From assembly GCA_005778835.1 (NCBI GenBank), contig SXMG01000122.1, forward strand, positions 1 through 37,614: a stretch of 37,614 nt of DNA. The letters are read 5' to 3'. This DNA is from Actinomycetota bacterium. GTDB taxonomy: Bacteria; Actinomycetota; Actinomycetes; Actinomycetales; Microbacteriaceae. The notes below the pieces were generated by a model. The model made no database searches and was not told the origin of the DNA. It was given only the letters and a program-made list of their open reading frames with translations. The position numbers were made by a program, and so were the translations under genes. Below are positions 1 to 37,614 of this stretch, in pieces. Numbering within the stretch: position 1 is the stretch's first letter; every line of letters begins with the position of its first letter.

Positions 1-435
1 CGGGAAGTCGCCCATGAAGACCGTCTGGGTCTTGATCTCGCCGGTCATGTGGTTCATGAACTCGGCCTCGACGTAGAGCGGCGCCGCGTAGGTCTTGCCG
101 CGCTCTTTGCACTCGTCGATCGAGTACTTCTGCTCTTCGAGGTAGGGGTTCGTGAACGAGAGCTGCATCGTCTCGCCGAGGTCTTCGATCGGCGAGATCT
201 CTTCGAAGATCTCGTCGAGGCCGCTGCGCGACGGCACGTCGGTGCGGCCGGCGGCCTGCGCCTCTTCGAGCCGGGCCTTCCAGCCGTCGCCGCCGACGAG
301 CCAGTTGAAGCTCTCGGTCTGCAGCGCCAGAAGGTCGGGCACGGTCAGCGTGTCGCTGATCTTGGCGAACGACACGCGCGTTGCGGTGCGGCCGTTCTTG
401 AGGGACTGGGTCTTAGCGGTGCGAGCAGCAGCCAA
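1..435 (-). CDS. rpoB: DNA-directed RNA polymerase subunit beta (N-terminal part, cut by window edge)
   Basis: Reads leftwards off the window; the first 145 codons are visible. The translation contains the RpoB N-terminal segments [40 protein letters not shown] and [14 protein letters not shown], then the start of the protrusion region ([20 protein letters not shown]). RpoB is the catalytic beta subunit of RNA polymerase. The start is a TTG at 435-433. It is chosen because a strong Shine-Dalgarno GGAGG (448-444) lies 8 nt upstream and the reading begins [20 protein letters not shown], as expected before the conserved core. No rplJ/rplL is visible upstream; the upstream neighbour is a divergent methyltransferase-like gene. 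A promoter-like element lies at 650-621, giving a leader of roughly 180 nt. Confidence 0.97.
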
Positions 436-469
436 GGAACTAACCTCCGTGGGCGTCGAAGCCCGGATT

Positions 470-486
470 CTGTCGATCGTCGACAG
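470..486. repeat. Inverted repeat in the rpoB leader
   Basis: CTGTCGA / TCGACAG, 7-bp arms around a 3-nt loop. It lies between the proposed rpoB promoter and the Shine-Dalgarno sequence, so it would form a small hairpin in the rpoB leader RNA. There is no T-tract, so it is not a typical terminator. The rest of 436-757 holds only the two divergent promoters. Confidence 0.45.
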
Positions 487-620
487 GTGAGTGCGGTCGA
501 GTGAACGCGCCGAAACCCGTGGGGATTCTTCTCATGGAGGAATCCACCCCGCCGCTATACTCGGGGCACGATCGACGTCCGCTATTTGACGGCCGATCAG
601 ACATGGGAGCGCAAACCTCA

Positions 621-650
621 ATACTAGGCGCGCTCGCTGTGCTGTGTCCA
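621..650 (-). promoter_or_regulatory. Candidate rpoB promoter
   Basis: On the minus strand TGGACA (650-645), an 18-nt spacer and TAGTAT (626-621) form a sigma-70-type promoter pointing at rpoB. The predicted start near 614 leaves a leader of about 180 nt before the TTG. It sits 10 nt from the -35 box of the opposite-strand promoter at 660-688. Confidence 0.5.
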
Positions 651-659
651 GTCAGAATC

Positions 660-688
660 TTGACCAATTCGAGTCGCTGCGCTATAAC
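660..688 (+). promoter_or_regulatory. Promoter of the spermidine-synthase-like gene
   Basis: TTGACC (660-665), a 17-nt spacer and TATAAC (683-688) closely match the vegetative sigma consensus. Transcription should start near 695. This rules out the upstream in-frame GTG at 644 as the translation start, because it lies inside the promoter. An in-frame GTG occurs at exactly 695, so a leaderless start there is possible in place of ATG 758. Confidence 0.65.
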
Positions 689-757
689 CGCCCGGTGGCA
701 CCGCCGAACGGCTCGCTCGACGAGGGCACGGGCGATCGATGTGGCACGCTGTCGAGC

Positions 758-1621
758 ATGACGGGTGCCGTGCAGCTGCGACTCGCGAGCGGCATGTCGG
801 CCGTCATCGAGCCAGACCGCTGGGCCGACGGCAGCTACACGCTCATCGTCGACGGCACTCCCCAGTCGCACGTCGACCTCGACGACCCCTCGCGGCTGTT
901 CTTCGAGTACGTGCAGCGCATCGGGCACGTCATCGACGAGTGGGGCGAGCCCGGGCAGCCGCTCACGGCCCTGCACCTCGGTGGCGGTGCGCTCACTCTG
1001 CCGCGCTATGTGCACGCCACCCGGCCGGGCTCCCGCCAGCAGGTGCTCGAGCTCGACGAGCAGCTCGTCACCTTCGTGCGCGAGCATCTGCCGCTGCCCC
1101 GCCAGTCGGGCATCAGAGTTCGCTATGGGGATGCCCGCGCTCTGCTCGCGCGCCTGCCCGCCGCCCTGCACGGCGCTGTCGACCTCATCGTCGTCGACGT
1201 GTTCGCGGGCGCCCGCATACCGGCCCACGTCACGAGCGTCGAGTTCTATCGCGAGCTCGCGGATTTTCTCGCGCCGGGCGGCATCGTCGCCGTCAACATC
1301 GCCGACGGGCCGGGGCTCGCGTTCGCTCGCAGCCAGGCGGCGACTCTCCGGCTCGTGCTGCGCGACGTCGCCGCTCTCGCCGAGACGGGCGTGCTGAAGG
1401 GGCGCCGCTTCGGCAACGTCGTCCTGATCGGGTCGGCTTCCGAGCTGCCGCTCGAGTGGATGCCCCGGCTCATGGCACGGGGACCTCACCCGGCCACCGT
1501 CACCGCGGGCGCCGACCTGACGCGCTGGATCGCGGGCGCGGCCGTCGTCAGCGATCAGACGGCCGTGCCCTCGCCCGCGCCGTCACTCGGACTGTTCACG
1601 GCTCAGAAGAGGGGCGACTGA
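758..1621 (+). CDS. Spermidine synthase-like methyltransferase-fold protein
   Basis: A protein of 287 residues with the spermidine synthase/SAM-dependent methyltransferase fold. Visible landmarks are LTALHLGGGALTLPRYV (glycine-rich nucleotide-binding loop), a following acidic strand QQVLELDEQL, VRYGDARALLARL, and DLIVVDVFAGARIPAHVTS, followed by EFYRELADFLAPGGIVAVNI. Actinobacterial relatives are commonly annotated as spermidine synthase or as fused-MFS spermidine synthase. The polyamine substrate is not established by the sequence, and no membrane segments are present. ATG 758 is chosen because the conserved start (VQLRLASGMSAVIEPDRW) follows directly; GTG 695 is an alternative. It is transcribed divergently from rpoB, and its 3' end overlaps the convergent haemoglobin gene by 26 nt. 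Confidence 0.8.
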   Translation: MTGAVQLRLASGMSAVIEPDRWADGSYTLIVDGTPQSHVDLDDPSRLFFEYVQRIGHVIDEWGEPGQPLTALHLGGGALTLPRYVHATRPGSRQQVLELDEQLVTFVREHLPLPRQSGIRVRYGDARALLARLPAALHGAVDLIVVDVFAGARIPAHVTSVEFYRELADFLAPGGIVAVNIADGPGLAFARSQAATLRLVLRDVAALAETGVLKGRRFGNVVLIGSASELPLEWMPRLMARGPHPATVTAGADLTRWIAGAAVVSDQTAVPSPAPSLGLFTAQKRGD

Positions 1622-1988
1622 CCTCGCCGCCCGCGTTCGGGTCGACGATCACGGGACGCAGCCTGTCGAGCAGGTCGAGCATAGCTCGCGCGGCCTCGGG
1701 AGCGACACCCGCGGCATCGAGTGCCTCGCCAGCCAGCTGCAGGAAGCGCTCCATGTGCACATCGGTGAGCCGGAAGGGCCGGTGGGCATCGCGCATGCTC
1801 TGGCCGAGGTATTGCTCCGGCCCTCCGAGCACCGCGGCGAGGTAGCTGACGCGATGCCGCTGCAGAGCTTGGTGGTCGACGCCCTCGAAAAGGGGGCCGA
1901 GCAGAGCATCAGCCGCAAGACGGTCGGCGAGATCGTCGACGACGGCCCTGATGGCGGGTTCGCCCCCCAGTGCGTCGTAGATGCTCAT
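1596..1988 (-). CDS. Group I truncated haemoglobin with an altered distal pocket
   Basis: 130 residues. It opens with MSIYDALGGEPAIRAVVDDL, the typical group I truncated haemoglobin start, and has the LGGPEQYLG turn. The proximal haem ligand is kept as His69 (RDAHRPF). Aligned by eye to mycobacterial trHbN, the B10 tyrosine is Ala21 and the E11 glutamine is Arg46, so the usual oxygen-stabilising distal pair is missing. The family binds oxygen and often detoxifies nitric oxide; the substitutions make that role uncertain here. The start at 1988 is supported by GAGGAAAGG upstream. A longer in-frame start at 2081 would add 31 unrelated residues. It converges on the methyltransferase-like gene, overlapping it by 26 nt. 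Confidence 0.88.
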   Translation of the reverse strand: MSIYDALGGEPAIRAVVDDLADRLAADALLGPLFEGVDHQALQRHRVSYLAAVLGGPEQYLGQSMRDAHRPFRLTDVHMERFLQLAGEALDAAGVAPEAARAMLDLLDRLRPVIVDPNAGGEVSRPSSEP

Positions 1989-2101
1989 GACCGACCTTTC
2001 CTCAGATTGCCCCCGACTGTACAGAGTAGACCTGTCAATGTTCACCGGCCGCACAGGGGCCGCGCCCAGAATGGGGGTCACTGTCCGTCTGGGGAGGACT
2101 C

Positions 2102-3247
2102 ATGGGTCGACCGCTGAACCGCTCGCTCGCCCTCGCCGTGGCCGCCGCGCTCGCCCTGAGCGGCTGCGTCGCGACCGACGTAGCGCGCACCCCCACAGGA
2201 GTCGGAACGTCGCAGCCGAGCCCGCCCAGCAGCGAGCCCCCTGAGCCCGAGGCGCCGCTCGGCGCCGTGTCGCCGACCGGCGAGCTCGAGGTGCTCGTGA
2301 CCGGGCTGCGCACGCCATGGTCGATCGCCCCGCTGCCCACGGGCTCGACGCTCATGAGCGAGCGCGACACCGGCCGCGTGCTCGAGCTCATGCCCGACGG
2401 CGACCTGCGGGTGGTGGCCACCGTGCCCGGAATCGTGCCGGGCGGCGAAGGCGGGCTGCTGGGCATCGCCGCGCGCGATACCGGCACTCCCTACCTGTAC
2501 GCCTACTTCACCGCCGCGAACGACAACCGCATCGTGCGCATGCCGCTCACCGGAGCGCCCGGGACGTACGGCCTCGGCGGGGTCGAGGTGCTGCTCGCGG
2601 GCATCCCGAAAGCGCGCACGCACAACGGGGGTCGGCTCGCGTTCGGTCCCGACGGGATGCTCTACGCGACGACGGGCGATGCGCAGCAGACCGAGCGCTC
2701 TCAAGATCGCAGCTCGCTCGCCGGCAAGATCCTGCGGCTCACGCCCGACGGCGATGTGCCTGCCGACAATCCCTTCCCGGGCTCGTACGTCTACTCGCTC
2801 GGGCACCGCAACCCGCAGGGCCTCGTGTTCGACCGCTCAGGGCAGCTGTGGGCGGCCGAGTTCGGGCAGACCACGTGGGACGAGCTCAATCGCATCGAGC
2901 CAGGGGAGAACTACGGCTGGCCGATCGTGGAGGGCATCGGAGGCCGCTCGGGGTACGTCGACCCGGTGCAGCAGTGGCCGCCGCGAGAGGCGAGCCCGAG
3001 CGGGCTCGGCATCGTGGGCGACACCCTCTTCCTCGCGGCGCTGCGCGGCCAGCGCCTGTGGGTCATCGACATCGACAACCCGGGTACGGGCACGGCGTTC
3101 TTCGTGAGCGAGCTCGGCCGCATCCGCGACGCGGTGGGCGTGGGCGACGACCGGCTACTCCTCGTCACGAGCAACACCGACGCCAACGGCCGCCCGGGCG
3201 CCGACGACGACCGGCTCATCGCCGTCTGGCTCGCACCTCGCGGGTGA
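2102..3247 (+). CDS. PQQ-dependent glucose/sorbosone dehydrogenase-family lipoprotein
   Basis: 381 residues. It begins with a lipoprotein signal peptide whose lipobox LSGC puts the lipidated cysteine at residue 22, so the protein should be anchored on the outer face of the membrane. A Pro/Glu/Ser-rich linker follows. The six-bladed beta-propeller of the soluble glucose dehydrogenase/sorbosone dehydrogenase family then runs from about residue 60 to the end. Family landmarks are TPWSIAPLPTG, GGEGGLLGIA, RTHNGGRLAFGPDGMLYAT, SLAGKILRLTPDG, SLGHRNPQGLVFD and EFGQTTWDELNRIEPGENYG. Members oxidise aldose sugars with PQQ; many bacterial paralogues have no known substrate. The start is supported by GGGGAGGA ending 3 nt before the ATG. 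No PQQ-synthesis genes are in the window. Confidence 0.9.
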   Translation: MGRPLNRSLALAVAAALALSGCVATDVARTPTGVGTSQPSPPSSEPPEPEAPLGAVSPTGELEVLVTGLRTPWSIAPLPTGSTLMSERDTGRVLELMPDGDLRVVATVPGIVPGGEGGLLGIAARDTGTPYLYAYFTAANDNRIVRMPLTGAPGTYGLGGVEVLLAGIPKARTHNGGRLAFGPDGMLYATTGDAQQTERSQDRSSLAGKILRLTPDGDVPADNPFPGSYVYSLGHRNPQGLVFDRSGQLWAAEFGQTTWDELNRIEPGENYGWPIVEGIGGRSGYVDPVQQWPPREASPSGLGIVGDTLFLAALRGQRLWVIDIDNPGTGTAFFVSELGRIRDAVGVGDDRLLLVTSNTDANGRPGADDDRLIAVWLAPRG

Positions 3248-3277
3248 ACGGTCGCGGCCATTGTCGGTGGCACCGCC

Positions 3278-3283
3278 TACCAT
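3278..3283 (+). promoter_or_regulatory. Leaderless -10 box of the SprT-like gene
   Basis: TACCAT lies 7 nt before GTG 3291. This spacing places the transcription start on the start codon and favours GTG 3291 over the in-frame TTG at 3261. No convincing -35 box is visible. Confidence 0.5.
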
Positions 3284-3290
3284 CGAGGGC

Positions 3291-3767
3291 GTGAGCGAGC
3301 TGAACCGGGTGCGGCAGTGGGCCGAAGCCCTCATCGCGCTGCACCTCGACGAGTCGTGGAGCTTCGCCTTCGACCGCGCGACGCGACGCGCGGGCCTGTG
3401 CGACTTCGGGCGCAAGCGCATCTCGGTCTCGCGTCACCTGGCCGTGCGGTTCGACGACGACGCCATTCACCAGACCCTGCTGCACGAGGTCGCGCACGCG
3501 CTCGCCGGGCCGGGCACAGGCCACGGGCCGGAGTGGCGACGCATCGCGCGCGACCTCGGCTACGTCGGGGGCACGACGCACGACGGCCCGATCGCCGACG
3601 ACCGGGCGCGCTGGCGCGGCTCGTGCCCGAGCGGCCACGAGTTCGTGCGGTTCCGGCGACCGAGAACCGACGTCTCGTGCGGCCGTTGCTCGCGCGGATT
3701 CAGTCGTGCCGCGATCATCACGTGGCGCGATCAGAAGCCGCTCATGCCCGCTCTGACCCTGCGGTAG
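3291..3767 (+). CDS. SprT-like zinc metallopeptidase domain protein
   Basis: 158 residues from GTG 3291 (168 from the upstream TTG). The zinc protease signature HEVAHALAG (HExxH) is followed by GHGPEWRRIARDLG, which supplies the third ligand histidine as in SprT/Spartan-type domains. The C-terminal part has CPSGHEFVRFRRP and CGRCSRGF, a likely four-cysteine zinc ribbon (SprT-type). The family is linked to proteolysis of DNA-protein cross-links in eukaryotic Spartan; the role of the small bacterial members is poorly known. The gene follows the lipoprotein gene by 43 nt but has its own start signal. It converges on the DUF427 gene with a 16-nt gap. Confidence 0.85.
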   Translation: MSELNRVRQWAEALIALHLDESWSFAFDRATRRAGLCDFGRKRISVSRHLAVRFDDDAIHQTLLHEVAHALAGPGTGHGPEWRRIARDLGYVGGTTHDGPIADDRARWRGSCPSGHEFVRFRRPRTDVSCGRCSRGFSRAAIITWRDQKPLMPALTLR

Positions 3768-3783
3768 CAGCTCCCGACTCCGA

Positions 3784-4086
3784 TCACTCGGAGACGGTGA
3801 CCTCTTTCCAGAACGCCACGTAGTTCGAGAAGTCTTTGCCGACCCGCTCGATGCCGCTCGCGTACGGGGTCGGGTAGCTCCAGGCGCGGTCCTGCAGAGC
3901 CTGGCCGTCGACCGTCACCGTGAAGTACTGGCACTCGCCCTTCCACGGGCAGGTGTACGGGGTCGGGCTCTGCGAGAGGAAGCCATCGACGATGCTCGAC
4001 GGCGGAAAGTACCAGTTGCCTTCGATCTTGATGAGGTCGTCTTCTGCGGCCTCGGCGATGACGGTGCCGTTGACGTGAGCCTTCAT
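3784..4086 (-). CDS. DUF427 domain-containing protein
   Basis: 100 residues, the full length of a single DUF427 domain. The recognisable core is WYFPPSSIVDGFLSQSPT, then TYTCPWKGECQYFTV-type residues and AWSYPTPYASGIERVGKDFSNYVAFW. The domain is common in actinobacteria and has no established biochemical function. The AGGAGG Shine-Dalgarno just before the ATG at 4086 decides the start. It lies 43 nt downstream of the ComB-like gene on the same strand, so the two may be cotranscribed. Confidence 0.92.
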   Translation of the reverse strand: MKAHVNGTVIAEAAEDDLIKIEGNWYFPPSSIVDGFLSQSPTPYTCPWKGECQYFTVTVDGQALQDRAWSYPTPYASGIERVGKDFSNYVAFWKEVTVSE

Positions 4087-4129
4087 GGGTCCTCCTGCGG
4101 TCGAGTCGAACAGTGTGCTGGTGAGAACC

Positions 4130-4693
4130 TCAGGCTGGCAGGTCGAATTCCCTCAGCACCACGAGTTCGGGCGATTCCCAGCGCGCCCGCGCCGCGCGCA
4201 CGGCCTCGGGTCCCTCGCCGAGAGCGAGCATCCGCCCGCCGACCGAGGCGCTGAGCATGTGGGCGACGGCGCCGCGCAGGCCCTGGTAGCCGGCCGCCGC
4301 GACTGCCGCCTCGGGGCTCGTGGCGTCGATGCCGACCGCGCCGAGCGCGTCGATCACGGCGCCCGCGAGCAAGTGGTCCTCGACGGGGATGCCCTCGGGA
4401 GCCTCCACCGGCGCCCCCGCCGCGACGACCGCGACCATCGTGCGCTCGCCGCGGGCGGCCTGCAGGGCGAGCAGGCGCTGGGCGATCGCCGCCGCCGCAC
4501 CGCACCGGGCGTCGATGACCTCGAGGTGCGGGGGCAGAGCATCCACCGGCGCGGGCTCGGTCGCGAGACCGTCGCACCAGACGAGCAGGTGGGCGGAGGC
4601 GCCGATGCGGCGAGCGCCGTCGAGGCCGACGTCGAACCGCACCTGATAGCGGTGCTGGGCGTCGGGGCTGTCGTCGTCGTGCGGGCCGGTCAC
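4130..4693 (-). CDS. ComB-like (2-phosphosulfolactate phosphatase family) protein, short form
   Basis: 187 residues. The C-terminal two thirds resemble the ComB family: VEDHLLAGAVIDALGAVG, SPEAAVAAAGYQGLRGAV and ASVGGRMLALGEGPEAVRAA match the family's terminal helices and its GR-xLxxLG motif. ComB proteins hydrolyse 2-phosphosulfolactate in coenzyme M biosynthesis in archaea. In actinobacteria the physiological substrate is unknown. The classical N-terminal IDVLRATTT-like motif is not evident; the equivalent strand reads HLLVWCDGLA. Catalysis is therefore doubtful and the assignment is tentative. The start is a GTG at 4693, six nt after TACGAT on the minus strand, a leaderless layout. Confidence 0.6.
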   Translation of the reverse strand: MTGPHDDDSPDAQHRYQVRFDVGLDGARRIGASAHLLVWCDGLATEPAPVDALPPHLEVIDARCGAAAAIAQRLLALQAARGERTMVAVVAAGAPVEAPEGIPVEDHLLAGAVIDALGAVGIDATSPEAAVAAAGYQGLRGAVAHMLSASVGGRMLALGEGPEAVRAARARWESPELVVLREFDLPA

Positions 4694-4699
4694 AGGTCG

Positions 4700-4705
4700 A
4701 TCGTA
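4700..4705 (-). promoter_or_regulatory. Leaderless -10 box of the ComB-like gene
   Basis: TACGAT (4705-4700 on the minus strand), 6 nt, then GTG 4693. It sets the start codon. The same bases lie just upstream of the divergent SRPBCC gene. Confidence 0.5.
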
Positions 4706-4728
4706 TCGACGTGGCGCAGACTGGGCGC

Positions 4729-5244
4729 ATGCGCGTGAGACTCGATCTGCTGCTCGACTGCCCGCCCGATGCGGCGTGGGTGGCCGTGCACTCCCCCGCC
4801 GTGTTCCGCGCGGTATCCGGCCCGTTCACGACGGCGACGTCTCTCGAGCCCGCGGGGTTTCCCGACCGCTGGGCCGACACCGAGCACCGGGTGCGGCTGC
4901 GGCTTCTCGGAGTGCTGCCGATGGGCACCCAGCTCATCCGGCTGCGCGACGAGTTTCGCCCTGACGGCACCCGCATCGTGCACGACGAGGGCGGGCCGCT
5001 CACGGGCGCGATGAGCATCGTCTCGCGCTGGCACCACCGTATGGCGATCAGCCCCGACCCCTCTGCTCCGGATGCCCGCACGCGGTTCCGCGACGCTCTC
5101 GATGTCTCGGCTGGCGTGCTGACACCGTTCGCGTGGCTGGGGTTCTGGTTCTTCTGGCAGCTGCGGGCGCAGAAGCTCCGGCGGCTCGCGCCCGGGTGGG
5201 CGACGCAGTTCGGCGCGGGCAGCTCGCCGGGCGGCGCCGCGTGA
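4729..5244 (+). CDS. SRPBCC-fold (START-like) hypothetical protein
   Basis: 171 residues from ATG 4729; a GTG at 4711 would add six. The N-terminus (RVRLDLLLDCPPDAAWVAV) and the alternating strands that follow (HRVRLRLLGVLPMGTQLIRL, GTRIVHDEGGPL) look like the SRPBCC ligand-binding fold. The C-terminal segment FAWLGFWFFWQLRAQKLRRL is hydrophobic and then basic. Function is unknown. The stop TGA overlaps the GTG of the next gene (GTGA at 5241-5244), which indicates translational coupling with the DUF1684 protein. Confidence 0.7.
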   Translation: MRVRLDLLLDCPPDAAWVAVHSPAVFRAVSGPFTTATSLEPAGFPDRWADTEHRVRLRLLGVLPMGTQLIRLRDEFRPDGTRIVHDEGGPLTGAMSIVSRWHHRMAISPDPSAPDARTRFRDALDVSAGVLTPFAWLGFWFFWQLRAQKLRRLAPGWATQFGAGSSPGGAA

Positions 5245-5912
5245 GCGCAGCATCCGGAATCCCTGAACGGGCCATCAGCGCTCTGGCCGTCGCCGACTGG
5301 CGGCGCCGCACCGTCGCGCTCTACGCCGAGCTGCGGGCCGCGACCGACCTGCCCGCGGCCCACGACCACTGGCGCCGCACGCGCGACGAGCTGTTCGCTC
5401 ACCACCCCGCCTCGCCCCTGCTGCCCGCCGACCGCGAGGCGTTCACGGGGCTGCGCGTCAAGCCTTACGACCCGGCGTGGCGGTTCGAGTGCGTGATTCA
5501 GGATGCTGAACCGCTGCGCACCGAACCTGATCGGATCAGTGTCGAGACCGGCACCGACGGAGTCGTACCGTTCGAGCGGCTCGGGTTCGTCGAGGTGACC
5601 GGCGTCGGCTCGCTCGACGTGTGGCGGCTCGCCTCCTACGGCGGCGGGCTCTTCGTGCCGGTGCGCGACGCTCTCTCGCGCGTGGAGGGCGGCACCTACG
5701 GCGGCGGGCGCTACCTGCTCGACACCGTCAAGGGCGCCGATCTCGGCGGGGGCCGAGCGCCGTGGTCGCTCGTGATCGACATGAACTTCGCCTACAACCC
5801 CTCGTGCGCCTACGACGAAGCGTGGGCGTGCCCGCTCGCCCCGCCCGGCAACGTCGTCGACGTCGAGATCCCCGTCGGCGAGCGCTACGGCGACGGGCGG
5901 CTCACGCTCTGA
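5241..5912 (+). CDS. DUF1684 domain-containing protein
   Basis: 223 residues from GTG 5241, chosen because it overlaps the preceding stop (GTGA) and the N-terminal sequence upstream of it is shadow. DUF1684 features are the early helix WRRRTVALYAELRA with HDHWRRTRDELFAHHPASPLL, and the C-terminal motif DMNFAYNPSCAYDEAWACPL followed by PPGNVVDVEIPVGE, the family's most conserved part. The family is widespread in actinobacteria with no assigned function. It is probably cotranscribed with the SRPBCC gene. Confidence 0.88.
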   Translation: MSAASGIPERAISALAVADWRRRTVALYAELRAATDLPAAHDHWRRTRDELFAHHPASPLLPADREAFTGLRVKPYDPAWRFECVIQDAEPLRTEPDRISVETGTDGVVPFERLGFVEVTGVGSLDVWRLASYGGGLFVPVRDALSRVEGGTYGGGRYLLDTVKGADLGGGRAPWSLVIDMNFAYNPSCAYDEAWACPLAPPGNVVDVEIPVGERYGDGRLTL

Positions 5913-6205
5913 GCACGGCGTCAGGCGTCTGGTCAGGGCGACCTGCTACGGTTGAGCCATAGGCAGAACTGTTCTCAGCTCTCCTGCGTCGTAGAACGCT
6001 TCCTCTTCCCGCTGCACGCGCACCGACTCGCGCATCCAGACGGTTCGATACTTTCTCACGGCGAACGATGTCGGCCATTGCCGCCGTCGCCACTTCGATT
6101 CCTGATGGCGCGCACCGAGTTTGTGAAACTCAGACGCGCTCACGGCATCCTGACCACTCGGTCGCGGATGCCGGGGATCACCCCTGTTCGAAAGGCACCA
6201 CCAGA
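5913..6205 (+). promoter_or_regulatory. Long intergenic/leader region before the DEAD-box helicase gene
   Basis: 293 nt without a convincing gene. A weak -10-like TACGGT lies at 5947-5952 and GATACT at about 6047. A short perfect inverted repeat GAGTTT-gtg-AAACTC sits at 6117-6131. AAAGG (6190-6194) is the likely ribosome binding site, about 11 nt before ATG 6206. A long structured leader is typical of cold-shock RNA helicases, but which promoter is used cannot be decided by eye. Confidence 0.35.
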
Positions 6206-7768
6206 ATGACCAGCACTACGTCCACCACTACTTTCAGCGCTCTCGGCGTGCCCTACCCGCTCGTCGAGGTTCTCGAGGCTCAGGGCAAGACCGAGGCGTT
6301 TCCGATTCAGGTCGACACCCTCGCCGACACCCTCGCGGGTCGCGACGTGCTCGGCCGCGGCAAGACGGGCTCGGGCAAGACCCTGGCCTTCTCGATTCCG
6401 ATGGTCGCGCGCCTCGGCATGCGCACGGGCCCGGCCCGTCGCCCCATGAAGCCGCTCGGCCTCGTGCTCGCGCCGACGCGCGAGCTCGCGACCCAGATTC
6501 TCGCCGTGATCGAGCCGATGGCCGAGGCCTACGGGCTGCGCGCCATGACGATCTTCGGCGGCGTCTCGCAAGGCAAGCAGGTGCAGCAGCTGCAGCGCGG
6601 CGTCGACATCGTCGTCGCAGCGCCCGGCCGACTCGAAGACCTTATGAAGCAGGGCTTCGTCTCGCTCGACTCGGTCGAGGTGACCGTGCTAGACGAGGCC
6701 GACCACATGGCCGATCTCGGCTTCTTGCCCGGCGTCACCCGCATCTTGAAGGCCACGCCCGTGCGCGGCCAGCGCATGCTGTTCAGCGCGACCCTCGACA
6801 ACGGGGTCGACAAGCTCGTGAAGCAGTTCTTGCACGACCCGATCACGCACTCGGTCGACGAGGCGAACTCGCCCGTCGCCGACATGACGCACCACGTCTT
6901 CGAGCTCTCGGGCACCGACGAGAAGAAGCGCATGATCACCGCGCTCGCCTCGGGCAGCGGCCGCCGCATCCTCTTCATGCGGACCAAGCACACGGCGAAG
7001 AAGCTCGCGAAGCAGCTCACCGCCGACGGCATCCCCGCCGTCGACCTGCACGGCAACCTCTCGCAGCCGGCGCGCGATCGCAACCTCGCCGCGTTCGGCG
7101 ACGGCAGCGTGCGCGTGCTCGTGGCGACGGATGTCGCGGCACGCGGTGTGCACGTCGACGACATCGAGCTCGTCATCCACGTCGACCCGCCAACCGAGCA
7201 CAAGGCCTACCTGCACCGCTCAGGGCGTACCGCCCGCGCCGGAGCCGCGGGCGACGTCGTGACGCTCGTGCTGCCCGAGCAGCGCCGCGACACGGCCGAC
7301 CTGCTGCGCAAGGCCGCGATTCGCGTGCAGCCCCAGCAGGTCACCGCGATCTCGCCGGCAGTGACGCGCCTCATCGGCGATGTCGCCCCGCGCGTGGCCG
7401 AGCACGAGCTTCCGGCCGTGCTCAAGCGCCAGCCCGAGGGCGGCGGCAGCTCGCAGGGCGCCAATGCTCAGCGCAAGCGCGCCAACCGCTCGGGCCAGGG
7501 TGGTCAGGGTGGCCAGCGCAGCGGTCAGCGTTCGTCGCAGGGCGGCCAGCGCTCGAGCCAGCGCCGCACCGATGTCGCGCCGACGCGCAATGCAGCGAGC
7601 GGCGCCGCACCGGCTGCTCGCAGCACCGACACCTCGGCCTCTGCACCCGCGCGTGCCCGTCAAGGCTCGCGCCGCGCCTCGGCGCCGAGCGGCGGCTCGT
7701 CAGGCGGAATCCGCGTCGGCCAGGTCGTGCGGTCGAACTCGACCGGCGGCCAGCGCCGCGGGCGCTGA
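6206..7768 (+). CDS. DEAD-box ATP-dependent RNA helicase
   Basis: 520 residues. All core helicase motifs are visible: Q-motif phenylalanine and Gln35, motif I GRGKTGSGKT (about 50-59), PTRELA, GG, APGR, motif II DEAD (about 163-166), motif III SAT, motif V VATDVAARGVHVDD and motif VI HRSGRTARAG. The last 100 or so residues form a low-complexity tail rich in Gly, Gln, Ser and Arg, typical of RNA-binding tails of cold-shock/ribosome-assembly helicases. It should unwind structured RNA in the cytoplasm. ATG 6206 (MTSTTSTTTFSALGVPY) is preferred; the frame stays open to 6068 but that extension has no family similarity. A strong hairpin follows at 7798-7831. Confidence 0.94.
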   Translation: MTSTTSTTTFSALGVPYPLVEVLEAQGKTEAFPIQVDTLADTLAGRDVLGRGKTGSGKTLAFSIPMVARLGMRTGPARRPMKPLGLVLAPTRELATQILAVIEPMAEAYGLRAMTIFGGVSQGKQVQQLQRGVDIVVAAPGRLEDLMKQGFVSLDSVEVTVLDEADHMADLGFLPGVTRILKATPVRGQRMLFSATLDNGVDKLVKQFLHDPITHSVDEANSPVADMTHHVFELSGTDEKKRMITALASGSGRRILFMRTKHTAKKLAKQLTADGIPAVDLHGNLSQPARDRNLAAFGDGSVRVLVATDVAARGVHVDDIELVIHVDPPTEHKAYLHRSGRTARAGAAGDVVTLVLPEQRRDTADLLRKAAIRVQPQQVTAISPAVTRLIGDVAPRVAEHELPAVLKRQPEGGGSSQGANAQRKRANRSGQGGQGGQRSGQRSSQGGQRSSQRRTDVAPTRNAASGAAPAARSTDTSASAPARARQGSRRASAPSGGSSGGIRVGQVVRSNSTGGQRRGR

Positions 7769-7797
7769 CCCGCGCAGACCTGCCGAGCACGGCTCAC

Positions 7798-7831
7798 GGG
7801 CCCCGGAAGAGCATCCGCTCTTCCGGGGCCC
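7798..7831. terminator. Bidirectional terminator hairpin
   Basis: Perfect 14-bp inverted repeat (GGGCCCCGGAAGAG and its complement) with a 6-nt loop. It lies between the convergent helicase and giant surface-protein genes. There is no long T-tract, which is common in high-GC actinobacteria. Confidence 0.75.
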
Positions 7832-7868
7832 GGCCGTCTCTGCGCCTTCGCGCCGAGCGTCGGAAGCT

Positions 7869-10800
7869 CTAGTGCGCCGCGGCCCGTCGGCGGGCGATGG
7901 CCAGCATGACCAGGCCGCCGAAGAGCAGAGCCGCGATCACCCAGAGCCACAGCATGATCTCGACGACCACGCCCGTATCGGCGAGCGTGATCATGAAGAC
8001 GTTCGACAGAGTCGAGTCGTTGAGACCGTCGGCGAGCGTCAGGTCGCCGAGCTGCAGCACACCGCCGAGCCAGACCAGCTGCCCCGTCGCCCCGCCGCTG
8101 TCGACCTCTGTGATCGAGCACACCGAGTTCGCCGGCAGGTTCTCGAACATCACCGTCGTGCCGTCGCGGATCTCTGAGGTCACCGTCGTCGGCGGCGCCA
8201 CGTCAGGAGTGTCGCCCGTGTCGACCTCGTCGGTGCCGCCCGCCTCGTCGTCGACGATCGGCCAGCCGCCCGGCAGCAGCGGAACCAGCACGCCGTCGCG
8301 CTCCCACAGGCACGAAGTCTCGATCACGAACACGGCGTCGCGCGCCTCGCTGGCGAAGGGCCCCGTCACGTCTTTCGTGATCGAGAACGCCGCGAGCAAG
8401 AAGGTGTTCTCGATGCCGACCGTGTGGGTCTCGCCGGCCGCGACCACGAACTCGCTGTCGGTGGTGTCGCTGCGCGTCGCACCGCCCGTGCGCGACTCCG
8501 TGACCGAGCACTCCGCGCCCGCCGGAATCTGATCCCAGCCGTTGCGGTAGCCGTTGAGCTCGGTGAGCTCGCGAGCGGCACCGCCGGGAATCTCGAGCTC
8601 GGTCACGACGCCGTCGATCTCGAGGGTGCACGCGAGCGTCGCCTCGAACGGTCCTTCGACGAAGATGCCGGTGCCGTCGCCCGCGAAGGTCTTCTCGACC
8701 TCGACGCTGCCCACATCGAACGTGTTCGTGACGGTGAAGGCGACGGGCTCAGCCGAGACCGTCACCTCGTCGACGTCGACGCTCGTGCTCGTCGCTCCCG
8801 CACTGCGGGTCTCTACGAGTGAGCACACCGCGTCGAGAGGCAGGTCGGTGTAGGTCGCCCGGTAGAAGCCTTCCGACGTCAGCGCGCGCAGTGCGCCGCC
8901 CGGCACGTCGACCGACTGCTCGACGCCGTCGACGTCGCGCACGCAGGTCAGCTCGACCTCGAACGGGCCAGCGCCCCACGTCGCAGCGCCCTCGCCGTCG
9001 CGCAGCTTCTCGACCTGCACCTCGCCGAGGGCGAAGGTGTTCGTGACGGTCGCCTCGATCAGCTCGTCGACCACCACGACATCAGCGCTGAGGCCGTCGA
9101 CGCTGGTGCCGTCGATGGTCACCGTCGTCGACGAAGCTCCGCCGAACGCGGTCTCGGTGATCGTGCAGAGCGCGCCCGTCGCGAGGTTCTCGATCGTCAC
9201 CGGGTCATCACCCTGCAGGAACGTGAACGAGTCGCTGAAGACGGTGCGCTCGCCGGTGCTGTCGTCGAGCACGCACGTCACGTCGATCTCGAAGGGAGCA
9301 TCCGCCCAGTCAGCGGCACCCGCACCGATGACCGACTTGGCGAGCTCGATCGAGCCGACCGTGTAGTCGTTCTCGATCTCTGCCGTCGTCACCGAGCCGA
9401 GAGTCACGATCGCCGAGTCGCCGAGGAACGTGGTCGAACTGCCGCCGTCGACGGCGGTGACGACACGCGTGTCGGCGGCATCCATCGTGTCAGTCTCGGT
9501 GATGGTGCAGTCGGCACCGTTGGGCAGCCCGCTGAGCGACCAGGTCACGCCGTCGGCGAGATCGCGCTGCATCGGAGTGTCGACGTCGTAGCCGGCGCCG
9601 TAGACGGCATCGCCTTCGAAGGTGCAGGTGACCGAGACCGGGAAGGGCCCGTAGTCGATCGCCGTGTCGTCGGCATCGACCGCAGCGCTCGAGACCGTCT
9701 TGGTGACCGACAGGCCGGCGAGCTCGAAGGTGTTCTCGACCTCGAGCGCGGGCTGCGGCTGGTCGTCGACCAGCTGCGTCTCGTCGACCGTCACCGTGAA
9801 GGTGACACCCGTCGCGACGTCGGCGGTGAGCTCGGCGCCGTTCTCATCGAGGATGCGACTCGACGTCGCCCCCGCCGGGTCGGTCTCGGTGAGAGTGCAC
9901 TCGGCCCCCGACGGCAGCAGCGTGTAGCTCACCGTGCCGTCGGCGAGCAGCTCGCGGGTCGCGCCACCGGCGATGTCGACCGCGATGCCGTCGCGCTCGC
10001 AGACCAGCGTGACTTCGAAGGGTCCGTCGCCATACGTCGCGCCCGCGCCCAGCACCGTCTTGGTGACCTCGAGCTCGCCCGTGAGGTAGTAGTTCTCGAG
10101 AGTGACCGAGCCGGGGGCCGCCGTCGTGACCACGATGTCTTCGCCCGTGATCACCTCGCCTTCGGAGTCGACGATGCGGTGCGCGTCTGCGCCCGTTCCC
10201 GGCACATCGACCTCGAACACGGTGCAGGTCGAGCCGTCGACGAGGTTCTCGATCGTCACGAAGCCGTTCGCCGGCACGGTCACGTCACCGTTGAACGAGG
10301 TGCCGACCGTCGGTTCGGTGCAGACCACGTTGGCGGTGAAGGTCGCGGGAGCGAACTGCGTGCCGCCGCCGCCGATGACGTCTTTCGAGATCGTGAAGCT
10401 CGTGACGCCGTAGCGGTTGGTGAACTGCGTCGAGTTGCGGGTGACCGGAGCCAGCACCGTGCCGCCGTTGGCGGCCAGCGAGCTGATCGTCGTGGTCGTG
10501 CCGTCGATTGAGGTCGACGTCACGCCGACCGTGCGCGAGATCGACGTCGAGTCGGCTTCTTGATCGTCGGTCTCGGTCACGGTGCACGAGGCTCCCGCGG
10601 GTAGTCCGGTGAGCGTGCGCGTCTGGACGTGCCGCAGCGGGAACGTCATCGGCGATGACGCGAAGCCGTCGGCGATCACCGTGTCGCCCTGGAAGGTGCA
10701 GCTGACCTCGAAGGCGAACGGGTCGACCGGGTAGACCTGGTCGTCGTTCTCATCGACCGCGTCGGTGAGCACCGTCTTGCCGACCGTGAGCGACGCGAGG

Positions 10801-13800
10801 TCGAACCGGTTCGTCACGGTGCGGCTGACCGTGCTGTTGGCGACGATCGTGACATTGCTCGGGTTGGTCACCTGCGTGGCTCCCGCACTCTGCTGCTCGG
10901 TGATGGCGCAGCTCGAGCCCGCCGGGATGTTGGTCAGCGTCTGGCTCAGCTGAGTGGCCGCACTGAAGGTGAGCGTGCCGTACCAGACCGCGGTCGAGGT
11001 GGCGCCCGGCGGCTGAGTCGCCGGCGAGATCGTGGCAGCAGCCCGCGTGCAGTTGACGAGCACCGTGAAGACGCCGTCGCCGAAGTCATACGGATCCGTC
11101 GCGCCAGCTCCCGTGATCGCCTTGGTGACCGTCAGCGACCCGACCGGGATGCTGTTCGTGTAGTCGACTGCGTTCGTCGCGGCGCCCAGCCCATCGTTCG
11201 GGGCGAGCGTGACGACGGCCGAGGCACCCGAGGTCGACGGGGCGGCGACACCGCCGGTGGTGATGACCTTCGTGACGGTCGCGCCACGCGCCTGCGTCTC
11301 ATTGACCGTGCAGACCGCGCCGGCCGGAAGCGACGTGTAGGTGCGCGACTGGCCGTCGTTGAGCGTGAAGGTGCTCGGCGATACGGGTATCGCCTGCGGT
11401 CCCGCACCGTTGTCGAACGTGCACGCGATCGAGAAGCTGAAGCTGGTCTGCATGACCGGGTCGCCGTTCGCGTTCTCGGCGCCGTTCATGTCGACGGTCT
11501 TCGTGATCGTCAGACCCGCGAGGTCGTAGGTATTGGTCACCTCGCTGAGCTCGATCGGGTCGCGCTCGGCGAAGGCCGGCCGCGGGTTGAAGACGGTCGA
11601 CGGGCTGTAGTCGAGCGATCGCACGGTGACCGTGTCGGGCAGCGCCGTCGTCGTCGTGGCACCGGTCGTGCCGACCTCGCTGATGCCGCACTCGGCATAC
11701 AGCGGAATGCCCAGGATGCGCGTCGATGCGGCATTGCCGGTGATCGTGAACGGCGAGCGATCGTTGCCGCTGCTGTCGAGCAAGGAGATCGGCACTCCGT
11801 CGACCGTGCACGATACGTCGATGTCGAAGTCGCCGGGCGCGAAGGCGGCAGCGCCGCCGTCGACGATCTTGGCAAGATCGATCGCACCGGTGGCGAGGGC
11901 CACTCCGACCTTGCGCGGCTCGGTGACGAAGCGGTAGGGCAGGTCGTTGTCGCCGTCGCGGCCGCGAGCGGCGCCCGCGATCGAGTTGTACGCGATCGAG
12001 TCGCGGGCGAGGTTGGCGTTCGTCTCGCGCAGCACGGGCTCGCGCGCCGTTTCGGAGCGATAGACGATCGACACGTCGTCACCGGGCACGAGGCCCTGGT
12101 CGGCGACGTCGACGCCGACCGTCAGGTCGATGACGAACTTGAGCGCGATGACGCTCTCAAGGAGGGCAGCGTCGGGCACGGCGGGCATGACCTGCCAGCC
12201 GGTCGTCGCGTTCGAGCGGTCGGGCAGGCCACCGGGCGACCCGCTCGTGATGCACGGCCAGTACTGCTCGACCATCGGCGGGTTGGAGCTCGGCGTCATG
12301 CCGAGCTCGAACTGGATGTCGGCGCCGTTGCAGGCGGGCGTGGCCAGGTTCAGGCGGTCGGTGTAGTAGACCGTGAGGGCCTCATCGGGCCAGCCGACCA
12401 GGCGCGGGCGCTCGGTCAGAATCGGAGCCCAGCGCGAGCTGCGGGCGTCGTTGATGATGACACCGCGGTCGTTCTCGCGCGGCAGCACGTCGATCGAAAC
12501 GATCTCGAAGACGCGCACGTTGCCGGCGTTGAAGAAGTTGCCGACCCATTCTTCGGTGCCGCCCGGCCGCGTGATCGGCACGCAGGGGTAGCGGTAGTAC
12601 TCCTCGCCGTTGACGGCGAGCGTCGGGTCGCTGCAGTCGACGCCGTTGTTGACCGTGCGGATGATGCCGAGGTCGTCGAACGGCTCACCGGTGTCGGGGT
12701 TGATGACCGGAAGGCCGGCCTCGTCGAGCGGACCAGCCTCGACGCCCTTGACGCCCTTGACGATGTTCATCGGCGCGCTCGGGAGAGCCCAGACCTTGGT
12801 GGTCGCCGTGCAGCTCGCGACCTGCAGCTGCGGGTCGAGCTCGAGCACGCCGTTGGTCGAGTACTCGCAGCGATCGAACTCTTGGTCGCTCGTCACGATG
12901 GCGCTGTTGAGCACGAAGCCCGAGTCGACCGAGCCCGCTTCGAGGAACTGCCGGAAGAGCAGCGGTGCCTCGATCGTGAGAGTCCAGCCCTTCTGCAGCA
13001 CGAAGGCCGGGTCGGGTGTGATCGTGAGCGGTTGTCCGCCGGGTCCGCTCGCCCCGAGCACGGCGGTGAACGACGGCGCGGTGACCGGCTGGCTCGACGC
13101 GTTCACGACCGAGATCGTGATGAGATCTTCGGGGTCGAAGGTCGTGTTCGTCTCAGGATCGGTGCCGAGCACGAGCATCGGCCCCGTGGCGTCGACGGGA
13201 ATCAGGTCGACGATCTGCAACTCGGCGAGGTCTTTGTCCTGCCCCGTGCCGAGGTTGCGCACCTCGATCTCGTAGGGGATCGGCGCGCCGAGCGTGAGAG
13301 GCCCGAACGGCGTCTTGACGACGCGCACCTCGGCCGGTCGGTGCTGGAAGAGGATCTGCCGCGTGTCGTCGTCCTCGGCCTGCCAGAGCGGAGCGCTCGG
13401 GCTGTTGTCGGCCCAGGCGGTGACGAGCACATCGTTGGTGAAGACGCCGATCTGCGACTCGCCCGGAGCAGGTGCGGTGTAGATGTAGAGCGTCGACGGC
13501 ACGGGCTCGGTGCTCGGCTCGACGAGCAGGTCGCGGCGGGTGACCGTGAAGCGCACGGTCTGCAGCGGGTTGTACGGGCGCTCCCACGCCGCCCCGTCAG
13601 ACCGGGTGTAGTGGAAGCGGATGCCGCGGATATCGGCCGTGGTGGCGCCCGGTGGCAGCGTGGGCAGGACGAGCGACGAGCCGAACGCGCCCTCGACCCA
13701 GCACGCGTCGAGCACGGTCGACCCCCCGCATTCCGCGGTGATGCCGTCGGGCCCGCCCAGCACGTAGTCGATGCCGACGAGCACGTCGACCTTCACGCGG

Positions 13801-16800
13801 TTGAGCGGGCTCGCGAACGAGTGCGAACCGAAGCCGTTGAAGTTGTAGGCGTTCCAGAACGAGGGCGAGAGGTCTTCGATGATCATGTCGGTCGACCGCA
13901 CGTTGCCCGAGGGCTGACCCGTGAGCGTGATCGTCGCGACTCGAGAGTTGCCGTCGAACTGCGTGGCGGGTACCGAGGCGGTCGCGGTCGTGTCGGCCTG
14001 GATGCCCTTGGTCGCCGTGACCCCGTACGACAGGTCTTCGACGCGCACCTGGGCGCTGGCCTGAGCCGTCAGGGTGTTCACCGTCTCGCCGAGGGGCGGC
14101 TCGGCGAGCCCGCCCGGGTCGGTGATCGTGGCGCGGACAGTGTTCTCGACGACATCGCTGTTGATGCCGTCGACGCGAGTGCCGGGCGTGCTCCGCAGAT
14201 CTTCTCGCAGCTGAGTGTCGACGACGAGGCGGGTCGTGCCCTCGACCGCGATGCGGCCCGTGTGCACGACCTCGATGCCGACAACATCGGCGAGCTGCGC
14301 CGAGGTGAGAGCGAGCGCGGCCGTGCGGGTGAACGAGTCGAAGGCACCCGATTCGCGCTCGAGAATGACGACCGTGTTCGTGGCACCGCTCGGCACGGTG
14401 AGCGACACGATGTCGTAGAGGTTGACCGACTCGAAGGGGTCGGTGCCCGCCACGGGGTCGAGAATCGAGAGCTCGTCGACCCTCGAGACCGAGGTGTTCT
14501 CGGCGTCGATCGTCATGCGCGCGCGAGGGTAGAGCTCTTGCGGCGTGCCGTCGGGCGGCGTGCCGAGGGGGCCGTCGACCCAGCTCTTCGTGACCTCGAT
14601 CGTCAGCGGCTGGTCGAAGATCAGAATGGTGTCGCCCGCGGTGCGGGTGAGCAGCACGGTCGTGTCGACGTCGCGCCCGTCGAAGCGCACGGTGTTGTTG
14701 ACGACACCGAAGTCACCGGTGTTGTAGAGGGCCTCGCGGGTCGAGCCCAGCACCGCGATATCGGTGTCAGAGCGACGCACGTCGCGCACCTCGAAGACGA
14801 GGTCGAAGCGGCGGTCCAGCCCCATCGACGGCGCGACGCCCGAGCCGACGGGCGGAGCGGCCGGGTTGGTGCCCACCCGCGACGACCGGGTCGGGCTCTC
14901 CTCGACGATCAGGCGCACGCCGGTCGCGGCGGCGCTCTCGGCGTCGGTCAGGGTGTAGCCGGGGAAGGTTCCGTCGCACGCGGCGGGGCAGGGGTCGCCC
15001 GTCGCCCCGACCCAGCCCGAACCGGGAAGGTAGAGCTCGACGGCGACGACGCGGTCGTACGTCAGCAGAGCATCCATGCCGCTCGTGATGGCGGGAATGC
15101 GCACGAGATCGAAGGCCTCGAAGACGGTGTCGGCGACCGGCGTGGTCGCCGGGTCGCTCGCCGTGTCAGAGAGCACGACCGAGTCGAAGAAGGTGCCGGC
15201 GGTGCCCCAGGTGATGCGCGCCGTCGCCTGGTCGGCGCTGCGCGCGTTGACAGCCTCGAAGCCCGTGCTCGCGACCGGCTGCCAGTTCTTGGCGATCGCC
15301 GTGATGTTGCCCGTGCCCGTGCCGCTGCCGTCGTCGGTCGGCAGCAGCGTGATCGGTGCCAGGGCCTCGTCGGTGGCCTCAGAAGGCGTGGCGACGGGGT
15401 TCGAGACCCGCGACTGCACGGTGTTGTCGATCTCGATCGGGTCGATGCGCGTCGCCGACGCCGCGTCGCCCGTGCCGTCGCGCAGCTGATCGCGCAACGC
15501 GAACCGCAGGTTCGGCTGCACGCTGAATCCGGGGTTCAGCAGCGTGCCGACCGTGTCGTAGTCGGCGTGCTGGTAGGTGAACCGAACGCCCTCGATGGCG
15601 GCGCGGAGCGCCGGGTCGATGTCGGTGGTCAAGAACGCAGGGCCGACAAGACCGGCGGCACCGGGCAGCGTGTTCCAAGTGGCGCCGTCGAAGTACTCGA
15701 CCGTCAGCGTCGTGTTCGCGGGCACGGCCGTCGCGACGATGTCGGTGAGGTCGAAGTAGTTGTAGAAGTCGTCCACCCCGGTGTCGACCGGGTCGGTGAT
15801 GACGAGCGAGACCGATCCGACGGTCGACGCGGTCGGAGCGACCGCGGTCGTCGGCAGCGGTGTGATGCTGCTGGGCAGCGAGATGAGCGTCGTCGCCCCC
15901 GCGATGCCGTAGATCGTGTCGGGCGTGATGGTCTTGTTGACGACCGTGTTGACGCGCGAGGTGCGGCGCGTGAGGTCGTCAGAAGCGACGGCCGATGCCG
16001 TCTGGTCGTCGAGTGCGACGACATCGACGCGCACCTGGTTCGTGGAGGTGACGTCGCTCACGACCGCGTTGGTGAGCACGAGGAACGGCAGAGACGCATA
16101 CTGCCCGGGCGTCATGCCCCCGGGTGCGGTGCTGAGGAACCTGACGCGGATGCTCTGCACGAGCGCGGCATCCGTCGGGGCCGGAAGCGTGTCGACGGTC
16201 GTGGTGACGATCGGCGCACTGAAGTCTGCATCGCCCTCGTACCAGTAGCTCACCTCGGCGCTCGTCGCGCTCACGGGCCACTCGATGTCAGCGGTGATCC
16301 AGCTGTCGAAGCTCAGGCCCTGGTCGGCGAGCGAGGTGGTGCCGGGCGCCGGCTCGGTGAGCGTGAGCTCTTTGAGCGCGAAGTCGCCGCCGTTCTGGCC
16401 GCCGATGGTGGCGCGCTCGAGAGCGCCGCCGACGACGTAGGGGTTCTCGAACAGCTTCGTGGCGATGGGCGAGACGCTCGACGGGTCGAGACGGATGGTG
16501 TCGGCCGCAGGCTCGGGCGCTGTCGTCGTCGCGTCGAAGCGCACCCACGAGCTCGCGGTGTTGGTGAGCGTCAGGGTCGAGGCGAGCGCGGCGGCCGTCG
16601 ACGTCAGCTCGCCCTCGATCGTGATGCCGCCGATTGCGCCGCGGTCGACGCGACCCGTGCTCGAGGAGAAGACGATCCGGATTCCGCGGATGTCGGCAGT
16701 GTCGACGCCCACCGGCAGGGTGGCCGTGGCGGCCGCAGCACCCGTGTTCCAGTCGACCCCGTCGAACCAGTCGACGCGCACGCGGTCGGCACCAGCGGGC

Positions 16801-17594
16801 AGATCGAGGCCGCTGAGTCCCGTGATCTCGATGTAGTCGAGAATCGTCGACGACGTGTCGGCGGGCTCTTGAATGACGAGCTCATCGACCGAGCCGTTGC
16901 TGGTGTTGGTCGCGCCGAGCACGAACTCGACCTCGCGGCCGAGGGCGGCCGGGCTCGACTCGGGGGTCACGGTCTTGGTCGTGTCAGAGCCGAGCACGCG
17001 CGGCACCGTGAGCAGCACTTGAGCGCTCGATTCGACGAGGTTCGGCCGCGGCGGGTCGAGCGTCAGGTCGGCGCGGTTCGCCACCGTCACCTGAGCGGTG
17101 TTGTCGAGCAGCTCGCCGTCGAAATCGGAGGAGAGGTCGGCGGGAACGGTCGCGGTGGCGTTGAGCTGGATGCCCGTGCCGGCCTGCATGCCCGTGAAGC
17201 CCCCGCCCAGCTCGTCGATGACCTCGACGGTGAAGTCGTTGCCCGAGATCTGGATGTCGATCGGCGGCTCTTGCGTCGACATCGTGACCGACTGAAGAAC
17301 GAGGGGCGCAGGAATCGTGTCACCGAGCGTGAGCTCGAGGCAGTCGGTCTCGAGCGAGGAGCAGTTGATCGTGAACTGGTAGGTGACGGTGCCGCCGGCG
17401 GCCACCGCCGTCGGGGCGGCTGGAATCGCGTCTTTCTCGAACTGGATGAGCACGGGCTCGTCGGGGTCGCCCTCGGCGGCCACGGCTGGCTGGAACGCGA
17501 TGAAGGGAGTGAAGAGCGTCACGAGGGCGAGGGCTGCGATGCCCGGCAACAGTCGGCGCAGTCCGCGTGCGCGGCGTGATGAAAGCGTGGTCAT
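7869..17594 (-). CDS. Giant secreted surface protein with DUF11-like and DUF5979 repeats and an LADTG sorting signal
   Basis: 3241 residues, a quarter of the window. It starts with a signal peptide: basic RRARGLRRLL, a hydrophobic core, and a likely cleavage after AVA near residue 38. Residues about 40-1890 hold roughly nine DUF11-like/Ig-like units, each opening with a lysine-bearing strand (FEKD, TTKT, ATKL, VNKT, IAKN, VTKS, ATKG, VVKT, IVKG). Residues about 1896-3200 hold eleven DUF5979 repeats of 100-130 residues. Each has a Lys in its first strand, two Cys, a Glu in (T/S)E(T/V/S) shortly after the second Cys, and Asn in the last strand. Residues 3204-3208 are LADTG, followed by a transmembrane helix and RRR, a class-E-sortase-like (LAxTG) anchor signal. 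It should be a wall-anchored stalk or adhesin. ATG 17594 is chosen because it begins the signal peptide; the frame is open to 17690. Confidence 0.9.
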   Translation of the reverse strand: MTTLSSRRARGLRRLLPGIAALALVTLFTPFIAFQPAVAAEGDPDEPVLIQFEKDAIPAAPTAVAAGGTVTYQFTINCSSLETDCLELTLGDTIPAPLVLQSVTMSTQEPPIDIQISGNDFTVEVIDELGGGFTGMQAGTGIQLNATATVPADLSSDFDGELLDNTAQVTVANRADLTLDPPRPNLVESSAQVLLTVPRVLGSDTTKTVTPESSPAALGREVEFVLGATNTSNGSVDELVIQEPADTSSTILDYIEITGLSGLDLPAGADRVRVDWFDGVDWNTGAAAATATLPVGVDTADIRGIRIVFSSSTGRVDRGAIGGITIEGELTSTAAALASTLTLTNTASSWVRFDATTTAPEPAADTIRLDPSSVSPIATKLFENPYVVGGALERATIGGQNGGDFALKELTLTEPAPGTTSLADQGLSFDSWITADIEWPVSATSAEVSYWYEGDADFSAPIVTTTVDTLPAPTDAALVQSIRVRFLSTAPGGMTPGQYASLPFLVLTNAVVSDVTSTNQVRVDVVALDDQTASAVASDDLTRRTSRVNTVVNKTITPDTIYGIAGATTLISLPSSITPLPTTAVAPTASTVGSVSLVITDPVDTGVDDFYNYFDLTDIVATAVPANTTLTVEYFDGATWNTLPGAAGLVGPAFLTTDIDPALRAAIEGVRFTYQHADYDTVGTLLNPGFSVQPNLRFALRDQLRDGTGDAASATRIDPIEIDNTVQSRVSNPVATPSEATDEALAPITLLPTDDGSGTGTGNITAIAKNWQPVASTGFEAVNARSADQATARITWGTAGTFFDSVVLSDTASDPATTPVADTVFEAFDLVRIPAITSGMDALLTYDRVVAVELYLPGSGWVGATGDPCPAACDGTFPGYTLTDAESAAATGVRLIVEESPTRSSRVGTNPAAPPVGSGVAPSMGLDRRFDLVFEVRDVRRSDTDIAVLGSTREALYNTGDFGVVNNTVRFDGRDVDTTVLLTRTAGDTILIFDQPLTIEVTKSWVDGPLGTPPDGTPQELYPRARMTIDAENTSVSRVDELSILDPVAGTDPFESVNLYDIVSLTVPSGATNTVVILERESGAFDSFTRTAALALTSAQLADVVGIEVVHTGRIAVEGTTRLVVDTQLREDLRSTPGTRVDGINSDVVENTVRATITDPGGLAEPPLGETVNTLTAQASAQVRVEDLSYGVTATKGIQADTTATASVPATQFDGNSRVATITLTGQPSGNVRSTDMIIEDLSPSFWNAYNFNGFGSHSFASPLNRVKVDVLVGIDYVLGGPDGITAECGGSTVLDACWVEGAFGSSLVLPTLPPGATTADIRGIRFHYTRSDGAAWERPYNPLQTVRFTVTRRDLLVEPSTEPVPSTLYIYTAPAPGESQIGVFTNDVLVTAWADNSPSAPLWQAEDDDTRQILFQHRPAEVRVVKTPFGPLTLGAPIPYEIEVRNLGTGQDKDLAELQIVDLIPVDATGPMLVLGTDPETNTTFDPEDLITISVVNASSQPVTAPSFTAVLGASGPGGQPLTITPDPAFVLQKGWTLTIEAPLLFRQFLEAGSVDSGFVLNSAIVTSDQEFDRCEYSTNGVLELDPQLQVASCTATTKVWALPSAPMNIVKGVKGVEAGPLDEAGLPVINPDTGEPFDDLGIIRTVNNGVDCSDPTLAVNGEEYYRYPCVPITRPGGTEEWVGNFFNAGNVRVFEIVSIDVLPRENDRGVIINDARSSRWAPILTERPRLVGWPDEALTVYYTDRLNLATPACNGADIQFELGMTPSSNPPMVEQYWPCITSGSPGGLPDRSNATTGWQVMPAVPDAALLESVIALKFVIDLTVGVDVADQGLVPGDDVSIVYRSETAREPVLRETNANLARDSIAYNSIAGAARGRDGDNDLPYRFVTEPRKVGVALATGAIDLAKIVDGGAAAFAPGDFDIDVSCTVDGVPISLLDSSGNDRSPFTITGNAASTRILGIPLYAECGISEVGTTGATTTTALPDTVTVRSLDYSPSTVFNPRPAFAERDPIELSEVTNTYDLAGLTITKTVDMNGAENANGDPVMQTSFSFSIACTFDNGAGPQAIPVSPSTFTLNDGQSRTYTSLPAGAVCTVNETQARGATVTKVITTGGVAAPSTSGASAVVTLAPNDGLGAATNAVDYTNSIPVGSLTVTKAITGAGATDPYDFGDGVFTVLVNCTRAAATISPATQPPGATSTAVWYGTLTFSAATQLSQTLTNIPAGSSCAITEQQSAGATQVTNPSNVTIVANSTVSRTVTNRFDLASLTVGKTVLTDAVDENDDQVYPVDPFAFEVSCTFQGDTVIADGFASSPMTFPLRHVQTRTLTGLPAGASCTVTETDDQEADSTSISRTVGVTSTSIDGTTTTISSLAANGGTVLAPVTRNSTQFTNRYGVTSFTISKDVIGGGGTQFAPATFTANVVCTEPTVGTSFNGDVTVPANGFVTIENLVDGSTCTVFEVDVPGTGADAHRIVDSEGEVITGEDIVVTTAAPGSVTLENYYLTGELEVTKTVLGAGATYGDGPFEVTLVCERDGIAVDIAGGATRELLADGTVSYTLLPSGAECTLTETDPAGATSSRILDENGAELTADVATGVTFTVTVDETQLVDDQPQPALEVENTFELAGLSVTKTVSSAAVDADDTAIDYGPFPVSVTCTFEGDAVYGAGYDVDTPMQRDLADGVTWSLSGLPNGADCTITETDTMDAADTRVVTAVDGGSSTTFLGDSAIVTLGSVTTAEIENDYTVGSIELAKSVIGAGAADWADAPFEIDVTCVLDDSTGERTVFSDSFTFLQGDDPVTIENLATGALCTITETAFGGASSTTVTIDGTSVDGLSADVVVVDELIEATVTNTFALGEVQVEKLRDGEGAATWGAGPFEVELTCVRDVDGVEQSVDVPGGALRALTSEGFYRATYTDLPLDAVCSLVETRSAGATSTSVDVDEVTVSAEPVAFTVTNTFDVGSVEVEKTFAGDGTGIFVEGPFEATLACTLEIDGVVTELEIPGGAARELTELNGYRNGWDQIPAGAECSVTESRTGGATRSDTTDSEFVVAAGETHTVGIENTFLLAAFSITKDVTGPFASEARDAVFVIETSCLWERDGVLVPLLPGGWPIVDDEAGGTDEVDTGDTPDVAPPTTVTSEIRDGTTVMFENLPANSVCSITEVDSGGATGQLVWLGGVLQLGDLTLADGLNDSTLSNVFMITLADTGVVVEIMLWLWVIAALLFGGLVMLAIARRRAAAH
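7971..7985 (-). other. LADTG cell-wall sorting motif
   Basis: Codes for LADTG at residues 3204-3208 of the giant protein. It is followed by a hydrophobic stretch containing LWLWVIAALLFGGLVML and the basic tail ARRRAAAH. LAxTG rather than LPxTG is the motif known for class E sortases of high-GC actinobacteria. No sortase gene is in the window. Confidence 0.75.
7990..11905 (-). repeat. Eleven tandem DUF5979 domain repeats
   Basis: Repeat units begin (minus strand, approximate) near 11905, 11518, 11145, 10800, 10410, 10080, 9720, 9360, 9030, 8715 and 8395. Their protein-level pattern is [IV]xK, then about 25 residues to (V/L/I)xC, about 40 to xC(T/S/A/G)(V/I/L)xE, and ending in a strand with (T/E/S)N(T/R/Y/D/V). 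The DNA is diverged between units, so these are old domain duplications and not recent DNA repeats. Confidence 0.8.
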
Positions 17595-17662
17595 GGTGTT
17601 CGTTCCCCCCCGGGTGACTCCGGAGACGAGCGACGGGGGCGCTGATCCGAAGACGTGAAGAC

Positions 17663-17682
17663 GGTTCGCCACTAAGCGAACC
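17663..17682. repeat. Hairpin in the leader of the giant gene
   Basis: GGTTCGC / GCGAACC, 7-bp perfect arms with a 6-nt loop. It lies between a -10-like TAGGTT (17694-17689, minus strand) and the start codon, so it would be at the 5' end of the mRNA. Confidence 0.45.
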
Positions 17683-17688
17683 ACGTTC

Positions 17689-17694
17689 AACCTA
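17689..17694 (-). promoter_or_regulatory. Candidate -10 box of the giant gene
   Basis: TAGGTT on the minus strand, giving a leader of roughly 90 nt. No good -35 is seen; its place is taken by one half of the inverted repeat at 17716-17760. Confidence 0.35.
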
Positions 17695-17715
17695 TCTCGC
17701 CGGGTTCGACGCGCG

Positions 17716-17760
17716 CGTACCCCGGCGGGGGGTCATTCGTGTCCCATTTCGGGGGGTACG
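17716..17760. promoter_or_regulatory. Operator-like inverted repeat upstream of the giant gene
   Basis: CGTACCCC (17716-17723) and GGGGTACG (17753-17760) are perfect 8-bp inverted copies separated by 29 nt. The proximal half falls at the expected -35 position of the candidate giant-gene promoter. It could be a regulator site or, read from the other side, part of a terminator after the DUF4916 gene. Confidence 0.35.
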
Positions 17761-17791
17761 AAGCTTCACTTTCTGAGCAGAGAGGTGCCGC

Positions 17792-18334
17792 TCAGGGCAG
17801 TACGCCGACCGAGGCGAGGCCCGCGCGCAGCAGAGCGCCGCGCCCGCCCTCGAGCTCATCGGCGACGCGCTGGGATGCCGCTTCGTCAGGCGTCATCCAG
17901 GTGAGCTCGAGCGCATCCTGCCTCGGCTCGCACGTTCCCGTGACGGGAACGACGTAGGCGAGGGCGACGGCGTGCTGCCGATCGTCGCTGAACCGCGTCG
18001 GGCTCGGGAACGGGAAGTACTCGGCCACCGAGAACGGCGTCGGCGACGCCGGCAGCTGCGGAAAGGCCATCGGCCCGAGGTCTTTCTCGAGGTGCCGGAA
18101 CAGCGCGTCGCGCAGCGTCTCGCCGTACATGACGCGGCCGCTCACGAGCGTGCGGGTGATGCTGCCCGCCTCGTTGACCCGCAGCAGCACGCCGACCTCG
18201 GTCACCGACCCCATGCCGTCGACCCGCACGGGAATCGCCTCGACGTAGACGAGAGGCAGTCGCTGCCGAATCTGCTCGAGCTCGTCATCAGAGAGCCAGC
18301 CCGGGTTCGGGTCGGGAGTGCGCACAGAGGCCAT
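17792..18334 (-). CDS. DUF4916 / Nudix-like protein with degenerate Nudix box
   Basis: 180 residues. A Nudix-like box spans residues 66-87: GRVMYGE keeps G-x5-E, but the metal-binding tail reads RHLEKDLG where REUxEExG is expected. Two of the acidic ligands are therefore replaced (E to H and E to K) and one is conservative (D). The rest (PVRVDGMGSVTEVGVLLRV, FPFPSPTRFSDDRQHAVALAYVVPV, LELTWMTPDEA) fits the actinobacterial DUF4916 family, a Nudix relative. Pyrophosphohydrolase activity is doubtful. The start at 18334 follows GAGAAT by 5 nt, close to the leaderless layout. It is divergent from the carboxylesterase gene. Confidence 0.8.
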   Translation of the reverse strand: MASVRTPDPNPGWLSDDELEQIRQRLPLVYVEAIPVRVDGMGSVTEVGVLLRVNEAGSITRTLVSGRVMYGETLRDALFRHLEKDLGPMAFPQLPASPTPFSVAEYFPFPSPTRFSDDRQHAVALAYVVPVTGTCEPRQDALELTWMTPDEAASQRVADELEGGRGALLRAGLASVGVLP

Positions 18335-18389
18335 GCCCCATTCTCACCCGTTCGGCGACCTCGCGGGCGCACCTGACACGATGGAGGGC

Positions 18390-19025
18390 ATGAGCGCGAT
18401 GCAGTTGATCGATGAGAGCGCCGTGCTGTGGTCGGCTCCCGAAGCCGAGCGCGCCGACCGCCCGCTGCTCGTGCTGCTGCACGGCTACGGCTCGCACGAG
18501 GGCGACCTGTTCGGGCTCGCGCCGCATCTGCCACTGCAGCCCGTCCTCGCCTCCGTGCGCGCTCCCCTGCGGGCCGGCCCCGGCTACGCCTGGTACGAGT
18601 TGAACGGCGCGACGAACGAGAGCAGATCCAGGGGCGCCGACGCCGCCGCGCGCGGCCTCCTGCACTGGCTCGACGGCGTGCGCGCGACCTCGGTGGGGTT
18701 GCTGGGGTTCTCGCAGGGCGGCGCGATGAGCATCCACCTCATGCGGCACGCGCCCGAGCGCTTCGCGTTCGCCGTCTCGCTCGCGGGCTTCGTCGTGCCC
18801 GGCGAGGCGCCGGCCGACGCACGGCTGGCCGAGCTCGCGCCACCGGTCTTCTGGGGGCGCGGAACGCACGACACCGTGATTCCCGACTCGTTCGTCGAGG
18901 CGACCCAGCGGTGGCTGCCTCATCACGTCACGCTCACCGAGCGCATCTACGAGGGAGTCGGCCACTCGGTGAGCGAGCCCGAGCTCGCCGACGTGCTCAC
19001 CTTCTTGCGCGCGCAGTACGCCTGA
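18390..19025 (+). CDS. Phospholipase/carboxylesterase-type alpha/beta hydrolase
   Basis: 211 residues. The alpha/beta-hydrolase triad is visible: nucleophile Ser108 in GFSQGG, Asp161 in GTHDTVIP and His192 in GVGHSVSE. The oxyanion segment LLHGYGSHEGDLFGLAPHL is typical of the YpfH/EstB carboxylesterase family. It is probably a cytoplasmic esterase of broad specificity. ATG 18390 is preferred because CACGAT lies 7 nt before it; ATG 18381, in frame, would add three residues. Confidence 0.88.
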   Translation: MSAMQLIDESAVLWSAPEAERADRPLLVLLHGYGSHEGDLFGLAPHLPLQPVLASVRAPLRAGPGYAWYELNGATNESRSRGADAAARGLLHWLDGVRATSVGLLGFSQGGAMSIHLMRHAPERFAFAVSLAGFVVPGEAPADARLAELAPPVFWGRGTHDTVIPDSFVEATQRWLPHHVTLTERIYEGVGHSVSEPELADVLTFLRAQYA

Positions 19026-19053
19026 GGGCAGGCGGGCTGTCAGCGGGCAGGGC

Positions 19054-19059
19054 CAGAAT
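19054..19059 (+). promoter_or_regulatory. Leaderless -10-like box of lhr
   Basis: CAGAAT, 6 nt, then ATG 19066. There is no Shine-Dalgarno at the usual place, so a leaderless mRNA is likely. Confidence 0.4.
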
Positions 19060-19065
19060 GGGCGG

Positions 19066-22000
19066 ATGATCGAGCCCGCTCCCGACGACGTGCTGGGTCG
19101 TTTCGCGCCCGCCACGCGCGAGTGGTTCACGGGAGCGTTCCCCGCCCCGACGCCCGCCCAGCTCGGCGCGTGGGATGCCATCTCGACGGGAGGCGACGCG
19201 CTCGTCATCGCGCCGACCGGCTCGGGCAAGACGCTCGCTGCCTTTCTCTGGTCGATCGATCGACTGGCGGCCGAGCCGCCGCGCGATGACCCGCTCCGCC
19301 GCACGCGCGTGCTCTACATCAGCCCGCTCAAGGCGCTCGGGGTCGACGTCGAGCGCAACCAGCGCTCGCCCCTGATTGGCATCACCCCGACCGCGCTGCG
19401 GCTCGGCGGCACGGCGCCGACGATCACGGTCGGCGTGCGCAGCGGCGACACCCCGAGCGCCGACCGTCGCGCCCTGCAGAAGTCGCCGCCCGACATTCTC
19501 ATCACGACCCCCGAGAGCCTTTACCTCATGCTCACCGCGAGCGCCCGCGAGACGCTCGAAGGCGTGACGACGGTCATCATCGACGAGGTGCACGCCGTCG
19601 CCGGCACGAAGCGCGGTGCGCACCTCGCCCTCACGCTCGAACGGCTCGACGCGCGCCTCGCCCGCCCCGCTCAGCGCATCGGGCTGTCGGCCACCGTGCG
19701 ACCGCCCGACGAGGTCGCCCGCTACCTGGGCGGGGGGCGCCCCGTCACGATCGTGCAGCCGCCGGCGGCGAAGACCTTCGACCTGAGCGTCGTCGTGCCC
19801 GTCGACGACATGACGCAGCCGCCGACGATCGGCGGTGACGACCCGGCCGACAGTTCGGGGGCGCCGCAGACCCCCTCGATCTGGCCGCACGTCGAAGAGA
19901 GCATCGTCGACCGGGTGCTCGAGCACCGGTCGACGATCGTGTTCGCGAACTCACGGCGGCTGGCTGAGCGGTTGACCGCGCGGCTCAACGAGATCTACGC
20001 GCTGAGGATCGGCGCAGAGCTGCCCGAGCGCAGCATCCCCGCCGCAATCATGGCTCAAGCCGGTTCGACCGCGGGCGCCGAACCGCTGTTGGCTCGCGCC
20101 CACCACGGCTCGGTCAGCAAAGAGCAGCGCGGCGAGATCGAAGAGGCGCTCAAGACGGGTCGTCTGCGCTGCGTCGTCGCGACGAGCAGCCTCGAGCTCG
20201 GCATCGACATGGGCGCCGTCGACCTCGTCATTCAGGTCGAGGCGCCGCCGAGCGTCGCGAGCGGTCTGCAGCGCGTCGGGCGCGCGGGGCACCAGGTCGG
20301 CGAAATCAGCCGCGGCGTGCTCGTGCCCAAGCACCGGCTCGACGTGCTGCACGCGACCGTGACGAGCGAGCGCATGACGGCCGGGCTCATCGAAGAGCTG
20401 CACGTGCTCGCGAACCCGCTCGACGTGCTCGCGCAGCAGACCGTGGCGCACGTCGCCCTCGAGCCGTGCGACGTCGAAGAGTGGTTTGACCAGGTGCGCC
20501 GCGCCGCCCCGTTCTCGACGCTGCCCCGAAGCGCGTTCGACGCCGTGCTCGACCTGCTGAGCGGCCGCTACCCGAGCGACCGCTTCAGTGAGCTGCGACC
20601 GCGCATCGTATGGGATCGCGTCGCGGGCACGCTCACCGGTCGCCCCGGGGCGCAGCGGCTCGCGGTGACGAGCGGCGGCACGATTCCCGACCGTGGGCTG
20701 TTCGGCGTCTTCATTGCGGGAGAGGGCGTCGGCCGTCGCGTCGGCGAGCTCGATGAAGAGATGGTCTACGAGTCGCGCGTCGGCGACGTCTTCGCGCTCG
20801 GCACCACCAGCTGGCGCATTCAGGAGATCACGCACGATCAGGTCATCGTGACCCCTGCCTACGGCCAACCGGGCAAGGTGCCGTTCTGGAAGGGCGATGG
20901 GCTCGGCCGCCCCGCCGAGCTCGGCCGCGCGGTCGGGCGCACGACGCGCGAACTCGCGACCGCGTCGACGGATGCCCGCCGCGAGCGCCTCGCCGCCGCG
21001 GGCCTCGACGACCGAGCGGTCGCGAACCTCGAGGCGCTCCTGACCGAGCAGGCCGCAGCCACCGGGCAGGTGCCGAGCGAGCAGACGCTCATCATCGAGC
21101 GATTCCGCGATGAGCTCGGCGACTGGCGCGTGGTGCTCCACTCCCCCTACGGGCTCGCCGTGCACGCGCCGTGGGCGCTCGCGATCTCGGCGCGCATCCG
21201 TGAGCGGCACGGCTACGACGGCGCCGCGATCGCCGCCGACGACGGCATCGTCGTGCGGCTGCCCGACACCGAGGCGCAGCCGCCCGGAGCCGAACTGTTC
21301 CTCTTCGAGGCCGACGAGCTGCACGACCTGGTTACCGCCGAGGTCGGTGGTTCAGCCGTCTTCGCCTCCCGGTTCCGCGAGTGCGCCGCGCGCGCCCTGC
21401 TGCTGCCGCGCCGCGACCCGGGTCGGCGCAGTCCGCTGTGGCAGCAGCGCCAGCGCGCGAGCCAGCTGCTCGAGGTCGCACGCGAGTTTCCCGACTTCCC
21501 GATCATTCTCGAGACGGTGCGCGAGGTGCTGAGCGACGTCTACGACCTGCCCTCGCTCGTCGAGGTCGCCGCGAGCATCGCCCAGCGCAGCATCCGCATC
21601 ATCGAGGTCGAGACCGAGCTTCCGTCGCCATTCGCCCGCAGCCTGCTCTTCGGCTACGTCGCCGCCTTTCTCTACGAGGGCGACAGCCCGCTCGCCGAGC
21701 GCCGCGCGGCCGCGCTCAGCATCGACCCCGCGCTGCTCGCCGAGCTGCTCGGCCGAGCCGAGCTGCGCGAGGTGCTCGACCCCGCCGTCATCGAGCAGAC
21801 CGAGGCCGAGCTGCAGCGTCTCGCGCCCGACCGCCGCGCGCGCGACGCCGAGGGCATCGTCGACCTGCTGCGCATCCTGGGGCCACTGACCACGCCCGAG
21901 ATCGACGACCGCACCGTCAACGACGTCGACGTGACCGCGGCGCTCGAGGGTCTCGCCCGTACGAACCGCGTCTTCGCCGCAACCATCGCCGGAGATGCGC

Positions 22001-23640
22001 GCTGGGCCGTCGTCGAAGACGCCGCGCGACTGCGCGATGCCCTGGGCACGCCGATTCCGCACGGCGTGCCGAGCGCCTTCCTCGACCCTGTGCCCGACCC
22101 GATCGGCGACCTCATGGCGCGGTACGCGCGCACGCACACGCCCTTCGCGGCGAGCGACGCGGCGTCGCGCTACGGGGTCGGCATCGCGGTGGCGACGGAT
22201 GCCCTCCGCCGGCTCGCCGCCGACCGACGCATCATCGAGGGCGAGTTCCGCCCGGGCGCCTCGGGCACCGAGTGGGTCGACGCCGAAGTGCTGCGACGCC
22301 TGCGCTCGCGCAGCCTCGCGGCACTGCGCAAAGAGATCGAGCCCGTCACTCCCGGCACGCTCGGGCGCTTCCTGCCGGTGTGGCAGCACGTCGGGTCAGC
22401 CGGTCACGGCTCGGGCGCTCGACGGCCTGGCCTGCAGGGCATCGACGGCGTGCTGCAGTCGATCGAGCAGCTGCAAGGCGTCGCGCTGCCGGCGAGCGCG
22501 TGGGAGACCCTGGTTCTGCCGAGCCGCGTGCACGACTACTCGCCCGCCTGGCTCGACGAGCTGTGCGCGAGCGGCGAGGTCATCTGGGCCGGCGGCGGCA
22601 GCCTGCCCGGCAGCGACGGCTGGGTGAGCCTGCACCTCGCGGGTGCCGCCCCCCTGAGCCTGCCCGAGCCCGACGACATCGAGCTCACCGCGCGCCAGCA
22701 GCACATGCTCGACGCCCTCGCGGGCGGCGGGGGCTACTTCTACCGGCAGCTCGCGGCCGCGGTCGGCGAGACCGGAGGCGACGACGCGGCCGTCGTCGCC
22801 GAGCTGTGGCAACTGGTGTGGGCCGGGCACCTCACGAACGACACGCTCGCCCCGCTGCGGGCGACGCTCGGCGGAGGTTCGGCGACCCGCAGGCCCGCGC
22901 CGCGCACGCGCGGGTATCGGGGCTACGCGCGGCCAGCATCCGTCGCCGCATCGGGGCCGCCGACCGCCGCGGGCCGCTGGTCGCTGCTGCCCGACCGCGA
23001 GGCCGACGCGACGCGACGCACGGCCTTCGCGGTCGACCGCATGCTCGATCGGCATGGCGTCGTCACGCGCGGAGCCGTGCAGGCTGAGGGGCTGCGCGGC
23101 GGCTTCGCGCTCGCGTACTCGGTGCTCGCCCGCATGGAAGAAGCGGGCTCGGTGCGCCGCGGCTACGTCGTCGAAGGCCTCGGCGCGGCCCAGTTCGCGA
23201 CACCCGCGACCGTCGACCGCGTGCGCACCTTTTCTCGCGACGCGGATGCGGCCCCGGCCCTGGCACCCCTCGTGCTCGCCGCGACCGACCCCGCCAACCC
23301 CTACGGTGCGGCACTACCCTGGCCCGCGAGTCTGCCCGACGCGGCGGCGGGGTCGACCGCCCACCGGCCCGGACGCAAGGCGGGCGCGATCGTGGTGCTC
23401 GTCGACGGGCACCTCGCGCTCTATCTCGAGCGCGGCGGCAAGAGCGTGCTGACCTTCACCGATGAGCCCGCCGTGCTCGAGCCCGCGGCCGTCGAGCTCG
23501 CCGCCGTCGTGCGCGCGCGGTTGCGCTCGCTGCGGGTCGAGCGCGTCAACGGAGCGAGCGCGTTCGGCACGCCGCTCGCCGAAGCGCTGCAGGCAGCGGG
23601 GTTCGTCGCCACCCCGCAGGGCCTGCGCATCAGGATCTGA
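19066..23640 (+). CDS. lhr: ATP-dependent helicase Lhr (full length)
   Basis: 1524 residues, the normal length of full actinobacterial Lhr. Superfamily 2 motifs: Walker A APTGSGKT (residues 49-56), TTPESLYLML, motif II DEVH (173-176), motif III LSATVRPPDEVARYLGG, EQRGEIEEALKTGRLRCVVATSSLELGIDM-type motif V region, and motif VI QRVGRAGH (402-409). The Lhr-core winged-helix and beta-barrel parts follow (GLFGVFIAGEG and KVPFWKGDGLGRPAELG). The long C-terminal half from about residue 870 corresponds to the Lhr-CTD. In mycobacteria Lhr is a 3'-5' ssDNA-dependent translocase and RNA:DNA helicase in the DNA-damage response. It is followed after 10 nt by a Nei-type glycosylase gene, which supports a repair role. 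Confidence 0.96.
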   Translation: MIEPAPDDVLGRFAPATREWFTGAFPAPTPAQLGAWDAISTGGDALVIAPTGSGKTLAAFLWSIDRLAAEPPRDDPLRRTRVLYISPLKALGVDVERNQRSPLIGITPTALRLGGTAPTITVGVRSGDTPSADRRALQKSPPDILITTPESLYLMLTASARETLEGVTTVIIDEVHAVAGTKRGAHLALTLERLDARLARPAQRIGLSATVRPPDEVARYLGGGRPVTIVQPPAAKTFDLSVVVPVDDMTQPPTIGGDDPADSSGAPQTPSIWPHVEESIVDRVLEHRSTIVFANSRRLAERLTARLNEIYALRIGAELPERSIPAAIMAQAGSTAGAEPLLARAHHGSVSKEQRGEIEEALKTGRLRCVVATSSLELGIDMGAVDLVIQVEAPPSVASGLQRVGRAGHQVGEISRGVLVPKHRLDVLHATVTSERMTAGLIEELHVLANPLDVLAQQTVAHVALEPCDVEEWFDQVRRAAPFSTLPRSAFDAVLDLLSGRYPSDRFSELRPRIVWDRVAGTLTGRPGAQRLAVTSGGTIPDRGLFGVFIAGEGVGRRVGELDEEMVYESRVGDVFALGTTSWRIQEITHDQVIVTPAYGQPGKVPFWKGDGLGRPAELGRAVGRTTRELATASTDARRERLAAAGLDDRAVANLEALLTEQAAATGQVPSEQTLIIERFRDELGDWRVVLHSPYGLAVHAPWALAISARIRERHGYDGAAIAADDGIVVRLPDTEAQPPGAELFLFEADELHDLVTAEVGGSAVFASRFRECAARALLLPRRDPGRRSPLWQQRQRASQLLEVAREFPDFPIILETVREVLSDVYDLPSLVEVAASIAQRSIRIIEVETELPSPFARSLLFGYVAAFLYEGDSPLAERRAAALSIDPALLAELLGRAELREVLDPAVIEQTEAELQRLAPDRRARDAEGIVDLLRILGPLTTPEIDDRTVNDVDVTAALEGLARTNRVFAATIAGDARWAVVEDAARLRDALGTPIPHGVPSAFLDPVPDPIGDLMARYARTHTPFAASDAASRYGVGIAVATDALRRLAADRRIIEGEFRPGASGTEWVDAEVLRRLRSRSLAALRKEIEPVTPGTLGRFLPVWQHVGSAGHGSGARRPGLQGIDGVLQSIEQLQGVALPASAWETLVLPSRVHDYSPAWLDELCASGEVIWAGGGSLPGSDGWVSLHLAGAAPLSLPEPDDIELTARQQHMLDALAGGGGYFYRQLAAAVGETGGDDAAVVAELWQLVWAGHLTNDTLAPLRATLGGGSATRRPAPRTRGYRGYARPASVAASGPPTAAGRWSLLPDREADATRRTAFAVDRMLDRHGVVTRGAVQAEGLRGGFALAYSVLARMEEAGSVRRGYVVEGLGAAQFATPATVDRVRTFSRDADAAPALAPLVLAATDPANPYGAALPWPASLPDAAAGSTAHRPGRKAGAIVVLVDGHLALYLERGGKSVLTFTDEPAVLEPAAVELAAVVRARLRSLRVERVNGASAFGTPLAEALQAAGFVATPQGLRIRI

Positions 23641-23650
23641 GGGGGCTGCC

Positions 23651-24442
23651 GTGCCCGAGGGCGACACCGTTCACCGCGCAGCCGCACGGCTGCATGCCGC
23701 GCTTGCGGGGCAGACCGTGCTGCGCAGCGACGTGCGCGTGCCGCGCTTCGCGACCGCCGACCTGAGCGGCGAGCGCGTCGACGAGGTCGTCGCCCGCGGC
23801 AAGCACCTGCTCATGCGCATCGGCGAGGTCACGGTGCACTCGCACCTCAAGATGGAGGGCGCGTGGCACGTGATGCGGCTCGGCGATCGCTGGCGCCGTC
23901 CGGCGTTCGAAGCCCGCATGGTGCTCGAGACGACGGCGGCCGAGGGTGCGCCGTGGCAGGCGGTGGGCTTCGCGCTCGGCGAGCTCGAGCTCGTCGCCCA
24001 TGACGCCGAAGACGACGTGATCGGCTATCTCGGCCCCGACCCGCTCTCTGACGACTTCGATCGCGCCGAAGCCCTGCGCCGGCTCACGGCCGACCCTGAG
24101 CGGCCCATCGGGCTCGCGCTGCTCGACCAGCGCAACGTCGCCGGCTTCGGCAACGACTATCGCAACGAGCTGCTCTTCTTGCGCGGGGTGCTGCCCGAGA
24201 CCCCCGTCGCGTCGGTCGACATCGAGGCCGCGCTCGACCTCGGGGTGAAGCTCATCCGTGCCAACCGCGATCGCGATGAGCGCACCACGACGGGCAACAC
24301 GCGGCGGGGCGAGCGCCTCTGGGTCGCGCACCGCGACGGCAAGCCGTGCCGTCGATGCGGCACGCGCATCCGACGCGGCCTGCTCGGCGACGACGCGATC
24401 ACCGAGCGCATCACCTGGTTCTGTCCGAGCTGCCAGCGCTAG
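23651..24442 (+). CDS. nei2: Fpg/Nei-family DNA glycosylase (Nei2-type)
   Basis: 263 residues from GTG 23651. After Met removal the protein begins PEGDTVHRAA, giving the catalytic N-terminal proline and the glutamate of the family. The H2TH region is LLDQRNVAGFGNDYRNELLF. The C-terminal zinc finger has CRRC and CPSC (the two CxxC pairs). The enzyme removes oxidised bases and nicks by beta/delta elimination. The Shine-Dalgarno GAGGGGG overlaps the lhr stop codon and lies 5 nt before the GTG, so it is cotranscribed and possibly coupled with lhr. Its TAG stop overlaps the stop of the convergent membrane protein gene at the palindrome CTAG. Confidence 0.94.
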   Translation: MPEGDTVHRAAARLHAALAGQTVLRSDVRVPRFATADLSGERVDEVVARGKHLLMRIGEVTVHSHLKMEGAWHVMRLGDRWRRPAFEARMVLETTAAEGAPWQAVGFALGELELVAHDAEDDVIGYLGPDPLSDDFDRAEALRRLTADPERPIGLALLDQRNVAGFGNDYRNELLFLRGVLPETPVASVDIEAALDLGVKLIRANRDRDERTTTGNTRRGERLWVAHRDGKPCRRCGTRIRRGLLGDDAITERITWFCPSCQR

Positions 24443-24954
24443 CTGCCGACCTGATCGGTCTCGACGACCCGGGCGCCGCTCGGCCGCCAGGCGACGAGCC
24501 GCAGAGTGGTGGCCGCGACGAGCGCGACGACGCCCGCGATCACGAGCGGCAGCGCAATCGCCTCGGCCACCCTCGGCACGATGTAGACGCTCGGGTCGTA
24601 GATGCCCGAGGCCGGCGGCACGCTGAACGCGAACTCGGCATAGAAGGTGAGCACGAAGCCGAGCAGGGTGGTGACCCCGCCGACAAGCCACAGCGCGCGC
24701 AACCACGGGTTGCCGGCGACGATGATCTCGAAGTGGCGCTCATCGGGGCCCGGGCCATCGAACGCGAGAGGGTCGCGGCGAGCGGAGGGCGCGCGATCGC
24801 GCACCATGCGGGCACCCGCGACGGCGACACCGTCGTCGAGCACGGGAGCGGCGAGGGGCACGTCGGCGCGCGGTGCCGCCGCCGACCCCGACCCGCCGCG
24901 CTGAAAGGCCGGGTCGAAACGCGGATCGACACTGTCTGACTGCTTCGTCGCCAT
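24439..24954 (-). CDS. Two-helix membrane protein of unknown function
   Basis: 171 residues. About 75 N-terminal residues are soluble and low in complexity. Two clear membrane segments follow (LRALWLVGGVTTLLGFVLTF and AIALPLVIAGVVALVAATTL), separated by about 25 residues rich in aromatic and proline residues that should face outside. Both termini would then be cytoplasmic. I recognise no family. The start at 24954 has AAGGAG 5 nt upstream. Confidence 0.75.
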   Translation of the reverse strand: MATKQSDSVDPRFDPAFQRGGSGSAAAPRADVPLAAPVLDDGVAVAGARMVRDRAPSARRDPLAFDGPGPDERHFEIIVAGNPWLRALWLVGGVTTLLGFVLTFYAEFAFSVPPASGIYDPSVYIVPRVAEAIALPLVIAGVVALVAATTLRLVAWRPSGARVVETDQVGS

Positions 24955-25018
24955 GGCTGCTCCTTCGCCGTGCCGCCCAGTGTAAGCCGGTCGGGGCGCG
25001 GTGTCAGGGGTCGCCCGG

Positions 25019-25024
25019 TAGCCT
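25019..25024 (+). promoter_or_regulatory. Leaderless -10 box of the nuclease gene
   Basis: TAGCCT, 6 nt, then ATG 25031. No ribosome binding site precedes the start. Confidence 0.5.
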
Positions 25025-25030
25025 CACAGC

Positions 25031-25546
25031 ATGCGCCAGGGAACGCGTCGACTCAGCGCGGCAGTGCTCATCATCGGCCTCGTCTCAGGGGTCGATGGAT
25101 GCCTGCAGGGCGAGACCGAGGGCACGGCTCCCCCTGCGCTCGCGCAGACCGACGGCACCGGCACCGTCGTCTCGGTGACCGACGGCGACACTCTGCGACT
25201 CGAGGTTGACGGCCGCGAGCTGCGCGTGCGGCTCATCGGCATCGACACCCCCGAGGTCTATCCCGAAGTCGAGTGCTTCGGGCCCGAGGCCGAAGCGGCA
25301 CTCGCCGATTTCGCCCCGCCCGGCAGCACCCTCGGCTTCACCTACGACCGCGACCCGCGCGACCGGTTCGACCGCGAGCTGCTCTACCTCTTCACGGCCG
25401 ACGGCACCTCGATCAACCTCGAACTCGTCGCGCAGGGTTTCGCGCGGGCCGTGCTCTTCGAACCCAACGACCGCTACTGGGACGAGCTGCGCGCCGCCGA
25501 GCGCGCGGCACAGGATGCCCGCCTCGGCCTCTGGGGCAGCTGCTAG
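25031..25546 (+). CDS. Secreted thermonuclease-family (SNase-like) nuclease
   Basis: 171 residues. An N-terminal signal segment ends near LVSGVDGC; Cys24 could be a lipidation site, though VDGC is a weak lipobox. The staphylococcal-nuclease fold starts at about residue 42. Catalytic positions are kept: Arg67 and Glu75 in RLIGIDTPE (Arg35 and Glu43 of the staphylococcal enzyme), Arg115 in DRFDRELLY (Arg87), with calcium ligands among Asp51/Asp53 and Asp72. It should cleave DNA and RNA outside the cell or at the surface. Its stop overlaps that of the convergent SRAP gene (CTAG at 25543-25546). Confidence 0.9.
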   Translation: MRQGTRRLSAAVLIIGLVSGVDGCLQGETEGTAPPALAQTDGTGTVVSVTDGDTLRLEVDGRELRVRLIGIDTPEVYPEVECFGPEAEAALADFAPPGSTLGFTYDRDPRDRFDRELLYLFTADGTSINLELVAQGFARAVLFEPNDRYWDELRAAERAAQDARLGLWGSC

Positions 25547-26250
25547 ACCGGCTCGATGAGCTGCGGGCCGTCGCCGCGCAACGGGGCGACCGCGTGCAGC
25601 TCGAGGCGCTCGAGCACCGTCTCGCTCTCGGCGACGATCATGTCGACGAGCGACTGGTCGCCCTCGACGGTCGGGTCGAGCCACTCGTCCCACACCTCGC
25701 GCGGCAGCATGACGGGAGCCCGATCGTGGATGCTCGCCGCGGGCCCGTGCGCCGCTCGCGTCAGCATCGTCGCCGTGAGCACCCAGGGCCCCGGCTCGGC
25801 GCCCTCGGCAACGGGAGCACGCCACCACGAGTACAGCCCGGCGAAGGCGAGCTCCCCCGCTTCGGGGTCGGTGATGTAGTGCGGAGTCTTGGTCGAACCG
25901 ACCGTGTGCCACTCGTAGTAGCCGTCGGCGGGCAGGATCGCCCTCGAGCGCACCACCGCGTTCTTGAACGTGTTCTTCTCGGTGACCGTCTCGCTGCGGG
26001 CGTTGAAGGTCGGGTACTTCGAGGTCAGCTCGGTCGCCCACCGCGGCACGAGCGACCAGCGCGCCGACGTGACCAGGCGCGAGGGCATGCCGTCGAGGTC
26101 GTCGTTCGGCACTCGGTCGACGACCACCGGCACCTGCTGCGTCGGCGCGATGTTCCAGCTCGGCGGCATGGCCACGTCGTCGACCTCGTCGGCCTCGAAG
26201 TAGGCGCCGAGCTCATCGCCGCTCTTCGTGTTGGCGTAGCGACCGCACAT
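25543..26250 (-). CDS. SOS response-associated peptidase (SRAP/YedK/HMCES family)
   Basis: 235 residues. SRAP proteins form a thiazolidine cross-link with abasic sites in single-stranded DNA through the amino-terminal Cys2. The sequence starts MCGRYA, so ATG 26250 must be used and not the GTG three bases upstream. Active-site residues are visible: Cys2, Asn83 in NARSET, Glu114 in GYYEW and His175 in HDRAPVML. The ATG overlaps the stop of the upstream glutaredoxin-like gene (TGATG), which indicates translational coupling. Confidence 0.95.
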   Translation of the reverse strand: MCGRYANTKSGDELGAYFEADEVDDVAMPPSWNIAPTQQVPVVVDRVPNDDLDGMPSRLVTSARWSLVPRWATELTSKYPTFNARSETVTEKNTFKNAVVRSRAILPADGYYEWHTVGSTKTPHYITDPEAGELAFAGLYSWWRAPVAEGAEPGPWVLTATMLTRAAHGPAASIHDRAPVMLPREVWDEWLDPTVEGDQSLVDMIVAESETVLERLELHAVAPLRGDGPQLIEPV

Positions 26251-26504
26251 CACAGACTCCTCTCGGCGAGCGCCGCTCGCAGTCGGTCGGCATCGACCCG
26301 GTAGATGGTGTGCACCTCGTCGTCGATGAGCACGACCGGAATCTCGTCCCAGTACCGCGCGTGCAGATCGGTGTCGTCGAGAATGGAACGCTCGACGAGC
26401 TCGACCGCCTCGAACTCGCCGAGAACGGCGTGCACGATCTCGCGGGCGTCATCGCACAAGTGGCAGCCGGGCTTGCTCAGCAGGGTCACGATCGTGGCAG
26501 ACAC
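26250..26504 (-). CDS. Glutaredoxin-like protein with CxxC motif
   Basis: 84 residues, a full small thioredoxin fold of the DUF836/glutaredoxin-2-like family. The redox motif is PGCHLCDDA (CxxC). The cis-proline region is YWDEIPVVLIDDEVH. It should be a cytoplasmic thiol-disulfide oxidoreductase. The start is GTG 26504, 6 nt after TAGGGT on the minus strand (leaderless). The stop overlaps the ATG of the SRAP gene, so the two proteins are coexpressed; since SRAP depends on a reactive cysteine, a functional link is possible but inferred. Confidence 0.88.
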   Translation of the reverse strand: MSATIVTLLSKPGCHLCDDAREIVHAVLGEFEAVELVERSILDDTDLHARYWDEIPVVLIDDEVHTIYRVDADRLRAALAERSL

Positions 26505-26510
26505 ACGACC

Positions 26511-26516
26511 ACCCTA
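26511..26516 (-). promoter_or_regulatory. Leaderless -10 box of the glutaredoxin-like/SRAP operon
   Basis: TAGGGT (26516-26511, minus strand), 6 nt, then GTG 26504. It faces away from the -10 box at 26527-26532. Confidence 0.5.
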
Positions 26517-26526
26517 GACACCTGCC

Positions 26527-26532
26527 TATGCT
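26527..26532 (+). promoter_or_regulatory. Leaderless -10 box of the HAD hydrolase gene
   Basis: TATGCT, 7 nt, then ATG 26540. The upstream in-frame ATG at 26528 lies inside the box and so cannot be the start. Confidence 0.55.
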
Positions 26533-26539
26533 TGACGAG

Positions 26540-27256
26540 ATGTCCACCCCCGACGACGACGCCGGCTCGGCCGCACGCTCGCGCGCCGACAGGCCCGTGA
26601 TCGCGTTCTTCGACGTCGACAACACGCTGCTGCACGGCGCGAGCGTGTATCACCTGGGGCGCGTCGCGTGGCAGCGCGGGCATCTCGGCTGGCGCGACCT
26701 GGCACGGTTCGCCTGGCAGCAGGCCCGATTCAAGTCTGTCGGCGAGAACCACCGGCACCAGCTGGCCGTGCGCGATCGAGCACTCGAGCTCGTCGCGGGG
26801 CACTCGGTGCTCGAGCTCGAGGCGATCGCCGTCGAGACCTACGACAAGCACCTGCACGCCCTGCTGCACCCGACCGTGGTCGCGCGCGCCCGTGAGCACC
26901 TCACGCAGGGGCACGAGGTGTGGCTCATCACCGCCACCCCCGAGGCGTGCGCCCGCGTGATCGCCGAGCGCCTCGGCCTCACCGGAGCGATCGGCACCCA
27001 GATCGAGAGCGTCGACGGCGTCTTCACCGGCGCCCTGCTCGGCCCCGTGATGCACGCCGGGCACAAGGCAGACGCCGCCGGTCGCCTCGCGGGCGAGAAG
27101 GGCGTGCGGCTCGGCGACTGCTGGGCCTACAGCGATTCGCGCAACGACATCCCCCTGCTCGAGCTCGTCGGGCATCAGCAGGTCGTAAACCCTGACGCAG
27201 CCCTGGCCCGCTACGCAGCGGCGCGCGGCTGGCCGGTCATGCGCGACCGCCCCTGA
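26540..27256 (+). CDS. HAD-IB family phosphatase (SerB-like)
   Basis: 238 residues. HAD motif I FFDVDNTLL gives nucleophile Asp25 and general acid Asp27. Motif II is the threonine-rich ITATPE. Motif III is the lysine in HKADAAGRL. Motif IV is YSDSRNDIPLL. The insert and length match subfamily IB, which includes phosphoserine phosphatase and the CicA-type enzymes of actinobacteria. The substrate cannot be read from the sequence. ATG 26540 is set by the leaderless -10 box. Confidence 0.9.
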   Translation: MSTPDDDAGSAARSRADRPVIAFFDVDNTLLHGASVYHLGRVAWQRGHLGWRDLARFAWQQARFKSVGENHRHQLAVRDRALELVAGHSVLELEAIAVETYDKHLHALLHPTVVARAREHLTQGHEVWLITATPEACARVIAERLGLTGAIGTQIESVDGVFTGALLGPVMHAGHKADAAGRLAGEKGVRLGDCWAYSDSRNDIPLLELVGHQQVVNPDAALARYAAARGWPVMRDRP

Positions 27257-27274
27257 GCATCCCCCGGCAGACGA

Positions 27275-27304
27275 AAAGCGCCCGACCTCACGGTCGAGCG
27301 CTTT
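27275..27304. terminator. Bidirectional terminator hairpin
   Basis: AAAGCGC / GCGCTTT outer stem of 7 bp and a further 5-bp inner stem around a TCAC loop, with one mismatch. Towards bS22's downstream side (minus strand) the stem ends in TTTT. It lies between the convergent HAD gene and bS22 gene. Confidence 0.7.
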
Positions 27305-27317
27305 CGGGGCGGATGCC

Positions 27318-27416
27318 CTACTTCTTGTTGCGACGCTGGTGACGCGTCTTGCGCAGCAGCTTGCGGTGCTTCTGCTTCGCCATACGCGGGCGGCGCTTCT
27401 TGATGACGGAACCCAT
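27318..27416 (-). CDS. Small ribosomal subunit protein bS22 (AURKAIP1/COX24 domain)
   Basis: Only 32 residues. The sequence starts MGSVIKKRRPRMAKQKHRKL and ends RRNKK; half of its residues are Lys or Arg. This is the short actinobacterial ribosomal protein bS22, whose mycobacterial version binds the small subunit. The Shine-Dalgarno GAGGA lies 6 nt before the ATG at 27416. It follows the HTH gene in the same direction, and proC lies about 3.6 kb away. In mycobacteria these three genes also sit together (Rv0500-Rv0500A-Rv0500B), which supports the assignment. Confidence 0.93.
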   Translation of the reverse strand: MGSVIKKRRPRMAKQKHRKLLRKTRHQRRNKK

Positions 27417-27487
27417 AGAAAATCCTCGGATCGTCGACTGAACGGGAGCAACGGCCCGTTCAGGACCGCGTCTAGTACCGAGCGAGT

Positions 27488-27682
27488 CTAGCCGACGTCG
27501 GCGATGGGCGTCTCGATGGCCGCCGCGACCGCCGACTCGGGGATGCGGAAGCTGCGCCCGAAGCGGATGGCAGGCAGATCGCCCGCGTGCACCATGCGGT
27601 AGACCGTCATGGTCGACACGCGCATCATGTCGGCCACTTCGGCCACGGTGAGGAACCGCACATCAGACAGGTCGCGGGTCAT
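27488..27682 (-). CDS. Excisionase-type helix-turn-helix protein (BldC-like)
   Basis: 64 residues from ATG 27682. A MerR/excisionase-type winged helix fills the whole protein: FLTVAEVADMMRVSTMTVYR, then HAGDLPAIRFGRSFRIPESAV. It is a small DNA-binding regulator found next to bS22 across actinobacteria. AAGGA (27697-27693) is 10 nt from ATG 27682 and 4 nt from an in-frame GTG at 27688, so the start could be two codons earlier. Nothing suggests a phage origin. Confidence 0.88.
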   Translation of the reverse strand: MTRDLSDVRFLTVAEVADMMRVSTMTVYRMVHAGDLPAIRFGRSFRIPESAVAAAIETPIADVG

Positions 27683-27791
27683 GGTCACGGGGTCCTTCGG
27701 GCATCGGGGCGGCACGCCGGTGTGGCGCGAGTGCCTGCCGTTCAGGGTAGGGGCTGGTGTGACTCGTGTAAAGACGCGCGAACGGGGGAGG

Positions 27792-28277
27792 TCAGTCGCC
27801 GTGCTTCCAGGGCAGCCGCTTGGTGACGGCCTCTCCCACGTCGTGCAGCTTCTCCTGCGCCCCGTGGATGACCGACTGCGCGCGGTGCGAGGCGTCGGCG
27901 GCGACGCGACCGACGGTGCTGCCCGCGGTCGTCACCTCGGTACCGGCCCAGGCCGCGAAGACGGGTGACTGAACGTCGTCGTTCGGGTCGAAGCCGGCGC
28001 TCAAGAACGAGATGACCCAGTCCTCCACCTCTTCGAGCGGGCCTGCGTCGACCGCGTAGTAGCGGTGCTGGCCCTCTTCGCGCACGGTCACGAGGCCGTG
28101 GTCGCGCAGCACCTTGAGGTGCTTCGACACGGTGGGCTGCGTCGCGTCCATGCGATCGACGAGCTCACCCACGCTGAGCTCGCCAGCGCCGGTATCGTCT
28201 CTCAGCGAGGCGTCGAGAAGGTGCTGCAGCAGTTCGCGTCGCGTAGCGTCGGCGATCACGTCGAAGATGTCGGCCAT
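27792..28277 (-). CDS. ArsR-type winged-helix transcriptional regulator
   Basis: 161 residues. The N-terminal winged helix has IADATRRELLQHLLDA, then LSVGELVDRMDATQPTVSKHLKVLRDHGLV and REEGQHRYYAV, the ArsR/HTH_20 pattern. No cysteine metal site is visible. The C-terminal 60 residues are an Ala/Val/His-rich amphipathic tail not typical of ArsR. The start is set by TAGCCT, 6 nt, ATG 28277 (leaderless). It is divergent from trkH, but regulation of potassium uptake is only a guess. Confidence 0.88.
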   Translation of the reverse strand: MADIFDVIADATRRELLQHLLDASLRDDTGAGELSVGELVDRMDATQPTVSKHLKVLRDHGLVTVREEGQHRYYAVDAGPLEEVEDWVISFLSAGFDPNDDVQSPVFAAWAGTEVTTAGSTVGRVAADASHRAQSVIHGAQEKLHDVGEAVTKRLPWKHGD

Positions 28278-28283
28278 GACCCC

Positions 28284-28289
28284 AGGCTA
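28284..28289 (-). promoter_or_regulatory. Leaderless -10 box of the ArsR-type gene
   Basis: TAGCCT (28289-28284, minus strand), 6 nt, then ATG 28277. Confidence 0.5.
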
Positions 28290-28307
28290 GTCAGCCCCGG
28301 CCGGGAG

Positions 28308-28313
28308 TACCAT
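28308..28313 (+). promoter_or_regulatory. Candidate -10 box of trkH
   Basis: TACCAT, giving a start near 28320 and a leader of about 27 nt that carries the Shine-Dalgarno GAGGAG (about 28335-28340). Here the gene is led, unlike its neighbours. Confidence 0.4.
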
Positions 28314-28346
28314 GACACGCGGTCTGCTGGCCGGTGAGGAGCGTCG

Positions 28347-29798
28347 ATGGCTACGAGCAACCGCATTCGCGGCAACCATCGCGATGAGGCGACGAACCCG
28401 CTCGTGCGCGGCTGGAAGTCGCTCGCCGAGTCGGCCACCGCCTCGCCCGCGCGCTTCGCGATCCTCGTATTCACGGGGCTCATCATCATCACGACCGTGC
28501 TGCTGACGCTGCCGATCTCACGCGCGGGCGAGGCCTCGAGCACGCCCCTCGCCGACGCCGTCTTCACCGCCGTCTCGGCCATCTGCGTGACCGGGCTCGT
28601 CACGGTCGACATGTCGACCTACTGGTCGCCCTTCGGCAACGTCGTCATCATTCTCGCGATGCAGATCGGCGGCATCGGGGTGCTGACGATGGCGAGCATC
28701 CTCGGCCTCGTCGTGGCCCGCCGCATCGGACTGCGGGCGAGGCTCATCGCCGCGAGCGACACGAACCCGGCTCGCGGCCATGCGGGCCCCGTCTCCGAGT
28801 CGCAGGCCGTGCGGCTCGGCGAGATCGGCTCCCTGCTCGCCACCGTCGCCCTCAGCGCCATCATCATCGAGCTCGCCATCACGGCCCTCGTCGTGCCGCG
28901 CCTGCTGCTCATGGGCTTCGACCTCTGGACCGCGCTCTGGCAGGGCTTCTACATCTCGCTCTCGGCCTTCACCAACACGGGCTTCGTGCCCTTCACCGAC
29001 GGCATGGAGCAGTTCGCCTCCGACCCGTGGATGCTCGGGGTGCTCGCCATCGCGGTGTTCCTCGGTGCCATCGGCTTCCCGGTCATCTTCGCCCTTGCAC
29101 GATGGACGCGGTCGCGGGCCCGGCTGAGCATCCACGCCCGCATCACGCTCGTGACCACGCTCATCCTCATCGTGCTCGGCGCCATCGCGATTCTCGCGCT
29201 CGAGTGGGCCAACTCGGCGACGCTCGGCGGCCAAGACGGCGCCGTGCGACCCATGACCGCGGTCTTCACCTCGGTCATGACGCGCTCGGGCGGATTGAGC
29301 ACGATCGACATCGGCGCCATGAACGGCTCGACCCTGCTCGTGCTCGACATGCTCATGTTCGTCGGGGGCGGTTCGGCATCGACCGCCGGGGGCATCAAGG
29401 TCACCACGCTCGCCGTGCTCTTCTTCGCCGCCGTCGCCGAAGCCCGCGGAGTCGACGACATGGAGGCCTTCGACCGCCGCATTCCGAACGACGTGCTGCG
29501 CCTCGCCGTCAGCATCGTGCTGTGGGGCGCGACGATCGTCGCGATCTCGTCGGTGACGATCCTGCACATCACGAAGGCCCCGCTCGACTACGTGCTGTTC
29601 GATGTCATCTCGGCCTTCGCGACCTGCGGGCTCTCGACCGGATTGACGAACAACGACCTGCCCGATTCGGCGAAGTATGTGCTCGCGGCCACGATGTGGG
29701 CGGGTCGCGTTGGTACAGTGACCCTCGCCGCGGCCCTCGCCGCCAGTCAGCGTCGGCAGCTGTTCCGCCGAGCAGAAGAGAGGCCCATCGTTGGTTGA
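28347..29798 (+). CDS. trkH: TrkH/KtrB-type potassium transporter membrane subunit
   Basis: 483 residues and about ten membrane segments. The four pore-loop selectivity filters of the superfamily are visible in order: AVSAICVTGLVTVD, SAFTNTGFVPF, SVMTRSGGLSTID and SAFATCGLSTGL. Each centres on the conserved glycine. The protein carries potassium (or sodium/potassium) inward across the plasma membrane and works with a TrkA/KtrA-type NAD-binding subunit, which is encoded next and overlaps by 8 nt. GAGGAG precedes ATG 28347. Confidence 0.95.
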   Translation: MATSNRIRGNHRDEATNPLVRGWKSLAESATASPARFAILVFTGLIIITTVLLTLPISRAGEASSTPLADAVFTAVSAICVTGLVTVDMSTYWSPFGNVVIILAMQIGGIGVLTMASILGLVVARRIGLRARLIAASDTNPARGHAGPVSESQAVRLGEIGSLLATVALSAIIIELAITALVVPRLLLMGFDLWTALWQGFYISLSAFTNTGFVPFTDGMEQFASDPWMLGVLAIAVFLGAIGFPVIFALARWTRSRARLSIHARITLVTTLILIVLGAIAILALEWANSATLGGQDGAVRPMTAVFTSVMTRSGGLSTIDIGAMNGSTLLVLDMLMFVGGGSASTAGGIKVTTLAVLFFAAVAEARGVDDMEAFDRRIPNDVLRLAVSIVLWGATIVAISSVTILHITKAPLDYVLFDVISAFATCGLSTGLTNNDLPDSAKYVLAATMWAGRVGTVTLAAALAASQRRQLFRRAEERPIVG

Positions 29799-30462
29799 GA
29801 GAATCCGCCACGACGCTCCCGTTCTCGTCATCGGGCTGGGCCGCTTCGGCGCCGCCACCGCCGGTCAGCTGCAGCGGCTCGGCCGCGAAGTGCTCGCCGT
29901 CGACGAAGACGCCAATCTCGTGCAGAAGTGGGCCGAGCGCGTCACCCACGCGGTGCAGGCCGACGCGCGGTCACTGGATGCTCTGCGCCAGATCGGCGCC
30001 GACGAGTTCAGCATCGCCGTCGTCGCGACCGGCTCGTCGATCGAGTCGAGCGTGCTCATCACGGCCAACCTCGTCGACCTCAAGGTTCCGCAGATCTGGT
30101 CGAAGGCGATCAGCCAGTCTCACGGCAAGATCTTGGCCCGCATCGGGGCGAACCACGTGATCTACCCCGAGGCCGAGGCCGGCGAGCGTGTGGCCCACCT
30201 GGTGTCGGGCCGAATGATCGACTTCATCGAGTTCGACGACGATTTCGTGCTCGTCAAGATGTACCCGCCCAAGCCGATTCGCGGGCTCTCGCTCACCGAC
30301 TCGCAGGTGCGCACGAAGTACAACATCACGGTCGTCGGCGTGAAGAGCCCCGGCAAGCCGTTCACCTACGCCACCGAGCACACGGTGGTGTCGAACCACG
30401 ACCTCATCATCGTCTCGGGCACCGAGAGCGACATCGACCGGTTCGCGTCGCTCGACAACTGA
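29791..30462 (+). CDS. trkA: TrkA/KtrA-type potassium channel regulatory subunit
   Basis: 223 residues. An RCK_N Rossmann domain begins VLVIGLGRFGAATAGQL (GxGxxG) and continues EVLAVDEDANLVQKW. An RCK_C domain fills the second half (MYPPKPIRGLSLTDSQVRTKYNITVVGV-type strands). It is cytoplasmic and gates TrkH on nucleotide binding. The start is a TTG at 29791, inside the end of trkH, with AGAGAGG 7 nt upstream; the sequence upstream of it belongs to trkH. Confidence 0.94.
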   Translation: MVERIRHDAPVLVIGLGRFGAATAGQLQRLGREVLAVDEDANLVQKWAERVTHAVQADARSLDALRQIGADEFSIAVVATGSSIESSVLITANLVDLKVPQIWSKAISQSHGKILARIGANHVIYPEAEAGERVAHLVSGRMIDFIEFDDDFVLVKMYPPKPIRGLSLTDSQVRTKYNITVVGVKSPGKPFTYATEHTVVSNHDLIIVSGTESDIDRFASLDN

Positions 30463-30507
30463 GTCGAGGCGCTCGCCGGTCGATGCCGGTGCCGGGCGGC
30501 AGGGTCG

Positions 30508-30906
30508 CTACTCGGTCGGCTCCGCGGGTGCGCTCGGGTCCATGCCCTGCTCGTCGAGCCACTGCTCGAACAGCTCGCGGCGCTCGTCGAAGCGCTCGTC
30601 GAAGCGCTCACCGCGGTCGCCCATGCGCTCGTCGATGCGCTGGTCCATGCGCTGCTCGACCCGCTCCTGCAGCGGCCCGCCGCCGGGGCCGCGCACCTCG
30701 ACGCTGATCGGGCCGCGCTGGTCGGGCAGCAGTCGGCCGACGCCCACGCCTGCGGCGAAGACGAGTCCGAGGCCCAGCACGCCAGCGAGCGCGATGCCGG
30801 TGATGGCGAGCGCACGCGGCGCGCGCGAACGCTCAGGCTGGGCGGTCGGTGCGGTCGCCGGGGCAGCGTCGGCGGCGGGTTCTGGTGCGGTGTTCTGATC
30901 GGTCAT
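30508..30906 (-). CDS. Single-pass membrane protein with an Asp-Glu-Arg-rich repeat tail
   Basis: 132 residues. The N-terminal 30 are Ala/Pro-rich and soluble, then one membrane helix (about 33-56, ALAITGIALAGVLGLGLVFA). After it comes a strongly charged segment of R-x-D-x-R type: QRMDQRIDERMGDRGERFDE and repeats of ERFDER, likely a single long helix or coiled coil. The topology should place this tail outside. No family is recognised. A GGGAG site 7 nt before ATG 30906 supports the start. Confidence 0.7.
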   Translation of the reverse strand: MTDQNTAPEPAADAAPATAPTAQPERSRAPRALAITGIALAGVLGLGLVFAAGVGVGRLLPDQRGPISVEVRGPGGGPLQERVEQRMDQRIDERMGDRGERFDERFDERRELFEQWLDEQGMDPSAPAEPTE

Positions 30907-30998
30907 GGGGATGCTCCCTCGCGGTCGGTGACCCGCGATGCTTCGCGAGTCGATGCCCCTACCGTGAGCGTGCTCTCTATGACCTTTCTATACGCCGT

Positions 30999-31826
30999 CT
31001 ATGACTCGGCGGCCAGTTGCCTTGCGCGATGCAGAGCGGCCTCCGCCGCGCGCGTGAACAGCCCGGCGAGCTCGGCCTGCTGCAGCACGGCGATCGCCTG
31101 CTCGGTCGTGCCCTTCGGGCTCGTCACGCGCCGGCGCAGCTCAGCGGGCTCGTCGCCGGTCGACTCGAGCAGCAGAGCGGCGCCGAGCACGGTCTGCTGC
31201 ACGAGCAGCGACGCCACGTCGTCATCGAAGCCCATGGCCTGGGCGGCGCGCGTGAACTCCTCGATGAGCAGGAAGACGTAGGCCGGGCCCGACCCGCTGA
31301 TGGTCGAGAGAGCGTCGATCTGCGACTCCGGCAGCTCGACGACGGTGCCGACCGTGCGGAACAGGTCATCGGCGAGTGCGAGGTGCGCTGCCGTGGCGCG
31401 CGAGCCGCCGCTGATGCCCGTGACGCCACGGCCGATGAGCGCCGGCGTGTTCGGCATGGCGCGCACCACGGCGTTCGGCACGACCGCCTGCATCGCCTCG
31501 GTCGTGACGCCCGCGGCAACGCTGACCACGAGCGCCTCGGGGTGCAGACTCGGCGCGATCTCGGCCAGCAGACCCGTGATCTGCGCGGGCTTGACGCCGA
31601 GCAGCACGAGACGGGCATCCGTCACCGCCCAGTCGTTCGCGTCGCCGTCATGCTCGACGCCGCGGGCCTCGATGCCCTGCGACCGCAGCGCCGCAGCGGT
31701 CGCGTCCGACCGCGTCGTCGCGCGCAGCCCCTCCACCGAGACACCGGGCTGCCGCAGCCCGGTGAGAATCGCGCCTCCCATCGAGCCCGTGCCGAGGATC
31801 GCGATGCGGGGCAACGTTTCGGTCAT
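30999..31826 (-). CDS. proC: Pyrroline-5-carboxylate reductase
   Basis: 275 residues. The NADPH-binding Rossmann start is IAILGTGSMGGAIL. Family motifs VLLGVKPAQI, SVAAGVTTEAM, VVRAMPNTPALIGRGVTGI and the C-terminal signature region SGSGPAYVFLLIEEF with RRRVTSPKGTTEQAI are intact. It catalyses the last step of proline synthesis. ATG 31826 is fixed by the leaderless -10 box TACACT; the frame is open upstream to 32162 but that part lies over the next gene's opposite strand. Confidence 0.96.
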   Translation of the reverse strand: MTETLPRIAILGTGSMGGAILTGLRQPGVSVEGLRATTRSDATAAALRSQGIEARGVEHDGDANDWAVTDARLVLLGVKPAQITGLLAEIAPSLHPEALVVSVAAGVTTEAMQAVVPNAVVRAMPNTPALIGRGVTGISGGSRATAAHLALADDLFRTVGTVVELPESQIDALSTISGSGPAYVFLLIEEFTRAAQAMGFDDDVASLLVQQTVLGAALLLESTGDEPAELRRRVTSPKGTTEQAIAVLQQAELAGLFTRAAEAALHRARQLAAES

Positions 31827-31832
31827 GCCACG

Positions 31833-31842
31833 AGTGTAGGTT
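31833..31842. promoter_or_regulatory. Overlapping divergent -10 boxes (proC and the 96-residue protein gene)
   Basis: On the minus strand TACACT (31838-31833) is 6 nt from the proC ATG. On the plus strand TAGGTT (31837-31842) points at the gene at 31888. The two boxes share the TA at 31837-31838, so only one polymerase could open the DNA at a time. Confidence 0.5.
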
Positions 31843-31887
31843 GGAGGGCAGTCGCAGCACGGGGAACTGACGGCCGAGGAGGCAGAC

Positions 31888-32178
31888 ATGCTCGCATCGA
31901 CGATTCGTGAGGTGCTGCTGGCGGCGCCCGGAGTGCAGAGCGTCGGCACGGTCGACGTGGTCACCGCCGCGAGCGGAGCGCCCGTCGTGATCGCCCGGCT
32001 CGGCTTCGGCCCGAGCACCTCGGTCGCCGACGTGGTCGCCATCTCGGGCTCGGTGCGCGCCGCCATCCGCACCGAGGCGCCCGAGGTCGTCGACATCGTT
32101 CTCGAGCCCGAGATCGCCGCACCTCGCGACGACGCCAACCCGCCCACCGACATCTTCGTCATCCGCGGCGCTGACTAA
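31888..32178 (+). CDS. Small orphan protein, possible ferredoxin-like fold
   Basis: 96 residues. The order of strands and helices (REVLLAAPGVQSVGTVDVVT, PVVIARLGFGPSTSVADVVA, SVRAAIRTEAPEVVDIVLEP) resembles the cytoplasmic dimerisation domain of cation diffusion facilitators. No membrane part or metal-binding histidines are present. This is resemblance by eye only. GAGGAGG is 5 nt before ATG 31888, so the gene is well initiated. Function unknown. Confidence 0.72.
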   Translation: MLASTIREVLLAAPGVQSVGTVDVVTAASGAPVVIARLGFGPSTSVADVVAISGSVRAAIRTEAPEVVDIVLEPEIAAPRDDANPPTDIFVIRGAD

Positions 32179-32201
32179 GGCCCCGCGTCTCGCACGACCG
32201 A

Positions 32202-32207
32202 TAGCCT
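32202..32207 (+). promoter_or_regulatory. Candidate -10 box of the four-helix membrane protein gene
   Basis: TAGCCT, giving a leader of about 50 nt with GGGAGG before ATG 32263. Confidence 0.35.
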
Positions 32208-32262
32208 GAGAAGACCGCGCATTGTCGCGCGATCCACTACGTCTCTCAGGGAGGGTCACTCC

Positions 32263-32649
32263 ATGGAATTCATGGATGTTCTGCGCTCGTTCTTCCTCGT
32301 CGCCCACTTCGTCGGCCTCGCCGCCATCATCGGCCCGTTCCTGCTGCAGGCACGGTGGAAGGGCCAGTTCGCCTTCCCGGTCGTGCTCGGCGGTGCGATC
32401 ACCCAGCTCGTGACGGGCCTCGTTCTGGTGGGCCTCGCCGAGATGCGCGCGGCTCAGATGGACTTCGAGGTCGATCACGTCAAGGTGGCCGTCAAGCTCG
32501 TCATCGCCCTCATCGTCTTCGTGGTCGCCCTGCTCGGGTTCCTCAAGCAGCGAAAGACCGAGGGGGGCGGCGGCCGCGAGCTGCTGCCGTTCTTCCACAC
32601 GGCGGGCGGGCTCGCCCTCATCAACACTGCCCTCGCGGTCTTTTGGTGA
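32263..32649 (+). CDS. Four-helix integral membrane protein
   Basis: 128 residues with four membrane segments: SFFLVAHFVGLAAIIGPFLL, VVLGGAITQLVTGLVLVGLA, VKLVIALIVFVVALLGFL and AGGLALINTALAVFW. A basic cytoplasmic loop (KQRKTEGGGGRELLP) separates helices 3 and 4. Similar small proteins are common and uncharacterised in actinobacteria. GGGAGG lies about 9 nt before the ATG. It converges on tadA with a 29-nt gap. Confidence 0.85.
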   Translation: MEFMDVLRSFFLVAHFVGLAAIIGPFLLQARWKGQFAFPVVLGGAITQLVTGLVLVGLAEMRAAQMDFEVDHVKVAVKLVIALIVFVVALLGFLKQRKTEGGGGRELLPFFHTAGGLALINTALAVFW

Positions 32650-32678
32650 GCAGAGCCTGGTAAGCGGAGCCTGGTGAT

Positions 32679-33167
32679 CTAGGTACTGACAGCACCCTCG
32701 CGGCGCTGCTGCTCGAAGAACTCGCGCAGCAGCGCCGCGCTCGTCTCTTCTTCCACACCGCCGACGACCTCGGCGACGCGGTGGGGCAGCCGGCGCTCGC
32801 GCAGCAGGTCGACGACGCTGCCCGCAGCGCCCGCCTTCTCGTCCCACGCCCCGAACACGACCCGGTCGATGCGCGCGGCCAGGATGGCGCCTGCGCAGAG
32901 CACGCAGGGTTCGAGGGTGACGACGAGCGTGCATCCGGTCAGTTGCCAGTCGCCCGTGGCGGCGGCCGCTTGTCGCAGCGCGACCACTTCGGCGTGCGCG
33001 GTCGGGTCGTGGTGCTTCTCGCGCTCGTTGCGGCCCCGGCCGATGACGCTGCCCGCCGCGTCGAGCACGAGAGCGCCGACGGGAACATCGCCCGAGAGCA
33101 GAGCGCCGCGGGCCTCGTCGAGGGCGGCGCGCATCGCGGCCCGATCGCCGTCAGAGACCGTGGTCAT
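32679..33167 (-). CDS. tadA: tRNA adenosine(34) deaminase
   Basis: 162 residues. The cytidine-deaminase-fold zinc site is complete: His58-Ala-Glu60 (TAHAEV) and PC-xx-C with Cys88 and Cys91 (LEPCVLCAGA). DVPVGALVLD and RNEREKHHDPTAHAE match TadA, which converts A34 of tRNA-Arg(ACG) to inosine. The start at 33167 follows AAGGG by 6 nt; the frame remains open upstream to 34115 only because it shadows upp. Confidence 0.92.
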   Translation of the reverse strand: MTTVSDGDRAAMRAALDEARGALLSGDVPVGALVLDAAGSVIGRGRNEREKHHDPTAHAEVVALRQAAAATGDWQLTGCTLVVTLEPCVLCAGAILAARIDRVVFGAWDEKAGAAGSVVDLLRERRLPHRVAEVVGGVEEETSAALLREFFEQQRREGAVST

Positions 33168-33182
33168 GCCCCGCCCTTCCGT

Positions 33183-33195
33183 TAGATTGAGCCTA
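33183..33195. promoter_or_regulatory. Interlocked divergent promoters of upp and tadA
   Basis: On the plus strand TAGATT (33183-33188) is 6 nt from the upp ATG 33195 (leaderless). On the minus strand TAGGCT (33195-33190) points at tadA, with a start expected near 33183. Each start point lies on the other promoter's -10 box. Confidence 0.45.
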
Positions 33196-33830
33196 TGCGA
33201 GTACACGTTGCCGACCACCCTCTGATCACCCACAAGCTCACCGTGCTGCGTGATCAGAACACGGCCTCGGCGACCTTCCGGGCCCTGACGGAAGAGCTCG
33301 TGACGCTGCTCGCCTACGAGGCGACCCGCAACGTGCGCACGCACGAAGTGACGATCACGACCCCGGTGACCGAGACAGTGGGTCTGGCGATCAGCGAGCC
33401 GCGGCCCCTCATCGTTCCGATCCTGCGCGCGGGGCTCGGCATGCTCGAGGGCATGGTCAAGCTCGTGCCGAGTGCCGAGGTCGGCTTTCTCGGCATGGTG
33501 CGCGACCACGACACCCTCGAACCGAGCGTGTACGCCGAGCGGCTGCCCGACCACCTCGAGGGCCGGCAGTGCTTCGTGCTCGACCCCAGGCTCGCGACCG
33601 GCGGCTCGCTGCTCGCCGCGATCGAGTTTTTGTTCCAACGCGGCGCCGACGACGTCACGGCCGTGTGCCTGCTCGGCGCCCCCGAGGGTCTCGCGATGAT
33701 CGAGAAGGCCACCGAGGGGCGCGACGTCACGATCGTGCTCGGCGCGCTCGATGAGAAGCTCAACGAGAAGGGCTACATCGTTCCGGGCCTCGGCGACGCG
33801 GGCGACCGCCTCTACGGCACGGTCGGCTGA
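33195..33830 (+). CDS. upp: Uracil phosphoribosyltransferase
   Basis: 211 residues, the usual length. Family segments: [38 protein letters not shown], the PRPP-binding loop [16 protein letters not shown] and the C-terminal uracil-binding [16 protein letters not shown]. The enzyme salvages uracil to UMP in the cytoplasm. It starts without a leader. Confidence 0.97.
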
Positions 33831-33842
33831 CCCCGCATCGAC

Positions 33843-33872
33843 TTGACGGTCTGCAGCGCGCTCGGCGATACT
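33843..33872 (+). promoter_or_regulatory. Promoter of the Met/Cys-rich small ORF
   Basis: TTGACG (33843-33848), 18-nt spacer, GATACT (33867-33872), then 7 nt to ATG 33880. A near-consensus vegetative promoter placed so that transcription begins on the ATG. Confidence 0.65.
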
Positions 33873-33879
33873 GAGCCGC

Positions 33880-33981
33880 ATGACCGTCACCGCGAAGCTC
33901 CTGACCGCCCCTGAGGCTGTGGAGACCGCTGGCATGATGATGCCGGCAAGCGCTGACGCGTGTTGTCGAATGTGCGCTTGA
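33880..33981 (+). CDS. Leaderless 33-codon ORF rich in Met and Cys codons (possible leader peptide)
   Basis: Too short for routine gene calling. It is supported by a promoter whose -10 box ends 7 nt before the ATG, so translation would start on the first bases of the mRNA. The peptide begins MTVTAKLLTAPEAV, has three consecutive Met (19-21) and ends with CCRMCA (Cys28, Cys29, Cys32). Eight of 33 residues contain sulfur. The two adjacent Cys codons are TGT, unusual at this GC content, and are followed by CGA. The stop is 52 nt before the winged-helix regulator gene. Leaderless small ORFs with terminal cysteine runs are known in mycobacteria as cysteine-responsive attenuators; the same role here is inference. 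Alternatively it could be a peptide with its own function. Confidence 0.5.
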   Translation: MTVTAKLLTAPEAVETAGMMMPASADACCRMCA

Positions 33982-34007
33982 TCGGCTGCCCTTCCGCCCG
34001 AGTGCCG

Positions 34008-34051
34008 CTGACTCGCCGTACCCTCGTCAGACGATGAGCGAGAACGACGAG
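34008..34051 (+). promoter_or_regulatory. Alternative hairpins between the small ORF and the winged-helix gene
   Basis: CTGAC (34008-34012) can pair with GTCAG (34026-34030). CTCGTC (34023-34028) can pair with GACGAG (34046-34051), enclosing the ATG at 34034. The two pairings share bases 34026-34028 and exclude each other. Stems are only 5-6 bp, so this is suggestive only. TACCCT (34019-34024) could also be a -10 box for the regulator. Confidence 0.3.
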
Positions 34052-34891
34052 CGGGCCCTCCCCGCATCGGTGCCGGATGCTCCGGCTCCAGGTGCGCGCA
34101 CCTCCGACTCCACACCCCGAACCGCCGACGCCCCGACGGGCGACGAGCCGTTCGATTCTGCAGAAAGCGTCTCGACGATGTCTCTCGCCACTCTCGCCTC
34201 CCGTCCCGCTCCCACTCCTGTAGCCCCCGCGCTCCCCGCGCCCGAGCCCGCCGCCGCTCCGCGCCTGCGCGCCGTGCCCGAGGGCACCGAGGCTCGCGGC
34301 TTCGTGCTCTACGTCGGGTTCGACGAGGCCAAGGCCGCCGCGGCCGGTATCGACCTCGGCCGGCTCGTCACCGAGCTGAAGAAGGTCACCGCCGAGCTCG
34401 CGCCGGGCTCAGAGACGCACGCGGCCGTCGCCCTCGCGCCGACCGGCGCGGGCGGCCGTGACGTCGAGGTCGTGCGGCTCGCGCTGCAAGACCCTGCCGC
34501 GCTCGCGCGTTACCGCCGCACCACCGAGGCGCCGCCCGAGCCCCCCGCGCTCGGCGTCATCATCGACATCTCGCGCAAGCGCGTGCTGCTCGACGGCGAG
34601 AGTGCCGCGCTCACCTACAAGGAGTTCGAGCTGCTGCAGTACCTCGTGCTGCGCGAGGGCCGCACGATCGAGCGCGCCGAGCTCATCGGCTCGCTATGGG
34701 CCGACGGCGCTGAGGGCGACGACGACGTGCCGAACGAGCGCACGATCGACGTGCACGTGCGCCGACTGCGGTCGAAGCTCGGCGGCTATGAAGACATCGT
34801 GCGCACGGTGCGCGGCTCGGGCTACCGGTTCGACCGGCACGCCGATGTGTCGATCCGCTATGCGTCGACTCCGAGCCCCGACTTCTTCTGA
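34034..34891 (+). CDS. Winged-helix (OmpR/PhoB-type) regulator without a receiver domain
   Basis: 285 residues. Residues 1-80 are disordered and rich in Pro, Ala and Ser. About 85-165 form an unrecognised alpha/beta domain (FVLYVGFDEAKAAAAGIDLG, LVTELKKVTAELAPGSETHA). About 178-275 are a complete OmpR-type winged helix: VLLDGESAALTYKEFELLQY, ERAELIGSLWADG, NERTIDVHVRRLRSKLGGY and VRTVRGSGYRF. The phospho-acceptor receiver domain is missing, so it is not a standard response regulator; the middle domain may sense a signal. It lies downstream of the Met/Cys-rich ORF. ATG 34034 begins the only plausible reading. Confidence 0.85.
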   Translation: MSENDERALPASVPDAPAPGARTSDSTPRTADAPTGDEPFDSAESVSTMSLATLASRPAPTPVAPALPAPEPAAAPRLRAVPEGTEARGFVLYVGFDEAKAAAAGIDLGRLVTELKKVTAELAPGSETHAAVALAPTGAGGRDVEVVRLALQDPAALARYRRTTEAPPEPPALGVIIDISRKRVLLDGESAALTYKEFELLQYLVLREGRTIERAELIGSLWADGAEGDDDVPNERTIDVHVRRLRSKLGGYEDIVRTVRGSGYRFDRHADVSIRYASTPSPDFF

Positions 34892-34898
34892 CCTGACG

Positions 34899-34935
34899 GC
34901 CCCGTAGGGGCATTGGGACCGGCCGTTCGGGCCGG
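34899..34935 (+). terminator. Tandem hairpins after the winged-helix gene
   Basis: GCCCC-gta-GGGGC (34899-34911) and CCGGCC / GGCCGG with a 5-nt loop (34919-34935). No T-tract follows directly. Likely the end of the regulator transcript. Confidence 0.5.
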
Positions 34936-34954
34936 ATTCGACGAATTCTGGAAA

Positions 34955-34994
34955 ATAACGAACTGATAACTAGACAGCGTTACCTTTTCGTTAT
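34955..34994. repeat. AT-rich inverted repeat
   Basis: ATAACGAA (34955-34962) and TTCGTTAT (34987-34994), perfect 8-bp arms, 24 nt apart, in an island of about 60 nt that is much richer in A and T than the rest of the window. The right arm touches the candidate -10 box at 34994-34999, as an operator would. Confidence 0.5.
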
Positions 34995-34999
34995 ACCTT
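34971..34999 (+). promoter_or_regulatory. Candidate promoter in the AT-rich island
   Basis: TAGACA (34971-34976), 17-nt spacer, TACCTT (34994-34999). Transcription would start near 35006. No protein gene fits immediately downstream; the MarR gene has its own -10 box at 35164. Confidence 0.4.
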
Positions 35000-35005
35000 T
35001 CAAGT

Positions 35006-35110
35006 GCGTCAACCGTTTGCTGTGGCGGGGGGCGCGGAATGTGATTGCAGGACACTCTTGGTGCAAGGGAAGAGGGCCGGTCGCTCGCCTCGGCGACCGG
35101 CCCTTCACTT
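35006..35110 (+). ncRNA. Possible small RNA of about 105 nt
   Basis: The span lies between the candidate promoter at 34971-34999 and the strong hairpin at 35073-35104. It has no convincing ORF: a GTG-started frame from 35004 reads through the hairpin into low-quality sequence. No known RNA family is recognised. Alternatively this is simply the promoter and 5' region of a longer MarR transcript. Confidence 0.3.
35073..35104 (+). terminator. Strong hairpin terminator
   Basis: AGGGCCGGTCGC and GCGACCGGCCCT form a perfect 12-bp stem with an 8-nt loop, followed by TCACTTGCCC. Placed 72 nt before the MarR gene and its own promoter, it would end any transcript arriving from the left. Confidence 0.65.
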
Positions 35111-35163
35111 GCCCGGCCGCGATCAATCGGGCCTCCGTGCCGATACATGCTCACGCGCGCACG

Positions 35164-35169
35164 TAGAGT
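35164..35169 (+). promoter_or_regulatory. Leaderless -10 box of the MarR gene
   Basis: TAGAGT, 6 nt, then ATG 35176. Confidence 0.5.
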
Positions 35170-35175
35170 AATCGC

Positions 35176-35604
35176 ATGACCGAGAAGGCTCTGGCTGTCG
35201 ACGCCTGGGAGGCTCTCTTCCGCGCTCAGGTGTCGGTGCTGCGCACGCTGAGCGCCGAGTTTCCGACCAGCGAGATCTCGTTCACCGAGTACGACGTGCT
35301 GTTCAACCTCTCGCGCGCGCCTGAGCGCCGCATGCGCATCCGCGACCTGATTCCGCACCTACTGCTGAGCCAGCCCAGCGTGAGCCGCCTCATCGACCGT
35401 CTCACCGCTCGCCAGCTCGTCGACAAGCTGCCCGACGCCACCGACGCACGGGGCACGATCGTCGCTCTCCGACCCGAGGGCTACGAGCTCTTCAAGCGCG
35501 TCGCCGTGATTCACGCCGATGCGATTGCCCGCCGGGTCGGCACGCGACTGACTCCGGACGAGCTCGCCGAGCTCACGGCGCTCTGCCAGCGACTGCGCGA
35601 CTGA
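35176..35604 (+). CDS. MarR-family transcriptional regulator
   Basis: 142 residues. MarR winged-helix order is clear: LSAEFPTSEISFTEYDVLFNL-type helix, MRIRDLIPHLLLSQPSVSRL (recognition helix), RLTARQLVDKLPDATDARGT with the wing DxRxT/R-like DARGTIVALRPEGYEL, and a C-terminal dimer helix. The ligand is unknown. Leaderless start. It converges on the nucleotidyltransferase-like gene with a 6-nt gap, so its target is not evident from context. Confidence 0.92.
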   Translation: MTEKALAVDAWEALFRAQVSVLRTLSAEFPTSEISFTEYDVLFNLSRAPERRMRIRDLIPHLLLSQPSVSRLIDRLTARQLVDKLPDATDARGTIVALRPEGYELFKRVAVIHADAIARRVGTRLTPDELAELTALCQRLRD

Positions 35605-35610
35605 GCCGGG

Positions 35611-36540
35611 TCATCCGCCAGCGAGGGCTCGCTCGACGCGCGCTCGACGGGCTCGCCTCGCCTGCGGCAGCTGCCGCATCAGCGCCGGTGCGGCGGTGAG
35701 CAGGTGAGCCCCGACCCAGCGGGATGCTCGCCGAGTGTCGCGCGCGACGCGACGCCGCTGACCCACGGGCGCATCCCACACTCCGATGAGCACCCGCGCG
35801 GCCGTGCCGAGCCCGGCCAGGCCGAAGCGCGCCTCGGTGTACGCGGCCGACGGCAGTCGCGCCTGGCCCGACGGCAGGCCCAGCCGCTCGAGGAAGGGTC
35901 GCATGACGGCCTGGCCTCCGACCGCGCGCACCAGCAAGGGCAGTCGCTGCCGCTCGTCGGCCGTGATCACGACCGCGAACTGCTGGAAGAAGAAGTCGGT
36001 GTACTCCTCGAGACCGGGGCCGCCCGAGCGCGGCCCGAGTCGGCTGTGCACGGCGAGCATCATCATGCTCAGGCGGTCGACGGCCATCACTTCGCGGCCG
36101 AACGCGCGAATCGGTCCGCCGCACTCCCAGAGCTGCGCGAACACCGAGGAGGGGTGGTGCACGAAGCCCGGAATCAGCGGGTAGAGGTCGAGCCGCGCGC
36201 CCGACACTCTGTGCTGCAGGGTGATGACCGCGGCTGGCATGAGCGGATCAGGGGCACCGGGCAGGCGCTGCCAGCCTGTACGACCCAGCGCGGCGAGCAG
36301 AGCATCGAGACCGGTCGGGTCGACGATGAGCGAGAGCGCCAGCGACTGGCGCGGCGAGATCAGGCCGAGCTGCACGTAGGCCACGCCTCCGGCCATGAGC
36401 ACGCGCACGCCCACCGAGTCGGCCAGATCGATGGCCTCGCGAAACTGCGCCGCGCGCGGGTCGCCGTCGACCGCGTACTCGGGCAGCGGCCCGAGGGCCG
36501 GCACCGGCTCGTTCGGGGCTCGTGCGGGCGGATCAGACAT
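35611..36540 (-). CDS. Nucleotidyltransferase-like protein, probably degenerate
   Basis: 309 residues. VRVLMAGGVAYVQLGL and the following strand LALSLIVDPTGLDALLAALG resemble the GG-x...-DxD core of family-X nucleotidyltransferases, as does VSGARLDLYPLIPGF. The first catalytic carboxylate pair, normally D-x-D in the LxLSLIVD strand, is not intact (only one Asp). Activity is therefore doubtful. The C-terminus is basic (RRARRARVERAL). Function unknown. ATG 36540 is preceded by AGGA at a spacing of about 8 nt. Confidence 0.65.
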   Translation of the reverse strand: MSDPPARAPNEPVPALGPLPEYAVDGDPRAAQFREAIDLADSVGVRVLMAGGVAYVQLGLISPRQSLALSLIVDPTGLDALLAALGRTGWQRLPGAPDPLMPAAVITLQHRVSGARLDLYPLIPGFVHHPSSVFAQLWECGGPIRAFGREVMAVDRLSMMMLAVHSRLGPRSGGPGLEEYTDFFFQQFAVVITADERQRLPLLVRAVGGQAVMRPFLERLGLPSGQARLPSAAYTEARFGLAGLGTAARVLIGVWDAPVGQRRRVARDTRRASRWVGAHLLTAAPALMRQLPQARRARRARVERALAGG

Positions 36541-36598
36541 GGGGCGTCCTACCGGTTACTGACAGTGCTTCTCGCAGTGATCGTACCGGCGCCCGCCG

Positions 36599-36604
36599 TA
36601 CTGT
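36599..36604 (+). promoter_or_regulatory. Leaderless -10 box of the photolyase gene
   Basis: TACTGT, 7 nt, then ATG 36612. Confidence 0.5.
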
Positions 36605-36611
36605 GGCAGTC

Positions 36612-37614
36612 ATGAGCCCGAATGCGAGCATCGTCTGGTTGCGCGACGACCTGCGGGTCGCCGACAACCCGGCCCTGACCGCGGCGGTCGAGCGCGGGGG
36701 CCCCGTCGTGGTCGTCTACCTGCTCGACGAGCAGTCTGACGCGGCCCGCCCGCTCGGGGGCGCGAGCCGGTGGTGGCTGCATGGCAGTCTCACCGCCCTC
36801 GCCGCCGATCTCGCGGCCCTCGGCGGCACGCTGACGCTGCGCCGCGGTGCAGCCGAGGCGGTCATCCCCGCGCTGGTCGGCGAGACCGGCGCCGACGCCG
36901 TCTTCTGGAATCGCCGCTACGGAGCGATGCGCGAGGTGGATGCTGCGCTCAAGTCGCGCCTGACCGATGAGGGCGTCGTGGTGGCGAGCTTCGCCGCTTC
37001 TCTGCTCTTCGAGCCCTGGCGCATCACCTCGGGCTCCGGTGACCCCTACAAGGTCTTCACGCCGTTCTGGCGGGCCTGCCTCGCGTCGGGCGACCCGCGG
37101 CCGCCGCTTCCCGCACCGACGGCGATCGACGGCCTCGCCGTCGGCGGCGATGAGCTCGACGACTGGACTCTGCTGCCCACCCGGCCGGACTGGGCCGAGG
37201 GGCTGCGCGCCGCCTGGACCCCGGGTTCTGCGGGTGCGCACGAGCGCCTCGAGCAGTTCGTCGAGCACGGCCTGCCGCTCTACCATCGGCGCGACGAGCC
37301 CGGCGTCGAGGCCACGAGCCGGCTGAGCCCGCACCTGCGGTTCGGCGAGCTGAGCCCCTACGAGGTGTGGGCCCGCGTGCACCGGTCGATCTCGCCCGAG
37401 GCGGCGGCCAACCGGGCGAAGTTCCTCAGCGAGATCGGCTGGCGCGAGTTCTCGTACGCGATCCTGTTCACGCGCCCCGACCTCGGCCGCGAGAACTACC
37501 GGCGAGAGTTCGACGCGTTCCCCTGGGGCGAGCCCGATGCCGGGCAGCTCGCGGCATGGCAACAGGGCCAGGCGGGCAGCCCGCTCGGCGATGCGGGCAT
37601 GCGCGAGCTGTGGA
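36612..37614 (+). CDS. phr: Deoxyribodipyrimidine photolyase (C-terminus cut by window edge)
   Basis: 334 codons visible; the gene runs off the right edge. The N-terminal alpha/beta antenna-binding domain begins SIVWLRDDLRVADNPAL. The interdomain region has WNRRYGAMREVDAALKSRL and FEPWRITSGSGDPYKVFTPF. The FAD-binding domain begins with the family signature TSRLSPHLRFGELSP, followed by FLSEIGWREFSYAIL. The enzyme uses blue light to reverse cyclobutane pyrimidine dimers. The DNA-binding C-terminal part lies outside the window, so the subclass is not certain. Confidence 0.95.
   Translation, partial: MSPNASIVWLRDDLRVADNPALTAAVERGGPVVVVYLLDEQSDAARPLGGASRWWLHGSLTALAADLAALGGTLTLRRGAAEAVIPALVGETGADAVFWNRRYGAMREVDAALKSRLTDEGVVVASFAASLLFEPWRITSGSGDPYKVFTPFWRACLASGDPRPPLPAPTAIDGLAVGGDELDDWTLLPTRPDWAEGLRAAWTPGSAGAHERLEQFVEHGLPLYHRRDEPGVEATSRLSPHLRFGELSPYEVWARVHRSISPEAAANRAKFLSEIGWREFSYAILFTRPDLGRENYRREFDAFPWGEPDAGQLAAWQQGQAGSPLGDAGMRELW

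Follow-up and report, generated by a model that had tools for sequence, protein, structure and literature searches.

Leaderless polycysteine short open reading frames (ORFs) have been described in mycobacteria as attenuators that depend on the cysteine supply (Canestrari et al. 2020; PMC9031893, PMC9094748, PMC4633059, PMC13236596), and the review among these reports likewise describes attenuation dependent on cysteine supply as the mode of action of the mycobacterial Cys leader peptides (PMC9031893). Candidate leader peptides ending in Cys were also reported before cys genes in Actinobacteria (Seliverstov et al. 2005, PMC1262725). In the present study, an attenuator-like leader was followed up that stands before an orphan, receiver-less OmpR-type regulator. 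This arrangement had been suggested by an initial annotation of the DNA, and conservation in the family now supports it. In the literature searched, with subscription papers mostly beyond the search, no report of a Cys-codon leader before an orphan OmpR-type regulator was found. Searches combining Microbacteriaceae, leader peptide and cysteine returned no paper. Among the entries listed for Clavibacter start sites, and for upp together with winged helix and Leifsonia, nothing relevant was found.

The window, i.e. the whole stretch of 37,614 nucleotides that was analysed, carries the features listed in Table 1. The near-consensus promoter claimed before the 33-codon upstream ORF (uORF) is present, ends 7 nt before the ATG at 33880 and was the sole promoter-like site in a scan of positions 32500-35500 (shuffles, mean 0.1). 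Within the 60 nt 5' of the uORF, TTGAC was observed in 100 of 106 distinct loci, compared with 12.7 in shuffles. The spacing from TTG to ATG was 35-37 nt in 107 of the 109 distinct regions of the family, named and unnamed loci taken together, and the leaderless geometry claimed for the window thus appears to be a family feature. From this promoter spacing we infer that the transcript starts on the uORF ATG and that ribosomes load directly at the 5' end, a leaderless start which, judged by sequence only, resembles that of the mycobacterial-type cysteine attenuators. By eye, a GTGCAAGAAACTTGCAC-like inverted repeat spanning the -10 element and the start site of the uORF promoter was also seen at four loci of the same family (L017, L038, L056, L060).

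Table 1. Positions in the window of the leader, its candidate RNA elements and the neighbouring genes.
Feature	Position	Strand	Basis and remarks
tadA, tRNA adenosine(34) deaminase	32679..33167	-	NCBIfam PRK10860, 150.2 bits (cut-off 150); divergent from upp
upp, uracil phosphoribosyltransferase	33195..33830	+	Neighbours the regulator on its 5' side at most loci
Promoter	33843..33872	+	-35 TTGACG (33843-33848), 18-nt spacer, -10 GATACT (33867-33872)
Putative leaderless uORF, 33 codons, MTVTAKLLTAPEAVETAGMMMPASADACCRMCA	33880..33981	+	Sequence; conserved, in frame
Predicted helix P1 of three-way junction	33885..33958	+	Window leader fold; 33885-33889 and 33891-33893 pair with 33954-33958 and 33950-33952
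Predicted helix P2, codons 7-15	33898..33924	+	Window fold and covariation; family consensus CCTC-N4-GAGG
Predicted hairpin P3, codons 17-23	33928..33947	+	Window fold and covariation; compensated changes in relatives; holds the three Met codons
Cassette TGT-CGA-ATG (Cys29-Arg30-Met31)	33964..33972	+	Codon conservation; inside TGTTGTCGAATGTG (33961-33974)
C-rich post-uORF leader	33982..34177	+	C excess; length varies with the regulator start used (34034 or 34178)
Possible short hairpin CTCGTC-AGAC-GATGAG enclosing ATG 34034	34023..34038	+	Sequence; like stems in relatives
CGTTCGAT, possible partner of GTCGAATG of the cassette	34149..34156	+	8 contiguous pairs, two G-U
Orphan regulator, OmpR/PhoB/GlnR-type winged helix	34034..34891	+	Pfam, model and structure match; alternative start 34178

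With the 33-residue peptide as tblastn query, 40 of 60 relatives gave matches at E values up to 1; the weak matches were noise, and the clear ones were full-length ORFs, mostly adjoining upp, from the window genus and from further genera of its family. The window genus appears to be Microcella as delimited by GTDB, since regions of this genus match Microcella records. In all of the 80 named loci, which were chosen by regulator similarity alone, TTG[AC] was found 35-37 nt before an ATG together with the motif YGYCGAMYG. By a fixed rule the motif was in frame with the ATG in 78 of them; in L120 and L140 the rule picked a different ATG, and an in-frame ORF exists at both. Among the 109 distinct regions, 107 showed the promoter-ATG-motif geometry (the misses are L016 and L042), and the distances from ATG to motif were 84, 81, 87, 60, 63 and 102 nt, in frame in 107 of 107, counts that are not independent since the compared loci are related. 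Because six different lengths occur and each is a multiple of three, the reading frame of the uORF is, on this comparison, under selection, and these differing lengths are the strongest sign of uORF translation in the analysis. The initial annotation had made its reading depend on conservation of the ORF and its Cys codons in close relatives; the comparison carried out here found both, well past close relatives.

The composition of the ORF was borne out as well. Met or Cys account for 8 of the 33 residues of MTVTAKLLTAPEAVETAGMMMPASADACCRMCA, the C-terminal end reads Cys-Cys-Arg-Met-Cys-Ala, and the paired Cys codons are TGT TGT, with TGC as the third; TGT is rare, at 5.6% of the 142 Cys codons counted in upp and the regulator gene at the same set of loci. 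In the window genome (81% complete), TGYTGYCGAATGTG is present as a single copy. The peptide gave no match in Pfam and NCBIfam, and no Rfam family came near threshold for the uORF region.

Codon conservation was assessed in 73 distinct ORFs, a set obtained from 136 loci through 104 distinct ORFs, from which ORFs of any length other than 33 residues and 11 individually specified loci were excluded, the latter including the Cys-less clade and the MMPVL-expanded loci described below and L088, where the wrong ORF had been picked although a genuine uORF is present. In this filtered set, codon 29 was TGT in 71 of 73 (background 5.6%) and codon 30 was CGA in 73 of 73 (background 6.3%). The first Cys of the pair was variable (57/73) and the second invariant (73/73), and further synonymous preferences were observed in the alignment for Leu8 (CTG in 54/56) and Gly15 (GGG in 36/42). 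The weighted entropy of the gapless alignment was 0.87, 0.90 and 0.88 at codon positions 1, 2 and 3, respectively, i.e. the three positions are equally conserved. The constraint on the uORF acts at the nucleotide level, since Arg30 is the rare CGA in all 73 ORFs and the body of the ORF forms a three-way junction whose helices covary.

Without this filtering, CGA was found in 80 of the 80 named loci, partly because the search motif itself includes CGA. The last eight residues held three Cys in 55 loci, two in 16, one in 4 and none in 5, so that two or three Cys near the stop, as in the mycobacterial-type attenuators, were seen in 71 of 80. All four of the one-Cys loci are from Clavibacter. Two of the five loci with none have wrongly assigned starts, and the other three (L071, L073 and L074) are relatives within the window genus ending RRRPRA or PRRPRA; this clade, in which L035 is a copy of the L071 region, has lost the Cys codons and kept the ORF and the regulator. 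Cys at the end of the uORF is thus, in the genomes compared, usual and not universal. The late Cys codons of the proposed Met/Cys sulfur-sensing leader hold up; the Met codons do not support it in the same way.

The uORF body is predicted to fold as a three-way junction, and its helices covary in the family. The helices scored were columns 12-18 with 69-75 (the family version of P1), 20-22 with 43-45, 26-29 with 34-37, and 49-56 with 61-68, the last of which contains the three Met codons. In these, 77.8% of cells were paired, both sides had changed in 47 cells compared with 24.9 in shuffles, and the covariation score was 0.149 against 0.113 +/- 0.005, a value reached by 0 of 500 shuffles; when the partner columns were slid, pairing fell to 30-44%. 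With default scoring, RNAalifold returned no consensus structure for the 73 sequences. Under RIBOSUM scoring most of the counted helices were recovered; the additional pairs 2-5/86-89 and 24/39 were omitted, and P1 and P3 were extended by hand from single folds. Compared with synonymous recodings, the mean z was -0.78 for codons 1-27, -1.02 for P3, -0.88 for P2 and -0.16 for codons 12-25. Because the uORF is only moderately more stable than its recodings, part of the fold follows from the amino acids and base composition. The fold does not account for TGTCGAATG.

The initial annotation had also considered sensing of methionine by the three Met codons. As the chief cause of the triplet this was discarded, since hairpin P3 explains these codons. 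Compensated stem changes were observed in L045, L058, L105, L141, L026, L027 and L127, and in the first four of these Gly18 becomes Asp together with Pro22 becoming Ser, the stem being kept (AG-MMM-P to AD-MMM-S). The P3 loop ATGATG is kept even where the register of the stem shifts, and the hairpin does not explain this. At two loci, L042 and L084, an MMPVL unit within P3 is expanded in frame, with start, cassette and stop of the uORF retained and a length of 53 residues in L084. UCCUUC at codons 10-11 was noted as a candidate anti-Shine-Dalgarno sequence.

The downstream gene matches the description of a receiver-less OmpR-type orphan regulator. Pfam found Trans_reg_C (PF00486) at residues 188-266 (E 1.5e-19), i.e. 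the C-terminal winged helix, and no match outside these residues, where an OmpR/PhoB protein would have its N-terminal receiver. In the structural model (mean pLDDT 77, pTM 0.49), confidence is high over the DNA-binding domain and only moderate for the region before it. Foldseek matched the regulator to GlnR and PhoB, the best match being GlnR with 45% identity over the DNA-binding domain, and the protein is thus predicted to have a GlnR/PhoB-like DNA-binding domain without a receiver. Among the family genomes sampled, 193 of 199, in a count by eye, matched the regulator with E values near 1e-50 or lower. Its start in the window may be at 34034 or at 34178. The ATG at 34034 has no evident Shine-Dalgarno sequence, and the usual start in named loci outside the window genus is an MSLA/MSIA ATG after AAGGA that corresponds to 34178. 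Within the window genus the open frame extends further 5', and for L071, L073 and L074 the counterpart of 34034 is the only listed start.

Possible binding sites for the regulator itself were observed in the promoters. Within the 60 nt 5' of the uORF, 35 of 106 loci of the own family carry GT[AC]AC, compared with 11.6 in shuffles. In family f6 of the same order, a TGTTAC-N14/15-TGTTAC direct repeat with GlnR-like half-sites lies 5' of the uORF (L184, L187, L188, L190, L191). This pattern matched only the leader's own promoter in five of eight genomes, with one pair each, and its reversed control gave one or two matches in three of those five. In family f7, GTCAYA repeats with a spacing of about 10 nt stand 5' of the uORF in seven of eight genomes (L192-L196, L198, L199), and elsewhere a single one-mismatch site was found in each of two genomes. 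Searching the f6 and f7 genomes with these promoter repeats revealed no regulon. These half-sites and repeats make autoregulation of the regulator plausible.

In the gene neighbourhood, tadA sits beyond upp as seen from the leader with its invariant rare CGA, possibly a mere shared neighbourhood; in most bacteria CGA is read by an inosine-34 tRNA-Arg made by TadA. A MarR-like regulator (35176-35604, forward strand, weak NCBIfam matches) lies 3' of the orphan regulator.

How the leader might pass a signal to the regulator was examined in the stretch behind the uORF, where C makes up 42.6% and G 25.3% of the leaders. Measured to the 34178-type start, 86 of 102 distinct leaders had a C/G ratio of 1.5 or more; the same was true of 0 of 102 coding stretches from upp, 1 of 101 from the regulator gene and 7 of 94 stretches between upp and the uORF. 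Such a C excess resembles Rho loading sites, and by this analogy the C-rich leader suggests a role of Rho. A terminator-like site, as in classical trp/ilv-type attenuators, was not found between 33880 and 34178 in the window. After the uORF stop, a hairpin opening with GCCGA or GCCCGA was examined in the 69 distinct loci with such a start; at least five contiguous pairs were possible in 51 (40.8 in shuffles), at least six in 38 (19.2), and at least five followed by CCGG in 19 (1.9).

The two mutually exclusive pairings proposed before the regulator ATG were not borne out in that form. Masking the uORF tail in the window (L001) hardly shifted the predicted openness of ATG 34034, which was 0.35 free, 0.36 stalled and 0.37 at stop, and masking gave no useful effect at either regulator start. 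The fold programme favours a slightly different pairing than the 34023-34038 hairpin, and CATCG/CGATG stems like it recur in several relatives. In the 102 leaders, the cassette complements ATTCGAC (19, 1.9 in shuffles) and TTCGAC (36, 9.4 in shuffles) were enriched and CATTCG was not (8 vs 7.0). The duplex energies between uORF tail and leader were about those of shuffles (mean z -0.16, 102 leaders); near the start, the mean z was -0.47 in 67 distinct loci with a recognised Shine-Dalgarno sequence, a set which omits the window genus and others. Masking the Cys codons raised the predicted openness by more than 0.05 in 24 and lowered it in 23 of the 102 leaders, and the mean was 0.458 for the free leader, 0.483 for the stalled state, 0.549 when the entire uORF was masked and 0.451 under a control mask. 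Release of the ribosome-binding site does not appear to be general, the three tests being positive in a subset only (e.g. L045, L081, L089, L094, L097, L101, L127), and as a switch it seems to fit only some clades. As a partner of ATGATGATG, CATCATCA 5' of the regulator Shine-Dalgarno sequence was considered. CATCAT occurred in 36 of 102 leaders, compared with 6.2 in shuffles; it is also present at loci without MMM (L123, L077) and absent from Agromyces loci with MMM.

Related ORFs were observed in other families of the order. The N-terminal region of the regulator was matched in 25 of 119 genomes, eight each from the own family, f6 and f7, and one weakly from f9. In f6, in-frame short ORFs ending CCRM-[HQ]-A or CCRRMQA precede five of eight regulators (L184, L188-L191), and in f7 a short ORF with late Cys codons precedes eight of eight, with CGA-ATG in frame in six (L192-L196, L198); these ORFs were chosen by eye from a list filtered for at least two Cys, so that the counts lean toward the attenuator reading. 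Among the f6 exceptions, L185 and L186 have no CCRM-type ORF. In L187, CGAATG is out of frame with the leaderless-type GTG, with TGC TGC earlier in the GTG frame, and this break might be an indel, an assembly error or a sign of a role at the RNA level. Copies of GCATTCG, complementary to CGAATGC, were seen by eye downstream in f6.

Outside the family, TGYTGYCGAATGTGY was found in 13 of 274 genomes of the order, near chance by estimate, and those inspected lie mostly within other genes. Three matches in f20 look real, ORFs ending in CCRMC with leaderless-type spacing being present by eye at L174/L201, L176/L202 and L177/L200. At L174/L201 the ORF precedes a cystine-like ABC operon, the first gene of which has no family match; for the substrate-binding protein, permease and ATPase (L201), the cystine transporter was the best NCBIfam match each, all below cut-off. 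At L177/L200 it precedes a Tau/Nit-like ABC operon with cytosine-deaminase-like, CMD-domain and luciferase-like monooxygenase genes, and apparently the same operon, by eye, follows in the second genome (L176/L202). The best matches of the ATPase and permease of this operon were SaoA and SaoP, then taurine, phosphonate, sulfonate and nitrate transporters, all below cut-off, which provides a weak sulfur link. The gene behind the leader is a regulator in the family itself, and one related f20 ORF precedes a cystine-like ABC operon and two others Tau/Nit-like operons.

We propose that the stretch from +1 to the regulator start would act as a translated attenuator leader. Transcription would begin on the ATG of the 33-codon uORF, and ribosomes would load on the 5' end. 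What is conserved of the uORF is an RNA fold in its body and, at its end, a Cys(TGY)-Arg(CGA)-Met cassette that usually has further Cys codons around it. When charged Cys-tRNA is scarce, ribosomes would pause in the last uORF codons, and this pause might alter the C-rich leader, leaving it open to Rho or folded over the regulator ribosome-binding site. The state of the leader would then set the amount of the GlnR-like, receiver-less transcription factor. Conservation, frame, nucleotide-level constraint, the covarying fold, the C-rich leader and the related ORFs before orthologous regulators are observed; from them we infer that the uORF is translated, that cysteine is the signal and its scarcity switches on the regulator, which output step follows, and that the regulator acts in sulfur supply. 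We consider a cysteine-codon attenuator of a transcription factor to be the best reading and a moderately probable one; an attenuator is likely, and cysteine is its most probable signal. Against it, conservation is stricter for CGA and Met than for the first Cys (57/73), so that Cys may not be what is sensed. The Cys-less clade of the window genus, the four one-Cys Clavibacter loci, the f6 exceptions and the missing terminator-like site in the window also count against this reading. If the proposal is true, the leader offers an entry point to a regulator common to nearly the whole family as sampled, and it would exemplify coding sequence that is constrained simultaneously in its RNA fold and in the identity of its codons. 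A far-reaching version can also be formulated, in which the GlnR/PhoB-type factor is the family's master regulator of sulfur limitation and a dedicated leaderless leader reading Cys-Arg(CGA)-Met controls how much of it is made; cysteine supply would be reported via attenuation of a regulator and not of an enzyme operon, and the leader would be a joint sensor of Cys-tRNA and tRNA-Arg modification. We regard this version as unlikely.

Several observations can also be read in other ways. The equal conservation of the three codon positions, the compensated helices, the invariant 9-mer left over by the fold and the motif kept out of frame in L187 would all suit a structured RNA working independently of cysteine, in which the junction and the invariant UGUCGAAUG bind a protein, a small RNA or a ligand, and translation only unwinds or protects the RNA. 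However, the frame is kept in 107 of 107 over six lengths, f7 has late-Cys ORFs of unrelated sequence at the same place, the same motif stands before the cystine-like operon in f20 and Rfam holds no family near threshold; we consider such an RNA somewhat unlikely. The uORF might otherwise be a general aid to translation or stability and no sensor, the ribosomes finishing it re-initiating at the regulator start or keeping it open, with CGA and TGT as a fixed slow spot. Reinitiation at leader peptides has been proposed for short gaps (PMC4833913), and in the window genus the regulator ATG can sit 43-68 nt past the uORF stop, mostly without an evident Shine-Dalgarno sequence (L026 and L027 do carry GAAGGA before the regulator start). 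Outside the genus, however, the named loci have gaps of 126-267 nt, usually with an AAGGA before the regulator itself, and an aid of this kind would have no need for the Cys codons to be kept, which makes it quite improbable in our view.

Constraint at the nucleotide level, with no relief at codon position 3, also argues against a product acting in trans as a small Met/Cys-rich metal- or thiol-binding protein, e.g. for copper or zinc. MMM and CCxMC are plausible soft-metal ligands and the peptide is recognisable along its full length in the family, yet the Gly and Pro flanking MMM become Asp and Ser while the stem stays, and the f7 peptides are unrelated and possibly down to 17 residues; we judge this protein very improbable. 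Least of all do we expect TGTCGAATG to be a DNA operator, placed inside transcribed DNA and bound by this regulator or a different factor, which is extremely improbable: the regulator domain is GlnR/PhoB-like and GTNAC-type half-sites occur in its promoters, but these probable operators sit upstream, in the promoter, and the motif is in frame throughout the family, its longer form being single-copy in the window genome.

Taken together, the locus shares features with several described systems. With GlnR, the regulator shares the DNA-binding domain (the top structural and sequence match) and GTNAC-like half-sites in the promoters. GlnR carries an N-terminal receiver-like domain, and in this it differs from the present regulator, whose short N-terminal region gave no match in Pfam. 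The mycobacterial polycysteine ORFs are, like the present uORF, leaderless, first in the transcript and provided with Cys codons near the stop. In the accessible text of those reports they have contiguous Cys codons and precede cysteine or sulfur genes, some of them hypothetical, whereas here the end is CC-R(CGA)-M-C, the body covaries and a transcription factor follows. The leaders of Seliverstov et al. (PMC1262725) likewise have Cys codons near the stop and no terminator, and Rho was suggested by the authors; as far as that report is accessible, the Rho motifs were called not conserved, whereas the C excess is found here in 86 of 102 leaders, and, unlike in those leaders, the target here is a regulator, with conserved helices and frame. 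The whiB7/wblC attenuator (PMC13236596), in the part of the report available, resembles the present leader in that a stalled uORF controls a transcription factor and not an enzyme; whiB7 concerns antibiotic resistance, whereas no antibiotic link was seen for the present leader and no terminator was found in the window. Cys-codon leaders before sulfur genes are thus known in Actinobacteria, and here the same logic appears to apply to a transcription factor, family-wide and with related forms in two more families.
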